NCBI GenBank assembly: GCA_022870745.1
Contig: CP085323.1
Span: forward strand, 806,001 to 870,000
Source of the DNA: Silvibacterium acidisoli
Lineage (GTDB): Bacteria; Acidobacteriota; Terriglobia; Terriglobales; Acidobacteriaceae
Length of the DNA: 64,000 nucleotides
Direction of reading: 5' to 3'
Shown: positions 1 through 64,000 of the stretch, piece after piece
Layout: every line of letters starts with the position of its first letter
Numbering within the stretch: the first letter of the stretch is position 1
Program-made: the position numbers and the translations under genes
The notes under the pieces: model-generated
What the model saw: only the letters and a program-made list of their open reading frames with translations
What the model was told of the DNA's origin: nothing
Databases searched by the model: none

Positions 1-2
1 CG

Positions 3-80
3 GCGATTGACCGCGTGCGGCGCGGCTTTACGACACTCAAAGAGATCAACAAAGTTACCTTTATCGAGGCATCGCGCTAG
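3..80 (+). CDS. C-terminal end of a PilB/GspE-type assembly ATPase (partial)
   Basis: Only the last 25 codons are inside the window, read in the frame that ends at the TAG at 78-80. They encode a tail containing GFTTLKEINKVTF, which resembles the C-terminus of the hexameric ATPases that power type IV pilus and type II secretion assembly. The stop overlaps by one base the GTG start of the PilM-like gene at 80, so the two are probably translationally coupled. The family call rests on this short tail and on the pilM-N-O-P order that follows. The ATP-binding motifs lie outside the window. Confidence 0.6.
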   Translation, partial: AIDRVRRGFTTLKEINKVTFIEASR

Positions 81-1003
81 TGGCTATATCGCTGGGATTT
101 CTGTCACCCAAAACGCAGCACCGACCGCAGCTGGCCTGCGAGATCATGCCCGAGGGCGTGATTGCGGCGCGGCAGACTGGCGTCGGAGAGGCGACTATGG
201 CCTATGCATCGCTGCCGGCCGGCATGGTACGCGCGTCAGTGGGCGATGTGAACCTGCAACAGCCGGGCGCGGTAACGACAGCCATTCGGAAGGCCGTGGA
301 CGAAGTCGTGACGGGACGCGAGAAGCAGCTGACGCTGATCGTTCCGGACGCGGCGGTACGCGTGCTAATTCTCGATTTCGATTCCCTGCCGGCGAAGGCG
401 GCGGATGCGCTGCCGATTCTTCGCTTCCGCCTGCGCAAGCTGATGTCTTTCGAGATCGATGAGGCTGCAATCGGCTACCAGGTGATGCGGCAGACCAAGG
501 AGCAGGCCAAGGTACTGGTGACGGTCATGCCCGGTCCGGTGCGCGCGGAATATGAAAGCGCCGTGAGAGCTGCCGGATATGAGCCCGGCGTGGTGCTGCC
601 GGCTACGCTGGCTTCGCTGGCTGCCCTGAACTTCGAGCAGGCGGCGCTGGTCGTTCGCCGCAACGGGCTGACGCTTACCACGGCGATCACCCAGGGAGAT
701 GAATTGCTGCTGTATCGCACCCTGGAGCTTCCCGAGTCCGATCGCGAGCATCATGACGAGCTGGCCCGCAGCCTGTCGGTCGCAGAAGCCTATTACGAAG
801 ACACTTTGCAGGGTGCGCCTTCGGCGCTGTATTACGTGGGACCGGGGGGAGCCGAGGGGCTGGTGAATGAACTCCATAGCGGCGGCATGCCGGTCGATCA
901 GTCACCACGGGTGGTCGATCTGGTTCCTGTAACGGTGGGGGCTCTCAATGCCATGCCGCGCGGTCTTTCCGCCGGGGTGATCGGAGCGCTGGCACAGGCA
1001 TGA
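80..1003 (+). CDS. pilM: PilM-like type IV pilus inner-membrane assembly protein
   Basis: This 307-residue protein starts at a GTG that overlaps the stop of the preceding ATPase tail. It has the layout of the actin-like PilM/GspL cytoplasmic family: an opening strand, a central segment resembling a pilus-assembly ATPase fold (LTLIVPDAAVRVLILDF, around residues 84-100) and no membrane helix or signal peptide. PilM normally forms a cytoplasmic ring that binds the N-terminal tail of PilN. The next gene is PilN-like and begins inside its stop codon (ATGA at 1000), as expected for partners made in fixed ratio. Overall sequence identity to classical PilM looks low, so a GspL-type role is also possible. 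The operon position is the strongest evidence. Confidence 0.65.
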   Translation: MAISLGFLSPKTQHRPQLACEIMPEGVIAARQTGVGEATMAYASLPAGMVRASVGDVNLQQPGAVTTAIRKAVDEVVTGREKQLTLIVPDAAVRVLILDFDSLPAKAADALPILRFRLRKLMSFEIDEAAIGYQVMRQTKEQAKVLVTVMPGPVRAEYESAVRAAGYEPGVVLPATLASLAALNFEQAALVVRRNGLTLTTAITQGDELLLYRTLELPESDREHHDELARSLSVAEAYYEDTLQGAPSALYYVGPGGAEGLVNELHSGGMPVDQSPRVVDLVPVTVGALNAMPRGLSAGVIGALAQA

Positions 1004-1656
1004 AGATTTCTATCAATCTCGCAAGTCAGCCGTACGTGGATGTGCGCTCCATTGTGAAGCGCTGCCGCATCCTGATGCTGATTTTTGTACTGATCACGAT
1101 TCCCTTGATGGTGATGCAGAAGTCGGCGGTTGCACGCGGACGCGATGCGATGGCCAGGGTGGCGTCTATGAATGCCCGGGTAGCGGGCCTGGAGCGCCAG
1201 CAGCAGAACTACGAAGCGATGATGCGCCAGCCGAACAACGCGGCAACGCTGACGCAGGCTGATTTTCTCAACAGCCTCTTTGCGCAGAAGTCGTTTTCCT
1301 GGACGGCAACCATGACCGACCTCGAGACCGTTCTACCCGGCGGCGTTCAGGTTCTGAGCCTCGATCCGGAGATTACCAAGAGCGGCGAGATCATCATTCG
1401 CCTGCGCGTGAGCGGCGCACGGGACCGCGGCATCGAACTGATCCACAACCTTGAGAAGTCCCGGCATTTCGCCTCGCCGCGACTGGCTGACGAAGCGCTT
1501 GCCCAGACATCCGGTCCGCAGAACGCCCTTCAGCCTATCAGCGCTTCGACGCTGGTGAACTTCGACATCCTGGCGGATTACAAGCCGCTAACCGAGAAAG
1601 ATACGGCGGAATCGGACAAAGCGCCCCATGCTGAAAGCAAGCGAGGTAAGAAGTGA
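1000..1656 (+). CDS. pilN: PilN-like type IV pilus assembly protein
   Basis: The protein is 218 residues with a short cytoplasmic N-terminus beginning KISINLASQPY, close to the INLLP-type motif by which PilN binds PilM. One membrane segment follows at about residues 22-40 (ILMLIFVLITIPLMVM), then a coiled-coil stretch and a periplasmic alpha/beta domain. This is the standard PilN/GspL-C layout. The ATG lies in an ATGA overlap with pilM, and its own stop overlaps the GTG of the next gene. The C-terminus is charged and Lys-rich. In the inferred complex it links the cytoplasmic PilM ring to periplasmic PilO and PilP. Confidence 0.65.
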   Translation: MKISINLASQPYVDVRSIVKRCRILMLIFVLITIPLMVMQKSAVARGRDAMARVASMNARVAGLERQQQNYEAMMRQPNNAATLTQADFLNSLFAQKSFSWTATMTDLETVLPGGVQVLSLDPEITKSGEIIIRLRVSGARDRGIELIHNLEKSRHFASPRLADEALAQTSGPQNALQPISASTLVNFDILADYKPLTEKDTAESDKAPHAESKRGKK

Positions 1657-2261
1657 AGGACTGGCGCAAGTACTTTAATACGCTCACCCTTCACATCGCC
1701 GGAGTGGTGATTCTCCTTGGCGTTGTAATCTTCCTCGGCGTGCGCGCACTGGTTGCCATTCACGAGGCCGGGGAACTGCAGTCGACCGAGTATCAGCAGG
1801 CACAGATCCGTTATACGCAGCTGCAGGCACAGATGGCTCACCTGCAGGGGCTTCCCCAAAAGGTAGACCAGTCGCGCAAGGATGCAGAGCGGTTCTTTGA
1901 CAAGCGCATTGCCGCGAACTACTCCACGGTTGTGGAACAGCTTGGCAATACCGCGATTAAGAACCAGGTACGGTTGACGCGCGCGCAGTACACACCGGCC
2001 CCGGCAACCGATGCGCTGACCGAGGTCCGTATCGACGCCAACCTGAGCGGCGATTACATTCCGCTGATGCACTTCATCAACGACCTCGAGCGGGACAAGG
2101 ACCATGTGTTCTTCCTGATTGCCGGGGTTACCTTTACCGGCCAGCAGGGCGGCACGGTGAACCTGCGCCTGCGGTTGATCACGTATATTTCTGCGAATGC
2201 TACCGACCTGCCCCCGGCGGCGGCGGCCGAGGAATCTGTCAGCGAGGAGGGTGAACGCTGA
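1653..2261 (+). CDS. pilO: PilO-like type IV pilus assembly protein
   Basis: A 202-residue bitopic protein: a short cytoplasmic tail, one membrane helix at about residues 9-32 (HIAGVVILLGVVIFLGV), a coiled coil rich in Gln and Leu, and a compact periplasmic domain. This matches PilO/GspM, which dimerises with PilN in the inner-membrane alignment complex. It starts at a GTG overlapping the stop of the PilN-like gene, and its TGA overlaps the ATG of the next gene, so the whole set is translationally coupled. The C-terminus is acidic and low in complexity. The assignment depends on topology and gene order more than on conserved residues. Confidence 0.6.
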   Translation: MKDWRKYFNTLTLHIAGVVILLGVVIFLGVRALVAIHEAGELQSTEYQQAQIRYTQLQAQMAHLQGLPQKVDQSRKDAERFFDKRIAANYSTVVEQLGNTAIKNQVRLTRAQYTPAPATDALTEVRIDANLSGDYIPLMHFINDLERDKDHVFFLIAGVTFTGQQGGTVNLRLRLITYISANATDLPPAAAAEESVSEEGER

Positions 2262-2896
2262 TGGCATTGAAGATTGGCGCGGAAGACAGGAAAAAAGTTC
2301 TGATCGCCGGAGGACTCGGGCTGGTCGTGCTGGCGCTGCTGGTAAAGACGCTGGTGCAAACCTTCGGCGGCCCCTCGACGCCGCCTCCTGCCGCGGCTCC
2401 TGCTCCTACCGTTGTTTCTGCTCCCGCTGCGCGACCTGCGCGACGCACGCCTGTGGCCCGCAATGTTCCGGCTGCGGCGCACGAGGCGGTCAAGCTTCCG
2501 GGATCGCTGGCTGCGCTCGATCCGACGCTGCATCCTGAGCTGATGGAGCGGGCTGAATCGCTGGTGTATGCGGGCAAGGGCCGGAATATCTTTTCGATGT
2601 CGGCGGCGCCGGCCCAGATCGAACAGCTTCATGCTGCGATCCGGCCGAACCAGGCTGGCCCGGTGGTGCCGCAGGGACCGCCTCCTCCGCCTCCGATTAA
2701 CCTGAAGTTCTTTGGCTATGCTTCACAGGCAGGCGCGAAGAAGGCTTTCCTGCTGCAGGGCGACGATGTGTTTATCGCGGTGGCAGGGGATGTGGTCGAT
2801 CACCGGTACAAGGTGGTCCGCATCGATCCGTCGTCGATTCAGGTGGAAGACCTGCCGTATAACAACACGCAGACGCTTCCTCTCATTCAGAACTAG
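2261..2896 (+). CDS. PilP-like periplasmic protein with an N-terminal membrane anchor
   Basis: This 211-residue protein has an N-terminal membrane helix at about residues 10-30, then a Pro/Ala-rich linker with a run of six prolines near residue 145, and a small C-terminal beta domain. That domain (from about NLKFFGYA to the end) looks like the PilP/GspC homology region, which contacts the outer-membrane secretin. It is anchored by a helix rather than a lipobox, which is closer to GspC than to classical PilP. It follows the PilO-like gene with a one-base overlap and precedes the pseudopilin gene by two bases. Its inferred role is to connect the inner-membrane complex to a secretin encoded outside the window. 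Confidence 0.5.
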   Translation: MALKIGAEDRKKVLIAGGLGLVVLALLVKTLVQTFGGPSTPPPAAAPAPTVVSAPAARPARRTPVARNVPAAAHEAVKLPGSLAALDPTLHPELMERAESLVYAGKGRNIFSMSAAPAQIEQLHAAIRPNQAGPVVPQGPPPPPPINLKFFGYASQAGAKKAFLLQGDDVFIAVAGDVVDHRYKVVRIDPSSIQVEDLPYNNTQTLPLIQN

Positions 2897-2898
2897 CT

Positions 2899-4041
2899 AT
2901 GAAACAGGCAGTACAAGCCGGATGGAAAGAGCATGGTGAAGAGGGATATATCCTCATTGCCGTGCTTTTTCTCGTAGCTGCGCTGCTGATTGCCCTGGCG
3001 GTTGCCGCGCCGCGCATGTCGAAGGCGATCCAGCGGGACCGGGAGCTGGAACTGGAGCATCGCGGCGAGCAGTACAAGCGGGCGATCCGGTTGTACTACA
3101 AGAAGTTCGGTTCGTATCCGGCGTCGATCGATCAGCTGATGAACACGAACGATATCCGCTTCCTGCGCAAGCGCTACACGGATCCGATGACAGGCAAGGA
3201 CGACTGGGTGATGATCCACTTCGGCGAGGCGCATGTGAAGCCGCTGGGACTCTTCGGCCAGCCGATAGCCAGCGCCACGACCCTGGCGGGTGCGACTCCC
3301 GCAGCGGCGATGGGCGGGACGAGCGCAACGGGTATGGCCTCAACCTTTGGCAGCTCCCAGCTTTCGAACGCTACCAGCACCAGCACCGGCACTTCGACCA
3401 TGGGCACTACGGGAGCGGGCATGGGTGGCGGCCTCTATGCGAGCACGCCAGACAGCGGTGACGGCAGCACTGGGAACACGAACGGCACCGGAAGCAGTTC
3501 GACCGGCGGGACCTCGACCGATAGCAGCTCAAGTGGAGGCAGTGCCTTTGGTTCTTCGTCCTCCTTCGGATCGGCCGGATCGTCGTCTTCCTTTAGTTCC
3601 ACGACTTCTACGACCGGAACTTCGGGGACCTCAAGCGGTTTCGGGTCTACAGGTTCATCCGGCTCGGGCGGCTTCGGGTCTACCGGCTCCTCGGGTTCGG
3701 GTGGCTTTGGATCGAGTGGCAGTACCGCCGGACCTATTGTCGGGGTCAAGATCCCGAGCACCAAGGCCTCGATGATCGAGTACAAGAAGCAGAAGCACTA
3801 CAACCAGTGGGAGTTCGTTTACGACCCGATCGAGGAGCAGCTGATGGCGGGCGGCATGCTCGGCGGGGGATCGCAGAACCTGAACGGCGGTTCGGCAACT
3901 ACGGGATTGGGCGGATCGACCACAAGCACCGGAACGGGCATTGGAACCAGCAGCACGACAGGCACGAGCTCCACTTCAACGGGGAGCAGCTTCGGCAGCA
4001 CGGGCGGATCAAGCTTCGGCTCAACATCGAACTCTCAGTAG
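2899..4041 (+). CDS. GspG-like pseudopilin with a Ser/Gly/Thr-rich tail
   Basis: A 380-residue protein with a pilin-type N-terminus: a short charged leader ending in Gly at about residue 15, then a hydrophobic helix (YILIAVLFLVAALLIALAV). The mature part then resembles a type II pseudopilin (an amphipathic helix, then YYKKFGSYPASIDQL and a TDPMTGKDDW loop). The mature helix has Ala, not Glu, at position 5, so it would not use the Glu5 registry of major pilins. From about residue 115 the protein becomes very rich in Ser, Gly and Thr, with an embedded 11-residue tandem repeat. A more ordered segment near residues 275-315 (KQKHYNQWEFVYDP) interrupts the low-complexity part. It is the last gene of the pilus operon and is followed by a strong terminator. 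Confidence 0.55.
   Translation: MKQAVQAGWKEHGEEGYILIAVLFLVAALLIALAVAAPRMSKAIQRDRELELEHRGEQYKRAIRLYYKKFGSYPASIDQLMNTNDIRFLRKRYTDPMTGKDDWVMIHFGEAHVKPLGLFGQPIASATTLAGATPAAAMGGTSATGMASTFGSSQLSNATSTSTGTSTMGTTGAGMGGGLYASTPDSGDGSTGNTNGTGSSSTGGTSTDSSSSGGSAFGSSSSFGSAGSSSSFSSTTSTTGTSGTSSGFGSTGSSGSGGFGSTGSSGSGGFGSSGSTAGPIVGVKIPSTKASMIEYKKQKHYNQWEFVYDPIEEQLMAGGMLGGGSQNLNGGSATTGLGGSTTSTGTGIGTSSTTGTSSTSTGSSFGSTGGSSFGSTSNSQ
3637..3720 (+). repeat. 33-bp in-frame tandem repeat in the pseudopilin gene
   Basis: Two consecutive 33-bp units (3637-3669 and 3670-3702) and a partial third encode the same 11 residues, GFGSTGSSGSG. The units differ at several third codon positions, so the repeat is not a very recent slippage product. 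It lies in the low-complexity part of the tail. Confidence 0.8.
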
Positions 4042-4060
4042 GGCCGCAGCGCCAATAAAG

Positions 4061-4092
4061 AGAAAAGGCCTCGCCACGGCGAGGCCTTTCTC
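4061..4092. terminator. Bidirectional intrinsic terminator between the pilin and erpA genes
   Basis: A perfect 12-bp stem pairs 4064-4075 with 4078-4089, with AAAGG and CCTTT ends. A-rich and T-rich flanks are present on both sides. It serves the + strand pilus operon and the convergent - strand gene. Confidence 0.85.
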
Positions 4093-4109
4093 TTGTTCTG
4101 AAACCTGGA

Positions 4110-4478
4110 TTAGACGCTGAACGAAGAGCCGCAGCCGCAGGTGCTCTTGGTGTTGGGGTTCTCGAACTTGAAGCCCGCAGCTTCAAGAGTCTCGACGTAA
4201 TCCACTACGCAGCCGTTGAGGTACATCAGCGAAGTGGCATCGACGAAGACCTTGAGGCCGTCGAAGCTAAACACCTTATCCATCATGCCGGACTGGTTTT
4301 CGAACGACATGGAGTACTGGAAGCCAGAGCAGCCGCCGCCGACAACGCCGATACGCAGACCGGCAGGCAGGGGATCCTGCGTTGCCATAATTTCGCGCAC
4401 TTTCACGGTCGCAGGTTCGGTCAGCGTGATGGGCGTCTTGGTCTGAACGGCTTCGGGGGTGGTGGTCATGGTTGCCAT
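4110..4478 (-). CDS. erpA: ErpA/IscA-type iron-sulfur cluster carrier
   Basis: A 122-residue A-type carrier protein of the usual family length apart from a Thr-rich N-terminal extension of about 15 residues. It has the GGGCSGFQY signature with Cys50 and the C-terminal CGCG pair (Cys114 and Cys116). These three cysteines bind the Fe-S cluster during transfer to apo-proteins. It stands alone, convergent with the pilus operon, and shares a terminator with it. ErpA and IscA cannot be separated with confidence from sequence alone. The GLRIGVVGGGCSGFQY stretch favours the ErpA side. Confidence 0.85.
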   Translation of the reverse strand: MATMTTTPEAVQTKTPITLTEPATVKVREIMATQDPLPAGLRIGVVGGGCSGFQYSMSFENQSGMMDKVFSFDGLKVFVDATSLMYLNGCVVDYVETLEAAGFKFENPNTKSTCGCGSSFSV

Positions 4479-4590
4479 GAATACTCTCCTGACTGCTGGT
4501 AACTGAATCCAGTGTATCGCCGGTCTGATTCCGGCTCAACTCTCAGTTTAGATGATTGTTGTGTGAATTGGATTCACACGAAACGGGTAT

Positions 4591-5046
4591 TCACGATGCG
4601 GTGATTTTCGCAGAGATGCGATGATACTCGGTCTCGGAGATAAGTCCTTTGCTCACCAGGCTATGAGGTGAGGAATAGGGGCGCTTGCTGACGATGTCCT
4701 GGGCCTTGTCGCCGGAGATTCCGGGCAGGGTGGCCAACTGATCGGGACTGGCGGAGTTGATGTCGATGGGACCGGAAGAGGCCGGGCTCTTCATGCCTTC
4801 TTTTACGCCGTCGGCGATGGCGTTTACCTGCCGTTCGGCATTCGCCGCGGCGACCTTGGCATCGGCGGCGGCTTCTTTTGCGTTCTTACGCACCTGCTCG
4901 GTCGTCTGCGCAGCCTGGTCCTTCAGCTGCTGGTCGCTGGGAGGCGCGGACTGACAGCCTGAGAGGACGATCAATACTCCGTACAACGCCAGTGTTGCAA
5001 GGCCCAGTATCTGAAACTCTTTTACCAGCTTCTGCTTCGTGCTCAT
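4591..5046 (-). CDS. Lipoprotein with coiled coil and ComEA-like helix-hairpin-helix domain
   Basis: The start is placed at the ATG at 5046 because a strong ribosome site (AAGGGGGAAGAG) lies directly upstream and the signal sequence then fits. The 151-residue product has a lipoprotein signal ending LIVLSGC, an Ala/Lys-rich helical stretch, and a C-terminal helix-hairpin-helix domain (DINSASPDQLATLPGISGDKA). This is the domain of ComEA-type DNA receptors, also widely used in other proteins. The lipobox places the protein on the outer or inner membrane facing the periplasm. DNA binding for uptake is one possibility, but the domain is too common to be sure. It lies 2.6 kb from a pilus operon, which fits a competence role but does not prove it. 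Confidence 0.7.
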   Translation of the reverse strand: MSTKQKLVKEFQILGLATLALYGVLIVLSGCQSAPPSDQQLKDQAAQTTEQVRKNAKEAAADAKVAAANAERQVNAIADGVKEGMKSPASSGPIDINSASPDQLATLPGISGDKAQDIVSKRPYSSPHSLVSKGLISETEYHRISAKITAS

Positions 5047-5253
5047 TCTCTTCCCCCTTGCCGTCAAAATAGAATCGTTTTGATGCCCGAGGGTTGCCAA
5101 TTCGGTTTCAGGGCGTGAAATTGGCGCTGTTCAAATCCCTTTGCACGGGACTATGATGCTTCCCGAACGGCCCCTCCTACCCCCTGAGCCCGGAGCCATC
5201 CGGACCCGCTCGGTATCAGGAGCCGGCTCTAAACCGAATCCCGAGGTGCGCCC

Positions 5254-5526
5254 ATGAGCGCTATGCCTGTCCTGTGGATCGTATGGGCCGGAGCCACGGC
5301 AACCATGCTTATCCTGCTCGCCTATCGCGGTACACTTACCCGCTACGAGGAAGACCAGATCTTTCTTGACGATGCCAGCGACCATCAGAAGAACGAACAG
5401 ACAGCGATCCTGCAGAAGGTAAACAAGATCACCCCGTTTGTTCGTGTAGCCACCGGGGCCACCTGCGCTTTAAGCGCCGGCATCATCGGCATCTACGTCT
5501 GGGACGCTGTTCGCCACCTGATGTAG
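5254..5526 (+). CDS. Small two-helix membrane protein of unknown function
   Basis: A 90-residue protein preceded by a good ribosome site (GAGGTG 7 bases before the ATG). It has two predicted membrane helices, at about residues 6-23 (LWIVWAGATATMLILLAY) and 64-84, separated by a charged loop (YEEDQIFLDDASDHQKNEQ). No family is recognised. The coding pattern, ribosome site and clean helix-loop-helix layout support a real gene. It stands alone between the divergent HhH lipoprotein and the convergent YceI gene. Confidence 0.6.
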   Translation: MSAMPVLWIVWAGATATMLILLAYRGTLTRYEEDQIFLDDASDHQKNEQTAILQKVNKITPFVRVATGATCALSAGIIGIYVWDAVRHLM

Positions 5527-5554
5527 GTTTTGTCTTCTTCTATGTTTCCAACCA

Positions 5555-5638
5555 GAGGGGATCTGCGTATTTCCTTCGGGCGGTCTTCTCCAGGCCGGAA
5601 CCCCGGGTGCAGATCCCCTCACTTGGTTCGGGATGACA
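5555..5638. repeat. Inverted repeat and a copy of a dispersed intergenic repeat
   Basis: GAGGGGATCTGC at 5555-5566 is the exact reverse complement of 5609-5620, so the region can fold into a long hairpin. The right arm continues into a roughly 30-bp element (5609-5638) that recurs with few changes at 22331-22360 and 23778-23807. It lies between the converging genes ending at 5526 and 5664. Confidence 0.75.
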
Positions 5639-5663
5639 CTGCCTCAGTGGGCTCGGGAGTGGG

Positions 5664-6323
5664 CTAGACCTTGGGCTTCTCGAGCGTTGTCTGTGCGTCG
5701 ACCGTCACGTCGACGGTTGAGGCCACGTGTAAGGGAAATCTTCCGGGATTCTTCATGCCCCAGTCCACATAGGGGATGGTGAAGGTCAGGTTGGCCTTGG
5801 CATCGCCGGCGTGGCGCTCGATGGTTCCGTGCATGATGAGCGGGTGGTCGGTGCCGTGAATGGTGAAGGTGCCCTCGATCGATACCTGCTGCCTGCTGCC
5901 CGGCTTGAGTGAGCCGGTTACGCGGGTGGGGTGGAAAATTGCCTCAGGATACTGGGTGCTGTTGAGCACGTCGTTCTGCATCTTCTGGTCGCGCTCCCTG
6001 CTTTCCTTGTGGCTCGGATCTCCGCTCTTGCCTGATGCCAGCTCGACGATCAGCTCACCCTGAGCCTCTCCGGTGGAGGTGTCGATGGTGACGAGTCCGC
6101 CTTTGAGGTCGAAGGTTCCGTGAACGGGGTGCAGGGTGGTCTTGAGACTCCACTGAATATGCGTCTGCGCAGGCTCGAAGTGAACCCCGATTACGTCGGC
6201 GGGCTGCTGCGCCGATGCGCCATGGGCGAAGGCACAGGCAGCGAGGGTAAGCAGCGAAAGTCCGATGGTCCGGACGATGGAATTAGCTCCGCGCGGCGAA
6301 GGCTGGTGGGCAAAAGGCTTCAT
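5664..6323 (-). CDS. YceI family periplasmic protein
   Basis: A 219-residue protein with a signal peptide (hydrophobic core SLLTLAACAFA, cleavage near ASAQQ). The rest follows the YceI lipocalin-like fold: a start FEPAQTHIQWSLKTTLHPVHGTF, a middle KMQNDVLNSTQYPEAIFHPT, a TFTIHGTDHPL strand and a C-terminal PYVDWGMKNPG segment. Characterised family members bind polyisoprenoids in a hydrophobic barrel, and some are induced by base or stress. It is 61 bases downstream of the GH18 gene on the same strand and may be cotranscribed with it. The specific ligand cannot be inferred. Confidence 0.85.
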   Translation of the reverse strand: MKPFAHQPSPRGANSIVRTIGLSLLTLAACAFAHGASAQQPADVIGVHFEPAQTHIQWSLKTTLHPVHGTFDLKGGLVTIDTSTGEAQGELIVELASGKSGDPSHKESRERDQKMQNDVLNSTQYPEAIFHPTRVTGSLKPGSRQQVSIEGTFTIHGTDHPLIMHGTIERHAGDAKANLTFTIPYVDWGMKNPGRFPLHVASTVDVTVDAQTTLEKPKV

Positions 6324-6384
6324 GCGAAATGGGATGCGGGGTTAGCCTCGTCCGCTGTGCGCGCACCCTTTCCGATCAAGGCAC

Positions 6385-7686
6385 CTAGCGGCTTGCGTGA
6401 TTCCCTGACGATTGCTCCGCCATGGCTTCGAGGTTCGAGGACGGGAAAGTGCGCCGGGCCATGGGGCGATGCAGCGCACGATGGGTGACGGTGAGGAGTT
6501 CGGCGTCCGCGGTGTCTTCACTCAGCTCCCAGATCATGACTCCGCCGAGATGCTGGTGCGCGGCGTAGCTGGCCTTGTAGCGAATCGAGACTGGGTCCTC
6601 GTATGTCCAGAAGGTGTGGCCGTCGAAGAGCCAGGGTGCCTTGGAGCGCTGGTCCCGGTAAAGCTCGAAGGGAAAACTGAGGTTGCGGATATCACGGTAG
6701 GGCTCGTCGTCATGGACGCTCTTCCCTAACTGAAACAGGCCATTGCCGGTGGCCGGCACCGCGGTCCAGCTGTATCCGTAAAACGGCAGCCCCATGAGGA
6801 GCTTTGAGGCCGGAATTCCGGCGGCCTGATAGTCGGCCATGCTGCGCTCGATGCTGTAGGCACGCGTGTCGGCGGGATCGGTGAAAAGGGGCGCGAGGAA
6901 ACCGGTGCGCTGGTTCCAGGGACCGGTGTAGTCGTAGTTCATCACGCCAACTTCGTCGACGAGGGGCGCGACGGTGTGGAAGTCGGTTCCTGCCATCATG
7001 CGCGGCATGTGTCCGACGGCGATGGAGAGAGTGAGGTTCTTTTGTACGGCATCCATCTGATGACGGAACTCGGCGATAAGGTCGTGGAAGTTCGCGGCAT
7101 CTTCCTGGTGGGGCGATTCCCAATCGATGTCGATGCCATCGAAGATCCCCGGCTCGCTCACTCCGGGTGCGAAGCGCCCCTTGAGAAAGACATCGACGCA
7201 GGAGGCGACGAAGGCTTTGCGGTTTTCAGGCTGGGCGTCTTTAGCAAAGTCTGCTGCCTTGCCTTCGAGCGAAATCAGGATCTTCAGATGCGGGTAGCGG
7301 CGCTTCAGCTCCTGCAGCTGATGGAAGTAGCCACGAAACGGTGAGTTGGGGTTGTCGGGAAGACCGTTGACGCTGTTTTCGCGCACATAGACGGTGTTCA
7401 GATCGGCATTCGGATCAGCCACGGAGCAGCGGCCATTGGTGACGAAGCCCTGCGCGTAGTTGATCTGGTCGAGGCGTTTCGCGCTGCCACTCGTGACCAG
7501 GTTTTTCACATAGAAGGGCTGATCGTAATAGAGCCCCCACTGCGGGAAGTAGCCGATAAGCAGCGGACGGTGGCGCTCGGCGTGAGCGGCCAGTGCGGCG
7601 AAAGCCAAAGCGATGACGGCGGCCATCCGCCAGAACCAGTGAGAGCGCCCATTTGCCATGCAAGTAAAGACGGCATCTGTCGGCAT
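6385..7686 (-). CDS. Exported GH18 glycosidase (chitinase-like)
   Basis: A 433-residue protein with an N-terminal hydrophobic export signal. A second ATG at 7659 would give a more typical signal peptide, and neither start has a clear ribosome site. The GH18 active-site motif FDGIDIDWE is complete, with the general acid Glu at residue 190. Other barrel landmarks are YFPQWG near residue 46, MNYDYTGPWN and a C-terminal GGVMIWELSEDT strand. The usual SxGG motif is replaced by SLEGK. Members cleave beta-1,4 linkages of chitin or peptidoglycan-type glycans using the substrate N-acetyl group. The upstream acyltransferase gene on the same strand may form an operon with it. Endo or exo action cannot be told. 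Confidence 0.85.
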   Translation of the reverse strand: MPTDAVFTCMANGRSHWFWRMAAVIALAFAALAAHAERHRPLLIGYFPQWGLYYDQPFYVKNLVTSGSAKRLDQINYAQGFVTNGRCSVADPNADLNTVYVRENSVNGLPDNPNSPFRGYFHQLQELKRRYPHLKILISLEGKAADFAKDAQPENRKAFVASCVDVFLKGRFAPGVSEPGIFDGIDIDWESPHQEDAANFHDLIAEFRHQMDAVQKNLTLSIAVGHMPRMMAGTDFHTVAPLVDEVGVMNYDYTGPWNQRTGFLAPLFTDPADTRAYSIERSMADYQAAGIPASKLLMGLPFYGYSWTAVPATGNGLFQLGKSVHDDEPYRDIRNLSFPFELYRDQRSKAPWLFDGHTFWTYEDPVSIRYKASYAAHQHLGGVMIWELSEDTADAELLTVTHRALHRPMARRTFPSSNLEAMAEQSSGNHASR

Positions 7687-7742
7687 TTGGTTGAATCATT
7701 TGTCCCGAGGCGGGCGCCAGGCAGCCCAAAATGGGTCGCCGG

Positions 7743-8885
7743 TTATCGTTCGGGGGCGACTGCCAACACTTCTCCAGCCGCGGATGGGTCGGACAGATGG
7801 TCGGGGAGGTGGATGATTTTTCTTCCCTGGAAACGCATGCGGGATCTCAGGAATTTCGTGACTGGCAGCTCGACCAGCGAGTGCACCACGCATCCCGCCC
7901 CGATACCCAGTGCCACACTCATGGTTACTGAGAGCCAGACGATGGGGTGATTGAGGCGCCGGAGCAGAGCCGGGGCCAGGGGCGCAACCATGGAGTGAAA
8001 GAGATAGACGGCGTAGGAGGCGTCGCCGAGAAACAAGATCCATTTTGGCATCCGGGTAAGGAATGGCTCCATTTCGACAACCGCCCAGAGGATGAGCGCA
8101 GCCGAAAGCCCGAGCATGAGCTGGGTGTGCATGAATACGGGGCTCGTCAGAGAAACAAAACCGAGCGCAGCCAGTCCAGCCGTCAGAAATGGATTGAGCG
8201 GTTTCTCGCGCTTCTGCAGGAACCTGGCGATCAGCATGCCGTAAAGGAAATCGAGGACGATGGCATCGGTATAGAACATGTACGGCGGCCCGCTGAAGAC
8301 CTGCCAGTGCGAGGCCACCGCGAGACCGGTGAAGATGATTCCCAGAACCCAGTACACGCTTGCCCGCATAGCGAGGCAGAGGGTGAAGAGGAAGTAGAAA
8401 AACATCTCGAAGTTGAGCGTCCAGCCGACGCCCAGCAGGGGTCTGTACTCAAGATCGGCGTTATGCGCCGGGAAGAAAACGTAGGTCGAGAAGATCTGCC
8501 ACGGGCCGGCCTGTGCGTGGAGCACCTCGGCCGCGCCCGCGAGCATGAATGCCAGCTTCAGGGTCGTCGCTATCCAGTAAAGGGGCACGATGCGGACGAG
8601 ACGCCTCTCCGCAAAGATGGCCCAGCCGCCGGGGCTCGTGAGCAGAGATCGCGAAGAGTGAATCATCACGAATCCGCTGAGCACAAAAAACAGGTCAACG
8701 CCGGTCGCCCCGCCTGGCCAGTAGCGGTAGCCGGGAGCAAGGCGTTCGGCAGCGTAAAAACCTGAGTGGGTGCAGAGCACCATGATGGCTGCGATGGCTC
8801 GCAACGCCTGCAATCCCCGGAAAACCTTCGTGCGACTCTCGGGCACCAGCTTGCCGGACGGAATCGAAGTCAACAGAGCCCCCAA
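7743..8885 (-). CDS. Acyltransferase 3 family membrane protein
   Basis: A 380-residue multispanning protein opening with FRGLQALRAIAAIMVLCTHSG, the first helix of the acyltransferase-3 (OafA/NodX-like) family, with the conserved His in CTHSG. GVDLFFVLSGFVM and the GDASYAVYLFH segment are also family hallmarks. About ten membrane helices are visible. These enzymes move acetyl or other acyl groups across the inner membrane onto sugars of O-antigen, exopolysaccharide or peptidoglycan. The frame opens at TTG 8885 without a strong ribosome site, so the true start is uncertain by a few codons. It is divergent from the galactosamine locus and co-directional with the GH18 gene. Confidence 0.8.
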   Translation of the reverse strand: MGALLTSIPSGKLVPESRTKVFRGLQALRAIAAIMVLCTHSGFYAAERLAPGYRYWPGGATGVDLFFVLSGFVMIHSSRSLLTSPGGWAIFAERRLVRIVPLYWIATTLKLAFMLAGAAEVLHAQAGPWQIFSTYVFFPAHNADLEYRPLLGVGWTLNFEMFFYFLFTLCLAMRASVYWVLGIIFTGLAVASHWQVFSGPPYMFYTDAIVLDFLYGMLIARFLQKREKPLNPFLTAGLAALGFVSLTSPVFMHTQLMLGLSAALILWAVVEMEPFLTRMPKWILFLGDASYAVYLFHSMVAPLAPALLRRLNHPIVWLSVTMSVALGIGAGCVVHSLVELPVTKFLRSRMRFQGRKIIHLPDHLSDPSAAGEVLAVAPER

Positions 8886-9258
8886 TCAAGGTCAACAGCA
8901 GGGATTGCGGCTTAGTATATGCACGATTACGTCTAAATTCCTTGATCCGGTGGGCGTGGAGCGGGAGGGCCACCGGCAGCATAAATAACTTTTGGGGCTG
9001 CCATAATTTCGTATAATTACGTTTAGTTTCCCCTACAAGCCGAAAGGTAATGAGCCGCGAAATGCGTTGCCGGAACACCGGCTGCTGCGCCGCGTTATCA
9101 CGTAACGCGGATTCCGATGGATAACCCGCTTGGGCAGACAGGGGTAAAACCGGTTGTTTTTATGCACGGCAGGCGGGATGTAAGAAGTTAATTGCTTTCC
9201 TACGAAACAAATGATAATTAAACGGAATCAAGTTTTCGAATTCTATCTGGATAACTGA
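8886..9258. promoter_or_regulatory. Divergent intergenic region with palindrome and candidate promoters
   Basis: No gene is visible here. The region separates the acyltransferase (-) from the PfkB kinase (+). It holds a perfect inverted repeat CCGCGTTA-N5-TAACGCGG (9090-9110), a TATAAT hexamer at 9012-9017, and a direct repeat of the form ATTACGTyTA..TTCC at 8926-8941 and 9016-9031. TTGCTT (9192) and GATAAT (9213), spaced 15 bases, form a possible promoter for the kinase operon 40 bases before its ATG. Confidence 0.4.
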
Positions 9259-10227
9259 ATGCCTTCGTTCGATATCACGATTGCCGGGGAAATCAACCTC
9301 GACCTGATTCTTTACGGACTGCCGGAGGAGATGGCCACGGAGCGGGAGCTTCTGGGCGATGGCTTCGAGGTGACGCTGGGCAGTTCTTCGGCCATCCTGG
9401 CGCATAACCTGGCGACGCTGGGGATTTCGACCGGCTTCATCACGCGGGTCGGCCACGATGAGTTCGGGCAGATTGCGCTTGAGCGCATGCGTGCCGCCGG
9501 GGTGGACCTGAGCAAGGTCGTCGAGAGCCGGACGAAGACCAAGACCGGCGTGACGATCCTGCTGCCGCATGGCGGCCATCGCCACATCCTGACGTATCCG
9601 GGAACGATGGTTGAGATGACGCGCGCGGACCTGGATATGGACTACCTCGCTTCGTCGCGGCACTTTCATCTTTCTTCCCTCTTCCTGCTTAAAGGCCTGG
9701 AGCCGGATTTTCCGGCGATCTTTCGCGAACTGAAATCGCGCGGGCTGACGCTCTCGCTCGATACGAACGATGATCCGGCTGACGAATGGGGCGGCGTGTT
9801 GCGAGAGCTGCTGCCGATGGTCGATATTCTGTTGCCCAACCGTGGTGAGCTGTGCCGCATGATGGGCCGCGATACGGTCGAAGCGGCGCTCGATGACCTT
9901 GTGGGCGTTGTGCCTCTCGTTGCGGTGAAGTGCGGCAGCGAGGGCGCGCTGGTGCAGGTGGGTCGTGAGCGCGTGAAGGTGCCGGGCCTGAAAGTAACAG
10001 CGACGGATACGATTGGCGCGGGCGACAGCTTTAATTCGGGTTTCCTGGCGGCGTGGCTTTCGGGTGCGAATCCTGTGGAAGCAGCCGCGGCGGCGAACAT
10101 TACCGGCGCGCTTTCGACGCAGCGACCGGGTGGGACAGAAGCATTTCGAGAAGTGGAATTGCGTGAGAGTTTTCTTCAGAAGCACGGCTTCCCCGCGGTT
10201 CGGAGCCGGCAGCAGGTGCAGGCATGA
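9259..10227 (+). CDS. PfkB family sugar kinase (galactosamine/tagatose pathway)
   Basis: A 322-residue ribokinase-family kinase. The second PfkB signature DTIGAGDSFNSGF is complete, with the catalytic Asp and the anion-hole GAGD near residue 255. The N-terminal half shows the substrate lid and LGGSSAI-like element (VTLGSSSAILAHNLATLG). It is the first gene of a coupled cluster with a GH36-like glycosidase, an AgaS-type isomerase and a tagatose-bisphosphate aldolase subunit. By context it may phosphorylate tagatose-6-phosphate, or act as a galactosamine/GalNAc kinase. Sequence alone does not decide between the two. Its stop overlaps the ATG of the glycosidase gene. Confidence 0.8.
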   Translation: MPSFDITIAGEINLDLILYGLPEEMATERELLGDGFEVTLGSSSAILAHNLATLGISTGFITRVGHDEFGQIALERMRAAGVDLSKVVESRTKTKTGVTILLPHGGHRHILTYPGTMVEMTRADLDMDYLASSRHFHLSSLFLLKGLEPDFPAIFRELKSRGLTLSLDTNDDPADEWGGVLRELLPMVDILLPNRGELCRMMGRDTVEAALDDLVGVVPLVAVKCGSEGALVQVGRERVKVPGLKVTATDTIGAGDSFNSGFLAAWLSGANPVEAAAAANITGALSTQRPGGTEAFREVELRESFLQKHGFPAVRSRQQVQA

Positions 10228-12125
10228 AAACACGTTTATTACTGGCCGTGGCTACGGCTTCACTCGCCTTCGCAGTGCATGCGCAGACGCTGACAAACAA
10301 GACACTCACCGCGAAGATTTCGGCGCAGCCTCAGCCGCTGCTTGAGATTGACGACACCGATGCGTCGCGAAGCATCAAGCTACCGGAGCTGTTTCATATC
10401 ACGATGAAGGACGGCTCGGTGCTGACTTCTTCGAGCATGAAGCGGTCAGGAGATTTCGCGACTTACCCGGCTGGTCCTGGCAAGCAGATCTGCAATGTGT
10501 GGACGGATGCGAAGACGGACGCCAAAGTGGCGTGGTGCCTGCTGTCTCGCCCCGATGATCACCACATGCGGGCGAAGCTCGAGATTACGGCTGGCGGGAA
10601 AGACCTGCCTATGACCGATGTCCGGCTGCTCGATTTTGCGGATGCGAATGCTCATGTGTCTGGAACAGTGAAGGGCTCGCCGGTTGTCGACGACCGCATG
10701 TTCTTTGGCTTTGAGCATCCGCTCTCATGGAGCAAGGTTGTGAGCGGCCACGTGCAGGCGGGCATGGCGCGCACGCTTCCGTTGAAGGCCGGGCAATCTG
10801 TAACTTACTCGGCTGTCATTGGCACGGCTGCCGCCGGGCAGATGCGGCGCGATTTCCTTTCTTATATTGAGGAAGAACGGCCTCGGCCTTACAAGCCTTT
10901 CCTGCACTACAACTCCTGGTACGACATTGGTTATGAGAATCGCTTCAGCGAAGCGGATGCGATCGATCGCGTGCATGCCTATGGGACCGAACTGGTTGAG
11001 AAGCGCCATGTGAAGCTGGATGGCTTCATGTTCGATGATGGATGGGACGATCCGAATACGCTGTGGGGCTTCGATAAGGGCTTTCCGGATGGCTTCACGA
11101 AGACCTCGCAGGCGGCAGAGGCTTTTCATGCTGGCGTTGGCGTGTGGCTTTCTCCATGGGGCGGCTATGCGGAGCAGAAGCAGGAACGGGTGGCCTATGG
11201 CAAGGCGCATGGGCTTGAGATTGTGAAGGGCGGTTATGCGCTCTCCGGACCGAAATACTTCAAGGCCTTCGAAGACGTGATGCTGAAGATGGTCGATCAG
11301 TATCACGTGAACCAGTTCAAGATCGATGGCACGGGCAATGCAGACAGCGTGGTTCCCGGCTCACAGTTCGACAGCGACTTCAACGCGGCGCTCTACCTGA
11401 TCCACGAGGTTCGCGAAAAAAAGCCTGGCATCTTCATCAACCTGACTACGGGCACTTATCCTTCGCCCTTCTGGCTTTTCGACGCTGACTCGATCTGGCG
11501 CGGCGGCGAGGACCACGACTTTGCAGGTGTGGGCTCGTGGCGGCAGAAGTGGATCACGTATCGCGACCAGGAAACGTATCGCATGACGGTGCAGCGCGGG
11601 CCGCTCTTCCCGATTAACTCGCTGATGCTTCACGGAATGATTTACGCGAAGCAGGCACGGAACCTGATGGTCGATCCGAACAATGAATTTCCTGAAGAGG
11701 TGCAGTCATACTTTGCCGGTGGCACGCAGCTGCAGGAGATGTACATTACACCTTCGCTGATGAACGACAAGAACTGGGACACGCTGGCGTACTGGGCGAA
11801 GTGGTCGCGCAGCCACTCGGAGATTCTGAAGGATACACACTGGATCGGCGGCGATCCGGGCAAGCTGGAAGTGTACGGATGGGCTGCGTGGGCTCCTTCA
11901 GGCTGGACGATTACGTTGCGGAATCCTTCGGACAAGCCGCAGAGCTACAAGCTGGATGTGAAGCAGGCGCTGGAGCTGCCGCAGAGTGCTCCGGAGTCGT
12001 ACATGGTCAGCGAGATTGTGTCGATGGCGAATGGACAGGCTCAGAGCTGGAAGGTAACGGATGCGCAGACGATTGCGCTGAAGCCGTTTGAGGTTCGCAC
12101 GTTTGAGTCGCAGTCATCGCACTAA
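10224..12125 (+). CDS. Exported clan GH-D (GH36-like) alpha-galactoside/GalNAc-ase candidate
   Basis: A 633-residue protein with a clear Sec signal peptide (LLLAVATASLAFAVHAQ). The central part looks like an alpha-galactosidase-type barrel: FLHYNSWYDIGYENRF, DGFMFDDGWDD near residue 268 and QFKIDGTGNAD with Asp368 at the place of the clan GH-D nucleophile (KxD). A C-terminal beta-sandwich follows. It shares an ATGA overlap with the kinase gene upstream. The downstream AgaS and aldolase genes and the nearby GH109 gene point to a GalNAc- or galactose-containing glycan as substrate. It is more distant than classical GH36, so the exact family should be considered open. Confidence 0.7.
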   Translation: MKTRLLLAVATASLAFAVHAQTLTNKTLTAKISAQPQPLLEIDDTDASRSIKLPELFHITMKDGSVLTSSSMKRSGDFATYPAGPGKQICNVWTDAKTDAKVAWCLLSRPDDHHMRAKLEITAGGKDLPMTDVRLLDFADANAHVSGTVKGSPVVDDRMFFGFEHPLSWSKVVSGHVQAGMARTLPLKAGQSVTYSAVIGTAAAGQMRRDFLSYIEEERPRPYKPFLHYNSWYDIGYENRFSEADAIDRVHAYGTELVEKRHVKLDGFMFDDGWDDPNTLWGFDKGFPDGFTKTSQAAEAFHAGVGVWLSPWGGYAEQKQERVAYGKAHGLEIVKGGYALSGPKYFKAFEDVMLKMVDQYHVNQFKIDGTGNADSVVPGSQFDSDFNAALYLIHEVREKKPGIFINLTTGTYPSPFWLFDADSIWRGGEDHDFAGVGSWRQKWITYRDQETYRMTVQRGPLFPINSLMLHGMIYAKQARNLMVDPNNEFPEEVQSYFAGGTQLQEMYITPSLMNDKNWDTLAYWAKWSRSHSEILKDTHWIGGDPGKLEVYGWAAWAPSGWTITLRNPSDKPQSYKLDVKQALELPQSAPESYMVSEIVSMANGQAQSWKVTDAQTIALKPFEVRTFESQSSH

Positions 12126-12180
12126 TTTTTTGAAGATCGAACGGCCGATACAGGCCGCACCCTTGGTAGGAGCTTGAAAC

Positions 12181-13368
12181 GTGAATCCGTTGAACGAATT
12201 GCTGAAGCTGTCGGCCTCTGAAAAAGAGACGAGAGGTATTGTGCATACGCCGCAGGAGATTGCACAACAACCTGAGACGTGGACCCGCAGCTGGCAGGGA
12301 CAGAAGGCGCGGATGAAAGAGATCCAAGACTTTCTGACGTCGGTTGGTGTAGGTCCCCATGCGAAAGAAAAGGCGACTGTGTTTCTGGTGGGCGCAGGCA
12401 CGTCGGACTATATTGGGCACTGCCTGCATCATCTGCTGCGCGAGAAGTGGCAGACCGAGGTGATTCCGGTTTCGAGCACGGATCTGCTGACGGATTTCTC
12501 GGAGACCTTGCTTGAAGGGCAGCGCTATCTTTGGATCTCGTTCTCGCGCTCGGGCGATAGCCCTGAAAGCGTTGCGGTAATTGAGCGCGCCATTGCGGAT
12601 CGACCGGACATTGCGCACCTTGTTGTCACCTGCAATGAGTCGGGCAAGATGATTCGCATGATGGAAGGCCGCAGCAACTGCTTCGGCATCGTGCTGTCGA
12701 AGGAGACGAACGACGGAGGGCTGGCGATGACCAGCTCCTTCACCAACATGACGCTGACCGGGCAGGGCCTGGCGCATGCGTGGTCCGCTGACGAGTATGA
12801 GCCGATCGTGGAAGCGGTTGCTCAGGCTGGCTCTGCGTTTTTGCCGGTGGCCGCGGAGACGGCTGCGAAGCTTGCGAGCGATGGCTACCAGCGCGCCTGC
12901 TTTGTGGGATCGACGGCGATGGCGGGTGCTGCGAAAGAAGCTGCTCTGAAGCTGCTGGAGCTGACGGCTGGGCAGTTGAAGACGATGTCGCAGGCTACGC
13001 TGGCGCTGCGCCACGGGCCCATGGCGGCGCTCGACCAGGAGACGCTGTTCATTGGGTTTCTTTCGACGCAGACCAAGCGGCAGCGTTATGAGATAGACCT
13101 GTTTCGCGAGATCGAGCGCAAGGAGCTGGTGAAGCAGTCGGTTGCAGTTGCGGGCAGCGGGGTGGTAAGTCTGCCGAGCCTTGAGAAAACTTTAGTGATT
13201 GGTCCGGAGAAGGAATTTGCTGTGCCGGATCTTTATCGCCCGGTGACCGATATTGTTTTTGGCCAGTTGCTCGGCCTGTTCGCGAGCCTTGCATGTGGAC
13301 TTACTCCTGATACCCCCAGCCCGAATGGCGCTATCACTCGTGTTGTGCAGCCGATTGAGATTCACTGA
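12181..13368 (+). CDS. agaS: AgaS-type SIS-domain galactosamine-6-phosphate deaminase/isomerase
   Basis: A 395-residue protein with two SIS sugar-isomerase domains. The first contains VFLVGAGTSDYIGH and WISFSRSGDSPESV, the phosphosugar-binding SxSGxS loop. The second contains ELTAGQLKTMSQATLALRHGPMAAL. This length and the paired motifs are those of AgaS, which converts galactosamine-6-phosphate to tagatose-6-phosphate with loss of ammonia. The GTG start has an AGGAG ribosome site 8 bases upstream. Its TGA overlaps the ATG of the aldolase gene, the next step of the pathway. The related GlmS isomerase half is excluded by the absence of a glutaminase domain. Confidence 0.88.
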   Translation: MNPLNELLKLSASEKETRGIVHTPQEIAQQPETWTRSWQGQKARMKEIQDFLTSVGVGPHAKEKATVFLVGAGTSDYIGHCLHHLLREKWQTEVIPVSSTDLLTDFSETLLEGQRYLWISFSRSGDSPESVAVIERAIADRPDIAHLVVTCNESGKMIRMMEGRSNCFGIVLSKETNDGGLAMTSSFTNMTLTGQGLAHAWSADEYEPIVEAVAQAGSAFLPVAAETAAKLASDGYQRACFVGSTAMAGAAKEAALKLLELTAGQLKTMSQATLALRHGPMAALDQETLFIGFLSTQTKRQRYEIDLFREIERKELVKQSVAVAGSGVVSLPSLEKTLVIGPEKEFAVPDLYRPVTDIVFGQLLGLFASLACGLTPDTPSPNGAITRVVQPIEIH

Positions 13369-14645
13369 TGACACAGACTTCTGATTTCGATTTGAAAGAC
13401 CTGGCTCGTGCTCGTGCCGCGGGTGTTCACAAGGGCATTTACTCGGTTTGTTCGGCGCATCCGTGGGTGATTGAAGCGGCGATGCGGCAAGTGCTCGACG
13501 GCGATAGCGTGCTGTTGATCGAGGCTACCTGCAACCAGGTGAACCAGTTCGGCGGCTACACGGGCATGACGCCCGCGGACTTCCGCGATTATGCGATCGG
13601 TATCGCCGAGTGCGTTGGCTTCCCTGCCAATCGACTGCTGCTGGGCGGCGATCATCTGGGGCCGAATCCGTGGAAGAACCTGCCCGCGGATGAGGCGATG
13701 AAGAACTCGGAAGACCTTGTCGCTGCGTTTGTCGATGCGGGATTCACGAAGATTCATCTCGATACGAGCATGGGCTGCAAGGGCGATCCGACTCCGCTGC
13801 CGGATGCCACGATTGCGGAGCGTGCTGCGCGGCTGGCCAAGGTTACGGAAGGGCGCGCGGGCAGCGAGAAGCTGCGCTATGTGATTGGGACGGAGGTTCC
13901 GACTCCTGGTGGCGCGGTTGAAGAAGAACTCACCGTCAGCGTGACCAAGTATAAGGACGCCGAGCATGCGCTGCTGATCCACAAGGAAGCTTTTGCTGCG
14001 CAGGGCCTCGATGCGATGTGGGACAAGGTTGTGGCTCTCGTTGTGCAGCCGGGTGTGGAGTTCGGTCACGATGACGTGGTTGAATACGATTCGGAAAAAG
14101 CGAAGGAGCTTTGCTCTTTGCTCGATGCGCATGATGGGTTGATCTTCGAAGCGCACTCGACCGACTACCAGCTGCCGCAGGCTTATCGCGAACTGGTGCG
14201 GGATGGGTTTCCGATTCTGAAGGTGGGGCCGGCGCTTACGTTTGCCATGCGCGAGGTTCTGTTTGCGCTGGAGGCGATTGAGCGCTTCCTGGTGCCTAAG
14301 AATGCCTGGTCGAATCTTGCCGAGGTGGCCGAGCGTGTGATGGTGGAGAAGCCTGACAACTGGAAGCATCATTATCACGGCAACGAACGCACGCTGCATG
14401 TTTTGCGCATTGCGAGCTATAGCGATCGCATTCGTTACTACTGGAATGTTCCGGAGATCGAGAATACTGTCGCGAAGCTGGTTGCGAATTTGAGCAGCGT
14501 AGAAATTCCGGAGACGTTGTTGTCGGCTTATCTGCCGGTGCAGTATGCGCGGGTGCGTGAGGGGTTGGTGGGAAGGACTCCTGTGGCGCTGATTCTGGAT
14601 GGGATTCAGTGCATGCTCGAGCCTTATGTGGCGGCTTGTAAGTAG
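13368..14645 (+). CDS. GatZ/KbaZ/AgaZ-type tagatose-1,6-bisphosphate aldolase subunit
   Basis: A 425-residue protein of the D-tagatose-1,6-bisphosphate aldolase accessory family: GIYSVCSAHPWVIEAAMRQ near the N-terminus, LIEATCNQVNQFGGYTGM, LLGGDHLGPNPW, FTKIHLDTSMGCKGDP and KVGPALTFAMREVLFALE. In enterobacteria this subunit works with a class II catalytic partner (GatY/KbaY), which is not in the window. Some recent reports treat the family as catalytic in its own right, which would explain the missing partner. It is the last gene of the kinase-glycosidase-AgaS operon, with a one-base overlap to agaS. Its product step gives DHAP and glyceraldehyde-3-phosphate. The C-terminus (PEIENTVAKLVANLS) is intact. 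Confidence 0.85.
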   Translation: MTQTSDFDLKDLARARAAGVHKGIYSVCSAHPWVIEAAMRQVLDGDSVLLIEATCNQVNQFGGYTGMTPADFRDYAIGIAECVGFPANRLLLGGDHLGPNPWKNLPADEAMKNSEDLVAAFVDAGFTKIHLDTSMGCKGDPTPLPDATIAERAARLAKVTEGRAGSEKLRYVIGTEVPTPGGAVEEELTVSVTKYKDAEHALLIHKEAFAAQGLDAMWDKVVALVVQPGVEFGHDDVVEYDSEKAKELCSLLDAHDGLIFEAHSTDYQLPQAYRELVRDGFPILKVGPALTFAMREVLFALEAIERFLVPKNAWSNLAEVAERVMVEKPDNWKHHYHGNERTLHVLRIASYSDRIRYYWNVPEIENTVAKLVANLSSVEIPETLLSAYLPVQYARVREGLVGRTPVALILDGIQCMLEPYVAACK

Positions 14646-14653
14646 GTTCGGCC

Positions 14654-14845
14654 TCAGGGGCTAAAGCCCTTTTTTCTTGTTCTTTGGTGGCAGGGCTAAA
14701 GCCCTGCCCTACCTTTTTGTTGGCTCATCTTGTGGGCGTCGCAGGGGCTAAAGCCCTTTTCGTATTCCATCTTTATGGCACGGCTAAAGCCGTGCCCTTT
14801 CACAAAGCTTTTCTCGTTTTCAAAGCTGGGCTGAAGCCGTGCCAT
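14654..14845. repeat. Five clustered GGGCTAAAGCCC-type palindromes
   Basis: Five imperfect copies of a short palindrome with a CTAAAG or CTGAAG centre lie at 14656-14670, 14689-14708, 14741-14757, 14777-14796 and 14826-14842. Copies 2 and 4 have extended arms (GGCAGGG/CCCTGCC and GGCACGG/CCGTGCC). The first is followed by six Ts and could end the agaS-aldolase operon. Related copies occur at 23621-23677 and 25052-25165, always between genes. Confidence 0.75.
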
Positions 14846-14864
14846 GATACGAGGCTCAGACAAA

Positions 14865-14890
14865 ATGGCCCGCCTGGTTTGGCGGGCCAT
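14865..14890 (-). terminator. Intrinsic terminator after the GH109 gene
   Basis: A perfect 10-bp stem (14865-14874 with 14881-14890, six-base loop) is followed on the - strand by TTTTGTC. It lies 20 bases past the stop of the GH109 gene. Confidence 0.75.
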
Positions 14891-14910
14891 GTCACATTTA
14901 CGGTTACAAG

Positions 14911-16275
14911 TTATTCCTGAGTGGCAATGGCAGAGACAGACCGCTTCTGCCATTCCCCGTGGGTGAAGTCGGGGAACTTGACTGGTGCGCTTCCCTGCGC
15001 CAATGATGCCTTGCTGAGCGGGCCGGGAGCAGACCATGAGGCTGCGTCGTACACATCCATGTCGGGTGCAATGCCTTCTTTCACGCATTGCAGCAGGCGA
15101 TAGAGCATGATGAAGTCCATGCCGCCGTGGCCGCCTACGCGCTGGGCGATTTCGCCTTCGTTCTTCCAGAGTGGATGCTGGTATTCCTTGAAGCCGTCGA
15201 TGCTGGTGAAGGCTTCTCCGCCTGCCTGTCCGTCGAAGTAGATGCGCGGTGGGTAGTCGTAGAAGACTCCCTTGGTGCCGGCGATCTGGTTGACGCGATC
15301 GTAGGGGTGGGGGCTGGCGACGTCGTGCTTGACGGTGATGGTGCGTCCCTTCGCTGTCTTGATGAGCGAGATGTTCATGTCACCGTTGATGTACTTTTCC
15401 GACTGGCGCGGGTCGTCGGCCTTCAGGTGTTCCTTGCGGTAGAGATCCAGCCCGTACTCGGGCGAGCTCATCGAGACCATGTAGTCGAAGCGGTCTCCGC
15501 GCTCGATGCCCATGTAGTTGGCGACCGGTCCGAGGCCGTGGGTGGGATAGATGTTGCCGTTGCTCTTGGTGTGATAGGCGCGGCGCCAGAGGCCTTCGCC
15601 CTTGTTCGAGAAGAGCTCTTCGCGCAGATCGTGCAGGTAGGCGCCTTCGCCATAGAGCAGCTCGCCGAACATGCCCTTGTTGATCATGCGCAGGACCAGC
15701 GTCTCGTTGTAGCCGTAGCAACAGTTCTCGAGCATCATGCAGTGGCGGCGAGTCTCTTCCGAGGTATTCACCAGGCTCCAGCAATCTTCGAGCGTAGTTG
15801 CGGCGGGGACTTCAACGGCGGTGTGATGCCCGTGCTTCATCGAAGCTACGGCCATGGGCACGTGCCAGTTCCAGGGCGTGGCGATGATGACGAGGTCGAG
15901 GTCGTCGCGGGCTACGAGATTTTCGTAGTCGTGGTCGCCCTTGGTGTAGAGTTCGGGCGCCTTCTGCCCAGCCTTTTCGACCAGTGACGAAGCATGTTGT
16001 GCGTGCTCGGGAGCGGCATCGCAGATGGCGATGACCTGGGCATTGGCGGCGAGCAGGTTGCCGAGCAGGCTGGTGCCGCGGCCTCCGGTGCCGATCATAC
16101 CGATCTTCGGATTCTCCTTCTTCTCGAAGGGAACTCCGGCCATTGTCTTTCCGGTAGATTTCTTTTCTTCCATGGCGTGTGCGGGTAGGCTCATGGCCAC
16201 CGCTCCCATGGTACCGAGTTTTAGAAAGCCTCTGCGTGAAAGGTCGGAGGTTGCATCGTGGATTTCGTCGGTCAT
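14911..16275 (-). CDS. GH109-type NAD-dependent alpha-N-acetylgalactosaminidase, Tat-exported
   Basis: A 454-residue Gfo/Idh/MocA-fold protein. It begins with a twin-arginine signal (SRRGFLKLGTMGAVAMSLPAHA), followed by a Rossmann NAD-binding motif KIGMIGTGGRGTSLLGNLL. GH109 hallmarks are clear: TPWNWHVPMAVASMKHGHHTAVEVPAA, ENCCYGYNE, GEGAYLHDLR and the THGLGPVANYMGIERGDRFDYM stretch. Characterised members remove terminal alpha-GalNAc by an NAD-assisted oxidation/elimination route and carry their cofactor through the Tat system. It lies 55 bases downstream of a TonB receptor gene on the same strand, with a hairpin in the gap. A GalNAc-removing role fits the AgaS/AgaZ-type genes next door. Confidence 0.9.
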   Translation of the reverse strand: MTDEIHDATSDLSRRGFLKLGTMGAVAMSLPAHAMEEKKSTGKTMAGVPFEKKENPKIGMIGTGGRGTSLLGNLLAANAQVIAICDAAPEHAQHASSLVEKAGQKAPELYTKGDHDYENLVARDDLDLVIIATPWNWHVPMAVASMKHGHHTAVEVPAATTLEDCWSLVNTSEETRRHCMMLENCCYGYNETLVLRMINKGMFGELLYGEGAYLHDLREELFSNKGEGLWRRAYHTKSNGNIYPTHGLGPVANYMGIERGDRFDYMVSMSSPEYGLDLYRKEHLKADDPRQSEKYINGDMNISLIKTAKGRTITVKHDVASPHPYDRVNQIAGTKGVFYDYPPRIYFDGQAGGEAFTSIDGFKEYQHPLWKNEGEIAQRVGGHGGMDFIMLYRLLQCVKEGIAPDMDVYDAASWSAPGPLSKASLAQGSAPVKFPDFTHGEWQKRSVSAIATQE

Positions 16276-16288
16276 TCACAACTCCATG

Positions 16289-16312
16289 CCGGAGCCGATA
16301 GAACGGCTCCGG
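16289..16312. promoter_or_regulatory. Intercistronic hairpin between the TonB receptor and GH109 genes
   Basis: CCGGAGCCG (16289-16297) and CGGCTCCGG (16304-16312) form a perfect 9-bp stem with a six-base loop. In the direction of transcription (-) it is not followed by a T-run, so it is unlikely to terminate. It may stabilise or mark the 3' end of the receptor mRNA. A GGAG ribosome site for the GH109 gene lies just after it. Confidence 0.6.
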
Positions 16313-16330
16313 CGGGTTTTGATTTCGGCA

Positions 16331-19300
16331 TCAATAATAGAACTTCAGGCCGAGCTGAATCTGGCGCGGATCGCCCGCGGCGGTGGTGTATCCAAAGCTC
16401 GAAGAGCCGTAGACGGTGGCGTTGTTGGAATTCTGTGGGCCCGGTGCGGCGAAGAGCATGTTCGGGTGGTTGAGGATGTTGTAGAACTCGGCGCGGAACT
16501 CGAAGTGCTTCTCGCCGGCGACGGTGAACTCCTTCAGCAATGCATCGTCCCAGTTTTTGAGGCCGGGTCCGCGGAGGCTGTTGAGCCGAACATCACCGAA
16601 TGAACCTTCGGAGGGATCGGTAAAGGCGCAGGTGTTGAAGAACGTTCCCGCGACGCAGGGCTTGCCGTTGGCCTTCTGCCCGGAGACGCCGTCAGGACGC
16701 TGCTGTCCGTCGGAGTTCGCGAAGTTGGCGTTGGCATCGGTGACCGTAAACCAGGTGCCCGACGATAGGGTCACGATGCCGGACATCTGCCATCCACCAA
16801 GAAGCAGATCGGCGGCGCGATTGAGATTCGAACCGAAGTGGCGGCCTCGTCCGTAGGGCAGATCCCAGGTGTAGCTCGATACGAAGCGGTTGCGCACGTC
16901 GAAGTCGAGGTTGCCGTACTCCCACTCAGGATGCTTGTTGCCCCAGCGGAAGCCATCGTTGTTCTGCGCTCCGAGGTTGGCGTTGGAGGAATCGCCGAGT
17001 GCGTGGCTATAGGTGTAGTTGACGAGGAAAGAGAGGCCGCTGTTGAAGCGGTGCTCCACCTGCGTCTGCAGACCGTCGTAGAACGAATAGCCCCATGAGG
17101 TCAGATATCCGATGGAGGTGTTGACGTAGGGGAAGGGACGGCGTGAGGCGTAGTCGGCCGAGGAGTCGGTCGAGGGATCGGCCTGGTTCAGGTTGAGATA
17201 GGTGTAGAGCTTGGTGCCCTTCGAGCCGACGTAGGAGACTTCGAACTTCGTGCTCTGCCCGAGTTCGGTCTGCAGCGAACCGTGCCACTGCATGACATAT
17301 GGAGTGGGAAGGTTGGGCGCTTCGGAGAAGAGATTGGGCGTGTTGGGATCGGTCAGCGAGGTCGCTGGGAATCCGTTGACGAGATTCGTAAGACCGGGCA
17401 CCGAGCAATCGAGAGCGCTGCCGGCGTAAGCGGATTGACCACAGTTTGCATTGAAGGCCTGGCTTACGAAGTAGGGCGGATTGAAGCCGGGGCTGGGGTT
17501 GCTGTACGGGCCGTTTTCGTCTCCGTTGAAGAAGACACCGAAGGCGCTGCGATAGACCATGTGCGGCGCGATCTGGTACGCGAGACCGAGACGCGGACCG
17601 AAGTTGTTCTTGTCCGCCGACGTGAAGGTGTTTCCAGCCGTGTGGTTTACCGGCAGGGTGGAAGCAAGCGTGGGGGTGAGCGTTACGTTGCTGTCCTTGG
17701 GTATGTCGAGTTCGCCGGTGATGGGATTGAAGTTCGCCTGCGCGTTGTGGCGCTCCGAGATGGGCGAGAAGTATTCGTAGCGGATACCGGCGTTTACGGT
17801 GAGCTTGGGGGTAACGCGCCAGTCGTCCTGCGCGAAGACCGCCCACACCTTGCGGAAGTAATCGACGTTGTTGAGATTGTTGATGCTGCCGCCCTGGGTC
17901 TGCCCGGTGACGAGGGTCGAGAGGCCGCTGCCGCCGGTTCCCTGGTCAGCTGGATTGTCGGTGTACACCGTACCGAAGCTCAGCGAACCGCGCGGTGCGG
18001 CAGGCTGATAGATGGTGAACTCTTCCGGACGATACTCGCCGCCGAACTTGAAACTGTGCTTGCCGGCGATGAGCGTGAAGGTATCGGAGAAGTTGTAGGT
18101 GTTCTGGATTTCATTCGAAGGCAGGTAGGTCGGGCTACCGAGGGTTGCGGCATCGTTGAAGGACATCTGCGGAAGTCCGCCGTTATCGGTGCCGGCGATG
18201 TATGGCACACCGGGGAAGCCGATCTGTCCGGAAACATCTTCGCTGTAGTTGTCCTGGAAGCGGCTGGAATGGAGACGGTTGTAGCCGGCGCGGAATTCGT
18301 TGACCTTCTGCGGCGAGAAGATGTGGGTTTCGCTGATGGCGATACTGTAGCCGTTGTTCTCTTCAATACCGGAGAAGAAGCCGCCACCGTCGGCGAGTCC
18401 GCCGAAGGTTCCGGGCAGGAACGCGGGCTGACGGCTCATGCTGAAGCGGTAGAAGGCGTTGTCCTTCGACCCGATGTTCTGATCGACGCGGATGTCACCC
18501 TGGTTGCGCTGACGATCGAGCACGGGATCGGAGGTGTAGTTGTAGCCGTTGGCGTTGACGTTCGGCGAGGGATAGAGGGCGATGAGCTTCATGCCCAACG
18601 GGTCCTGCTTATTGACGGGGATGACGTTGCTGGGCGCTCCGTTGGCGTAGCTGAAGGGCACGCCGCAATAGCCGGTGGGGCTGGCTGCGCTGGCCTTGGT
18701 CTGGGTGGTGTCGAAGAGTTCGCCGGAGTAGGTCTGCACTCCATTACAGTCGTTTACGCCGGTGGGCGCGGCCAGGTTGAGCTGCCCCGAGAAGTCGCCG
18801 GCCTTTTCGGCATCGGTGGGCACGAGCGCGGTGTTGGTCTGCCCCTGGCGCTCGCGGAAGCCTTCGTAATCCATGAAGAAGAAAAGCTTGTCGCGACGGA
18901 TGGGACCGCCGAGTGTGGCTCCGAACTGGTTCTGGTGGAAGGCGGGCTGCACGGCGTCGAAGTAGTTGCGCGCGTCGAAGATCTGGTTGCGGACGAACTC
19001 GTATAGGACGCCGTGGAACTGGTTGGTTCCGCTCTTCATGGAGGCGTTGACGACGGCGCCGGTGGCGCGTCCGAACTCGGCGGTGTAGGAGTTGGTTTCT
19101 ACGCGGAACTCCTGCAGTGCGTCGACCGAGGGCATGATGACGTAGTTGGCCTCGTTGAGCAGGTCGGGCAGGTTGGAGTTGTCGTCGATGCCGTCGAGCA
19201 GGAAGTTGTTCTGCAGCGAGCGTGCTCCGTTGGCACTGAAGCCGAAACCGTTCTGGTCGCGCGAGCCGGGCTCGCTGGTGGTGACGCCGGGGGTGAGCTG

Positions 19301-19768
19301 GGCGAGCTGCACGGCGTTGCGTCCGTTGAGAGCGAGGGTTACCATGGTGCGGCTGTCAACGAGCTGACTACGTTCGGAGGTTTCTGACTCGAGCAGTGGT
19401 GCGGCTTCCGTTACCTGGACTGTTTCAGCTACGGCACCGGGCTGGAGGGAGACGTCGAGGCGCTGACGCTGCTGGACATCGAGCGTGATGGGGCCGAGCT
19501 GGGAGGTCTTAAAGCCGGGGGCGGTGATGGTGACCTTGTAGGTGCCGATGCGGACCGGGCTGATGGTCCATTCACCGGAGGAGTTGCTGTCGGCGTGGTA
19601 GGTCAGGTTGGTCTCGGTATTGACGGCGTCGATTTTTGCGCCAGGCAGAGTCGCTCCTGAAGCATCGGTTACCTGACCGGTCAGCGATGCCGTGTCCTTC
19701 TGCGCGAACGCAGCTGCGGGAATCAGGAGAAAGAGAAGGGTACAAAGGAAGCGCCTCAAATGCTTCAT
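16331..19768 (-). CDS. TonB-dependent receptor, Oar-like, with carboxypeptidase-regulatory domain
   Basis: A 1145-residue outer-membrane protein with a signal peptide (LCTLLFLLIPAAAFA). An N-terminal carboxypeptidase-regulatory beta-sandwich (ASLTGQVTDASGATLPGAKID) is followed by a plug-like region (NGRNAVQLAQLTPGV, GFGSANGARSLQNNFLLDGID) and a long barrel ending in LGLKFYY, a typical terminal beta signal. This is the Oar-type family greatly expanded in Acidobacteriota and used for uptake of glycan fragments. No separate SusD-like partner is present. It leads into the GH109 gene, so import of GalNAc-bearing oligosaccharides is the likely role. Its promoter region also faces the NagX-like gene. 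Confidence 0.92.
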   Translation of the reverse strand: MKHLRRFLCTLLFLLIPAAAFAQKDTASLTGQVTDASGATLPGAKIDAVNTETNLTYHADSNSSGEWTISPVRIGTYKVTITAPGFKTSQLGPITLDVQQRQRLDVSLQPGAVAETVQVTEAAPLLESETSERSQLVDSRTMVTLALNGRNAVQLAQLTPGVTTSEPGSRDQNGFGFSANGARSLQNNFLLDGIDDNSNLPDLLNEANYVIMPSVDALQEFRVETNSYTAEFGRATGAVVNASMKSGTNQFHGVLYEFVRNQIFDARNYFDAVQPAFHQNQFGATLGGPIRRDKLFFFMDYEGFRERQGQTNTALVPTDAEKAGDFSGQLNLAAPTGVNDCNGVQTYSGELFDTTQTKASAASPTGYCGVPFSYANGAPSNVIPVNKQDPLGMKLIALYPSPNVNANGYNYTSDPVLDRQRNQGDIRVDQNIGSKDNAFYRFSMSRQPAFLPGTFGGLADGGGFFSGIEENNGYSIAISETHIFSPQKVNEFRAGYNRLHSSRFQDNYSEDVSGQIGFPGVPYIAGTDNGGLPQMSFNDAATLGSPTYLPSNEIQNTYNFSDTFTLIAGKHSFKFGGEYRPEEFTIYQPAAPRGSLSFGTVYTDNPADQGTGGSGLSTLVTGQTQGGSINNLNNVDYFRKVWAVFAQDDWRVTPKLTVNAGIRYEYFSPISERHNAQANFNPITGELDIPKDSNVTLTPTLASTLPVNHTAGNTFTSADKNNFGPRLGLAYQIAPHMVYRSAFGVFFNGDENGPYSNPSPGFNPPYFVSQAFNANCGQSAYAGSALDCSVPGLTNLVNGFPATSLTDPNTPNLFSEAPNLPTPYVMQWHGSLQTELGQSTKFEVSYVGSKGTKLYTYLNLNQADPSTDSSADYASRRPFPYVNTSIGYLTSWGYSFYDGLQTQVEHRFNSGLSFLVNYTYSHALGDSSNANLGAQNNDGFRWGNKHPEWEYGNLDFDVRNRFVSSYTWDLPYGRGRHFGSNLNRAADLLLGGWQMSGIVTLSSGTWFTVTDANANFANSDGQQRPDGVSGQKANGKPCVAGTFFNTCAFTDPSEGSFGDVRLNSLRGPGLKNWDDALLKEFTVAGEKHFEFRAEFYNILNHPNMLFAAPGPQNSNNATVYGSSSFGYTTAAGDPRQIQLGLKFYY

Positions 19769-20133
19769 CGAAGTGGATTACCTTTCGCACTCAATTTCAA
19801 AGAACTTTATTTCTAATGATTGCCAATGCTTTCGAGTAGACCGAGTCTATGAAGGACTTGAACAGCTGTCAATTAGAAAGTTGGCCTCATACATTTCCTT
19901 TATCGGGAGTATCAACAGGCACGATGGTCAGTGCTGACGGGGTCCCTGGGGTGAAAAGAATTGTCGCAGGGCATGCATTTTAGGGGCGCGAATGGTTTTG
20001 CCTGCGTGCTATCATCCCGGAATCTAAGGACAGGTATCGTAACCAAGCGAAACCAATGTGCTTTTGAGAGATGACTCTGCCGGTCTCTGCTGACGTGGAT
20101 CAGCGGAGGCCGGCACACAGGGAGCGAAGTCGC
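19769..20133. promoter_or_regulatory. Divergent control region of the TonB receptor and NagX-like genes
   Basis: No gene is supported here. Reading toward the receptor, the stretch 19790-19840 is rich in GAAAT/GAAAG-type steps (GAAATAAAG at about 19820, GAAAGG near 19797). Similar A-tract repeats lie upstream of 9259 and 22492 and could be operators for the AgaR-like regulator. The NagX-like gene has a GGGAGCGAAG ribosome site at 20120-20129. Confidence 0.35.
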
Positions 20134-21381
20134 ATGTCAGCTGCGAGCACCATAGAGATTCCAGCCCCTCCGGTTACGGGCACGCCAGCAGTAGAGCTGC
20201 CTAACACCGTACAGGCGCCCAGACGCAATGTTGCGGTCGATGCTTATCGCGGCCTTGTCATGCTGCTGATGATGGGCGAGGTGATGAACTTCGTGCACAT
20301 GCACCATGCGTTTCCGGATAGCTTGTTCTGGCGCATTCTTGCTTACAACCAGGACCATGTGCAGTGGGCGGGACTCGGGCTGCATGACATGATTCAGCCG
20401 TCGTTCACCTTCCTGGTGGGCGTGGCGATGCCCTACTCGATTGCCAGCCGCATCAGGAAGGGCCAGAGCTTCGGCCACCTGATGATGCATACGATCTTCC
20501 GCGCGATTCTGCTGACCGCGCTGGGAGTGCTGCTGCGGTCGACCAGCAGCACGATGACGAACTTCACCTTCGAAGACACGCTGTCGCAGATCGGCATGGG
20601 CTACACCTTCGCGTTCCTGCTGAGCTTCTGCAAGCCGAAGTGGCAATGGACTGCGTTTGGGGCAATCCTGTTCGGGTATTGGCTGGCGTGGGCTTTGTAT
20701 CCCGCTCCGGGGCCGAATTTCGACTATGCGGCGGTGGGGGTTCCGGCGGACTGGCACCACAACTTTTCCGGCTTTGCGTCGCACTGGAACAAGAACAGCA
20801 ATCTTGGGCAGGCCTTCGACGTGTGGTTCCTGAACAAGTTCCGCCGGCTTTCGCCATTCCTGTTCAACGAGGGCGGGTACCTGACGCTAAGCTTTATTCC
20901 CACATTGGGAACGATGCTACTGGGGCTGTTCGCCGGCCAGTGGTTCCGGGCGGCGGCTCCGAATATTCCTTTGAAGAAGTTCCTGATCGCGGGCGCTTCC
21001 CTGATGGCGCTTGGGGCTCTCTTCCACTTCACCGGGATCTGCCCGATTGTGAAGCGTATCTGGACCCCGGCATGGACCCTTTTCAGCGGTGGAATCTGCT
21101 TCCTGTTTCTGGCGGCCTTCTCGTGGATTGTGGATGTGAAGGACAATCGCAAGGTGGTCTTTCCGCTGGTGGTGGTGGGCATGAACTCGATGGCTGCCTA
21201 CCTGATCGCTCACCTGTGGGAAGAGTTCATCATCAACAACCTGTACACCAACCTCACCCATGCGCCGTTCCAGATCTTCGGCGTGGCGTCGGAGCCGTTG
21301 GTGATGGGCATCACAGTAATGCTGGTTTACTGGTGTGTCCTGTACTGGATGTATAAGAACAAGATCTTTCTACGTATCTGA
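20134..21381 (+). CDS. NagX-like (DUF5009) multispanning membrane protein
   Basis: The start is set at ATG 20134, preceded by GGGAGCGAAG. The 415-residue protein has about ten membrane helices and the family opening RNVAVDAYRGLVMLLMMGEV, followed by WAGLGLHDMIQPSFTFLVGVAMPYSI. The family is related to human lysosomal heparan-alpha-glucosaminide N-acetyltransferase, and in some Proteobacteria it is encoded with N-acetylglucosamine genes as NagX. Its exact role in bacteria is unsettled: inner-membrane sugar uptake or transmembrane acetylation of amino sugars are both proposed. Its position between the TonB receptor and the AgaR-like regulator ties it to amino-sugar use here. Confidence 0.8.
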   Translation: MSAASTIEIPAPPVTGTPAVELPNTVQAPRRNVAVDAYRGLVMLLMMGEVMNFVHMHHAFPDSLFWRILAYNQDHVQWAGLGLHDMIQPSFTFLVGVAMPYSIASRIRKGQSFGHLMMHTIFRAILLTALGVLLRSTSSTMTNFTFEDTLSQIGMGYTFAFLLSFCKPKWQWTAFGAILFGYWLAWALYPAPGPNFDYAAVGVPADWHHNFSGFASHWNKNSNLGQAFDVWFLNKFRRLSPFLFNEGGYLTLSFIPTLGTMLLGLFAGQWFRAAAPNIPLKKFLIAGASLMALGALFHFTGICPIVKRIWTPAWTLFSGGICFLFLAAFSWIVDVKDNRKVVFPLVVVGMNSMAAYLIAHLWEEFIINNLYTNLTHAPFQIFGVASEPLVMGITVMLVYWCVLYWMYKNKIFLRI

Positions 21382-21404
21382 AGCAGCAGCTATATTGGAA
21401 ACGT

Positions 21405-21440
21405 CTCGTTCGGGGAGCAGATGGCTCCCCGAACGAGTTT
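21405..21440 (+). terminator. Strong intrinsic terminator after the NagX-like gene
   Basis: A perfect 13-bp stem (21405-21417 with 21425-21437, seven-base loop) is followed by TTT. It separates the NagX-like gene from the regulator gene downstream. Confidence 0.8.
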
Positions 21441-21516
21441 GTATCAGATGACGATCCCCGTATGATGGGGTGGGACTCGGGTGAAGTCGAACGTGGACAA
21501 CGTTGAAGGCAGCAAC

Positions 21517-22278
21517 ATGCTCATTGACGAGCGCCGGCAGCACGTAATGTCACTGATTCAGCGTGACGGCCGGGTGCTCGTTTCAGAACTCTCAGACGCG
21601 CTGGGGATCTCGCGCATTACTATCCGCAAGGACCTGGACTACCTCGAGTCCAAGGGGTTGGTACAGCGGACGCACGGCGGCGCGCTTGCTCCGCAGAGCA
21701 GTGCGCTGCTCGATCCTTCGCTGAAAGAGAAGGAACACCACCAGCTCAAGGAAAAGCAGCACATTGCCGCGGCGGCGGTGAAGATGGTGAAGGAAGGCCA
21801 GTGCGTGCTGCTCGACTCCGGCTCTACGACTACGGCGATTGCACGGGCGCTGCGGGAGTTTTCGCGGCTGACGGTCATCACCAACGCGGTGAATATTGCG
21901 GCGGAGCTGGCGAATACCGACTTTGACGTGATCCTGACGGGTGGCAGCCTGCGCAAGAGCTCTTTTTCGCTGGTTGGTCCGCTGGCCGAAGATGTGCTGC
22001 GCGAGATGCATGCGGACATCCTGTTTCTGGGCGTGGACGGCTTCGATACCAAGGTCGGTCTGACGACGCCGAACGTGCTGGAGTCGCGTGTGAACCGGGC
22101 AATGGTGAATGCTTCTACCAAGGTTGTGGCGGTGTGCGACTCGACGAAGTTTTCGCGGCGCAGCCTGGCTTTGATTGTGGCTCCCTCGGCCCTGCATGCG
22201 GTGATTACGGACGACCAGATCTCGGACGAGGACGCCGAGGCGCTGCGCAGCGCGGGGATTGAGCTGGTCATTACCTAA
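21517..22278 (+). CDS. AgaR-like DeoR-family transcriptional regulator
   Basis: The ATG at 21517 gives a 253-residue protein beginning MLIDERRQHVMSLIQRDGRVLVSELS, the usual DeoR-family opening. A GTG at 21481 would add 12 residues. The helix-turn-helix (ELSDALGISRITIRKDLDYLESKGLVQRTHGGA) is followed by a DeoR C-terminal sugar-sensing domain with DSGSTTTAIARAL, VITNAVNIA and DILFLGVDGFD. AgaR members repress GalNAc/galactosamine genes and respond to pathway phosphosugars. The surrounding genes fit that regulon, though it could also control only the NagX-like or amidohydrolase genes. It has its own upstream region after a terminator. Confidence 0.85.
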   Translation: MLIDERRQHVMSLIQRDGRVLVSELSDALGISRITIRKDLDYLESKGLVQRTHGGALAPQSSALLDPSLKEKEHHQLKEKQHIAAAAVKMVKEGQCVLLDSGSTTTAIARALREFSRLTVITNAVNIAAELANTDFDVILTGGSLRKSSFSLVGPLAEDVLREMHADILFLGVDGFDTKVGLTTPNVLESRVNRAMVNASTKVVAVCDSTKFSRRSLALIVAPSALHAVITDDQISDEDAEALRSAGIELVIT

Positions 22279-22330
22279 GCGGCCGGCATGTCGCTTTTAG
22301 CAGGGGCATCTTTGCCTGCGCTGGAAAAGT

Positions 22331-22360
22331 GCAGATCCCTCACTGCGTTCAAGATGACAA
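22331..22360. repeat. Dispersed intergenic repeat, copy 2
   Basis: This 30-bp segment (opening GCAGATCCCTCACT, ending ATGACAA) matches 23778-23807 and 5609-5638 with few changes. The match to 23778 extends on both sides to over 40 bases. Confidence 0.75.
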
Positions 22361-22455
22361 CTTCAGGGATGTGCCTTACTTGTGACGATCTGCAGGTGGA
22401 GATACCCGGAAAACTGGATCTTGACCCTGAAAGTAAAGGCATCTATACCTAATAC

Positions 22456-22480
22456 GTAAAGAATGGAAACAGAAAGAAAC
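22456..22480. promoter_or_regulatory. A-tract repeat, candidate AgaR-type operator
   Basis: The stretch contains GTAAAG, GGAAAC, GAAAG and AAAC steps in series directly before the amidohydrolase gene. Enterobacterial AgaR sites are also built of tandem AAAC/TTTC-type units, but the spacing here differs. The assignment is inference only. Confidence 0.25.
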
Positions 22481-22491
22481 ATCGCGAGCCG

Positions 22492-23595
22492 ATGCTTCCC
22501 TGTTCCGAAATCTCGATTAGGGTGGGGCTTCCTCTATCTATGTGCAGCCAGGAGAGTCAGGACAAGTTTGTCGCCATGGTCACGGCTAAGGCCGAGGTGG
22601 ATCTGCGACTGAGCGATTTTGAGCCGGTCAGGGGATTGAAATCGCCTTTGCACGTGGTGGAGAAGCCGAAGTTTCCGGTGATCGACTACCACAACCACCT
22701 GGACGCGACCGATCCGCTGGAAGTGCTGAAGATCATGGACGAGTGCGGTGTCGAGCGCTGCGTGAACATCACCATGCGCGTGGGCGAGGCGGCGCTGGGA
22801 ACGATTAAGAAGTTCCACTCGACCTCGAACCGCTTTGCCACGATTGCGTGGATGGACTGGTCGGGCGTGGAGAAGCCGGACTTTGCGGACGTGACCATCG
22901 AGCGGCTGAAGCGGCTGGTGGATGCGGGTGTCTGCGGGTTGAAGTTCTGGAAGGATCTTGGCCTGAGCGTGACCGATGCCGACGGTAAGATGATGCCGGT
23001 AGATGACGAGCGGCTGGCGCCGATTTTCGAGAAGATGGGCGAGTGGAATATCCCGGTGATGTTCCATACCTCTGACCCGGATGCGTTCTTCCGCCCGATC
23101 GACAAGCACAACGAACGCTATGAAGAGCTGGCGGCGCATCCTGACTGGGCGTTCTCGTCCTCTTTCTACACCAAGCGTCAACTGCTGGAGCAGCGTAACC
23201 GCGTGTTTGCGCGGCATCCTAAGACTACTTTTGTTGGTGCGCATCTTGGCGAAAGCGGCGAGGATCTTGATTTCGTCGTCGAGACGCTGGAGAAGAATCC
23301 TAATTATTCGATCGATATCAGCGCGCGTACTCCGGAGCTGGGGCGTCAGCCTTATCGGGCTCGCGATCTCTTCCTGAAGTTTCCTGATCGCATCATCTTT
23401 GGAACCGATCTGTTGCCGGACATTGAGATGTACCGGCTTTACTATCGCTTCCTGGAAACAGCGGATGAGTATTTCGATTATCCGACGCATGCTTCGCGGC
23501 AGGGCCGTTGGAATATCTATGGGCTTTATTTGCCGGATGACGTACTGAAGAAGGTTTATCGCGAGAATGCTTTGAAGCTGCTGGCTGGGCGTTAG
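22492..23595 (+). CDS. Amidohydrolase-2 family metal-dependent hydrolase
   Basis: A 367-residue TIM-barrel hydrolase. The HxH-like element is DYHNHLD near residue 64, with FHTSDPDAFF, FVGAHLGE and FGTDLLPD later in the barrel carrying the metal ligands and catalytic Asp. A start further in (ATG 22540 or 22576) is possible, since the first 28 residues look unordered. The family includes decarboxylases, lactonases and deacylases, so the reaction cannot be named. It follows the AgaR-like regulator and sits at the end of a galactosamine locus that lacks a recognisable NagA/AgaA deacetylase, so a role on an amino sugar or sugar lactone is worth considering. Confidence 0.75.
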   Translation: MLPCSEISIRVGLPLSMCSQESQDKFVAMVTAKAEVDLRLSDFEPVRGLKSPLHVVEKPKFPVIDYHNHLDATDPLEVLKIMDECGVERCVNITMRVGEAALGTIKKFHSTSNRFATIAWMDWSGVEKPDFADVTIERLKRLVDAGVCGLKFWKDLGLSVTDADGKMMPVDDERLAPIFEKMGEWNIPVMFHTSDPDAFFRPIDKHNERYEELAAHPDWAFSSSFYTKRQLLEQRNRVFARHPKTTFVGAHLGESGEDLDFVVETLEKNPNYSIDISARTPELGRQPYRARDLFLKFPDRIIFGTDLLPDIEMYRLYYRFLETADEYFDYPTHASRQGRWNIYGLYLPDDVLKKVYRENALKLLAGR

Positions 23596-23947
23596 GGTTT
23601 ATTCGCGTGTAGCTTTCGCTCAGGGGCTAAAGCCCGGAGTTCTTGGCGTGCTTGTGTGGCACGGCTTAAGCCATGCCCTGATACACAACTGCCCTTCTGC
23701 ACGGCACACACCACATGGTCAGTGACAGTGCTGTGTTTGGATACGCGCTCGGCGTTCGTCGCCCGTGTCTGGGAAAAGCAGGTCCCTCACTTCGTTCGGG
23801 ATGACAACTTCTATGGGTATTCGTTGATCCGTTCGGGAGGACAATTCTCTAAGTGGGTGGTTGCTCGTTCGGGGCGACCACTCCCCAAGCCAGAGGCTAC
23901 TCCCACGATGAATCGGACGTGATGGGTCGCGCATCCAACTGCTCGTT
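23596..23947. repeat. Gene-free region with two dispersed repeat families
   Basis: It contains two GGGCTAAAGCCC-type palindromes (23621-23635 and the longer GGCACGGCTTAAGCC form at 23658-23677), followed by a copy of the 30-bp repeat at 23778-23807. A third, weaker repetition with CGTTCGGG lies near 23830-23880. No convincing gene is seen. Confidence 0.7.
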
Positions 23948-24991
23948 ATGCAGATTGGTATCGATAGTTTCGTTGAAATGACGCCGGACGTGGAGACGGG
24001 GCAAACCATCTCCGCGGAAGACCGGGTTCGCGACCTGCTGGAAGAGATTGAGCTGGCCGACCAGGTTGGGCTGGATGTATTCGGTATTGGCGAGCACCAT
24101 CGCGAGGAGTTTGTGGCCTCGGCGCCAGCGGTGATTCTTGCCGCGGCTGCGGCGAGAACGAAGAAGATCCGGCTGGCGAGTTCCGTGACTGTGCTCAGCT
24201 CCGATGATCCGGTGCGCGTGTTTCAGGATTTTGCGACGGTCGATTTGATCTCGCATGGCCGTGCAGAGATCGTGGTGGGGCGCGGATCGTTTGTTGAGTC
24301 TTATCCCCTCTTTGGCTACGACCTGAACAACTATGACGAGTTGTTTGCGGAGAAGCTCGACCTTCTACTCCAGTTGCGTGATGAGACCAAGGTAACTTGG
24401 TCGGGAAAGCATCGCGCCGCGTTGACTGGGCAGGGTGTGTATCCGCGGCCTGTTCAGCAGCCGCTGCCGGTATGGCTGGGTGTGGGAGGTACTCCGAATT
24501 CGTTTGCGCGTGCGGGCATTCTTGGGCTGCCTTTGATCGTGGCGATTATTGGCGGAGAACCGCATCGCTTTCGTCCGCTGGTAGAGCTTTATCGCGAGGC
24601 GGGAAAGCGTGCCGGGCATGCGCCTGAGACTCTGAAGGTGGGCACGCATGGTCACGGCTTTGTCGCCGATACGACGGAGCAGGCGGCCGACGATCTGTTT
24701 CCCTACTATGCGCACACCTTCAGTAAGATCGGCCGGGAGCGTGGGTGGCCTCCGACGACTCGGGCGCAGTTCGATGCGACGCGCGGCAAGACGGGTGCGC
24801 TGATGGTTGGTGATGCTTCGGCGGTGGCGGAGAAGATGCTCTACGAGAACGAGGTGCTTGGCGGGCTTGAGCGCATCACGGTGCAGTTGACGGCGGGGAC
24901 CGTTCCGCATGCCAAGGTGATGCATGCGATTGAGTTGCTGGGGACTAAGGTGGCGCCGGAAGTGCGACGGGCGCTGGCTCGCTCGGCCTGA
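23948..24991 (+). CDS. LLM class (luciferase-like) flavin-dependent oxidoreductase
   Basis: A 347-residue protein of the bacterial luciferase superfamily. The family fold is marked by [15 protein letters not shown] near residue 45, [49 protein letters not shown] and [11 protein letters not shown]. Members use reduced FMN or F420 to oxidise or reduce small molecules. The natural substrate is not predictable. No ribosome site stands out upstream of the ATG. It is flanked by repeat-bearing intergenic regions on both sides and appears to be a single gene unit. Confidence 0.88.
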
Positions 24992-25051
24992 AGCAATCAG
25001 CGCAGGCGCTTGTGGCAATTTGCTGGTAGCGGCGTCGCCGGACGATGCTAC

Positions 25052-25165
25052 CTCAGCGACTGAAGCCGCTATCGTTCGCCAGATTTAATGGCAGGGCTGA
25101 AGCACTGCCCTACCAGTTGCCGATAGGTCTCCGGCTCAATGGCAGGATTGAAGTTCTGCCCTGCC
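25052..25165. repeat. GGCTGAAGCC-type palindromes, third cluster
   Basis: Three diverged palindromes lie at 25052-25072, 25090-25110 and 25141-25165, with the same centre (CTGAAG or TTGAAG) and GGCAG/CTGCC arms as the clusters at 14.7 and 23.6 kb. They fill the gap between two convergent genes. Confidence 0.65.
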
Positions 25166-25181
25166 AGTTTTTCGACGCGTC

Positions 25182-25661
25182 TTAGTTTCTGGGCACCTTC
25201 ACGACGAATGCTTTGTACGTCGTTCCCTTCGGCACGATGAACTGGTGTGGTGTTCCGGCGGGCACGTGGACGATGTCGCCCGGATGCAGGGTGAGCGGTG
25301 TGCCTCCTTCTATGCTTGTTCCCGCGGTTTCTCCGTCGGCGATCTGGTGTGCGCCTACTATCGTGCCTCCGGTCATTAACGTGACGGTGCCTTCCTGCAC
25401 GAAGCTTACGTCGTCGAAGTGTGCGTGCGCCTCGGCGTGAGCGCTGGCAGTGAGCACCGACAGCTTGATGGTGTACGCCTTGTAATCGCCGAGATTGACG
25501 ATGGCGCTGCCTTTGTCCTTCGCCTTTGCGGTCAGCGTTGCGGACTGATCCTGAATGGTCTGCGCGGGGATGACTTCGGCTTTGTCTATGCTCTGGGACG
25601 GGGATTGCGCGGTCGCGATAAGCGACAGCGCGGCGGCGGCAGCAATGATCAAAGACTTCAT
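25182..25661 (-). CDS. Exported cupin-domain protein
   Basis: The ATG at 25661 is preceded by AGGAG and gives a 159-residue protein with a signal peptide (SLIIAAAAALSLIATAQ). A single cupin barrel follows, with HAEAHAHFDDVSFVQEGTVTLMTGG as motif 1 (two His and the Glu) and GDIVHVPAGTPHQFIVPKG as motif 2. These residues bind a divalent metal in active cupins. The function may be isomerase-like or binding; the family is too broad to say. It lies 15 bases downstream of the exported enolase-superfamily gene and is probably in its operon, which suggests a sugar-acid role. Confidence 0.8.
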   Translation of the reverse strand: MKSLIIAAAAALSLIATAQSPSQSIDKAEVIPAQTIQDQSATLTAKAKDKGSAIVNLGDYKAYTIKLSVLTASAHAEAHAHFDDVSFVQEGTVTLMTGGTIVGAHQIADGETAGTSIEGGTPLTLHPGDIVHVPAGTPHQFIVPKGTTYKAFVVKVPRN

Positions 25662-25675
25662 GAGGCTCCTGTGTT

Positions 25676-27031
25676 TTAGCTGAAGACTGCGTCGTCCCAG
25701 GACTGCTTTTCGTTCCACTGATCGGTGGGCTCGAAATAGCCGGTTCCGGGTTTGAGGTGTTTGCGAACCATGTCTTCGTTCAAGGTGACGCCGAGGCCGG
25801 GGCCTTCGGGGACCTTGATGAAGCCCTTGTTGACGATGGGTTTTTCAACGCCCTCTACGAGATCGGCCCACCAGGGCACGTCGAGCGAATGATTCTCGAG
25901 CGCTAGAAAGTTCTGCGTGGCTGCGGCGCAGTGTACGTTGGCCATGCAGCAGACGGGCGTTCCAGCAAAGTGCATGGCCATGGGAACTCCGTACTTGAAG
26001 GCCATGTCTCCGATCTGATGGGTTTGCAGAATGCCGCCCGAGGTTGCGAGGTCGGGATGGATCTTGCTGACGGCGTGGTTGGCGCAGAGTTTCTCGAAGT
26101 CGGCGATGTCGTAGATATCTTCGCCGGTGATGGTGGGCGTCGGCATGGAGTCGGTGATGTGCTTGAGCATGTCGGTGTAATACCAGGGCACTACATCTTC
26201 CATCCATTCGAGATTGAACTTCTCGTATGCTTTGCCGAGGCGAATGACGGAGTTGGGTCCGATGTGGCCGAGGTGGTCCATCGAGAGCGGAATCTCCATG
26301 CCGATGGCGTCGCGCACGGCGGCTACGTACTCGCAAAGACGATCGATGCCTTTGTCGGTGACCTCTGTCGCTGTGAATGGGTGCGGCAGATCGTGCTGCT
26401 CCCAGCGGGACTGGCCCGAGGGCTGCATCACGGTGTTCGGAATGCCTTCGAGGACGTTGATGCCGAGATCCATCTTGATCCAGGTGAGGCCCATGACTTC
26501 TTTGCGCTCTTTCGCGCGCTGGCCGTATTCCTTGGGGTCCATCGACTCTGTTGTGTCGGCGTAGACGCGAACCCTGTCGCGCCACTTGCCTCCGAGCATT
26601 TGATAGATGGGGATGTTGTAGACCTTGCCTGCGATATCCCACAGGGCCATCTCGATGGCGACGACTCCGCCGGCCTGGCGGGATGGTCCGCCGAACTGCT
26701 GCAGCTTGTTGAAGAGGTAGGTGATGTTCAACGGGTTCTCGCCGAGGATTCGGCTCTTGAGAACCAGCGCGTAGTTGGGTCCGGCGATGTCGCGGATTTC
26801 TCCAAGGCCGTAGACGCCCTGATTGGTATCGATACGAATCAGTACGCAGGGGCTTGGACCGGGCTTTACGACGATGGCGTAACGGAGGTCGGTGATCTTG
26901 AGATCAGATGGGCTGGAATGCGTGTTGACGTTTTGAAAGAGCGGACGCGGCTCGGCGATAGCTGTGCTGCCGAGAACTCCGCCAGCCAAGGCAGCGGCAG
27001 AGCCTTTGAGAAGCCTTCTGCGATTCATCAT
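25676..27031 (-). CDS. Tat-exported enolase-superfamily sugar-acid dehydratase
   Basis: The start is set at the ATG at 27031 (a second ATG follows at once), which places the twin-arginine signal (NRRRLLKGSAAALAGG) at the N-terminus of a 451-residue protein. The mandelate racemase/muconate-lactonising fold is clear: a capping domain, then WIKMDLG, SMDHLGHIG, EWMEDVVPWY, TGEDIYD and AMHFAGTP in barrel order, giving the Asp/Glu/Glu metal ligands. The classical KxK base motif reads KMD, so it resembles the dehydratase branches (mannonate or galactonate type) more than racemases. Export of this normally cytoplasmic family is unusual. An exported cupin follows, and KDG-pathway genes lie next to it on the other strand. 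Confidence 0.8.
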   Translation of the reverse strand: MMNRRRLLKGSAAALAGGVLGSTAIAEPRPLFQNVNTHSSPSDLKITDLRYAIVVKPGPSPCVLIRIDTNQGVYGLGEIRDIAGPNYALVLKSRILGENPLNITYLFNKLQQFGGPSRQAGGVVAIEMALWDIAGKVYNIPIYQMLGGKWRDRVRVYADTTESMDPKEYGQRAKERKEVMGLTWIKMDLGINVLEGIPNTVMQPSGQSRWEQHDLPHPFTATEVTDKGIDRLCEYVAAVRDAIGMEIPLSMDHLGHIGPNSVIRLGKAYEKFNLEWMEDVVPWYYTDMLKHITDSMPTPTITGEDIYDIADFEKLCANHAVSKIHPDLATSGGILQTHQIGDMAFKYGVPMAMHFAGTPVCCMANVHCAAATQNFLALENHSLDVPWWADLVEGVEKPIVNKGFIKVPEGPGLGVTLNEDMVRKHLKPGTGYFEPTDQWNEKQSWDDAVFS

Positions 27032-27417
27032 GAATGATCTGTTGTTGAACACCGGATCGATCTCCCCATAAAAGAAACAGATGAACTGCCTCCAAGAGTT
27101 GCCAGAGTGCGAGAACATGGTTGGCCGTGGGAACGATACCGGATGCGACAAAAAGCGATCCCTGCGGCGTTTATGAAAATGAGTTGGCGAAACGACGGCA
27201 TTCCTTATATGCGTGGGGAAAATCCGCTGTCAATCGGAAACGGCGCGTATCGGGAGGCAACACGCTCATACGCTGCCGTTAACTCCCTAAAGAATGACAA
27301 TTGACATCTACGGTTTCTGCAAGAAACGATTGACTTTATGCTCAGTTTCAACAAAGATTCTGGCAGACTCGGCATGGTTGACGAGCGTTATCTCATAAAC
27401 TGAAATGGTGTAGCACA
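27032..27417. other. Divergent intergenic region before the IclR regulator
   Basis: No gene is supported in this stretch between the exported dehydratase (-) and the IclR gene (+). The last 110 bases are AT-rich, with TTGACATCTACGG at 27301 and further TTGACT and TTGACG steps, but no well-spaced -10 box stands out. An IclR operator is expected here and could not be identified. Confidence 0.4.
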
Positions 27418-28233
27418 ATGCGAGACAGCGGCGCTCGAGAGACTTATAAACTACAGGCACTGGACCGGGCTTTTTCGATTCTCGATCTGCTGGGCGAGAG
27501 TTCGATTCCCATGGGGCTGGGCGAAGTGGCCGACAGCCTGGGGCTGCATAAGAGCACGGCCCACCGCTTTCTGATGGTGCTGGAACGGCATCGGATGGTG
27601 GATCGCACGAGCTCAGGGAAATTCCGGCTCGGCCTGCGTTTGTTCGACTATGGAAATCGCGCCATCGATCAATACGACCTGCGCGACTGTGCGCAACGGC
27701 ACCTGCGCAAGCTGGTGCAGGAAGTGGAAGAGACAGCGCATCTTTGCGTTCTCGAAAACATGCACATGGTGTACATCGATAAGCTGGAGCCGGAGCGTAG
27801 TGTGCGCATGATCTCGCGTGTGGGTTCTACAAGTCCGGTTCATTGCACGGCGGTCGGGAAGGCGATTCTCGCCGCAATGACGCCGGAAGAAGCGAACGAC
27901 GTTGTGAAGCAGTTGAAGCTGGGTAAGTTCACGCGCAAAACACTGGTGACGCGCGAGGCACTGCTGCAGGAACTGCCGCGCACCAAGAGGCGCGGTTATG
28001 CAATCGACGACGAGGAACGCGAAGAAGGTGTGCGCTGTGTCGCGGTGGCGATACTCGATGGCAAAGAAAGCCCGGTAGCGGCAATCAGTATTTCAGGACC
28101 GACCTTTCGCATGACGGCCAAGAAGGTCACGTTCTTTGTCGAAAAGCTGTCGGCGTGCGCGCAGGGGATTCGCAAAGACATGGGATATCTTCCGCGCAAG
28201 GAACGCTCACTTAAACCGGCATCGAATGCCTGA
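27418..28233 (+). CDS. IclR-family transcriptional regulator (KdgR-like context)
   Basis: A 271-residue protein with an N-terminal winged helix-turn-helix (MGLGEVADSLGLHKSTAHRF, about residues 32-51) and the IclR effector domain, including HLCVLENMHMVYIDKL, HCTAVGKAILAAM and GYAIDDEEREEGVRCVAVAI. IclR proteins such as KdgR sense small acids, and KdgR senses KDG. The KDG kinase and KDPG aldolase genes are directly downstream and the exported dehydratase is divergent, so control of sugar-acid catabolism is the natural inference. A weak hairpin (28243-28259) followed by Ts separates it from the kinase gene. Confidence 0.88.
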   Translation: MRDSGARETYKLQALDRAFSILDLLGESSIPMGLGEVADSLGLHKSTAHRFLMVLERHRMVDRTSSGKFRLGLRLFDYGNRAIDQYDLRDCAQRHLRKLVQEVEETAHLCVLENMHMVYIDKLEPERSVRMISRVGSTSPVHCTAVGKAILAAMTPEEANDVVKQLKLGKFTRKTLVTREALLQELPRTKRRGYAIDDEEREEGVRCVAVAILDGKESPVAAISISGPTFRMTAKKVTFFVEKLSACAQGIRKDMGYLPRKERSLKPASNA

Positions 28234-28275
28234 CGCTGGTCTTCCCGTTGAAGGCGGGATTTCTTTTTAGACTCT

Positions 28276-29370
28276 ATGGAAGCACTCTCAATCCGAAAAA
28301 CAGAAGACGTACGCTGGGACGCAATCAGCCTGGGTGAAGTGATGCTGCGGCTCGATCCAGGCGAAGGGCGCATTCACACGGCCAGACAGTTTGCCGCATG
28401 GGAAGGCGGCGGCGAATACAACGTGGCTCGTGGCCTGCGCCGTTGCTTTGGACTGCGCACGGCGATTGTCACCGCGTTTGCAGACAACCCGATCGGTCGA
28501 TTGATCGAAGACTTCATCCTGCAGGGCGGGGTCGATACTTCGCTGATCCGCTGGGTCGATTACGACGGCATCGGCCGCACGGTCCGCAACGGTTTGAACT
28601 TCGTCGAGCGCGGCTTTGGCATACGCGCTGCTGCAGGCTGCTCTGATCGTGGACACACTGCGATCTCGCAGGTGAAGCCTGGCGATTTCGACTTCAGCAA
28701 TATCTTTGGCGCAAAGAATGGCGCACGCTGGCTGCATACGGGCGGCATCTTTGCAGCGCTGTCCTCTTCGACTCCTGAAGTGGCTTTTGAAGCTCTCGAT
28801 GCGGCGCGTGCTGCGGGAACGATTACATCCTTCGATCTGAACTATCGGGAATCGCTTTGGAAGTCTATTGGCGGCACTGCGAAAGCTCAGGAAGTCTATC
28901 GTGCGCTGGTCGGCAAGGTCGATGTGCTGTTCGGCAATGAAGAGGCTTTTGCCTCGATGCTTGGGATCAGGCCTGACGGCGGGGACGCTGAGACGGATCA
29001 CCTGGTGCGAAACGAGAACGCGTTCCGGGCAGTGGCTGCTGCTTATCCCAACCTGAAGCTGGTGACGACCACGCTGCGCGCTACGCATTCCGCCTCACGA
29101 AATGCCTGGGGAGGCCTCGCGCTTTACCAGGACGAGATGGTTCTGGTGCCGCTGCAGGAGGTCGAAATTCTTGACCGCGTGGGCGGCGGTGACTCGTTTG
29201 CATCGGGACTGATCTACGGCCTGCTGAAAGGCGAGTCGATACAGTGGGCACTCGAATGTGGAGTCGCGCACGGTGCGCTTGCGATGACGACGCCCGGCGA
29301 CAACAGCATGGCAACCCTCGCAGAGGTAAGACGCGTGATGCAGGGCAGCTCGGCTTACATCATCCGATAA
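28276..29370 (+). CDS. kdgK: PfkB-family 2-keto-3-deoxygluconate kinase
   Basis: A 364-residue ribokinase-family kinase. The opening SLGEVMLRLDPGEGRIHTARQF and EGGGEYNVARGLRR match KDG kinases, and DRVGGGDSFASGLIYGL carries the catalytic Asp. The product would be KDPG, the substrate of the aldolase encoded 16 bases downstream. It lies after an IclR regulator. It differs from the kinase at 9259, whose motifs and neighbours place it in the galactosamine pathway. A fructokinase-like activity cannot be excluded, but the KDG reading is well supported by context. Confidence 0.85.
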   Translation: MEALSIRKTEDVRWDAISLGEVMLRLDPGEGRIHTARQFAAWEGGGEYNVARGLRRCFGLRTAIVTAFADNPIGRLIEDFILQGGVDTSLIRWVDYDGIGRTVRNGLNFVERGFGIRAAAGCSDRGHTAISQVKPGDFDFSNIFGAKNGARWLHTGGIFAALSSSTPEVAFEALDAARAAGTITSFDLNYRESLWKSIGGTAKAQEVYRALVGKVDVLFGNEEAFASMLGIRPDGGDAETDHLVRNENAFRAVAAAYPNLKLVTTTLRATHSASRNAWGGLALYQDEMVLVPLQEVEILDRVGGGDSFASGLIYGLLKGESIQWALECGVAHGALAMTTPGDNSMATLAEVRRVMQGSSAYIIR

Positions 29371-29386
29371 ACGACAGGAAGAGAAG

Positions 29387-30028
29387 ATGGCAAATCCAGT
29401 AATCGAACAAATGAAAAGCGCGGGGCTGATTCCCGTGCTGCGCGGCTCGCAACAGGATGCATACGCCCTGGTGGAAGCAATGGTCGCAGGCGGCATCACG
29501 GTGATGGAAGTGACGATGACCGTTCCGGGCGCGGTGGACGTGCTGCGGAAGCTGAAGGACATTTACGGAGACAGGCTTCTGCTTGGCTCCGGCACGGTTA
29601 CAACAGTCGAGCAGTGCGTGGCCACCATCGAAGCAGGAGCAGAGTTCGTCGTCAGCCCGAGTCTGCACCTCGATGTGATCGCGAAGACGAAGGAACTGGG
29701 TAAGGTATCGATGCCGGGCGGACTCACTCCCACAGAGGTAATTACTGCGTGGAACGCGGGTGCAGATTTTGTGAAGATCTTTCCCTGCTCGGCGATGGGC
29801 GGCGCGAGCTACCTGAAGGCGTTGAAAGCCCCGTTTCCTCAGCTGAAGTTGATTCCTACCGGCGGCGTTACGGTCGACACTGCTGCTGACTTCATAAGAG
29901 CCGGCGCCGAGGCGCTGGGGGTTGGCTCTGATCTTGTGAACGCCGCAGCCGTCAAGAATGGAACACCTGAAATCATCACTAAGACCGCCCGGGCTTACGT
30001 TGAGGCGATTGCCAAGGCGCGCGCCTAA
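29387..30028 (+). CDS. eda: KDPG aldolase (Eda-like)
   Basis: A 213-residue class I aldolase of the usual length, with AGGAAGAG as ribosome site. The Schiff-base Lys130 sits in GADFVKIFPCSAMGG, and IPVLRG, GSGTV, SPSL and PTGGV are present in order. It splits KDPG into pyruvate and glyceraldehyde-3-phosphate. One oddity is that the segment after Glu41 reads EVTMTVPGAV where the Escherichia coli enzyme has EVTLRT, so the Arg after the active-site Glu is missing. This may mean a shifted substrate preference. It forms an operon with the kinase and ends at a clear terminator. Confidence 0.88.
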   Translation: MANPVIEQMKSAGLIPVLRGSQQDAYALVEAMVAGGITVMEVTMTVPGAVDVLRKLKDIYGDRLLLGSGTVTTVEQCVATIEAGAEFVVSPSLHLDVIAKTKELGKVSMPGGLTPTEVITAWNAGADFVKIFPCSAMGGASYLKALKAPFPQLKLIPTGGVTVDTAADFIRAGAEALGVGSDLVNAAAVKNGTPEIITKTARAYVEAIAKARA

Positions 30029-30047
30029 GCTTAATACAACTCACGAC

Positions 30048-30081
30048 AATGCCTCCGCAGTGCGTTGCGGGGGCATTTCTG
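30048..30081 (+). terminator. Intrinsic terminator after eda
   Basis: A 12-bp stem with one G-U pair (30048-30059 with 30066-30077) has a six-base loop and ends in a short T-run. Confidence 0.75.
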
Positions 30082-30097
30082 TTTGCCGCCTTTCGCT

Positions 30098-31237
30098 TTA
30101 TCCCTTTTCGAGAATCAGCGCCGCCTGCAGCATAGCCTTGGCGTAGGCGATGTCGTAGAGATCACCTGCGTATCCGCCACCGCCAGGATAGCCGGGGATG
30201 GGACCCCGCTCGCGATCGTATTCGATGGCTCGCGGGTGTTCGGGGTAGAACTCGCGCGTATACTTCACCCGGACCATTTCGCGCATCACTGCGAGCATGT
30301 TCACGTCGCCTTCGTCGATGAAGCCTTCGTCGTACTTCACATACGGTTTTTCGATGTGAGGGTTGCGGTAGTGAATGTGATTGATGCGATCGCGAGAGCC
30401 AAAATAACGACAGACTTCTACTGGATCTTCTCCTAGTTCACGTGTCACTCCGCAGTCGAAGGTGATGCCGTTAGCCGGGCTGTTCACGATTTCAATCAGG
30501 TGCTTCCATCCGGCGAGGGTCGCCATGATCTGCTCTGAACCGCGGCTTAGCGGCACGGGAGGATCGTTCGGATGTAGTGCGAGGCGCACATTGGCTTTCT
30601 CTGCAGTGGGCACAACGGCCTTCAGGAAATAGGTCAGGTTCTCCCACATTTCTTTCGCCGTGTGCGTGCCTTCTTCGGGAAGTGGTGGAAAATTCTTCAT
30701 CCGGTCATAGTCCATGCCGGTAAGTCCTGCGCCTCCGCGGCCAGTCTGCTCGTAATAGCCTTCCATTGCGCGATGGGCGTAAAAGTTATACTCGACGACC
30801 GGGATGCCGACCTTCCCTGCTGCCTGGATCGACAGCCTGACCTTTTCTATCTCTTCATCGCGTCCGGGCTTGCCGTAGATCGTCTTCGGGAAACCGGAGA
30901 TCATCAGGTTTCCGAGTGTTACGCCGGCAGCTTTCAACTTATCTACGATTGGTTGAAGCTTTTCGGCGCCCCAGGGGATTTCGGGGCCTCCGGCAAGGAC
31001 GTGGTAGACGCCGATTTGCACGACTCCGCGAATGGCTTTGTCTGTGACTCCATCGCGCAGGCTGATGGCTGTTGCGATTTTGGGGGTGTCTTCGCTCTCC
31101 TGCGGCATTCCGTTGCCGAGCCACCAGGGCTTCTTGTCTGCCTGGGCTGTGGCGACAAGCGGCACGAGGGCCGGAGCGAGGACGGAGGAGGCGATGCTTT
31201 TGAGGGCACTTCTTCGCGAGAGACTGCGCTTTATCAA
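30098..31237 (-). CDS. Exported mannonate-dehydratase-like (UxuA family) protein
   Basis: A TTG start at 31237 is chosen because AGGAG lies six bases upstream, and the product then opens with a twin-arginine-like signal (SLSRRSALKSIASSVLAPALVPLVATAQ). The 379-residue protein carries the UxuA-type xylose-isomerase-like barrel, with YEQTGRGGAGLTGMDYD, RLALHPNDPPVP near the middle and FDCGVTRELGEDPVEV and HIHYRNPH toward the end. UxuA dehydrates D-mannonate to KDG in the cytoplasm. Here the signal places the enzyme outside the inner membrane. KDG kinase and aldolase lie next to it on the opposite strand. An epimerase-type role within the same fold remains possible. Confidence 0.8.
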   Translation of the reverse strand: MIKRSLSRRSALKSIASSVLAPALVPLVATAQADKKPWWLGNGMPQESEDTPKIATAISLRDGVTDKAIRGVVQIGVYHVLAGGPEIPWGAEKLQPIVDKLKAAGVTLGNLMISGFPKTIYGKPGRDEEIEKVRLSIQAAGKVGIPVVEYNFYAHRAMEGYYEQTGRGGAGLTGMDYDRMKNFPPLPEEGTHTAKEMWENLTYFLKAVVPTAEKANVRLALHPNDPPVPLSRGSEQIMATLAGWKHLIEIVNSPANGITFDCGVTRELGEDPVEVCRYFGSRDRINHIHYRNPHIEKPYVKYDEGFIDEGDVNMLAVMREMVRVKYTREFYPEHPRAIEYDRERGPIPGYPGGGGYAGDLYDIAYAKAMLQAALILEKG

Positions 31238-31548
31238 TGGACACTCCTGCGGTCTCGGATTCTGACACACCAAAGCTCCCTGGTCCAGACTTCTGATTGT
31301 CTTATATGGTGAGACCCTCTCTCAGAGTTGAACGGTTAAGGCGTTGACATGACTGTGAGCCACGGCTTAGCTTAGGCCGTCGGCGATTCTTTCGCGGATG
31401 CTGCGATGAACGTGTCCTGAGTGGCTCGCTTTGACGGGACAGTGACTTTCTAACGGTTTTTTGCAAAGATCGATCTATTCCGGATTCGATTCAGGCGTAC
31501 AAACACATCCGCCAGCTTAGAGGCGGCCAGAATATGGGGAAGAACTGC
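31238..31548. promoter_or_regulatory. Divergent intergenic region before the RraA-like gene
   Basis: No gene is seen. A TTGACA at 31344 is followed 17 bases later by TTAGCT, a weak promoter candidate toward the + strand, and overlaps a palindrome-like CGGCTTAGCTTAGGCCG. The RraA-like gene has a GGGGAAG ribosome site at 31536-31542. Confidence 0.3.
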
Positions 31549-32490
31549 ATGAAGAAGCTGTTGGTTGCTGTATTCGCACTCTGCACTCTGCTTGGCGGCT
31601 CGAATGCCTGGGCACAGGTGAAGCTCTCAAAAGAACAGATAGTCTTTTATACCTCCGACTGGAAGGGCGACCGCTTTCCGGATGGACGGCCGAAGCTGCC
31701 GGATGACCTGCTGAAGCGCGCTCTCGATATGACGATCGAGGACGTGTGGGACTTTCTCCGGTCGCATGGATATCACAACCAGTTTGAGGGTGGATGGCAG
31801 GCACTGCACATCGACAAGCCCTTTGCGGGCCGCGCACTGACGGCGCAGTACATGCCGACCCGGCCCGACATGGCCAAGGCTATCGCGGCGGAAGGCAAGT
31901 CGGAGGGCCGGGTGAGCGGCACGAACAGCTGGCCGATTGCCGAACTGCAGATTGGCGATGTGTATGTGGCCGATGGATTCGGCAAGATCATCGATGGCAC
32001 GCTGATCGGCTCGAACCTTGGCAATGGCATCGCGGCGCACACGCATACGGGATTCGTCTTCGATGGCGGCATTCGCGACCAGGAAGAGAATCGCGAGATT
32101 CCTAATTTCAACGGCTTTTATCGCGGCTACGATCCTTCGTTCTGGGTGGACATGGAGCTTACCTCGATCAATGCACCGGTGCGCATCGGCCGCGCGGTTG
32201 TGTTGCCCGGCGACCTGGTGCTGGCCAAACCGGAGGGTGTGATCTTCATTCCAGCGATCATCGCCGAAGAGGCGATCAGCTCTGCCGAATTCACGGCGCT
32301 GCGCGACGAATACAACTTCGAACTGAACAAGAGCGGCGCAAACGGTGGGAAGTTCGAGGGCGGATGGGATGCAAAGAAATTCGATGGTTTCGAGAAGTGG
32401 ATCAACGCGCATCCGGATAAGGTAAAGATGCCGCGCAAGGAGTTCGACGATCTGCTGGCGAAGGCTCGGGGCGAGAAGAATAACGACTAA
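31549..32490 (+). CDS. Exported RraA-family protein (aldolase-like fold)
   Basis: The ATG at 31549 has a strong GGGGAAG ribosome site and begins a signal peptide (KKLLVAVFALCTLLGGSNAWAQ). The 313-residue product then follows the RraA/HMG-aldolase fold: LQIGDVYVADGFGKIIDGTLIGSNLGNGIAAHTHTGFVFDGGIRDQEE, where the GGIRD element carries the metal and substrate Arg-Asp. Family members include oxaloacetate decarboxylase and HMG/CHA aldolases as well as the RNase E inhibitor RraA. An exported copy is not likely to act on RNase E. The nearby uronate/KDG genes suggest a keto-acid aldolase or decarboxylase. It ends at a strong terminator. Confidence 0.78.
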   Translation: MKKLLVAVFALCTLLGGSNAWAQVKLSKEQIVFYTSDWKGDRFPDGRPKLPDDLLKRALDMTIEDVWDFLRSHGYHNQFEGGWQALHIDKPFAGRALTAQYMPTRPDMAKAIAAEGKSEGRVSGTNSWPIAELQIGDVYVADGFGKIIDGTLIGSNLGNGIAAHTHTGFVFDGGIRDQEENREIPNFNGFYRGYDPSFWVDMELTSINAPVRIGRAVVLPGDLVLAKPEGVIFIPAIIAEEAISSAEFTALRDEYNFELNKSGANGGKFEGGWDAKKFDGFEKWINAHPDKVKMPRKEFDDLLAKARGEKNND

Positions 32491-32505
32491 CCGGATCGCC
32501 TCATG

Positions 32506-32538
32506 AAAAAGGAGCTGCCTGATGGCAGCTCCTTTTTT
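32506..32538. terminator. Bidirectional terminator between the RraA-like and sodC genes
   Basis: A perfect stem of 14 bp (AAAAAGGAGCTGCC with GGCAGCTCCTTTTT) with a four-base loop TGAT and A/T tracts on both sides. Confidence 0.9.
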
Positions 32539-32553
32539 CTTTGCAGGAAACGC

Positions 32554-33075
32554 TTACTTAATGACGGCGCAGGCAACGCGTGCACCTGACCCGCCGATGG
32601 GCTGCGTCTTGTAATCGTCAGGGCTCGCGTGGATCACGACTGCTGCTCCGTCGGCATCGAGCAGTGCGGGCTTCCCGTTATCACCCTTGAGTGAAACCAG
32701 CGTGGAGTAGACTTCGACGGTAGCGCTGCCATCTGCATTCACATACAGGTTGGGAAGATCGCCGGCGTCGTTGGCGTCTGCATTCATGATGCCGTGCACG
32801 ACCGGGGTTGTGGAGTGAACGTGCGCGCCGGCGCTCTTGAAAGCCGCGTCGCTGCAATCTCCCTTTTCGTGGAAATGCATGCCATGCCATCCAGGCGTGA
32901 GACCCTTTGCTTCGACGCGAAGCAGCACGCCTTTGGGCAGACCCGTAACGGTGATGGTTCCGATGGAAGAACCACCTGCATTCTTCAGCTCGCCGGTGTG
33001 GGCGTCGGGCGCCTGCGCGGGAAGCGCAGACACGGTTACCAGGGTAAGAGCGACTGCCAGTGTGCCGCGGATCAT
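32554..33075 (-). CDS. sodC: Periplasmic Cu/Zn superoxide dismutase
   Basis: A 173-residue protein with a signal peptide (TLAVALTLVTVSALPAQA). All metal ligands are in place: HGMHFHEKGDC (His67 and His69 for Cu), the loop with His85, His87 and His94, Asp105 in AGDLPN for Zn, and His149 in VIHASPDDY. Cys74 and Cys169 can form the conserved disulfide, and the C-terminal GGSGARVACAVI is present. The enzyme removes superoxide in the periplasm. It stands alone, convergent with the RraA-like gene and sharing its terminator. Confidence 0.93.
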   Translation of the reverse strand: MIRGTLAVALTLVTVSALPAQAPDAHTGELKNAGGSSIGTITVTGLPKGVLLRVEAKGLTPGWHGMHFHEKGDCSDAAFKSAGAHVHSTTPVVHGIMNADANDAGDLPNLYVNADGSATVEVYSTLVSLKGDNGKPALLDADGAAVVIHASPDDYKTQPIGGSGARVACAVIK

Positions 33076-33329
33076 TGCTTGACCTTTCTGAAACCTTGTA
33101 TTGACCGGCCTTTATCGATGCTTCCGGAAGACCGGCCTCGCATTGATGATACCTGCAACATGTTGATCCCGGGTTTCGAAACGATCCGGATCCCGGTTGG
33201 CCTGGCGGCCGGTGATTGGCCATAGCCTGGGAGACAATTTCTTAGATTGCGCGCCACTTCGCCGGACTTTCGGCACAGCTCTTTCGGAGTATTCGCCGCT
33301 CAGCTTTAGTTGTATGTTCGATAACGGCA

Positions 33330-33593
33330 TACGTCGCTACACTTATTACAAATAACAGCCTGATCAATTGAGGAAAGAGCTGGTCGCCAGTTGGCCAAGT
33401 CTGCCGCTGGTGTATCCAGGCAGGCCCACGCCGGGCCACCTGTTATCGCGGAGGATAACAGCGGCAGCGACAAAGGGGGCATTGGTTTTTTGGAGTTTCC
33501 ACACGGACGAGAGCGGCGTCGTGCGGTTGTACACCCATCCGCTTCATAGACACTGATAGACTGCGCCAGCAAGATTGGCGCAGTCTTTTTTTT
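33330..33593 (+). ncRNA. Candidate structured non-coding RNA (no known family assigned)
   Basis: No protein gene fits here. The sequence can fold into a three-way junction: an outer helix TGCCGC (33401-33406) with GCGGCA (33460-33465), a GGCCC-ACGCC-GGGCC hairpin (33423-33437), and a perfect CTGTTATC/GATAACAG hairpin (33440-33461, sharing its last base pairs with the outer helix). It ends in a strong terminator at 33558-33593. The GH51 gene downstream has its own promoter after that terminator, so this transcript would be separate from the mRNA. The 5' end is uncertain; TACACT at 33338 is a possible -10 box. A regulatory leader is the alternative. Confidence 0.45.
33558..33593 (+). terminator. 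Strong intrinsic terminator with no protein gene upstream
   Basis: A perfect 11-bp stem (33558-33568 with 33576-33586) and seven-base loop is followed by a run of seven or more Ts. The nearest + strand protein gene upstream ends 1 kb away, past its own terminator. Confidence 0.9.
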
Positions 33594-33610
33594 CTGCCGC
33601 ACAGCATCTG

Positions 33611-33639
33611 TTGACAAGGTGTTCGGGGAAACGTATACC
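33611..33639 (+). promoter_or_regulatory. Sigma-70-type promoter of the GH51 gene
   Basis: TTGACA at 33611-33616 and TATACC at 33634-33639 are separated by exactly 17 bases. The gene's GAGGAG ribosome site (33655-33660) and GTG start (33671) follow at a normal distance. Confidence 0.7.
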
Positions 33640-33670
33640 CGAATCATTCTTCTTGAGGAGCAGTGCCGCT

Positions 33671-35569
33671 GTGACGAAAGCACGACTTGGTTTCGCACTC
33701 AGCTTTTTTTCTCTCGCCTTTCTCCCTACCCTCACGGCACAGACAACCGCGCGCCTGACAGTCGATACGGCGACAAAGACGGCAGACGTGAGCCCGACAC
33801 TCTACGGCCTGATGACCGAAGAGATCAATTACTCCTACGACGGTGGGCTGTATGCGGAGATGATCCGCAACCGTGGCTTCAACAATGGCGATTGGCAGCG
33901 GCTGGCGCACTGGTCTGTGCTAACACACGGCAACAGCGTCGCGGAAATGACAGCCGATAAAGATAACGGTCCCAGCAAGGCACTCCCGTACAGCCTGCAG
34001 GTAAAGGTTAGCGCAGCGTCCGATGGCAATGAGGCCGGTGTTGCGAACGATGGCTACTGGGGCATGGCAGTTCGGCCTTCAACAACTTATACAGGATCGT
34101 TCTACGCGAAGGTAAATGGGGTTGGCGACGCCCATGTAAAGCTGGTAGCGAATGACACCGGCATGACGGTGGCCGAAGCAAAGGTTCCGGTGCAGGACGG
34201 CGACTGGAAGCAGTACACCTACACGATGAAGTCGACCGCCATGGCCAGGGAGGGCAGCGCGAATCACTTTGAGATCACCTTCGCTCATCCTGGAACAGTC
34301 TCGCTGCAACTGGTTTCGCTCTTTCCGCCAACCTACCATGATCGCCTCAATGGCAATCGCCCTGACCTGATGGAAAAGCTCGCGGCGATGCATCCGAGTT
34401 TCCTTCGCCTGCCTGGCGGCAACTATCTTGAAGGCGACCACATCAACGAACGCTTCAACTGGAAAGAGACTATTGGACCGCTCGTGGATCGCCCTATGCA
34501 CCGTTCGCCGTGGGGATATCTTTCAACGGATGGACTGGGATTGCTGGAGTTCTTGGAGTGGTGTGAGGATCTGAAGATCGATCCGGTGCTGGCGGTTTAT
34601 GCGGGCTACTCGCTGCAGGGTGAGCATGTTGTCGGCAAGGAGCTTGAGCCGTTCGTGCAAGATGCGCTGGACGAAATTGAATACGTAACCGGCGACGTGA
34701 ACACGAAGTGGGGCGCGGTACGTGCGAAGGATGGGCATCCGGAGCCGTTCAAGCTGCACTACATCGAGATCGGCAATGAGGATCAGTTCGATAAGGCAAA
34801 GACGTACGACGAGCGCTACACTGCATTTGAAAAGGCGATTCGCGCGAAGTATCCGCAGTACAAGCTGATCGCGACGACACGGGTGAGCAAAGGTTCACCG
34901 GATGCGATCGACGATCATTATTACCAGACGCCGGAAGAGTTCTATGCACTGGTGCACCACTACGACACGATGGATCGCAATGGACCGAAGATCTTCGTAG
35001 GTGAGTGGGCTACTCGCACGGGATCACCTACTCCGGACTTTGGCGCTGCGCTGGGTGATGCGGCGTGGATGACAAGCATGGAACGCAACAGCGATCTGAT
35101 CGTGATGGCGAGCTATGCTCCACTGTTCACCAATGTGAACCCCGGCGGGATGCAGTGGGAGACGGACCTGATTGGCTACGATGCTGCGCGTTCGTACGGA
35201 TCACCGAGCTACTGGGCGCAGGTGCTTTTTGCTGCGCACCTTGGCAACGAGGTCGTAAAGAGCGGCGCAGAGGGTGTGAATCCGCGCTTTTTCTGGTCCG
35301 CAACCGTCTCTACGGATAAGAAGATCCTGCACCTGAAGCTGGTCAACGGTTCGGACGAGCCACAAGCGCTCACGCTCGACCTGAACGGAATAAAAACCGG
35401 TAGTGCTGCGATGACCTCACTGCATGCCGCTTCGCGCTGGGCGACCAATTCTATTGAGAAGCCGCATACAATCGAGCCCATTGTGTCGCGGATAAATGTG
35501 AGCGGCAAAGAGTGGAAGCACTCAGTAGGCGCTTACACCATCGAGGTGCTTGACGTACCGCTGCAATAG
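33671..35569 (+). CDS. Exported GH51 alpha-L-arabinofuranosidase
   Basis: The GTG start at 33671 has GAGGAG ten bases upstream and begins a signal peptide (TKARLGFALSFFSLAFLPTLTAQ). The 632-residue enzyme has the GH51 barrel: EEINYSYDGGLYAEMIRNRGF, FLRLPGGNYLEGDHINERFNW, LHYIEIGNEDQF with the acid/base Glu, and KIFVGEWATRTG with the nucleophile Glu. A CBM-like beta domain is inserted between residues of about 90 and 195, and a C-terminal beta-sandwich follows. It removes arabinofuranose from plant polysaccharides such as arabinan and arabinoxylan. It forms a single-gene unit with its own promoter and terminator. Confidence 0.92.
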   Translation: MTKARLGFALSFFSLAFLPTLTAQTTARLTVDTATKTADVSPTLYGLMTEEINYSYDGGLYAEMIRNRGFNNGDWQRLAHWSVLTHGNSVAEMTADKDNGPSKALPYSLQVKVSAASDGNEAGVANDGYWGMAVRPSTTYTGSFYAKVNGVGDAHVKLVANDTGMTVAEAKVPVQDGDWKQYTYTMKSTAMAREGSANHFEITFAHPGTVSLQLVSLFPPTYHDRLNGNRPDLMEKLAAMHPSFLRLPGGNYLEGDHINERFNWKETIGPLVDRPMHRSPWGYLSTDGLGLLEFLEWCEDLKIDPVLAVYAGYSLQGEHVVGKELEPFVQDALDEIEYVTGDVNTKWGAVRAKDGHPEPFKLHYIEIGNEDQFDKAKTYDERYTAFEKAIRAKYPQYKLIATTRVSKGSPDAIDDHYYQTPEEFYALVHHYDTMDRNGPKIFVGEWATRTGSPTPDFGAALGDAAWMTSMERNSDLIVMASYAPLFTNVNPGGMQWETDLIGYDAARSYGSPSYWAQVLFAAHLGNEVVKSGAEGVNPRFFWSATVSTDKKILHLKLVNGSDEPQALTLDLNGIKTGSAAMTSLHAASRWATNSIEKPHTIEPIVSRINVSGKEWKHSVGAYTIEVLDVPLQ

Positions 35570-35583
35570 TCTCGACATAGACA

Positions 35584-35639
35584 AGAAAAAACGGGAGGGA
35601 CGGCGCCGATTCACCGGATGCTTCCCTCCCGTTTTTTCT
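35584..35639. terminator. Bidirectional terminator between the GH51 and UDP-sugar dehydrogenase genes
   Basis: The arms 35584-35600 and 35623-35639 are near-perfect inverted repeats ending in A6/T6 tracts, with a 22-base loop. Confidence 0.9.
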
Positions 35640-35657
35640 GGCGGATGATTCTGATTC

Positions 35658-37019
35658 TCAGCAGCGAACGATCTTCGGTGAAGCAATTCCCTTCGTGGCA
35701 TTCCGACTGTCCACGATGAGTTGGGAGCGTTCGACTATGCCCTCATAGTCGTAGTCAGAATGATCGGTCACGATGACGACGCAGTCGTACTTCTCGATAT
35801 CTTCGAGACCCGAAGAGGTGATGTTCAAGTTGTAGTGACGTCCTTTTCCGACAGCGGGGCAATAGGGATCGTTGTAGAACACCTCTGCACCTTGTGCGCG
35901 AAGCATCTCAAAGATGGAGAGCGCAGGAGATTCACGGAGATCGTCGATGTCTTTCTTATAAGCCATCCCCAGCATGAGAATGCGAGATCCATTGACCGCC
36001 TTCCTGTGCTGGTTCAGCGCACGAGCAACTGATTGCACGACGTAGGCCGGCATCGCCTCGTTCACTTCACCTGCCAACTCAATGAAGCGCGCGCTGAAGT
36101 CATATTCCTTTGCTTTCCAGCTCAGATAGAAGGGGTCGATGGGAATGCAGTGGCCGCCGAGCCCTGGCCCGGGATAGAAGGCGTGGAAGCCAAAAGGCTT
36201 GGTCGAAGCGGCGTCAATAACTTCCCAGATATCGATGCCCATACGAAGAGAGAGCAGCTTGAGCTCGTTCACCAGCGCAATATTTACGCAGCGGTAGATG
36301 TTCTCAAGGAGCTTGCTCATCTCGGCAACCTGAGTTGAGGAAACACGGACCGCACGATTGAAGATGCGTTCGTAGAGTGTGGCTGCCATGACAGTTGCAA
36401 TCTCGTCATGACCTCCAACCACCTTGGGAATATCCCTGCGGGCCACGGTGTTGTTTCCCGGATCTTCCCGTTCCGGCGAGAAGGCTACGTAGAACTCTCC
36501 CTCTCCTGCTGGGCTACCCGCTATCTTCGCCTTTAGCCCCGAAGGGTTGCCACCTTCAAGAATGGGGATGAGCACCTCTTCGGTTGTTCCAGGAAAAGTC
36601 GTGCTCTCGAGAACGACAAGCTGACCTTCGCGAAGCCACGGAGCCACCGACCTGGCTGTGCCTTCGATAAAGCTCAGGTCGGGCTCGCGATGTTCTGTAA
36701 GTGGCGTCGGAACGCAGATAATGATCGCATCCTGAGTGGCGAGATGCGAGAAGTCTGCAGTGGCATTGAAGCCCTGCCGTTGAGCGGTCTGAATCTCGGT
36801 AGGAGGGATACGAAGGATATAGGACCGGCCATCTTCGAGGCAGCGTACCTTCTCAGCATCGATATCGAAGCCGGTCACTTTGAAGCCGCTCTCTGAGAGC
36901 AAGAGGGAGAGAGGAAGGCCTACATATCCCAGGCCGATAACGGCGACGCGGGCTGTTCTGGTTTCGAGGCGATCCAGGCGTGCCTGGGCGATTTGGGTCA
37001 GGTCGAGTGTACTTTGCAT
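35658..37019 (-). CDS. UDP-N-acetylglucosamine/UDP-sugar 6-dehydrogenase (WbpA/WecC-like)
   Basis: The ATG at 37019 is preferred to an in-frame GTG at 37025. The 453-residue protein has an N-terminal Rossmann site VAVIGLGYVGLPLSLLLSESGF, a middle helical domain and the catalytic Cys in GPGLGGHCIPIDPFYL. SPERE, EMSKLLENIYRCVNIALVNEL and LGMAYKKDIDDLRESPALSI are typical of the UDP-GlcNAc or UDP-ManNAc dehydrogenase branch. The enzyme makes the uronic-acid form of a nucleotide sugar for polysaccharide synthesis. It is the last gene of the exopolysaccharide cluster, has its own upstream region and carries the palindromic site at 37135. UDP-glucose as substrate is less likely. Confidence 0.88.
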   Translation of the reverse strand: MQSTLDLTQIAQARLDRLETRTARVAVIGLGYVGLPLSLLLSESGFKVTGFDIDAEKVRCLEDGRSYILRIPPTEIQTAQRQGFNATADFSHLATQDAIIICVPTPLTEHREPDLSFIEGTARSVAPWLREGQLVVLESTTFPGTTEEVLIPILEGGNPSGLKAKIAGSPAGEGEFYVAFSPEREDPGNNTVARRDIPKVVGGHDEIATVMAATLYERIFNRAVRVSSTQVAEMSKLLENIYRCVNIALVNELKLLSLRMGIDIWEVIDAASTKPFGFHAFYPGPGLGGHCIPIDPFYLSWKAKEYDFSARFIELAGEVNEAMPAYVVQSVARALNQHRKAVNGSRILMLGMAYKKDIDDLRESPALSIFEMLRAQGAEVFYNDPYCPAVGKGRHYNLNITSSGLEDIEKYDCVVIVTDHSDYDYEGIVERSQLIVDSRNATKGIASPKIVRC

Positions 37020-37134
37020 AGACACACTACGCGTTGCACACTGTGTTCCGAACCCGTCAGCGCAATGCTATGACGCACTTACGCTGAATTTATTAAGCGC
37101 TTTTGATCCTCGCGGAAACGCTGCTTTGCGCAAA

Positions 37135-37152
37135 TGTGCAAACTTCAGCACA
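37135..37152 (-). promoter_or_regulatory. TGTGC-N8-GCACA palindrome upstream of the UDP-sugar dehydrogenase
   Basis: On the - strand it reads TGTGCTGAAGTTTGCACA. It matches the element at 62585 in 16 of 18 positions and shares its arms with the one at 56878. It lies about 115 bases before the dehydrogenase start. It may be an operator or a sigma-54-like promoter (see findings). Confidence 0.5.
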
Positions 37153-37190
37153 TAACGATTGATGTCGCGTTATATGCAGATCCTGCTTTG

Positions 37191-37221
37191 ACAAAACAGC
37201 CGTGATGCACAGCATCACGGC
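37191..37221 (-). terminator. Intrinsic terminator after the beta-helix gene
   Basis: GCCGTGATGC (37199-37208) pairs with GCATCACGGC (37212-37221) across a three-base loop. A TGTTTTGT stretch follows on the - strand. Confidence 0.65.
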
Positions 37222-37260
37222 CATAATGAAATCCTCGAGGAAAGTTTGAATGGGGCTGCT

Positions 37261-38583
37261 TTACTGGGGAGAAGCGGTCAAGCTGGTCGGCGGATTCGGC
37301 TGTTTTCCGCCAGAGCTGAATTCGTAAGCGCCACGGTCCCAACCTCCATCCAGTCCCCTGGTGACACCGTTGTAATCGATGTTGTAGGGAGCCGGGAGTG
37401 TCTGTCCTGCATCTGTGGCACGAGCAAGCTGATAGTTATGACCGGAGTAGCCTGCGAACAGCCCCGTATCCGTGTAGGTTTGGCCGTTGGCTTCGTCGCA
37501 GGCTGTATTGCAAAGATCGTAATCGCTTTGAAGCATGGACCCAGTAGGCGAATTCCAGTAGATATTATTTCGACCGATTGAACCTGCTGCAAAACTGCCC
37601 CCATTTGCAGTGTTCATGGTTGCAAATGAGATATTGATGAAGTCGTTGTTATAGACCAGATAAGGCCCGTTGGAATTGCTCTGCGACTCAAGGACTCTTG
37701 GATAGCTGCCGCCCATGGGGTCGTGCCAGACGTTTCCGTAGATCGCCCATGAAGAGTTGCAACCTCCGTTTGGACACGCCATGATGCCTTCCACCTGCCA
37801 GTTGGTCACTTCGTTGTAGCGGAATGTCGCGTTTGTGGAGTCCTGTTCAGCGATGACGTTGGGATGGCAGTTGGGATTTCCCGGTGTTGAATCGGCACTA
37901 TCAGCGAAGCGGGTGTGCTCAATGATGAGATTGGAAGAGTGAGCGGCCCAAAGGATAGTGCATGCACCGTGCAGATTGCTGTACTGCACCGTCAGATTTG
38001 CCTGCAGATCATAACTCGACCCATTCCAATGATTGAGGTCGATGCTACGAGCGTCGCCATTCTGATTGCATGCTGTCGTTCCACAGGGACCGGCTACTTC
38101 GATATACCGGAGGATGACGCCAGCGGTGGGCGCGCTAACGCCAATGGAAGATGGGCTGCCGGAACTATTGGCGAGATTCATGCTGATCCCGTTTGCCACC
38201 GCCCCATCAATCGTTACGTAGTTACTGCCCAGCCTGATTCCCGCTACGACAACCTGGGAATCATAGGCAGCGTTCCAGCCTGCAGTAGCTGAGCCGCAGG
38301 TCGCGTCCGCTGCGGTAGCCCGGCGGATGGTGATTGGTTTCCCTGAAGCACCGCTGGCAGCCGTTACGATCGAGCCGGAGTAAGTGCCCCCCGCAACGCA
38401 GACGACATCGCCTGCGGCCAGTGAGCTCCAGTTAATGCTCGATACGTCCGGCCACGCGCTGGCCCAGGATGTCCCGTTGCCAGTGGTGGCTGCAGAATGG
38501 TTGACGAACTTCGTGGCGGCGAACAGCGGCATGGCCGCTGTAGCTGCCCAAACGAAGCAGATTAGCCTTGTGAACTTCATCAT
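37261..38583 (-). CDS. Exported right-handed parallel beta-helix protein
   Basis: A 440-residue protein with a Sec signal (LICFVWAATAAMPLFA) and AAGGAATTGAA as ribosome site. The repeated pattern of short strands (NYVTIDGAVANGI, AGVILRYIEVAG, NLTVQYSNLHG, SNLIIEHTRFAD, ATFRYNEVTNW) is that of pectate-lyase-like beta-helix proteins. Several Cys pairs (CGTTACNQ, CPNGGC, CNTAC) suggest disulfides, consistent with export. No catalytic motif can be named. In exopolysaccharide clusters such proteins act as polysaccharide lyases, hydrolases or epimerases, or shape the product. The C-terminus ends abruptly in a Pro/Ser-rich stretch. Confidence 0.75.
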   Translation of the reverse strand: MMKFTRLICFVWAATAAMPLFAATKFVNHSAATTGNGTSWASAWPDVSSINWSSLAAGDVVCVAGGTYSGSIVTAASGASGKPITIRRATAADATCGSATAGWNAAYDSQVVVAGIRLGSNYVTIDGAVANGISMNLANSSGSPSSIGVSAPTAGVILRYIEVAGPCGTTACNQNGDARSIDLNHWNGSSYDLQANLTVQYSNLHGACTILWAAHSSNLIIEHTRFADSADSTPGNPNCHPNVIAEQDSTNATFRYNEVTNWQVEGIMACPNGGCNSSWAIYGNVWHDPMGGSYPRVLESQSNSNGPYLVYNNDFINISFATMNTANGGSFAAGSIGRNNIYWNSPTGSMLQSDYDLCNTACDEANGQTYTDTGLFAGYSGHNYQLARATDAGQTLPAPYNIDYNGVTRGLDGGWDRGAYEFSSGGKQPNPPTSLTASPQ

Positions 38584-39242
38584 TTCAATTCCTTTTCGCG
38601 TCGACCAGCCGGTTGCTTCATAGGGAGCGAGCTAGCAGCGGCATGGGGGGATGTCACGTGAAAGTTTCTCTGTCCTGCCTCTGGACAAAACTGCCTATTC
38701 TGCAAACTGTAAGGGTCTTTGAAGTAAGGATTGATAACAGGTCAACTCAGTCACCTGCCGGGACACAGCGGCCTTCGGATCGGGTCATCCCTTCACTTCA
38801 CTTACTTTCGACACAGGAGTGGTTGAGTCGGAGACGAGAATCTCCCGACGCCGATCCATCCAAGGTTCAGCATGAAATGCCTGACCGGACCCATGAAACG
38901 AAAGTTCGAAACAGACTAACCCTCGCGTGCTTTTTCCAGCAGGTCCCTACGTAACGCACTGAGTTTGCAGTTTGCAAAAAGCGTATGCACGTATTCAGCC
39001 ATTCATTGTTACAAATGATGAAGCACACAAGCCCCCTTGATCGGCGAGTTACAGTCGCCGAACAGAATGGCTTTCGTTTTCGTGGTGATTTTGTCGCGTA
39101 GAAACTACGGGTAACGTGGTAATTTTTTCGCTAACAGGTTCGATCCACTTTAAATATCTCGGCGTTGTGATTTTCTAACTAGTCCGAAATTAAGTTGGCT
39201 TGATTCGCATCAAGATCGACGACTCAGATCAAGTCGCCCCCA
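38584..39242. other. 659-base region without a supported gene
   Basis: The region separates the pyruvyltransferase gene from the beta-helix gene, both on the - strand. AGTTTGCA-type steps occur at 38700-38708 (- strand, about 115 bases before the beta-helix ATG) and at 38962-38978 (+ strand, preceded by CGCACTGA). A reading frame at 38613-38954 has no ribosome site or recognisable product. The 3' half is AT-rich and may hold the promoter of the beta-helix gene. Confidence 0.5.
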
Positions 39243-40589
39243 TTAGGCATTTTCGGCTGCAGCTGGAAGACTCCACTCGAACACCTTCGGCTCGGATGGA
39301 CCTGCATCGTCAAAGGTGTGAAGCGCTGCCCGGGTCACGTCTGGCATCACGCGGTTCAGGTACTCCTGGAGCGCTTCGCGGCTGCCATATTGAGCAATGA
39401 CGTAAGCGAGCATCTCTTCAAGACTCAACTTTCTCGCATCGGCTACAATCGCGGGAGTTGCAGCTGTCTCCATGACTCCAATGAACTTCTCACTGTAGGC
39501 TACAGCCACTGTTGGCACAGATTGCGAGATCGCGGCGATGCACGCATGCATCCTCGAGCCGATGAAGAACTCGCAACGACCAATGATTTCCTTGATCTCG
39601 CCCTGATCGTACTCTCCACGCAACAAACCCAGCCGACCGGGATATTTCTCCGCGCAGGCTTGATACACCGCCTCGCAGGCCAGCACGTCGCTTTCTGAAT
39701 CTTTTTTAGTCCCAAATACATGAGGGATGAGCAGAACTGATGCTCCCCGTTTCATCAAAAGGTGAATGATCTTGTGAATGAACTCGGGATAATCCAGCTG
39801 AAGGCCAAACATGTTTGCACGGTTGTAGCCGCCCATGTAGAGCAAGCCGCTGACGTTAAGACCTACAGGCTGCTTCGCGGATAGATCCAATCCGCCATCA
39901 ACCTTCATGCTCAAGGATGCTACCGGCTCGAGAGCAAAACCAACGTCATAGCGAAAAGATGCTTTGGGTACGGAACGTTTGCCTGCGTACAGCTGCTCAA
40001 GCGCTGCAATGCTGCGATAGTCTCGCGCATAAATACGGTCCGCGCGACATGCAATGAACGATGTGACTACCCGGGCTACCCTACCGCGGAATGGCCCATA
40101 GGTCTGCGGAAGGAGAATAAGTTTTTTGCCCGCAAGGATGATGAGAATTTGCGGTAAGGCTACATAGAAGAATCGCCGGATGCCATATATGTCGCTGAAG
40201 CTGTCGCCGCCTGCAATGGAAGCGAAGAGATCGCAAGAGATGATTGCTTGTATCGTTGGATGGCGAGACGACAGCGACTCCCGCAATGCGCGCAGAGGAA
40301 TCAACCTGTAGAGCAGCAGACATGCAATCAACACGACGATGTTGTTCCACAGGAACAGCGTCTTCGAGAACCTCATATTGTGTAGAGGAACTTCGATGGC
40401 CTCGCCGTCAAGCCGCATACTGCGCTTCGAGGAGACTCGTGCGTAGTCGAGGATAAATATGTCAGCAGTAGGCCACTGCCGATGTATGCACCGTATCGCT
40501 CCCGCAGCGAGCGCGCCAACTCCCATGTTTCCGGTTTCAAAACTTGCCCCGATCAGGCCGATACTGTGTACATTCGGATCATCTGCCAC
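39243..40589 (-). CDS. Polysaccharide pyruvyltransferase family protein
   Basis: A 448-residue protein starting at GTG 40589, seven bases after GGAGG. The PS_pyruv_trans fold is clear: IGLIGASFETGNMGVGALAAGAI at the N-terminus, SIAGGDSFSDIYGIRRF, KLILLPQTYGPF, ARDYRSIAALEQL, LIPHVFGTKKDSESD and FFIGSRMHACIAAISQSVPTVAVAYSEKF. The enzyme transfers pyruvate from phosphoenolpyruvate to a sugar of an exopolysaccharide repeat unit as a ketal. It is the last gene of the long - strand run that starts at wza. Homologues are often found with the F420-hydrogenase-beta-like protein encoded at 48193. Confidence 0.88.
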   Translation of the reverse strand: MADDPNVHSIGLIGASFETGNMGVGALAAGAIRCIHRQWPTADIFILDYARVSSKRSMRLDGEAIEVPLHNMRFSKTLFLWNNIVVLIACLLLYRLIPLRALRESLSSRHPTIQAIISCDLFASIAGGDSFSDIYGIRRFFYVALPQILIILAGKKLILLPQTYGPFRGRVARVVTSFIACRADRIYARDYRSIAALEQLYAGKRSVPKASFRYDVGFALEPVASLSMKVDGGLDLSAKQPVGLNVSGLLYMGGYNRANMFGLQLDYPEFIHKIIHLLMKRGASVLLIPHVFGTKKDSESDVLACEAVYQACAEKYPGRLGLLRGEYDQGEIKEIIGRCEFFIGSRMHACIAAISQSVPTVAVAYSEKFIGVMETAATPAIVADARKLSLEEMLAYVIAQYGSREALQEYLNRVMPDVTRAALHTFDDAGPSEPKVFEWSLPAAAENA

Positions 40590-40616
40590 GACTTGACCTC
40601 CCCTTCCGCATTATTT

Positions 40617-42641
40617 TTATCTCGTTCCCGCTTTCAAACGTCTTGACCGCCTGATCACAAACAGCAGGAGGAGCCCACCAGTGAAGAGGATGGCCAGAGC
40701 GATGAAGCGACGCTCGACAACAGCCTCCACGCCGGCGATGCCTTGCTTGTAGTAGAGATCCTGAATTCTGCGGCCGAAGCGGCTGCGCGATAACTGCATG
40801 TCGCGAAAATCTGAAAGACGGCGATCCAGATTGATCAGGAATGATTTTTTTGAGACATCAACAGAGCCCGGCCGACGGTCGCCGTAATAAGACACATCCA
40901 CTGTTCGCTCTTCACGCGGTCCCAGTGTTACATCGAATCCGATCTGACCTGGCTGCTTCCGAAGCGGGATACTGATGCCGTTCAACAGAACTGAAGGACT
41001 TGCATCCAATGGCACATTCGGTCTGAAAAGATGAAAGGTCACGGGGCGATCGGCGGGATTCACCAGCCGCACGTTCTGCGACAGGAGACACACATCGTAG
41101 TCCCCGTCATCTCTGATTCGCTCCAGATACAGGCGATGAACGATATCTCCGAGGCTCCGCCAATGTATGCCAGGATTGAGCTGATTCACAGCTTCAGCGG
41201 TACTGCTGAATTCTCCAATGCCCTTCTCAAAATATTCCTGGTGGATATAGAAGAGCTGAGGGTTACCGAGAAAAGCGTTGATGGCGATGTTTGGCATCGA
41301 GACCGGCACCTCGGCCGACACTCTCTTCACGCTCAGGAATCCATTGAAGGAGAGTGTCCAGGGACGAAGCGTATACAGCAAGTCGCTGGGCATGCTGGAC
41401 CCTAGGGGAATGTTTTCCGAATTTACAGTCGCCCAGAATCCTGCCTTCTCAAGAAGGGCAAAGGTTTCCGCAGGAGCGATGGCGTGGGGAAAGACCATCA
41501 CTTTGTCATAGGGAATACCTGTCTTTTTCTCAAACTGATCCATGCGGGCGATGGATTGCTGTATGTTCTCCGCCTGCAAAGCGAGTGGCTGCGAATTATA
41601 GGCACCAAACTCGCGGTGGTTATGGTTATTGCCGTGAACAGCAATCGAAAACATGTCAGGGTGGTCGAGGATAAGATGGCTGACCTGCGGCTGACTTCTA
41701 TCGAAGTTCCACGGGACGAATGCGATAGTTGTGTGGAAGTGATGCTGCTGCATCTCCCGCAGGAGTGCTGAGTACTCGAGATTGCCATAAGGTTCCGTCA
41801 GCCACGGGTCATCAATTGTGAGGTTTGCATCCTGCTCGGGAATTTGCCATGCTCTTTCTCCTGCAATCGAGCGGAGAAAGATAAGAGGCGAAGAGAGGAG
41901 CGAAAAGGTCTGCTGTAGCTGGGCTGCACTTCCCGCCACGACGGTGCCTGTTGTTTTCATCGGCGCAGCCACGAACACAGACCGGCCATCAACGATCATG
42001 CTCACCAGCTCGGGGAATATTGTCTCTCCACTTCGGACGGAAGCAAGAAGAGTGACGGACGGCTCTTGCGCAACCTCCAGGGCACATAAGGGTGTATCGA
42101 TACTTCTGGTGGCGACTCCGTCGAGCGAATGTAGCAGTTTGCTCTTCCCCGAGAAAAGAATCTCCCACTGGCGGCTCTCGCCGGGTATGCTGCCGCAACC
42201 GATGACGCGATTTCCCGTGATTGTGGCGAGAAGTCCCTTCTCCTTGCCGGCCTCCGACGCGACCACCATCAACGGCATATGAATCTGTTGCGATGCGTGG
42301 AGAACTTCAGTGATTGCTCTGCTGTCCAGCAGGTTCAGAGCTTCGCTATCGATTACGAGGCCGAGAAGATTCGGCTCTTTCATTGCGCGTCGCAGTCGCG
42401 GACTGTCAAGGGATCCAGAAATTGCAACAGTGTCGATATCTATTCCATAGAATCTGCCTGCCAACTGGAAGCGCCGCTCCAAATCTCCATCCGGTCCGGA
42501 TTTCTTCACGATCAACACACTGGACGCCATAGCGGTGGCGCAAAGCGCCATGCACAGGAGAGCGCAAGCCACGATCCGCCGCGTTGCCGGTCCGAAAACA
42601 CCTGGCATCACCTTTAGATATCCCTTTCGAGCTTGATTCAT
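40617..42641 (-). CDS. Membrane-anchored polysaccharide-deacetylase-like protein
   Basis: The ATG at 42641 overlaps the stop of the ligase/polymerase gene, giving 674 residues. An N-terminal signal anchor (IVACALLCMALCATAMA) is followed by a domain of unknown type to about residue 270, then a CE4-like deacetylase barrel: LTIDDPWLTEPYG carries the paired Asp of motif 1 and AVHGNNHNH the His pair of motif 2. A beta-sandwich (TFHLFRPNVPL) and a C-terminal membrane helix with a basic tail follow. It may deacetylate the growing polymer in the periplasm, similar in concept to PelA or PgaB. The motif is less canonical than in the NodB protein at 46041. Confidence 0.72.
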   Translation of the reverse strand: MNQARKGYLKVMPGVFGPATRRIVACALLCMALCATAMASSVLIVKKSGPDGDLERRFQLAGRFYGIDIDTVAISGSLDSPRLRRAMKEPNLLGLVIDSEALNLLDSRAITEVLHASQQIHMPLMVVASEAGKEKGLLATITGNRVIGCGSIPGESRQWEILFSGKSKLLHSLDGVATRSIDTPLCALEVAQEPSVTLLASVRSGETIFPELVSMIVDGRSVFVAAPMKTTGTVVAGSAAQLQQTFSLLSSPLIFLRSIAGERAWQIPEQDANLTIDDPWLTEPYGNLEYSALLREMQQHHFHTTIAFVPWNFDRSQPQVSHLILDHPDMFSIAVHGNNHNHREFGAYNSQPLALQAENIQQSIARMDQFEKKTGIPYDKVMVFPHAIAPAETFALLEKAGFWATVNSENIPLGSSMPSDLLYTLRPWTLSFNGFLSVKRVSAEVPVSMPNIAINAFLGNPQLFYIHQEYFEKGIGEFSSTAEAVNQLNPGIHWRSLGDIVHRLYLERIRDDGDYDVCLLSQNVRLVNPADRPVTFHLFRPNVPLDASPSVLLNGISIPLRKQPGQIGFDVTLGPREERTVDVSYYGDRRPGSVDVSKKSFLINLDRRLSDFRDMQLSRSRFGRRIQDLYYKQGIAGVEAVVERRFIALAILFTGGLLLLFVIRRSRRLKAGTR

Positions 42642-44044
42642 GCAGGCAGAACCTCGTATTCGAACAGCACTTCTTCTTCCGATTCCGCTTCGAGCAGCAT
42701 GGGCGTGTCTTCCTCTTCGGGAAGGCAGCGCGAGTAAGCAAAGGTCATTGCGATGACGATCCACAACATGTATCCGTTCTGCCCCCACGAATACATTCCT
42801 ACGCTGTACATCTGGAAATAGAAGACGACTAGATTCACAAAAAATAAGAGGCTTAGCTCGCCTTCAGGACGTGGGAGCTTCCTGGAGTCACGAAACGCGC
42901 GCCAGAGGGGACGGAAGAGGAGCATGATCATGACCGACAGCCCCACAAAGCCGGTCTCGATCATCAATTCTGCCCAGGAACTGTCGCAACTCAGGAAGAG
43001 ATGAGGCTTTCCAAGAAAATCACCTTCGAGCTGGAGATCATAAAAAGTTTCGAGACCGTAACCCCAGAGCGCACGAGATGGCGTCTCCAGCAACTTTTCT
43101 CTAACTGCATGTTGCAGTGCATAACGATATTGATACGAGGTCCCCGTGCTCGTATTCATATCGAAGGAGTTGTCATATATCCCCTTGACTGTGTCCCAGA
43201 TTCCCGGACGAATGATCACCGCAGCAACAGACAGCAAGATGATTGCAAAAATGTACCGCCTGATCTTTCCTCGCGATAATAGTGCGAGCAGCAGGCAACT
43301 CAGTATTACGTCGAGCCAGGGGCCTCGGCTGCTGGTTTTATAGATATTCAGGAACATGAGAAAAAGCCCAATCCAAAGCAGCCTGCGGGTCCATCGCTTC
43401 TCCGTCACAGTCAGAAGATAGAGATCCATCGTGATCGCCATGGATAGAGCAGCGCCAAACAGGATGGGATGGTCAAAGGTAGACTGCACCCTGACTTCCC
43501 TGTCGGTCTCGGCGTTCATATCGAAGTGGTGCCCGGTTTTTGGGAAGTACTCGAGGACATTGTCGGCGCCATAAGCCTCGAAGGCACCGAAAGAGGAACA
43601 GACGATCAGGGCAAGCACCATAGCAAACAGGATCCTGCGAATTGTTTCCCGCCTGGTGAGCGTCTTCCAGTACACGAAATAAAGGATGTAATATTCGGCG
43701 ATGACCGAAGCAGCCTTCTTGATGCTCATCACCACCTCTACAGAATTCGCTGTGGAAAGAGCACACCATGCGATATGGACGGCGATGAGGAACTTGAGCG
43801 GCATCGGCATTTCCACATTCGACTCGAGCTGCCGGCGGCCAACAGATAGATAGAGGACGAGCAGGATCATAATCACAAGCCGCTGCGTTGTGAGCTCGCA
43901 AAAGCCCAGAGGAATGCTCGACTCTAGCGGTACAGCAACCATGATGAAAGCAGCAAGCGGCAAAGCAGCTTCGAGCCCAGAGGCGATCGCGACCCGGGTG
44001 AGAGCGATGATAACGATGAGATCGATCAGAAGAACTAAAACCAC
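42638..44044 (-). CDS. O-antigen ligase/Wzy-type polymerase family membrane protein
   Basis: A 468-residue protein with about ten to twelve membrane helices and a large periplasmic loop between roughly residues 285 and 375. IYKTSSRGPWLDVILS near residue 235 is the SRG(P)-type motif of the O-antigen ligase/polymerase family, and ETPSRALWGYGLETF belongs to the loop. The tail is unusually acidic (PEEEDTPMLLEAESEEE). In this Wzx-dependent cluster the natural role is polymerisation of the repeat unit. Ligase function would require a lipid A core acceptor and is less likely here. Its end overlaps the deacetylase-like gene by four bases. Confidence 0.82.
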   Translation of the reverse strand: MVLVLLIDLIVIIALTRVAIASGLEAALPLAAFIMVAVPLESSIPLGFCELTTQRLVIMILLVLYLSVGRRQLESNVEMPMPLKFLIAVHIAWCALSTANSVEVVMSIKKAASVIAEYYILYFVYWKTLTRRETIRRILFAMVLALIVCSSFGAFEAYGADNVLEYFPKTGHHFDMNAETDREVRVQSTFDHPILFGAALSMAITMDLYLLTVTEKRWTRRLLWIGLFLMFLNIYKTSSRGPWLDVILSCLLLALLSRGKIRRYIFAIILLSVAAVIIRPGIWDTVKGIYDNSFDMNTSTGTSYQYRYALQHAVREKLLETPSRALWGYGLETFYDLQLEGDFLGKPHLFLSCDSSWAELMIETGFVGLSVMIMLLFRPLWRAFRDSRKLPRPEGELSLLFFVNLVVFYFQMYSVGMYSWGQNGYMLWIVIAMTFAYSRCLPEEEDTPMLLEAESEEEVLFEYEVLPA

Positions 44045-44062
44045 GTTTCACTCACTCCCGAG

Positions 44063-44974
44063 CTACATGTGCAGACTGTTACGGCTGGGGATTATGGTTT
44101 GTGTTGACATACGGGAGCGCAGCATCCTGGGTAGACATGCGCTGAGCAATCGAGATAACTGCTGACTCCGCCTTGCGTGACGGAATGCGGCCGAGGTTGG
44201 ACGCGGATCCTTGCGGATGTATGCGGTACTTACACCTAAGGCAAAGCTCCATGCATTCAAAGGGTTTTGAATCGCAATTTTGAGAACCTTCAATACGATA
44301 AAGACAGGATGACTCCAAGTCAGGTACTCGGCTCTTCCCCGCTCACGATAGATGCGCGCAGCGCGGATGCCCACTCCCGTGGGCCTTCGGTGGATCACCG
44401 ATATGTCGGCAAAGCTGCGGGTTTTCCAGCCAGACGTCCATGCCCATACCTCATCGGTCGTGTCCCACCCTATCTCTGTCCCCAGGCCGCCTAACTCGGC
44501 AAAACATGCCCGCCGATACATTTTGACGGCACCCCGGACGTGATACTCCGGGGCCTTTTCTGCAATGCGCCTACCGTTCTTTTCCACGTAAAGACAACCG
44601 CCGGCAATCCCCAATGCGGGGTCGCGATCGAACTCCTGCAGAATTCGCGCAAAGTAGTCAGGTTCAAAGAGCAGATCCGCGTCAAAGCGTGCGATGTAAT
44701 CGAAGTCAGCAGGATTGATCTTCGCAAGGGCGACAACTATCGCTCCTTCACCGCCCGGCTTTCGCTCACTCCGTGCAGGCAGCCGTAAAAGCTCGATGAA
44801 TGGAAAACGCCCGCAATAATCCTGCACGATATCCGGGGTATTATCAGTGGACCCGTCATCAACAATGACCCAGACCTCGGGCCGGATTTGCTGATCGAGG
44901 ATGGATTCAATCATCCCCCTGATGAACTTCTCTTCATCCTTGAGCGGAGTGACAAGAGCGATTCTTGGATTCAT
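44063..44974 (-). CDS. Family 2 glycosyltransferase
   Basis: A 303-residue GT-A enzyme opening with RIALVTPLKDEEKFIRGMIESILDQ and the nucleotide-sugar motif VIVDDGSTDNTPDIV. DYIARFDADLLFEPDYF carries the DxD metal motif. GAVKMYRRACFAELGGL and GWDTTDEVWAWTSGWKTRSF provide the acceptor-side ED-like segment. A weak C-terminal hydrophobic stretch may bind the membrane. The donor and acceptor sugars cannot be read from sequence. It is 18 bases upstream of the polymerase gene. Confidence 0.87.
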   Translation of the reverse strand: MNPRIALVTPLKDEEKFIRGMIESILDQQIRPEVWVIVDDGSTDNTPDIVQDYCGRFPFIELLRLPARSERKPGGEGAIVVALAKINPADFDYIARFDADLLFEPDYFARILQEFDRDPALGIAGGCLYVEKNGRRIAEKAPEYHVRGAVKMYRRACFAELGGLGTEIGWDTTDEVWAWTSGWKTRSFADISVIHRRPTGVGIRAARIYRERGRAEYLTWSHPVFIVLKVLKIAIQNPLNAWSFALGVSTAYIRKDPRPTSAAFRHARRSQQLSRLLSACLPRMLRSRMSTQTIIPSRNSLHM

Positions 44975-45030
44975 TGAGAAGCTCCTCTACTGTATGACGC
45001 TGGATAGCCAGGCACGTCGATGGTTCTCTG

Positions 45031-45987
45031 CTATCTGCTGGAGGCGGTATTGAGTCCGACCGCCCATCGAAAGATATGCAGCCATTTTTCAAGGCTGAAG
45101 TTTCGAGCAACGGCCCGATTCGCAAGGCTGCGGAAGGGCATCGTGCAAACGATAATCAGCACGCGAATCCCTGCAGCCAGGGCCATGCTGCATCGATAAC
45201 ATGCGGAGTAAAGATGTCCCCTGGTCGCACGGAAATATTGGAGGGTCGCTTGCTGCTGCCGTAGATTTGCGAAGTAGCGGCCCTGCACCGCAGAGCTTTT
45301 TCCTCCGTGGTGAACTACTTCGCAATCGTTGAGATAGAGAAGAGAGAATCCTGCCTGAGAGATTCTTTGGCAGAGATCGATGTCCTCAACGTACATGAAA
45401 TACTGCGAGTCAAACCCCTTTACGACTGACCATGCTTCTCGTGTCACCATTAGGCAAGCTCCGGAGATAGCATCCACATGACTGGGCTCGCGGGAGTCGG
45501 CGAAGAGCACCGCGATACCCCACAGCTTGGAGTTGGGCCACTTTCTGCGAAGAAACTCCGAGTCAAGAAGCTGGTTGAGAATGGTGGGATAGGCCTGGAC
45601 GGAGCTCATCTGAAGAGAGCCATCGCTGTTCAACAATCTGACGCCAACCGCCCCGACATTGCTCCGAGATTCGGCAGCTTCGATCATGCGGGAGAATACA
45701 TCGTCGTGGATTTCTGTATCGGGATTGAGAAACAGGAGCGCTCTTCCCTTAGACAGATCCGCGCCCAGGTTGCATGCCCTGGCGAATCCGATGTTCTGGT
45801 CGCTGCAATGCAGGATCACTTGGGGGAATGAACTGTGCACAAGTTCGCTGCAGCTGTTATCCCGGGAACAGTTGTCGATCACGATTACTTCAAACGTGAG
45901 CTTCGCAGTCTCACGGTAGATGGACAAGAGACACTGACGAAGGTAGTCCGTTGAATTCCAATTTACGATGATGATTGATAGATCCAT
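45031..45987 (-). CDS. Family 2 glycosyltransferase (rhamnosyltransferase-like)
   Basis: The ATG at 45987 gives the typical opening MDLSIIIVNWNSTDYLRQCL. An ATG at 46041, coupled to the upstream gene by a TGATG overlap, would add 18 residues that look non-conserved. The 318-residue enzyme carries VIVIDNCSRDNSCS, IGFARACNLGADLSKGRALLFLNPDTE with the DxD motif, and GFDSQYFMYVEDIDLCQRI. This branch contains many rhamnosyltransferases. A hydrophobic helix near the C-terminus (ALAAGIRVLIIVCTM) may anchor it. Confidence 0.85.
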   Translation of the reverse strand: MDLSIIIVNWNSTDYLRQCLLSIYRETAKLTFEVIVIDNCSRDNSCSELVHSSFPQVILHCSDQNIGFARACNLGADLSKGRALLFLNPDTEIHDDVFSRMIEAAESRSNVGAVGVRLLNSDGSLQMSSVQAYPTILNQLLDSEFLRRKWPNSKLWGIAVLFADSREPSHVDAISGACLMVTREAWSVVKGFDSQYFMYVEDIDLCQRISQAGFSLLYLNDCEVVHHGGKSSAVQGRYFANLRQQQATLQYFRATRGHLYSACYRCSMALAAGIRVLIIVCTMPFRSLANRAVARNFSLEKWLHIFRWAVGLNTASSR

Positions 45988-46040
45988 CTCGTTCGCCTGT
46001 TCGCACCCGTTCGAAGTTGTATCAAGTCTGAGTCCCGGCA

Positions 46041-46919
46041 TCAGGCCTGGCCTGCGATTACAGCGCGGCTCTTTTTGATGGACAACCTGCCAAGCCGTTT
46101 GTAGATTGCCTGGGGACCGCGGATCCAGTCATATGCACCTTCCAACTTTGCCTTAAACAACCTGAGATCATCATGCTGATTCATGGGCAGGCGGGGTAGG
46201 AAATACTGATCGCAGGAGCGCGCGCCGCGACCAACGATGGTTGTCAGGCCGTATGTGTAGCCGGCTTGCTGTACAGAGTGACGCAGGCTACTGCGAAAGG
46301 ACGGATCCTCTTCAGGAAATGCGTAAGGATAACTGATTGTTCTAACAGGCCGGCCAAGCTTATCCTCGATCGTCCATTTCGACTGCTCCAGTTCGCGACG
46401 CACGTTTGCTTCAGAAAGTGAATGAAGCTTGGGATGGCTTACGGTATGCGATCCTACATCGATTCCTGACTGCGCCGCTTCTCTTATCTCCGGCCATGTC
46501 ATGAATTTTGTATTGCCGAAGTGGTGGGGATGCCCGTCTGCGATACCTGTAACGACGAACAGGGTGGCGTTGAGGCCGCACTTCTGCAGAATGGGCATCG
46601 CTTCAGTGTAGAAATCCCTGCAGCCATCATCAAAGGTAATGACTACCGTTCGCGAGCACTCGTTGCCATCAGCCAGCATTTGCAACGCGACCGGGACACT
46701 TAACGCCCTGTAACCCTGGTCTCGAAGGTACTGCATGTGCGAAGCGAATACAGCGGCAGAGGTGCTTGTCTCAAAGTAGGGATGACGATCTCCGAGTTGA
46801 TCAGAAATCCCGTGGTACATAAGCATAGGGATTCTCGCAGAGATATTTACGCGGAAAGCGCGATGTAGTGGCTCAACGACATTTATAGTCAAGAGCCGGT
46901 CTGCACGAACATCAGGCAT
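46041..46919 (-). CDS. NodB-type polysaccharide deacetylase
   Basis: The ATG at 46919 is preferred over a TTG nine bases upstream that would leave no room for a ribosome site. The 292-residue protein has a full CE4 domain: MLMYHGISD, VITFDDGCRDFYTEA (motif 1, catalytic base and metal Asp), DVGSHTVSHPKL (motif 2, two metal His), TISYPYAFPEED (motif 3). It removes N-acetyl groups from GlcNAc-type residues. No clear signal peptide is visible, so it may act on the lipid-linked intermediate at the cytoplasmic face. It lies between two glycosyltransferase genes. Confidence 0.88.
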   Translation of the reverse strand: MPDVRADRLLTINVVEPLHRAFRVNISARIPMLMYHGISDQLGDRHPYFETSTSAAVFASHMQYLRDQGYRALSVPVALQMLADGNECSRTVVITFDDGCRDFYTEAMPILQKCGLNATLFVVTGIADGHPHHFGNTKFMTWPEIREAAQSGIDVGSHTVSHPKLHSLSEANVRRELEQSKWTIEDKLGRPVRTISYPYAFPEEDPSFRSSLRHSVQQAGYTYGLTTIVGRGARSCDQYFLPRLPMNQHDDLRLFKAKLEGAYDWIRGPQAIYKRLGRLSIKKSRAVIAGQA

Positions 46920-46937
46920 CGGGGCCAATTCCTAGGG

Positions 46938-48140
46938 TTATGACGTGACGCCGGCTTCCTTGGAAACCAGGCCTGCAGGGCTGGAAAGGTTATCGATCAA
47001 CTGGAGATAGATTTTCTGCTTCTGTGCCCATCCGTTTGAGCGCATGTATGCCAGGGCATTTTGCGCCAGTAACTTTCTAAGTTCGGGATCATGGCGAAGC
47101 TGGCGGATCGCCACCGCAAGATCCCGCGGGTCTTCCGAAGTGAAGAAACGCACACGCGATGCATCGTGATAGAAGGTGTCTACCCTGGTCCTCGATGCGA
47201 TGACGGGAACGCCTATGGCCATGAACTCCATAATCTTGGTGCTCATGGCTTCGTTTCCAAAATCTGAGCTGGCCTTCTTCGGCACCACCGCGACATCAGA
47301 CAGCGCCATGATGTCTGCAATCTGATCGCATGGCAGAAAATCATGGAATATAACCACTCCGCCCAAGCCTAGGCTTTCACTTAAGACCATGAGCGAAGGC
47401 TTGCTGGGGCCTTCACCGTAGATGTGAAATTCCAATTCTGGCATCTCCGCTTTGAGCAACGCCATTGCATGGACCGCCACATCTACGCCCTGGTGCGCAT
47501 TGAGGGTTCCAGGGTATGTAATGCGAAACTTATTCGGATCGGTGACGACATCCCGGGGAAAGAACAGCTCATCGTCGGGATAGTTGATGATCGTGGTGCA
47601 TTGGTCTTTCTCAACCGATCGATTGACGAGGCGAGGCTGCCAGAGGTCGTTTGCGATTATCACGTGATCGGAAAACCATGCTGAAGCTCGCTCAGCGAGA
47701 AGCATGGCACGATATTTCAACGACTGCTTGGGAACGCCGAACTTGCTTGCGAAGAACTCCGGCAGGATGTCGTGGATGTCCAGGATGACCCTGGCGCCGA
47801 AGATTTTGGGAACTATCGCCGCGAAAACGAGGACATCTGGCACAGAATGTACGTGAATGACGTCGTAAGCCTTATCGAAGTAGCGCGCCGTCAGAGCGAA
47901 GAATGAGACTGCCATAAATCGCATGATGCGAGCCGCGTATTTCAGGGCACCTCGCTCATTTCTTTCTCGTCCCTGCACGCGATACACGTTGACTCCATCG
48001 ATCACTTCGAAAGCAGGCGCGCCGCTTCGTCGTAACGCAATGACATCCACCGTGTCACCACGCTCTCTCAGAGACTTCGCATAACGAAGGATGCGCATGT
48101 CACTTTCGTAAAAGGAGTACGCAAGCATGCATACCTTCAT
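46938..48140 (-). CDS. Family 4 glycosyltransferase (GT-B fold)
   Basis: A 400-residue enzyme. The N-terminal half has VCMLAYSFYESDMRILRYAKSL and DVIHVHSVPDVLVFAAIVPKIFGARVILDIHD; the C-terminal half has RITYPGTLNAHQGVDVAVHAM, FHIYGEGPSKPSL and the donor-binding EAMSTKIMEFMAIGVPVIASR. These are GT4 landmarks, with the conserved E-x7-E element. The enzyme adds one sugar to the lipid-linked repeat unit with retention of configuration. Its ribosome site is GAGGG. It is separated by 52 bases from the upstream ferredoxin-type gene. Confidence 0.9.
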   Translation of the reverse strand: MKVCMLAYSFYESDMRILRYAKSLRERGDTVDVIALRRSGAPAFEVIDGVNVYRVQGRERNERGALKYAARIMRFMAVSFFALTARYFDKAYDVIHVHSVPDVLVFAAIVPKIFGARVILDIHDILPEFFASKFGVPKQSLKYRAMLLAERASAWFSDHVIIANDLWQPRLVNRSVEKDQCTTIINYPDDELFFPRDVVTDPNKFRITYPGTLNAHQGVDVAVHAMALLKAEMPELEFHIYGEGPSKPSLMVLSESLGLGGVVIFHDFLPCDQIADIMALSDVAVVPKKASSDFGNEAMSTKIMEFMAIGVPVIASRTRVDTFYHDASRVRFFTSEDPRDLAVAIRQLRHDPELRKLLAQNALAYMRSNGWAQKQKIYLQLIDNLSSPAGLVSKEAGVTS

Positions 48141-48192
48141 CTCAAGCCCTCTTCATACGTAATGAGATTTGACTCAAATAGAACTGCTGATT

Positions 48193-49443
48193 TCACGATT
48201 GGGCGGTGAGCCCGGCTTTTGGACGCCGTACATACAACCGGCGTTTGACGATTCTTCTTGCTGTTCCGAGAAGGGTTCGCAACTTCACCCGAAACGGAAG
48301 CTGCAGCCAGCTATGCAGGAGTGAGAAACCTTTGAAGTCAGGGTAAGGAATGCCAAATATTCTCAACGCCGCGAGGCGGCCGAACAACTCCCTGCGCCTT
48401 TGCAACAGGTTTACCTGCGCAGACATTACATGGCTCGCCTCGGCGGGCCAGAGCACGACGTATCCGGCTGCGATGGCATCTCTCAGAATTCTCTTCCCTC
48501 TAGCTGTGCGTACGATAACGAGCGACAGGCCGGGATTTTCCTTGCCACCTTTGTCATGCCAGGCGTCCCCACATGAGATGTCCGCCATTCTTCCCAAGCC
48601 ATCGGGGCAGAGGTTGCAACGGAGAGGCCGATACTTTGTGAGCGCACCCCATGATTCTTCGTAGGACAAAGACGCCTCCGCAGGCGCGCTGCCGTATTGC
48701 ACGCTGAATCTGCCGGGCCATCCGTTGCCCCTATAACGGAGGGACGTTATTTGAGATGGCAACACATTCAGGGATTGGGCTACTTCAAGCGTGCCCTGCG
48801 TGCTTGGAGTTCCAGCACAAAAAAAGGAAAGAACCAGACCCAGCTTTTTATCGAGACCAGGATTTTCTTTTCGCAAGGCCGAGACTGCAGCGACATCACA
48901 GGGCTTTCCTATGAAGACACACGGGCTCTCGCTTTCTTCCACCGCCTTCAGCCCTTCGCAGGGCGAGGCCGGGGAATAACGCGAACCAGCCCGCTCCAAT
49001 AGTTCTCGGCGGCTGCGGCTCTTTACTGTGCGGTTTTCCCAGGGCTTTTCTTTATCCGTTCCAGTGTGGAGGACAAAGTCCATGCCTTCGTACTCAAGGC
49101 AATAGAGCGACAACGCGGACAGGATTCCCCCGGAGGATGCCTTGAAGCGGATTGCGGGGTCGCTTGCATAGCCTTCCCATATCTCGAGCGCATTGCCAAA
49201 GGAGTGTTCGGCTTCCGTCGCCGGCGAAGGTGCGACTGCTGCAACGTCCACACTATACCCGGGACAGATGTCGAGACACTTCCTGCACTCTCCACAGCCG
49301 GGTGACTTGAAGACAGGACGAATTCCAGATGACTCGATGTTGACGAGCGTCACCGCACCTTTCGGACACGCGAAATAACACGCGCCGCAACCAGTGCAAA
49401 GATCCCACGCCACGACGTCCGCCAGGCTTCTGATCGCGGTCAT
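48193..49443 (-). CDS. F420-hydrogenase-beta-like ferredoxin-domain protein of the EPS cluster
   Basis: The ATG at 49443 overlaps the stop of the upstream glycosyltransferase gene. The 416-residue protein opens with two ferredoxin-type clusters (DLCTGCGACYFACPKGA and CGECRKCLDICPGY), followed by the coenzyme F420 hydrogenase/dehydrogenase beta-subunit domains: FKASSGGILSALSLYCLE, VFIGKPCDVAAVSAL and CNLCPDGLGRMADISCGDAWHD. The family occurs in exopolysaccharide clusters, often with pyruvyltransferases, where its reaction is not established. It could be a flavin/Fe-S reductase acting on a nucleotide sugar or a ketal precursor. All eight N-terminal cluster cysteines are present. Confidence 0.85.
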   Translation of the reverse strand: MTAIRSLADVVAWDLCTGCGACYFACPKGAVTLVNIESSGIRPVFKSPGCGECRKCLDICPGYSVDVAAVAPSPATEAEHSFGNALEIWEGYASDPAIRFKASSGGILSALSLYCLEYEGMDFVLHTGTDKEKPWENRTVKSRSRRELLERAGSRYSPASPCEGLKAVEESESPCVFIGKPCDVAAVSALRKENPGLDKKLGLVLSFFCAGTPSTQGTLEVAQSLNVLPSQITSLRYRGNGWPGRFSVQYGSAPAEASLSYEESWGALTKYRPLRCNLCPDGLGRMADISCGDAWHDKGGKENPGLSLVIVRTARGKRILRDAIAAGYVVLWPAEASHVMSAQVNLLQRRRELFGRLAALRIFGIPYPDFKGFSLLHSWLQLPFRVKLRTLLGTARRIVKRRLYVRRPKAGLTAQS

Positions 49444-50534
49444 TGCATCCTCCCCGCGGCTTCGGCGGCGATTGGAATACACCCTCTATCTCCGCCTTGC
49501 TCAAGCGAGGACGCGTATCTCTTATACCTCTCTGAAAGCAGAACGAACCGGTCTTTCTCCAGTGCAGCAACATCGGTGAATCGCTGTGCGGTCTGCGTCT
49601 GGACGGTGAATCCCTGCGGACGTCTCAGTACGTCGACAAACGCGCCATAGCTGCCGCTATTGTGAATGAATTGGTCTCGGTTCTGCATCGCGACCTCTAT
49701 CGCGTTCTCCGTCAGCTTGTAATGGAGAAGAATCGCAGACACATCCGCCAACCGGGCATCGTTCACCATGTGGACATGAGGAAATAGCGTTACAGCCTGC
49801 GGAAAAAAAAGGGGGTGTTTCGTGAGGAGGCAGTTGCTGCCATACAGGGTTCTGCGAATGCCGCCCCAGAACAACTCGGCGCCTGGGCTGTCCAAGGTGT
49901 TTCCTGCCCCATGCTCACGCGTTATTTCCGAAGTTGCGTAATCGGTTCGGGTAACACCCGAGATGTCATAGAACGGATAGAGCCGTTTGAGATCTCTTTG
50001 ACGCCCGGCGGACCCGGTCGGTGGTGCATCTGCAAACATATCAAGCATCTGAGCGAACACCGCCGTATATTGATTTGCATTCAGATAGGACAGAAACCCG
50101 CGCAGATCGATCGAACTCGAGAAGGGATAGTCGAAAAGTTCGTCGATGTCTGCGTCCAGACACCATCCGCCGGGACCGGACTGCTCGGCGAGATACATTT
50201 TGAAATACCTCTGATTCGAACTGACGGGCAGAGTCGATCTTGAAACGCTTGTGTTTTCGTAAGACATTGCGATAGGGACCGTCTGATCCGAGGAGCCGTT
50301 ATCGAGAAAGAAGATGTGCTCGACGCCCATTGCCTGGTAGTGCCGGATGAAGGCATCGATAAAATAGGCGCCATTCCTCACGACACACGTAACCACTGCC
50401 TGATCTTTCTTGAGCCGAACCGATCGTGGGCCGTGCAGATGGGTCAGACTTCGCCGCACACGGCTTCGCTGCAGGCTCCACTTCCACCCCGGCGGAATAG
50501 CAGAGTTCACGAGCTGCTTTGCAAAGCTCTTCAT
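49440..50534 (-). CDS. Glycosyltransferase-2-like protein (GT92-like architecture)
   Basis: The ATG at 50534 overlaps the upstream stop. The 364-residue protein has AVVTCVVRNGAYFIDAFIRHYQAMGVEHIFFLDNGSSDQT near residue 45 and GGWCLDADIDELFDYP, a DxD motif, as in the glycosyltransferase family 2 group 4 and GT92-type proteins. ALLHYKLTENA near the C-terminus is also typical. It probably adds a hexose to the repeat unit. No membrane segment is evident. The family is less well characterised than the other transferases here. Confidence 0.78.
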   Translation of the reverse strand: MKSFAKQLVNSAIPPGWKWSLQRSRVRRSLTHLHGPRSVRLKKDQAVVTCVVRNGAYFIDAFIRHYQAMGVEHIFFLDNGSSDQTVPIAMSYENTSVSRSTLPVSSNQRYFKMYLAEQSGPGGWCLDADIDELFDYPFSSSIDLRGFLSYLNANQYTAVFAQMLDMFADAPPTGSAGRQRDLKRLYPFYDISGVTRTDYATSEITREHGAGNTLDSPGAELFWGGIRRTLYGSNCLLTKHPLFFPQAVTLFPHVHMVNDARLADVSAILLHYKLTENAIEVAMQNRDQFIHNSGSYGAFVDVLRRPQGFTVQTQTAQRFTDVAALEKDRFVLLSERYKRYASSLEQGGDRGCIPIAAEAAGRMQ

Positions 50535-52990
50535 AGGGATGCGTCTCCGCTCAACGGATATTGCGAGAGGCAATTCTCCCGCTCATAGCCAGCGGCGCAC
50601 ACGAAGGCCTGGTGAGGCGGCGTGCTTTTCATCAGGATGACGTAGCTCGCTTCGATGCCGTCGCGATCGGACACTACGTAACCGCATTTCGCGATAAGAC
50701 TTTCAATTATTTGCCTCGAAGACGCATTCTCTGGATCTGCGAATGCAAGACATCTGGCCGATTGAAGTTCCGCGATGATCTGTTCCGTAATTGGATCGTT
50801 AGGTATTTCTCCACTTCGTGCTACGAAGATGAGATCGAAGCTCTCGATTGCGTTGCTCGCTTTAAACTCCTGGACTATCTTTGCCTGATCCCTTTCAATG
50901 GGGTCTTTAACGGGATCGATTGATTTTTTCGGCCCTGTATTTTCTCCTGACGCGTGGAGCACGCGATCTCGCAGACAACAGATGGCTGGAGGTGACGACC
51001 TCCCGATCGCCCCTTCATTCACAGCCGCACAGGCTTCATCGATGAGCATATCTCCGCAGATCAGCGCGCTTCTCACTTGTAGATCGCGCGTGGTTTCGCG
51101 TATTGATGCGAGAAGCGCAGTTTGCCCTGCGGATAAGGAGGCTTTCGTGCGACCGCGCCTGATGGGCAGGAGTCTCCGTGCCTTCAGATGTTTCCGCAGC
51201 TGAGTCATTTTTCGCTCGACCCTATACTGCAGAAGTTTTCTGTTGAGAGTGCTGCTTTTGCCGGGAATGGCTCCTGGATATTCAGCAGGAGCACTGGCAC
51301 CGACACTAACAATCCTCCGTCGCGCGGGTAGCGAGATTTCCTGCTTCCGGGGATTTGCACTCAACTTCATCCGGCCCATGGCGACGGTGATTCTCTCCGC
51401 CAGGGCATCCTGGCCGCATGTCCTTAACGTCTTGTTAAGGGCTTGCAGCCACTCTGTATCGGTTTGCTCTGGGCACTGATGAATGCTGGGGTTACGGGTC
51501 TCGGAACTGTCGAATTTGTCGCAATCACCGGTGCGATTCAACGCACAGAATAGGAGCCTTACCCGATCCATCTCTGGATGCCCCAACATCGGAAATTCTT
51601 CTGCATACCTGCTCGCACCGCGTACATCTCCCGTGCACATGAGAGACAGGATGTAATAGGCCCACTCCACAGGATCGGGAGTGGACGCGCCGTATTCGCC
51701 GAGGCAGTACTGTATGAGCTCGAAGATTTGAGCGTTGGCTGCAGAAGCATTGCCCGCGTATAGGTCGCAGAGAGCGATCTTGAATCTTGCCTCAGGAAAG
51801 CGATGCATATAACTCAGACAGAGTCGATATTTGGCTCGTGCCGCAGCGATGTCTCCGGCGCGGAGCAGGAGATTGCCCTCACGCATGGCCAGCAAGTGCT
51901 TTCCATTTGAGATAGCGGGAGGCAGAGATTCGTTCTGCCGCGCCGCTACTGCCTGGAGCGGCCGGAAAGGATCGGGTTGAATAATCCTGTGACCGGACGG
52001 CAACTCTTTGTTCAGCCGGTACCACTGCAGAATCTGGTCGCGCTGCTTCATCGTGTGCGACGCGTGAACCAGATTGTGCCCCTCGGCTGTTACTCGCTGA
52101 AGCTGCTCTTCGTTGCTAAACAACAGCTCGAGCTTGTCAAGCAGATCGTGCGAATCGCCAAAAACGCAATTCTTCATGTCGACAAAGCCAGCCTGTTTTA
52201 TGTGAACCGTCTCCTCTGTGATCAGGCACGTGTTGCACGCCGGAATCTCGAAGTGCTTTCTGACGACCTCGCCTCCGACAGTGCCGCAGGCAGGCGAAAC
52301 TTTCGCGGCGTTCAGCAGACGCGCGTAGGCTTCGCCTGCGAAGACCTGGCCTGGTGATGTGCGCGAGAGATATCCGCGATGAGGACAGGATAGGGTTGGA
52401 TAGTGCTGGGAGATCAACCTATAGACGCGCCGGCGCCAGGGATAGAGAGCCGCCGTAGCCCCCGATAGCAAGACCGGAATAAGCTTTTCCTGTTGATAGT
52501 CTCGATAGATTTCAGGATCGATGGAGTTGGGCCAGATGAACAGCTCATCTGAAATCTCGGGCATGTGCTCTACGGCTGTCGCAGCAATGGAGAAGACTGC
52601 GTCGACATCCCAAAGCTCCAGGTCTGCAAAAGATCCTGTCCTTGTTTCACACCATGCGTCCGCGTTAAGCAGGGCAAGCTTCGGAATGGAGCGGCTCGAC
52701 CTCACATTCGTGATCCGTGGCTTTCGGCACGTGAAGAGATTTACACCGCTCTCGAACAAAGCGATGTCCGGCTGATGCAAATCACAGACCTGCTGGTAGT
52801 CACAATCATCGTGGATCACGACAACATCGAAGAAATAGGAGAGGCATCTGACATGCTCCTGCTTGTGGTTCAGCAGGAATTCGGGGAGGGCTGATTCGTA
52901 CTTATTCTGAAAATAGATGAGCTTAGGCTTTTGCGGACCGGTGTACATACGCGTGTTCTTGAATTGCTGGATGACAGCTTTCTGTGTCAT
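50531..52990 (-). CDS. Large CgeB-like glycosyltransferase with TPR-like and C-terminal domains
   Basis: The ATG at 52990 follows the flippase stop at 53011; upstream codons overlap the flippase and look non-coding. The 819-residue protein has a GT-B half ending in a CgeB-type donor domain (ACGTVGGEVVRKHFEIPACNTCLI, then MKNCVFGDSHDLLDKLELL), a TPR-like helical region around residues 370-470 (LAMREGNLLLRAGDIAAARAKYRLCL), a basic linker, and a C-terminal Rossmann-like region (SALICGDMLIDEAC, FDLIFVARSG) resembling a degraded methyltransferase. Such fusions are unusual. A hairpin overlaps the start codon. It is part of the coupled run of transferase genes. Confidence 0.68.
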   Translation of the reverse strand: MTQKAVIQQFKNTRMYTGPQKPKLIYFQNKYESALPEFLLNHKQEHVRCLSYFFDVVVIHDDCDYQQVCDLHQPDIALFESGVNLFTCRKPRITNVRSSRSIPKLALLNADAWCETRTGSFADLELWDVDAVFSIAATAVEHMPEISDELFIWPNSIDPEIYRDYQQEKLIPVLLSGATAALYPWRRRVYRLISQHYPTLSCPHRGYLSRTSPGQVFAGEAYARLLNAAKVSPACGTVGGEVVRKHFEIPACNTCLITEETVHIKQAGFVDMKNCVFGDSHDLLDKLELLFSNEEQLQRVTAEGHNLVHASHTMKQRDQILQWYRLNKELPSGHRIIQPDPFRPLQAVAARQNESLPPAISNGKHLLAMREGNLLLRAGDIAAARAKYRLCLSYMHRFPEARFKIALCDLYAGNASAANAQIFELIQYCLGEYGASTPDPVEWAYYILSLMCTGDVRGASRYAEEFPMLGHPEMDRVRLLFCALNRTGDCDKFDSSETRNPSIHQCPEQTDTEWLQALNKTLRTCGQDALAERITVAMGRMKLSANPRKQEISLPARRRIVSVGASAPAEYPGAIPGKSSTLNRKLLQYRVERKMTQLRKHLKARRLLPIRRGRTKASLSAGQTALLASIRETTRDLQVRSALICGDMLIDEACAAVNEGAIGRSSPPAICCLRDRVLHASGENTGPKKSIDPVKDPIERDQAKIVQEFKASNAIESFDLIFVARSGEIPNDPITEQIIAELQSARCLAFADPENASSRQIIESLIAKCGYVVSDRDGIEASYVILMKSTPPHQAFVCAAGYERENCLSQYPLSGDASL

Positions 52991-53010
52991 CTCCCTCACA
53001 GGGAGAGACT

Positions 53011-54609
53011 CTAACTTTGGCTGGGGGCCTGAATTCGTGGGACGAGCGAACACATTGCAAGTATCCTGCGTACCGGGCGTGGCACATCTTCTAACGGAAC
53101 GATCCTGGTGAGGAAGCGGATGGAGAAGGCGATTGCGAATGCCGTGAGGACAAAGCCGATAACAAGAGCAGGGACTGGCTGTGTCGTCAAAACCAAGACA
53201 AATGCAGCGAGAATCAAAACAGAAAAGAGAGAGCCTACCTTTTTGTTTGTACTCGACCACCGGAATCCGCTCAGGTGCCGCACGACTGGATACACCAGGG
53301 CCGCGTGGACGATATAGGAGAGGAAGAAAGCCATTCCTGCTCCGATCAACCCAAAGCGGTTTATTGAAAACCATGCCAGCCCAACTGCTACAACCGCCCA
53401 GACGGATTCGCTCAGTATGAAGAAGTCCTGCCTTGCTTTCGCAAGAATGATGAACCCCATTGGCCAGGTCACTACCTGGAGTGCTGCTCCCAGGCTTACC
53501 CAGCGCAACACCCCGACCGCAGCCCCGAATCTGGCGCTATAAAACAGGGCGATGACGACAGGTGCAAAAGTCAGGGTTGCAATGACGCCGGGGCCCGCCA
53601 GCAACAAGCCGATCAGCGCTTGCTCGTTGACCATGCGGTTGCACTCATCGTTGTTTCTTCCTACGGCGCTCAGGCGGGGGTAGAAATCCGCCCCCATCGC
53701 CTGCAAAATGACTCCGACATAAAGACCGCCGAGTGTCCATGCAGACTGATACATGCCGGTTGCCACAATACCTACTTTTCTCGATAGGATCACGCGGACA
53801 GCATATGCCACTCCTCCGACAAGCAAACCGCTCAGCATGAACGCCAGTCCCATTTTCAAAAGCGCAGCGACTTCGTTTGTGATTTGCTTCCGATTGATAA
53901 CTGGAACACGTACACGAATCTTGCGGCTGTACCACCACGAGGTGAGAACCGCCATGGCGGAAACACAGACTAGCGAAGGAACAATTCCCTTCTCCCGAAA
54001 AAAGTAGACAATCGGAATTCCAAGTACTGTGCCGGTAAGGGCGCCGATGACGTTCATCCGCGCAAGGTCGCCGATCTTCCTCATTCCCTGGAGCAGCGCA
54101 CCCTGACCGGCCGATATTAATTGAAGCAGAAGCGACAGAGCGAGCAGGCACACCATGCTGGCGCGCGCCCGGGTTCCAAATGTCATTTGAGAGATGTACG
54201 GCGAGAGGACGATCAGCGCGAGTGCGCCAAGTAGACCCAGAGCAACCGATGTTCGTCGAAGAACCGCCACCGTTGTTCCGATACGTTCCTGGTCGTTCTG
54301 CCCGACGGCTTCAGCGATCTGACGGACACCGCTATTGTTCACCCCCATACCCGCCACGCTCTGGGCCACCGTGGTGATCGAAGTATAGAGGCCCGCCAAC
54401 CCAACTCCGCCAGGACCAAGCAAGAGCGCCATCGCCTTGGTACGGACGATTCCGATGCCTATATTCAGTACCGATGACCCGCCAACGACAGCGGAGGACT
54501 TGAGTATCTGGCCGTATGTCTGTTTCTTGGGAGCCGTAGTGCACGCCGAATGCGGCGATGCGGGAAGATCGTCGATCTTGGACTCAGGATCGCAGGAGAG
54601 CGTAGCCAT
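53011..54609 (-). CDS. Wzx-type polysaccharide flippase
   Basis: A 532-residue protein with about fourteen membrane helices of the MOP/PST superfamily. The start of the domain, SAVVGGSSVLNIGIGIVRTKAMALLLGPGGVGLAGLY, and GMGVNNSGVRQIAEAVG are close to O-antigen translocases of the WzxE/RfbX type. It moves the undecaprenyl-linked repeat unit to the periplasmic face, feeding the polymerase encoded at 42638. The N-terminal cytoplasmic extension of about 30 residues is Ser/Pro-rich. Its gene lies between the initiating transferase and the transferase run. Confidence 0.9.
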   Translation of the reverse strand: MATLSCDPESKIDDLPASPHSACTTAPKKQTYGQILKSSAVVGGSSVLNIGIGIVRTKAMALLLGPGGVGLAGLYTSITTVAQSVAGMGVNNSGVRQIAEAVGQNDQERIGTTVAVLRRTSVALGLLGALALIVLSPYISQMTFGTRARASMVCLLALSLLLQLISAGQGALLQGMRKIGDLARMNVIGALTGTVLGIPIVYFFREKGIVPSLVCVSAMAVLTSWWYSRKIRVRVPVINRKQITNEVAALLKMGLAFMLSGLLVGGVAYAVRVILSRKVGIVATGMYQSAWTLGGLYVGVILQAMGADFYPRLSAVGRNNDECNRMVNEQALIGLLLAGPGVIATLTFAPVVIALFYSARFGAAVGVLRWVSLGAALQVVTWPMGFIILAKARQDFFILSESVWAVVAVGLAWFSINRFGLIGAGMAFFLSYIVHAALVYPVVRHLSGFRWSSTNKKVGSLFSVLILAAFVLVLTTQPVPALVIGFVLTAFAIAFSIRFLTRIVPLEDVPRPVRRILAMCSLVPRIQAPSQS

Positions 54610-54698
54610 TTATTGAGCTTCTTTCGCAATCAATCAGGGTGAGACGACCAGATACTGCCTGCAGAAGGCTCATGACATATGCCCTTGCAAAGATGAAT

Positions 54699-55841
54699 TC
54701 AGGAAGCACCTTGGCCTGAGAACATGGCCACCGGGGTTTGAACAATGATGTTGATGTCGTGCAGAATGGTGCGGGACTTTGCGTAGCCTATATCCATACG
54801 CACCATTTCGTTGAACGTTGTTCGGGAGCGGCCTTTGATTTGCCATAGCCCTGTAAGACCAGGCTGAATTTCCAGCACCCTCCTCTTATGCCATTGCTGA
54901 TAGCAGGCGCACTCATAAGGGAGGGGTGGGCGGGGACCGACGAGAGACATATCTCCGCAGAGCACATTCATGAACTGAGGGAGTTCATCGAGACTTGTCT
55001 TTCTTAGAAAACGGCCAAGTGGTGTAATTCTTGGATCGTTGACCAGCTTGTAACTTCCATTTTCCTGAAGCGCATCCTTCGATCCAGCGATCAGCTTGGC
55101 CACATATGCCTGATGCCGGCTGGAATCACTCCCCTGATACATCGATCGAAACTTATAGAAGTTGAACAACCGGCCGTATTGACCGACTCGCTTCTGCGAA
55201 TAGAACACCGAACCGCGGGAGGTGAATTTGATGAGCAGTGCAATGATCAGAAAAACAGGTGAAAGCAGAATCAGCGCCAGGGTGCTTCCAATGATGTCTA
55301 TGGAGCGCTTCAGCAGACGGTCCAGGCTCTTACGCGCCGATGTCTTCGAAAGATCGCGGTAAATGACATCTTCATCGTCATTGCCCGATTCGGGTTCTAC
55401 AGGCTGCGGATAGAGATGAATCGATACACGGAGCCTGGCGACCTCTTCTGCCCCGATGACCTTGACTAAAGCAGCGGAGAACCTTTGTGCGATGGCATCG
55501 ATACACGGGCCGTCACAGCCGGAGAGTTCGGTCAACAGCACTCCAATGGTCTCGTTCTGCTGATGCCATCCGAGCGTGTCTGTCTCGCGAACACAGGAGG
55601 AAATCGCCTCATGCAGTTTTCGAGTCGTAAGGGCACGATCCTTGCGGCGCCACTTCACACCACCGAGAAGCAGGAGCATAAACGGGTTTCCGGAACGCTC
55701 GGTGCGTCGACGTTCCAGTCGAAGCTGCCTCAGAAACAAAGACTCGTCCAGTATCTCCCCAGGAATCCGATCTTCTTCACGCAGTACTTCTTTTTCCTGT
55801 AGCCGGGGTCGTGCGTAGGCTGTTTTCGCACTTGCGACCAT
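54699..55841 (-). CDS. Initiating sugar-phosphate transferase with N-terminal GGDEF-like domain
   Basis: The ATG at 55841 has GAGGTG seven bases upstream. The 380-residue protein has two parts. The C-terminal 200 residues are a complete bacterial sugar transferase: LKRSIDIIGSTLALILLSPVFLIIALLIK as the membrane anchor, FYSQKRVGQYGRLFNFYKFRSM, RKTSLDELPQFMNVLCGDMSLVGPRPP and GLTGLWQIKGRS. It starts repeat-unit synthesis on undecaprenyl phosphate. The N-terminal half (LDESLFLRQLRLERRRTERSGNPFMLLLL, later RETDTLGWHQQNETIGVLLTE) looks like a GGDEF-type nucleotide-cyclase fold without the catalytic GGDEF loop. The usual four-helix PglB/WcaJ N-terminus is absent. Confidence 0.85.
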   Translation of the reverse strand: MVASAKTAYARPRLQEKEVLREEDRIPGEILDESLFLRQLRLERRRTERSGNPFMLLLLGGVKWRRKDRALTTRKLHEAISSCVRETDTLGWHQQNETIGVLLTELSGCDGPCIDAIAQRFSAALVKVIGAEEVARLRVSIHLYPQPVEPESGNDDEDVIYRDLSKTSARKSLDRLLKRSIDIIGSTLALILLSPVFLIIALLIKFTSRGSVFYSQKRVGQYGRLFNFYKFRSMYQGSDSSRHQAYVAKLIAGSKDALQENGSYKLVNDPRITPLGRFLRKTSLDELPQFMNVLCGDMSLVGPRPPLPYECACYQQWHKRRVLEIQPGLTGLWQIKGRSRTTFNEMVRMDIGYAKSRTILHDINIIVQTPVAMFSGQGAS

Positions 55842-55951
55842 GCAACACCTCAATCTCGATGTATCCATACAGATCCGCAATCGGATATATGGACGGCTTT
55901 TATGGTTTGTTTTCAGGGGGGTAACAAGCGGCACAAGAGATTTGTGAAGGC

Positions 55952-56542
55952 TTAAATTCCCGTAGAGACCCGGAGCGCGGAGGGTCGCTCCAGTTGGTCT
56001 CCGTCGATCTCGAAAGAAACAGACTGATTAACAAGGCTTATGGAAATTACCAGCTTGCATCTGTTTTTTTGACTGACTACGACTCCCTCTACTCCGGAAA
56101 AAACTCCTGAGCGAACCCTTACCCGCTCTCCCAGGGCTGGCATAGGACATGGTTCAAGAACAGCTCCGCCCTTCATGCAGCGACGAACACTGTCGACTTC
56201 TTCATCGGAGATAGCGGCCGGCGCACCCTGGAAAGACACGATGCGGACAACGCCTGACACGGTGAGGACCTTGATCTGGTCGCCTGCATGGAGGCGGGTG
56301 AAGACGTAACTTGGAAATAGTGGCCTCATGAGCTTGACCCGGCGATCCTTCCACTGGCTTTGGCTGAGAAAGGTAGGCAGAAACACTTCCAGATCCTTTC
56401 TTTCGAGCGCATCTGCTACAGCCTTTTCATGCCGGGGATAGGTGTATATCGCGCACCAGTGAAAGTTTTCGCCGTTCTCTTTAGGCAACACGGCCGAAGA
56501 CGGACCAGCAAGGGAACGAGCGCTACGTGTGTGATTTGTCAT
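55952..56542 (-). CDS. NusG-family antiterminator of the UpxY/RfaH/LoaP type
   Basis: A 196-residue protein with a NusG N-terminal domain (HWCAIYTYPRHEKAVADALERKDLEVFLPTFLSQSQWKDRRVKLMRPLFPSYVFTR) and a C-terminal KOW domain (GERVRVRSGVFSGVEGVVVSQKNRCKL). Specialised NusG paralogues of this size read the 5' ends of long polysaccharide operons and prevent early termination. It is encoded directly before the initiating transferase, at the head of the biosynthetic half of the cluster. The gene is preceded by a long untranslated region with a palindromic site at 56878. Confidence 0.9.
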   Translation of the reverse strand: MTNHTRSARSLAGPSSAVLPKENGENFHWCAIYTYPRHEKAVADALERKDLEVFLPTFLSQSQWKDRRVKLMRPLFPSYVFTRLHAGDQIKVLTVSGVVRIVSFQGAPAAISDEEVDSVRRCMKGGAVLEPCPMPALGERVRVRSGVFSGVEGVVVSQKNRCKLVISISLVNQSVSFEIDGDQLERPSALRVSTGI

Positions 56543-56935
56543 ACTGTGATTTCAGGCAACGCTTCGCGATGGCAGCTCACATGGAGCCACTGTGGAATTC
56601 GCTTTCTGCAATCGCCGATCGTGCACCCTGACGAACTAGCGCTGCGCCAATTTCTGAGTACGCAGCATGGCGATCGTCCGATAGAACCGCTCGTCAAGGA
56701 CCGTGGAGACGTTGGTTCCTGCCTCTTCCCTACACAAAAATGAATAGCAATCGCAATGCCAGCCGGGAGGTATTCAGAGCAACAGTTGATACAGATAACG
56801 AATCCAAGCGATGCCACGAATTTCTCACATCACTAAAGGAAAAGCAGCGCCGGACTACTTTCGTTTGAACCACGGTGTGTGCAGAGGCTTGCACATAATC
56901 ACGCGCTGTTGCATAAGACCCGCGAGAGAAAGATC
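56543..56935. other. Long leader region upstream of the NusG-like gene
   Basis: Between the multicopper oxidase stop and the NusG-like start there are 393 bases without a convincing gene. Frames at 56539-56817 and 56730-56996 (-) have unusual, Cys- and Ser-rich composition and no ribosome site. The palindrome at 56878-56895 would place a promoter about 335 bases before the gene, leaving a leader of the length used by RfaH/LoaP-type antiterminators. Confidence 0.45.
56878..56895 (-). promoter_or_regulatory. TGTGCA-N6-TGCACA palindrome upstream of the NusG-like gene
   Basis: On the - strand it reads TGTGCAAGCCTCTGCACA, a perfect palindrome in both six-base arms. The same arms and spacing are seen at 62585 and 37135. 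Confidence 0.5.
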
Positions 56936-58117
56936 TCACGGAAGCACCTGATATCGCCCCACCATACCACCCATGAAATGATCGTTCACATGGCAATGGA
57001 ACAGCCAGATTCCTTCGTTGTCGGGCGTCATATCCGCGACCGCCATCGCCATCGGCCCCAGAAACACCGTGTCGGTTCTCATTCCGTTTGCAACCACGGT
57101 ATTGCCATGCCAGTGAGCCATGTGTACATCTTCTTCATTGCTGTTGGATAGCAGGTACCATCGCACGTGCTCCTCTCGACGCATCGTCAACAGCGGGATA
57201 TTCCCCTTGATGAATCCGTTGATCGAATACATGAGGTTCTGCTCCCTGAGAAGAGGGTTGAGAGCCTTCAGGCGGGATTCCCTGCCCAGGCGGCCAGCAT
57301 TGCCCTCGAAGAACCAGCTGTCTGTTTCATCGAAGATTGAAAAGTCTACGATGAACTCGCGGTCCACATCTTTTGGAGTGCCATCTGCCCGCGCCATTCC
57401 TTTTGCAACCACGATGATGGGGCCGACAAGACCGGTATTTATATCCGTGGACTCCACAAAATGCGAGTGATACATCCACAAGACAGAGCTGCCATCCATG
57501 TGTGCAGGACCGCTTCGCTCCGGGACAGTCCAGATATAGGTGTAGGTTCCGCCGGGCGGGATCAGATCGTCCTTCTTCACTGTGCCCGCAGTTCCATCAT
57601 TGTAGGAAGCACCCTCTGCATCTTTCTTGTAGAGAACGCCATGCGGATGCATCGTTACGGAGAGGTGTGTATTGTTGCGGAAAAACACACGTATGGAGTC
57701 ACCCACCTCCGCTCGAATCAACGGTCCCAGCAGGCCAAGGTGCTCCCACTGCTGAGGGCGCGTCTTCAGAGTCTTGAATGTGGAGTCGGTATATTCCCGA
57801 TAGATTGCCTTGTGGTAAACCCTGTGATGGAGGCCGGCTCCTGACTCATCGTCGCCAGTTTCGGCATGCGGAGCCCCGGTTACATCGGTCGATATCGGGG
57901 TATAGTCCCAGTCCACTTCATCTGCGGCGATGTAATAGGTGCGAACGACTCCAGAGCTCTGCGGCGCCGATGACGGGACTTTCTTCCTGGTAACGGGCGC
58001 GGTCATTTTTGTCGGACCGCCCGGGGTGGCCGACACAGGACCCTGAGAAATACCGGACTGCGCCGCAGCTAGCGCGAGCAGCGCGACGATGCTGAAAAGT
58101 GGCCGTCGAAGTATCAC
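56936..58117 (-). CDS. Two-domain multicopper oxidase inside the EPS cluster
   Basis: A 393-residue exported protein with a GTG start, signal peptide (IVALLALAAAQSG) and two cupredoxin domains. Copper ligands are visible as HPHG and WMYHSHFVES in the first domain and HMAHWHG and WLFHCHVNDHFMGGM in the second. The type 1 Cys occurs only in the second domain. The TDINTGLVGPIIV stretch resembles ceruloplasmin/hephaestin-type oxidases. It is encoded between the BY-kinase and NusG-like genes on the same strand. A role in oxidising metal ions or phenolics at the cell surface, or in modifying the polymer, can only be guessed. Confidence 0.85.
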   Translation of the reverse strand: MILRRPLFSIVALLALAAAQSGISQGPVSATPGGPTKMTAPVTRKKVPSSAPQSSGVVRTYYIAADEVDWDYTPISTDVTGAPHAETGDDESGAGLHHRVYHKAIYREYTDSTFKTLKTRPQQWEHLGLLGPLIRAEVGDSIRVFFRNNTHLSVTMHPHGVLYKKDAEGASYNDGTAGTVKKDDLIPPGGTYTYIWTVPERSGPAHMDGSSVLWMYHSHFVESTDINTGLVGPIIVVAKGMARADGTPKDVDREFIVDFSIFDETDSWFFEGNAGRLGRESRLKALNPLLREQNLMYSINGFIKGNIPLLTMRREEHVRWYLLSNSNEEDVHMAHWHGNTVVANGMRTDTVFLGPMAMAVADMTPDNEGIWLFHCHVNDHFMGGMVGRYQVLP

Positions 58118-58124
58118 TGCCTGC

Positions 58125-58889
58125 CTATCGATTGCGCCGACCGTAGTCGCTATAGTATGCGCTGCCCTTGATCGCCGAATCGTTCAACACTGCTCCGCGT
58201 AGCTTTGGGCCGATGGTCTCCAGAGATGCCTTCATCAGGGCGGCCGAGGTCGTGCCAGCACGTACGACCATCAATGCGCCGTCCACATAAGGAAGCACCT
58301 CGGCAACGTCCGACATCGGAACCACGGGCACAAGATCCAGGATGGCCCATTCGAAAGCGGCGCGGACTGAGTTCATAAAAGGGCCAAGCACAGAGGGTGA
58401 GAAATATTTTTCAGGCGATTCAAGACGCTGCGTGACCGGATAGATTTGCAGCGGGAGATCCTGCACCTTAAGCCCGCCCTTCAGTAGCGTGGATTTTCCA
58501 TTCAGCACCGCTTCTATGCCCTGATCGGTGGAAAGCCCCATTGCTGCCGCGAGACCCGGTGCGCGAAAATCAAGATCGACGAGGCAGGTATTGTGCCCTG
58601 CCTGCGCGAGACACCATGCCAGATTGATCGAAGTAAGGGTCTTGCCTTCTCCCGGTCCGGGACTCGTAATCATGATCAGCCCGCCTTCGGGATGAAGCAT
58701 GCGAAGACGGCGGCGCAACAATTTGTACTGCTCGACGGCGAGGCCTGTCGGCTCGTTGAGAAATACCAGGCGTGACGCCTGCACCGGATCAATCGTAACC
58801 GTCGCAGGTCTTATTGCCTTTCCAATACTGGATGTGTGCCCGTCGTTGCCCAATGCTTTCATTGTTTCCACACCAAGGATCGTACTCAC
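58125..58889 (-). CDS. CpsD/CapB-type BY-kinase (EPS chain-length control)
   Basis: A 254-residue P-loop protein starting at GTG 58889, which overlaps the stop of the Wzc-type gene. SPGPGEGKTLTSINLAWCLAQAGHNTCLVDLDFRAPGL contains Walker A and the second Walker-A' motif of bacterial tyrosine kinases. The C-terminus has only three tyrosines (AYYSDYGRRNR), fewer than the long clusters of Wzc. The kinase is separate from its membrane partner, as in many Gram-positive and some Acidobacteriota clusters. It would phosphorylate itself and cycle with the Wzc-like protein to tune chain length. Confidence 0.86.
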   Translation of the reverse strand: MSTILGVETMKALGNDGHTSSIGKAIRPATVTIDPVQASRLVFLNEPTGLAVEQYKLLRRRLRMLHPEGGLIMITSPGPGEGKTLTSINLAWCLAQAGHNTCLVDLDFRAPGLAAAMGLSTDQGIEAVLNGKSTLLKGGLKVQDLPLQIYPVTQRLESPEKYFSPSVLGPFMNSVRAAFEWAILDLVPVVPMSDVAEVLPYVDGALMVVRAGTTSAALMKASLETIGPKLRGAVLNDSAIKGSAYYSDYGRRNR

Positions 58890-60424
58890 AGGATCGGCCT
58901 CACTTTAAGTAGAAAGATCACAAGAATCACGGTTGCGATCATCGCCGCCGTGAGCGCCTGCAGCGTTCTTGTGCGCGTGTGACGCTGATCTGCCGGCGTA
59001 ACGATCGGCGGGATGGTACCGATAATCGGAACCTTTGCGGGAAGCATTCCGAACAATTCCACCTCGGACTTGACTGTTCCGCCCAGCAGATACAACGCGA
59101 TCGCTACGCCCGCCGGTAGAATCAGCGCGAGCCCGATGACGCCTGCGATCAGAGGAACTCGCTTCGGGGAAACCGGCATCTCGGGAGCCCTGGCGGGATC
59201 GAGCACGGTGAAGCGCTTTCCCTGCTGCTTACGCTCCAGCTCCTCGGACATGCGAGCTGAATATGTTTTTTCGAGGAGAGATTGATAATCTTCTCTCGAA
59301 ACCTCATAGTTGCGCGTCAGCTCTGTCAGCTGGGTCTCCAGAACCGGAACCGAGTCCACCTTCCATTGGTAGGACTGAATTTGGGTCTGAAGCTCACTTT
59401 GCCGTAATTCGCGTCGCTTTAAATCCTTGTCTATGAGTGTCAGTCGATCGCGAGTGTTCGGATCATATGAGTCGGCGGCTTTGTCGGAAGAGTCCGGCAA
59501 TGCCGCAAGTTGAGCATTCAGGTTCTTGAGTTGTGCTTTGGCAACAATCACATCGGGATAGGTGTCTTTGAATTGCTGCCGCATGTTCCAAAGGTCGTTT
59601 TCCAGGTGGCGCTTTTCCTGCAACATCCGGCCGCGCTCAGTCAGCGCTGCCGGGTCACCGACCGGACTCACGCTGGGCCGGCCAAGCAGGGTTCGCTCCT
59701 GCTCGAGCCTTGCGATCGTATCGGTATTGGCCTCAAGTTCTGACTGCAGCCGGGTGAGTGCCTGCAGGTTCACATTCACCTGGTCAGGGGTGGAACCGAC
59801 ATGCTTCATCTTGAAATCCTCGAGCGCGCGCTCCTGTTCTTCGAGGCTTTTCCTCGCCTTTTCCAGCTCTCCTGAAAGAAATTGTGTTGTCCCCTGAGCC
59901 TGCTGTTCTCTCACATCGAGATTCCAATTGATAAAGCCCCATGCCAGGTCGTTCGCAACCATCGATGCGATGCGTGGATCGCGATCCTCGTAGGTGATGC
60001 TGAAACTGCTCAGACCCTGTTCCTGCTCACGCGTCTGTTTCAGCTCGATGGTTGTCTTTTTCCGCACATAGTCGAGCAGCTCTTCTCTCGTCTTCTTCTT
60101 CCGGTAGACGGGATAAAGATTTTCCTTGTCGATAATCGCCTGCAGCCTCGACTCGCTCAGCACTTGTTGGGTCAGGGTATTCAGACGCGCATTCGGATCC
60201 GATGTCACGGTGGACGCAACGTATCTCTCCGGGATCTTCTGTGGATCCACCAGGATCGTTGTCGTGGCGCTATAGATATTCGGCAGCAGAGACACTCCCA
60301 TGATTCCCAATGCGGCCAGAATCACGGAAGAGAGAAAGATTGCATGAGGATGACGCTTCAATGCAACAAGGCATTCCGTCAGCATTGCTGAGGAACCTGC
60401 CGGCCGGCTTTGTGTCTGATTCAT
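58886..60424 (-). CDS. Wzc/GumC-type chain-length determinant (no kinase domain)
   Basis: The ATG at 60424 is used because the upstream codons overlap the barrel-protein gene. The 512-residue protein has an N-terminal Wzz domain (membrane helix near residues 25-48, then YSATTTILVDPQKIPERYVAS), a long coiled coil at about residues 160-390, and a second membrane helix with the Pro-rich VSPKRVPLIAGVIGLALILPAGVA element. A third, very C-terminal membrane helix follows. The kinase half found in Wzc is encoded separately by the next gene. The protein forms the periplasmic collar that couples polymerisation to Wza. Confidence 0.88.
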   Translation of the reverse strand: MNQTQSRPAGSSAMLTECLVALKRHPHAIFLSSVILAALGIMGVSLLPNIYSATTTILVDPQKIPERYVASTVTSDPNARLNTLTQQVLSESRLQAIIDKENLYPVYRKKKTREELLDYVRKKTTIELKQTREQEQGLSSFSITYEDRDPRIASMVANDLAWGFINWNLDVREQQAQGTTQFLSGELEKARKSLEEQERALEDFKMKHVGSTPDQVNVNLQALTRLQSELEANTDTIARLEQERTLLGRPSVSPVGDPAALTERGRMLQEKRHLENDLWNMRQQFKDTYPDVIVAKAQLKNLNAQLAALPDSSDKAADSYDPNTRDRLTLIDKDLKRRELRQSELQTQIQSYQWKVDSVPVLETQLTELTRNYEVSREDYQSLLEKTYSARMSEELERKQQGKRFTVLDPARAPEMPVSPKRVPLIAGVIGLALILPAGVAIALYLLGGTVKSEVELFGMLPAKVPIIGTIPPIVTPADQRHTRTRTLQALTAAMIATVILVIFLLKVRPIL

Positions 60425-60449
60425 CTCTACCCATACCCTCGTTATCGGA

Positions 60450-61781
60450 TCATTGAAACAATCGGCCCATCGACGGCGCCCAGCCGAGCGAGATGAGCGC
60501 CACATTGCGAGTAAAACCGACTCCTCCCGTATCACCCGAGTAGTAGCGATAGGTGTACGAGAGATTGAGCCCGTGGCCGAGCATATGCTTGTAACCGCAG
60601 TCGACATACATTCCGCTGTAAGAACTCTTCACGTCCTCGGCTTCGCTGCTGGCATGGCCTATGTCCACGTTGAAGGCCCCCCTCATTCCCACCTGCCGCT
60701 GATACCCAGCCGACGTACTTGTGACCCACAAACCAGGCCCGAGATAGGAGATAGCCGGCTCTCTGCCGGTCAGCAGATAGATCTGCTGCTTCCCCGACAG
60801 CCGTTTGCTGAACGCCGCAGCATAGCTATAGAACTGCTGCTTCCCGCATGTAGGGGATGTAATTTGAGGCCCCCCGCGTACGGAAAGAATGCCTCCGTTA
60901 CCGAGGCTCCAGTTAAGGCCTACTCCTCCGCCTGAGCTGGTGCAGTTCAGAAGGCCGTAGTAATAGTAAGTCTGCTCGTATGCTCGCATGCCCATCGTGG
61001 GAGACAGATCGCGGTCATAAGCGACAGTGCTCATCGCGATGTTATTGCTGTCGGTTCCACCGGAGTAGCGGCTTATGGTGTTTGAAAGACTGAGCTCGAG
61101 AGAGCTTCGGCTGGAGGTCCTGTATTGAAGCGTTCCATCTCCGTTTAAGAAGGTCACCATCCCGGCATTGGAGAGATAGGCGGGAGTACCAGGCCCGACA
61201 CCCGGCACCCCTCCAACCGGGGTTGTCTGCTGTGGCGCCAACAAGCGGATCGCATCCTGCCCATGGCTGCCCGATGCATCAAGGGACCATTTCCAACGCT
61301 CACTCAAGGTTCCGACCAGGGTCGCCGTCGCCATATGCATCGTCTGGTTGCTGCCCGCGCCAGAGCTGTACTGAGTGATGGTCGGCTGATATTGGAGCAG
61401 GAATTGAACCTTGGCATTTCTCGCCTCGATACCGAGGTAGGGGCTGATGGTATATACCCCGGACGAAATGCCTTTCTCCGTGTTTTCAGGGTTGCTGTCC
61501 CATCCGCTTACTACATCCGCACCTACAACGATGCGTTTTGCCACCATGTTTCCGAGAGAGATCAGGCCAGATCCATTCAACGCCGGCGAATAGAGCGTTT
61601 TGTCGTCGGGATTTGCGCCAGCAGTTTCGAGAGCAACAGAAGGGTTTGCGGACGAAACTGTATTGCTGGCCTGACCGCCAGACACACCCTGTGCGACCGC
61701 CTGTGACTGGGCATGGACAAGCCGGGTCGTCGCGGTACACGACAAGATTGCAGCGAAGCAGATTGCGCCAACGACTTTCAT
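60450..61781 (-). CDS. Outer-membrane beta-barrel protein of the EPS cluster
   Basis: A 443-residue protein with a signal peptide (GAICFAAILSCTATTRLVHAQ) and AGGAATAG as ribosome site. From about residue 80 it shows alternating polar/hydrophobic strands (KRIVVGADVVSGWDSNP, VQFLLQYQPTITQYSSG, LSERWKWSLDASGSHG) ending in an aromatic-terminal strand (SLGWAPSMGRLFQ). Similar barrels are encoded with Wza and Wzc in many Acidobacteriota and Proteobacteria clusters. It may act in export or in securing the polymer at the surface. It is nine bases downstream of wza. Confidence 0.75.
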   Translation of the reverse strand: MKVVGAICFAAILSCTATTRLVHAQSQAVAQGVSGGQASNTVSSANPSVALETAGANPDDKTLYSPALNGSGLISLGNMVAKRIVVGADVVSGWDSNPENTEKGISSGVYTISPYLGIEARNAKVQFLLQYQPTITQYSSGAGSNQTMHMATATLVGTLSERWKWSLDASGSHGQDAIRLLAPQQTTPVGGVPGVGPGTPAYLSNAGMVTFLNGDGTLQYRTSSRSSLELSLSNTISRYSGGTDSNNIAMSTVAYDRDLSPTMGMRAYEQTYYYYGLLNCTSSGGGVGLNWSLGNGGILSVRGGPQITSPTCGKQQFYSYAAAFSKRLSGKQQIYLLTGREPAISYLGPGLWVTSTSAGYQRQVGMRGAFNVDIGHASSEAEDVKSSYSGMYVDCGYKHMLGHGLNLSYTYRYYSGDTGGVGFTRNVALISLGWAPSMGRLFQ

Positions 61782-61789
61782 AACTATTC

Positions 61790-62455
61790 CTACGGAACCA
61801 CAACCGTATCGCCGGGCTGAAGAACGATGTTTTGTTTTACATCGCCGTTTAGCGCGGCGACGTAGTCAAACTTGAGACGCTGAGTAGTCCCGGCGGATTC
61901 CCGCAGCACCAGGATTCCTTTCCGGTGAGCAAACACACTCAATCCACCGGCCTGGGCGATCACCTGAAGAACCGTGATCGGCGCAATCAGTGGATACCCG
62001 CCGGGCTTTCCGACCTGGCCCATGACATAGACCTGTCTGCTCCGGATCTCGACGACGCTCACTGTCACCTGCGCCTTGACGACGTAACTGGCAAGCCGTT
62101 CGCCGAGCATTTCGGAGAGTTGATTCGCGGTCATGCCTGCAACGTGAACATCTCCGAGCAAAGGCAGCGATACGAATCCGTCGGGTCCGACAGTCACGGT
62201 CTGTGATAGATCGTTATTCTTCCAAACACTGATATGGATCACATCGGCTGGGCCAATGAGATACTGCGAAACCTCACCGGGAGCTTTGGCCGGCTTGCCT
62301 GATTGCAGGTCTGCACTCCCACCGGGACGGGCTTCGACAGGCGCAGGAGCTCCACCGTTTCCAGCGAGCGCAATGTTCTGCGCGAAACAGCTGCCAACAG
62401 AAAGCCACGCTGACGCGAACAGTGTCAGGAGACGAGTTGAGTTTCCGGGTCTCAT
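61790..62455 (-). CDS. Wza/GumB-type polysaccharide export protein
   Basis: A 221-residue protein with a signal peptide. The end of the signal (LSVGSCFAQ) could act as a lipobox, though not an ideal one. The export domain (YLIGPADVIHISVWKNNDLSQTVTVGPDGFVSLPLLGDVHVAGMTANQLSEMLGERL) is followed by one SLBB-type soluble-ligand domain (RQVYVMGQVGKPGGYPLIAPITVLQVIAQAGGLS). It forms the periplasmic and outer-membrane exit channel. At this length it is nearer GumB than full Wza. It is the first gene of the cluster, about 130 bases downstream of the palindrome shared with the divergent activator gene. Confidence 0.9.
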   Translation of the reverse strand: MRPGNSTRLLTLFASAWLSVGSCFAQNIALAGNGGAPAPVEARPGGSADLQSGKPAKAPGEVSQYLIGPADVIHISVWKNNDLSQTVTVGPDGFVSLPLLGDVHVAGMTANQLSEMLGERLASYVVKAQVTVSVVEIRSRQVYVMGQVGKPGGYPLIAPITVLQVIAQAGGLSVFAHRKGILVLRESAGTTQRLKFDYVAALNGDVKQNIVLQPGDTVVVP

Positions 62456-62584
62456 ATCGAACTAGTTGCACCTCCGCGCAGAACAAGGAGCAAACCAATG
62501 GCCAATGTGCCCCGCGAGCAAGTGCAAAGATGGCTGGCTTTGGTGACCCAATGAATCATTGCCGCCTGCATCTTTCTGGCGTTA

Positions 62585-62602
62585 GGTGCAAACTTTTGCA
62601 CA
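62585..62602. promoter_or_regulatory. TGTGCA-N6-TGCAC palindrome between wza and the sigma-54 activator
   Basis: On the - strand it reads TGTGCAAAAGTTTGCACC. The core GTGCAAA/TTTGCAC is a 7-bp inverted repeat. It lies between two divergent genes, 130 bases from wza and 74 bases from the activator gene. It matches the elements at 37135 and 56878. Confidence 0.55.
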
Positions 62603-62675
62603 GTACGTCCTGGTGTGACGTCGGCCAAGGATGGCTTGCGCAGGAGATTCATAGGTCATCTCACAGGCGTCGTTT

Positions 62676-63782
62676 ATGGCTAAATTTGGGAATTGCATTT
62701 TTCCAGATTGTGGTCCTCTACGTGCACTTCGCTGCGCCAAACGGTTGACGAATGTGCGAGATCTTCTTGGTACGTCTGTGGCAATCCATCGCATCAGAAT
62801 GCAGTTGAATAAGGCTGCGCAAACTGAAGTCCCTGTACTGATTACCGGTGAGAGCGGAACAGGAAAAGAGGTAGCTGCGAGGTCGCTGCATGCCATGAGC
62901 CGGCGCGCCGGCAACAACTTCCTCAAGGTGAATTGCCCGGCGATCCCGTATCACCTGTTTGAAAGCGAACTCTTCGGCCATATGGCCGGTGCGTTTACAG
63001 GTGCGAAGGAAGCACGCGCGGGAAAGTTTGAACTGGCCGATAAAGGCACTCTCTTTCTCGATGAGATTGGCGAGCTGGAGTTTGCTCTGCAGTCCAAGCT
63101 GCTTCACGCGCTGCAGGATTCACGCGTGGTGCGCCTGGGGTCGATCACGGAATCTACAGTCGACTTCCGGCTCATCTGCGCCACAAATCGTCATCTTGAA
63201 GATGAGGTTGCTCGCGGAGGATTCCGGACCGACCTTTTTTACCGGATCAACGTTCTGAGAATCGAAATGCCGGCATTGCGAGACAGGGCATGCGACGTGC
63301 CCATCCTGATGAATCATTTCCTGCAGTTTTACAGCGCGCGCTTCAGGACAGAATATGTACCGCTGAGCGCATCCTTCATGCGTTTGCTCGAGTGTTATCA
63401 CTGGCCCGGAAATATACGCGAACTGGAGAACCTGGCTAAACGCTACGTCGTGCTCGGAGATGAAGAGCACATCCTGTCGGTACTGCGTGAGCCGGAGAGT
63501 GAACAGCCAGTGGTTCCGGACCTGATCGACCTGAACACTCCACTCAAGGTGCAGACCAAGCGGGCCATACAAAGCATGGAAAGACAGATCATCCTGAAGG
63601 TTTTGCAGGCGCACAAGTGGAACCGCAGAAAGACAGCCCGTTCACTGGACATCAGTTACAGGGCTCTGCTTTACAAGATCAAGGAGGCCGGACTGCCCGC
63701 CCTGCGCTCCACCCGGGGCGATTCTCCAAACGGCTCAGACGCGGGGAAAGAAAGCAGTATTTGCGCAAAGGATTTCAAATAA
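62676..63782 (+). CDS. Sigma-54-dependent transcriptional activator without a receiver domain
   Basis: A 368-residue enhancer-binding protein. The AAA+ domain begins at once: [34 protein letters not shown] carries Walker A (residues 58-65), then the GAFTGA loop at 105-110 that contacts sigma-54 and the Walker [13 protein letters not shown]-finger segments and a C-terminal Fis-type helix-turn-helix ([35 protein letters not shown]) follow. The usual N-terminal receiver or sensor domain is missing, so activity is probably set by expression or a partner protein. It is divergent from wza and is the best candidate regulator of the exopolysaccharide cluster. Confidence 0.92.
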
Positions 63783-64000
63783 CTTCCACTCTCATACCTC
63801 ATTAACTTTTGGAACTCAGCGTGCAGAGTAGCTCGACCAGAAGCAAGTCAGAACAACGGCACAAAGCGGTCAGAGACCGGCGGCTTCGACAAGACAGTCG
63901 CGCAGAACAGCCTGCGTGAGCAAACATTTGCAACTATCGGCACTAACGATTGCATTTTGCGGAGAACGGCATGGACGGGCGCATATCAGGTTATGGAGAG
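63783..64000. other. Window end without a supported gene
   Basis: The last 218 bases follow the activator gene. No convincing gene, terminator hairpin or repeat was recognised. TTTGCA-type steps occur near 63927 and 63955 but without the palindromic arms of the sites described above. Confidence 0.4.

Follow-up and report, generated by a model that had tools for sequence, protein, structure and literature searches.

The three palindromes that lie upstream of exopolysaccharide (EPS) genes in Silvibacterium acidisoli are very probably upstream activating sequences (UAS) for an enhancer-binding protein of the NtrC type, which would drive sigma-54 promoters of the EPS genes. This reading is built on the sites, the promoter sequences, their conservation, a spacing preference and helical phasing, all of which are observed in the genomes. 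The analysis covers the window, by which we mean the whole stretch of 64,000 nucleotides, together with the rest of the genome and 250 genomes of the same family. As a single sequence rule, the candidate element would predict which genes for EPS, exosortases and surface proteins share one switch, and it comes with a specific candidate activator.

Table 1. Features of the EPS region (window positions unless marked as genome positions)
Feature	Position	Strand	Sequence or family match	Remarks
UAS 1 (enhancer palindrome)	62585-62602	-	TGTGCAAAAGTTTGCACC; core TGCAA-N4-TTGCA	candidate, by sequence and conservation
UAS 2	56878-56895	-	TGTGCAAGCCTCTGCACA	candidate, by sequence
UAS 3	37135-37152	-	TGTGCTGAAGTTTGCACA	weakest candidate of the three, asymmetric
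Predicted sigma-54 -24/-12 promoter of wza	62489-62504	-	TGGCCATTGGTTTGCT	80 bp downstream of UAS 1
Predicted sigma-54 -24/-12 promoter	56746-56761	-	TGGCATTGCGATTGCT	116 bp downstream of UAS 2; upstream of NusG-like gene
Weak sigma-54-like element	37035-37050	-	CGGAACACAGTGTGCA	84 bp downstream of UAS 3
wza (polysaccharide export)	61790-62455	-	Poly_export PF02563; TIGR03027 (XrtA/PEP-CTERM export) below cut-off	first gene of operon 1
Outer-membrane protein, chain-length determinant, tyrosine-kinase-like ATPase, multicopper oxidase	56936-61781	-		rest of operon 1
UpxY-type NusG paralogue (antiterminator)	55952-56542	-	NF033644, 112.2 bits (cut-off 100); NusG PF02357	first gene of operon 2
Sugar-phosphate transferase and flippase	53011-55934	-		downstream of UAS 2
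UDP-sugar dehydrogenase	35658-37025	-	TIGR03026, 402.7 bits (cut-off 189.8)	
Receiver-less sigma-54 enhancer-binding protein	62676-63782	+	AAA+ sigma-54 domain PF00158, GAFTGA, Fis-type HTH (HTH_8)	proposed palindrome binder
Second, receiver-type activator	genome 884177-885634			same EPS island, about 15 kb past the receiver-less activator

All three 18-mers were located on the minus strand exactly where the sequence-only reading had placed them, and the open reading frames bear out both their intergenic position and the distances given for them, about 130 bp to wza, 115 bp to the UDP-sugar dehydrogenase gene and 335 bp to the NusG-like gene. Their identical spacing was likewise borne out. Near-identity is confined to the arms, and at 37135 the left one (TGTGCTG) departs from symmetry at two positions. 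Counting palindromes is unconvincing by itself because the window holds 21 matches with up to two mismatches against 20.6 expected, which is no enrichment. The exact form TGTGC-N7-TGCACA, however, occurs only twice in the 5.36-Mb genome, at 37135 and 56878, with the 62585 site one mismatch away. Scattered coding-region matches, which had been named as a point that would tell against the motif, do exist: nearly all of the 58 one-mismatch places retrieved outside the window fall within long open frames, but without well-placed promoters, and at none of the 58 does a strong sigma-54 element go together with a location that is clearly between genes. Four strict matches to TGCA-N6-TGCA with a sigma-54 element elsewhere in the genome were rejected, of which three (1035581, 1898145 and 5025708) overlap long frames and the fourth (2141249) is without the TGCAA/TTGCA core. 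A weaker palindrome, TGAGCAAACATTTGCAAC, is present at 63917-63934, between the activator gene and the next gene on the plus strand, and no sigma-54 element was found downstream of it.

RpoN is encoded in the genome, with a profile score over the cut-off. Downstream of the palindromes, -24 GG and -12 GC elements with standard spacing are strong at wza and at the NusG-like gene and weak at the UDP-sugar dehydrogenase gene; the TGGCCATTGGTTTGCT element is 33 bp before the wza start codon. By a simple score, the chance of an equal or better site on one strand of the 40-180 bp interval is 0.0066 for the wza element, 0.0028 for the NusG-gene element and 0.14 for the UDP-sugar dehydrogenase element. 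The wza site can be taken as a predicted sigma-54 enhancer with high confidence and the NusG-gene site with slightly less, whereas for the 37135 site the balance leans only modestly towards an enhancer. The 62585 palindrome had also been described as facing the activator gene; this is correct by position, but only weak sites were found in that direction in this genome, and none makes a convincing sigma-54 promoter towards the receiver-less activator gene.

The genes behind these sites are those of polysaccharide export, assembly and precursor supply listed in Table 1. The wza, chain-length and kinase proteins of the window resemble XrtA/PEP-CTERM-type versions with scores below cut-off, none of the scanned window proteins was identified as an exosortase, and there are no PEP-CTERM target genes at the three window sites. 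The gene order of operon 1 is kept in three relatives (G007, G072 and G171), and in the same three the multicopper oxidase gene (56936-58117 here) keeps its place inside the wza operon. Since the NusG paralogue belongs to the UpxY antiterminator family, UAS 2 may bring the long glycosyltransferase operon under antitermination in addition to sigma-54 control. Next to the second activator, the EPS island also encodes a giant repetitive surface protein of 2749 aa (L068:5602-13851); only weak UAS and sigma-54 candidates were found before its gene in this genome, and in one relative (G109) a protein with a similar start (L212:1229-6667) has a UAS and a sigma-54 element in front.

Conservation at orthologous genes had been proposed as a check on the motif, and at wza it was found. 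Before the wza homologues of four other species (G007, G171, G072 and G120), a palindrome resembling TGCAA-N4-TTGCA is in every case followed by a sigma-54 element close to the wza start. At the UDP-sugar dehydrogenase homologue of G003 (L224) the UAS and sigma-54 pair is stronger than at the window gene, a second sigma-54 element faces a divergent polysaccharide deacetylase, and a further pair precedes another polysaccharide deacetylase; no convincing element was found upstream of the other UDP-sugar dehydrogenase homologues examined. In G026 (L038), a UAS and a sigma-54 element stand directly before a sugar transferase homologous to that at 54699-55934.

Across the 250 family genomes, the pattern TGCAA-N4-TTGCA followed after 55-115 bp by TGGC-N8-TGC gave 138 matches in 91 genomes. 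When the -24/-12 spacing of the promoter was shifted by one base, 23 matches in 21 genomes were obtained, and shifting the palindrome spacing by one base gave 21 matches in 21 genomes; as these control counts predict, several of the family matches are in coding DNA or before unrelated genes. The gaps between UAS and promoter peak near 72, 82, 93 and 113 bp, with a periodicity of 10.5 bp (R = 0.344, p ~4e-7, 125 genus-distinct gaps; none of 20000 random sets was as high). Looping between a bound activator and the sigma-54 polymerase would give such phasing. The wza gap here and those of G007 and G072 are on the family-wide phase and that of G171 is about 1 bp off, whereas the gaps of UAS 2 and UAS 3 are off by 4.3 and 3.8 bp and that of G120 wza by about 4 bp; these off-phase gaps are a weakness of the enhancer reading. 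In the spacers between UAS and sigma-54 element, TGAAAA/CTGAAA recurs in both orientations, some 30-45 bp before the -24 box (e.g., L041, L076, L077 and L084-L091), with mild over-representation (14 of 47 spacers, and at most 11 after shuffling), and is perhaps a site for a DNA-bending protein.

Several other explanations of the palindromes have to be set against these data. The sequence-only reading had suggested that a variant sigma-54 promoter, in which GT replaces the -24 GG, is contained in the palindrome; TTTGCA is indeed present in two copies. Because proper sigma-54 elements follow 80-120 bp downstream, where the target of an enhancer is expected, the palindromes are better read as upstream activating sequences; GG/GC elements are present downstream at each site, the palindromes score as promoters only about 12-13 of 18.4 by simple scoring, and they are two-sided and conserved as palindromes, which makes a variant promoter highly improbable. 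Chance resemblance would agree with the two-mismatch count in the window, which equals expectation, yet it is just as improbable in view of the uniqueness of the exact form in the genome, the coupling to sigma-54 elements, the orthologous conservation, the family-wide enrichment and the phasing. An 18-bp palindrome of such shape would also suit several repressor families, and the sites could be operators of an unrelated regulator of the LacI, GntR, MarR or CRP type that lie upstream by happenstance. Such operators need no helically phased distance upstream of sigma-54 promoters, however, and the family-wide coupling drops to background once the -24/-12 spacing is shifted by one base, so this explanation is improbable too, if a little less so.

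For an enhancer, the question is which protein binds it. The earlier suggestion that the receiver-less activator binds the palindromes finds support for the kind of site, that of an enhancer-binding protein, while the particular protein is a matter of prediction. The adjacent activator is judged to lack a receiver because only about 30 residues precede its AAA+ domain. Its homologues adjoin or stand near wza in many relatives, and the 62585 palindrome abuts its gene here, as the corresponding palindromes do in G007 and G171. The element is present in 68 of the 139 genomes with an activator homologue (E <= 1e-84) and in 23 of the 111 without one (p 3e-6, phylogeny ignored), whereas the control patterns show no association with the homologue (p 0.10 and 0.71); that this statistic ignores shared ancestry is a weakness. 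On these grounds, the receiver-less activator probably binds the palindromes.

The binder is not fixed, since related activators with similar recognition helices exist. The enhancers could instead be bound by the second, receiver-type activator, or the site could be common to both proteins, which we consider unlikely although clearly less so than the explanations weighed above. The receiver-type activator shares the EPS island with the receiver-less one, and their recognition helices are almost identical (10 residues are common to both); in relatives a gene for a receiver-type activator adjoins the receiver-less one, and elements are present in G015, where the receiver-less activator is absent at E <= 1e-84. 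Against a receiver-type binder stand the palindromes that abut the receiver-less gene in three genomes and the tracking of that gene by the element. No co-variation of the motif with the recognition helix was seen, and the helix is nearly invariant among the receiver-less activators.

With the receiver-less activator as the most likely binder, we infer binding, activation and the type of signal as follows. A dimer of the activator would bind each 18-bp palindrome through its Fis-type helix-turn-helix, an ATPase ring would then assemble, and by DNA looping the ring would reach sigma-54 RNA polymerase at the -24/-12 promoter 80-120 bp downstream. This would switch on wza with its export and chain-length operon, the gene of the UpxY-type antiterminator together with the assembly operon that follows and, on weaker evidence, the UDP-sugar dehydrogenase gene. 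The receiver-less activator would be controlled by its amount, a partner or a ligand rather than by phosphorylation.

In many relatives a sigma-54-like promoter of the form TGGYNCTC..TGCA precedes the receiver-less activator gene itself (L005, L006, L008, L010-L015, L017, L022 and L023), accompanied by a different palindrome, TGTGAAA(A/T)NNTTTTC(A/C)CA, upstream at an almost constant distance of 124-143 bp, mostly 134; this is possibly an upper tier of control. As a tentative proposal, the extracellular matrix of this family could be governed by a two-tier sigma-54 cascade, in which a receiver-type activator would use sites resembling TGTGAAA-N4-TTTCACA before the gene of the receiver-less activator. 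The latter, independent of phosphorylation, would in turn use TGCAA-N4-TTGCA sites and so co-ordinate the expression of EPS operons, exosortase and PEP-CTERM proteins, with the EPS operons under the second tier in the lineage of the window.

The genes behind the element in relatives extend beyond polysaccharide synthesis. Ten genes directly behind it were scanned with NCBIfam models, and seven carry a PEP-CTERM domain above the TIGR02595 cut-off, a proportion that is no estimate for the whole regulon because the ten were picked from the list for their secreted or EPS-related look. The other three are an exosortase above cut-off (TIGR02602), an XrtA/PEP-CTERM ATPase match below cut-off and a WecB. 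Elsewhere the element precedes genes for wza, a sugar transferase, a glycosyltransferase, and PilZ and Rrf2 proteins. An Rrf2-type regulator gene is preceded by it repeatedly (L084, L085, L086, L090, L091 and L076), mostly in one genus, which suggests a conserved regulatory target beyond polysaccharide synthesis. The common arrangement before polysaccharide, exosortase and PEP-CTERM surface-protein genes suggests one shared switch that had previously gone unnoticed.

Among known systems, NtrC enhancers are inverted repeats with TGCA half-sites that lie upstream of sigma-54 promoters and are bound through a Fis-type helix-turn-helix. Their sites have the form TGCACC-N5-GGTGCA, and the palindromes described here differ from them in half-site orientation and spacing. 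In general, it is already known that sigma-54 controls the bacterial exterior and EPS (PMC3162934, PMC9850573, PMC9684580), and a limited literature search found no published description of a TGCAA-N4-TTGCA plus sigma-54 element. The enhancer-binding protein BerB of Burkholderia cenocepacia responds to c-di-GMP and acts through berA (PMC9684580). As in the present locus, its gene is that of a sigma-54 enhancer-binding protein beside an EPS cluster, and BerB controls its cluster. We know of no binding motif that BerB has in common with the element. For pepA, a PEP-CTERM gene of the floc-forming bacterium Aquincola tertiaricarbonis, a -24/-12 promoter has been mapped and RpoN dependence established (PMC9850573). 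A predicted enhancer upstream of a sigma-54 promoter is common to pepA and the element; unlike the present case, the pepA system is proteobacterial, its enhancer is the one predicted for Proteobacteria, and the activator is a putative binder (PMC9850573).

The closest comparison is with the PEP-CTERM box, reported for Proteobacteria only. There a 17-nt motif 1 that ends in TTTACA is separated by 62.8 +- 10.6 nt from a sigma-54 motif 2, for the most part before single PEP-CTERM genes, and PrsR, whose partner kinase is PrsK, was proposed as the activator (Haft et al., 2006; PMC1569441). In both systems a first motif stands at a distance from a sigma-54 motif and the EPS locus encodes a sigma-54 activator, and in relatives the element too precedes PEP-CTERM, exosortase and XrtA-ATPase genes. 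Unlike the box, the element has the core TGCAA-N4-TTGCA, its gaps show the peaks given above, and its targets in this genome are EPS operons. The adjacent activator differs from PrsR in having no receiver and would not need a partner kinase such as PrsK; against the PrsR model TIGR02915 (cut-off 502.6), it scores 285.8 bits and the second activator 284.4 bits, so that both fail. The element is a putative equivalent, in Acidobacteriota, of the PEP-CTERM box of Proteobacteria, built on another motif; it would work in a similar way, but by the motif and PrsR tests it does not belong to that system. Further regulators and DNA motifs of PEP-CTERM/exosortase systems were still to be found (Haft et al., 2006; PMC1569441), and the element is a candidate for such a regulatory motif in an acidobacterial family, beyond the box known from Proteobacteria only.
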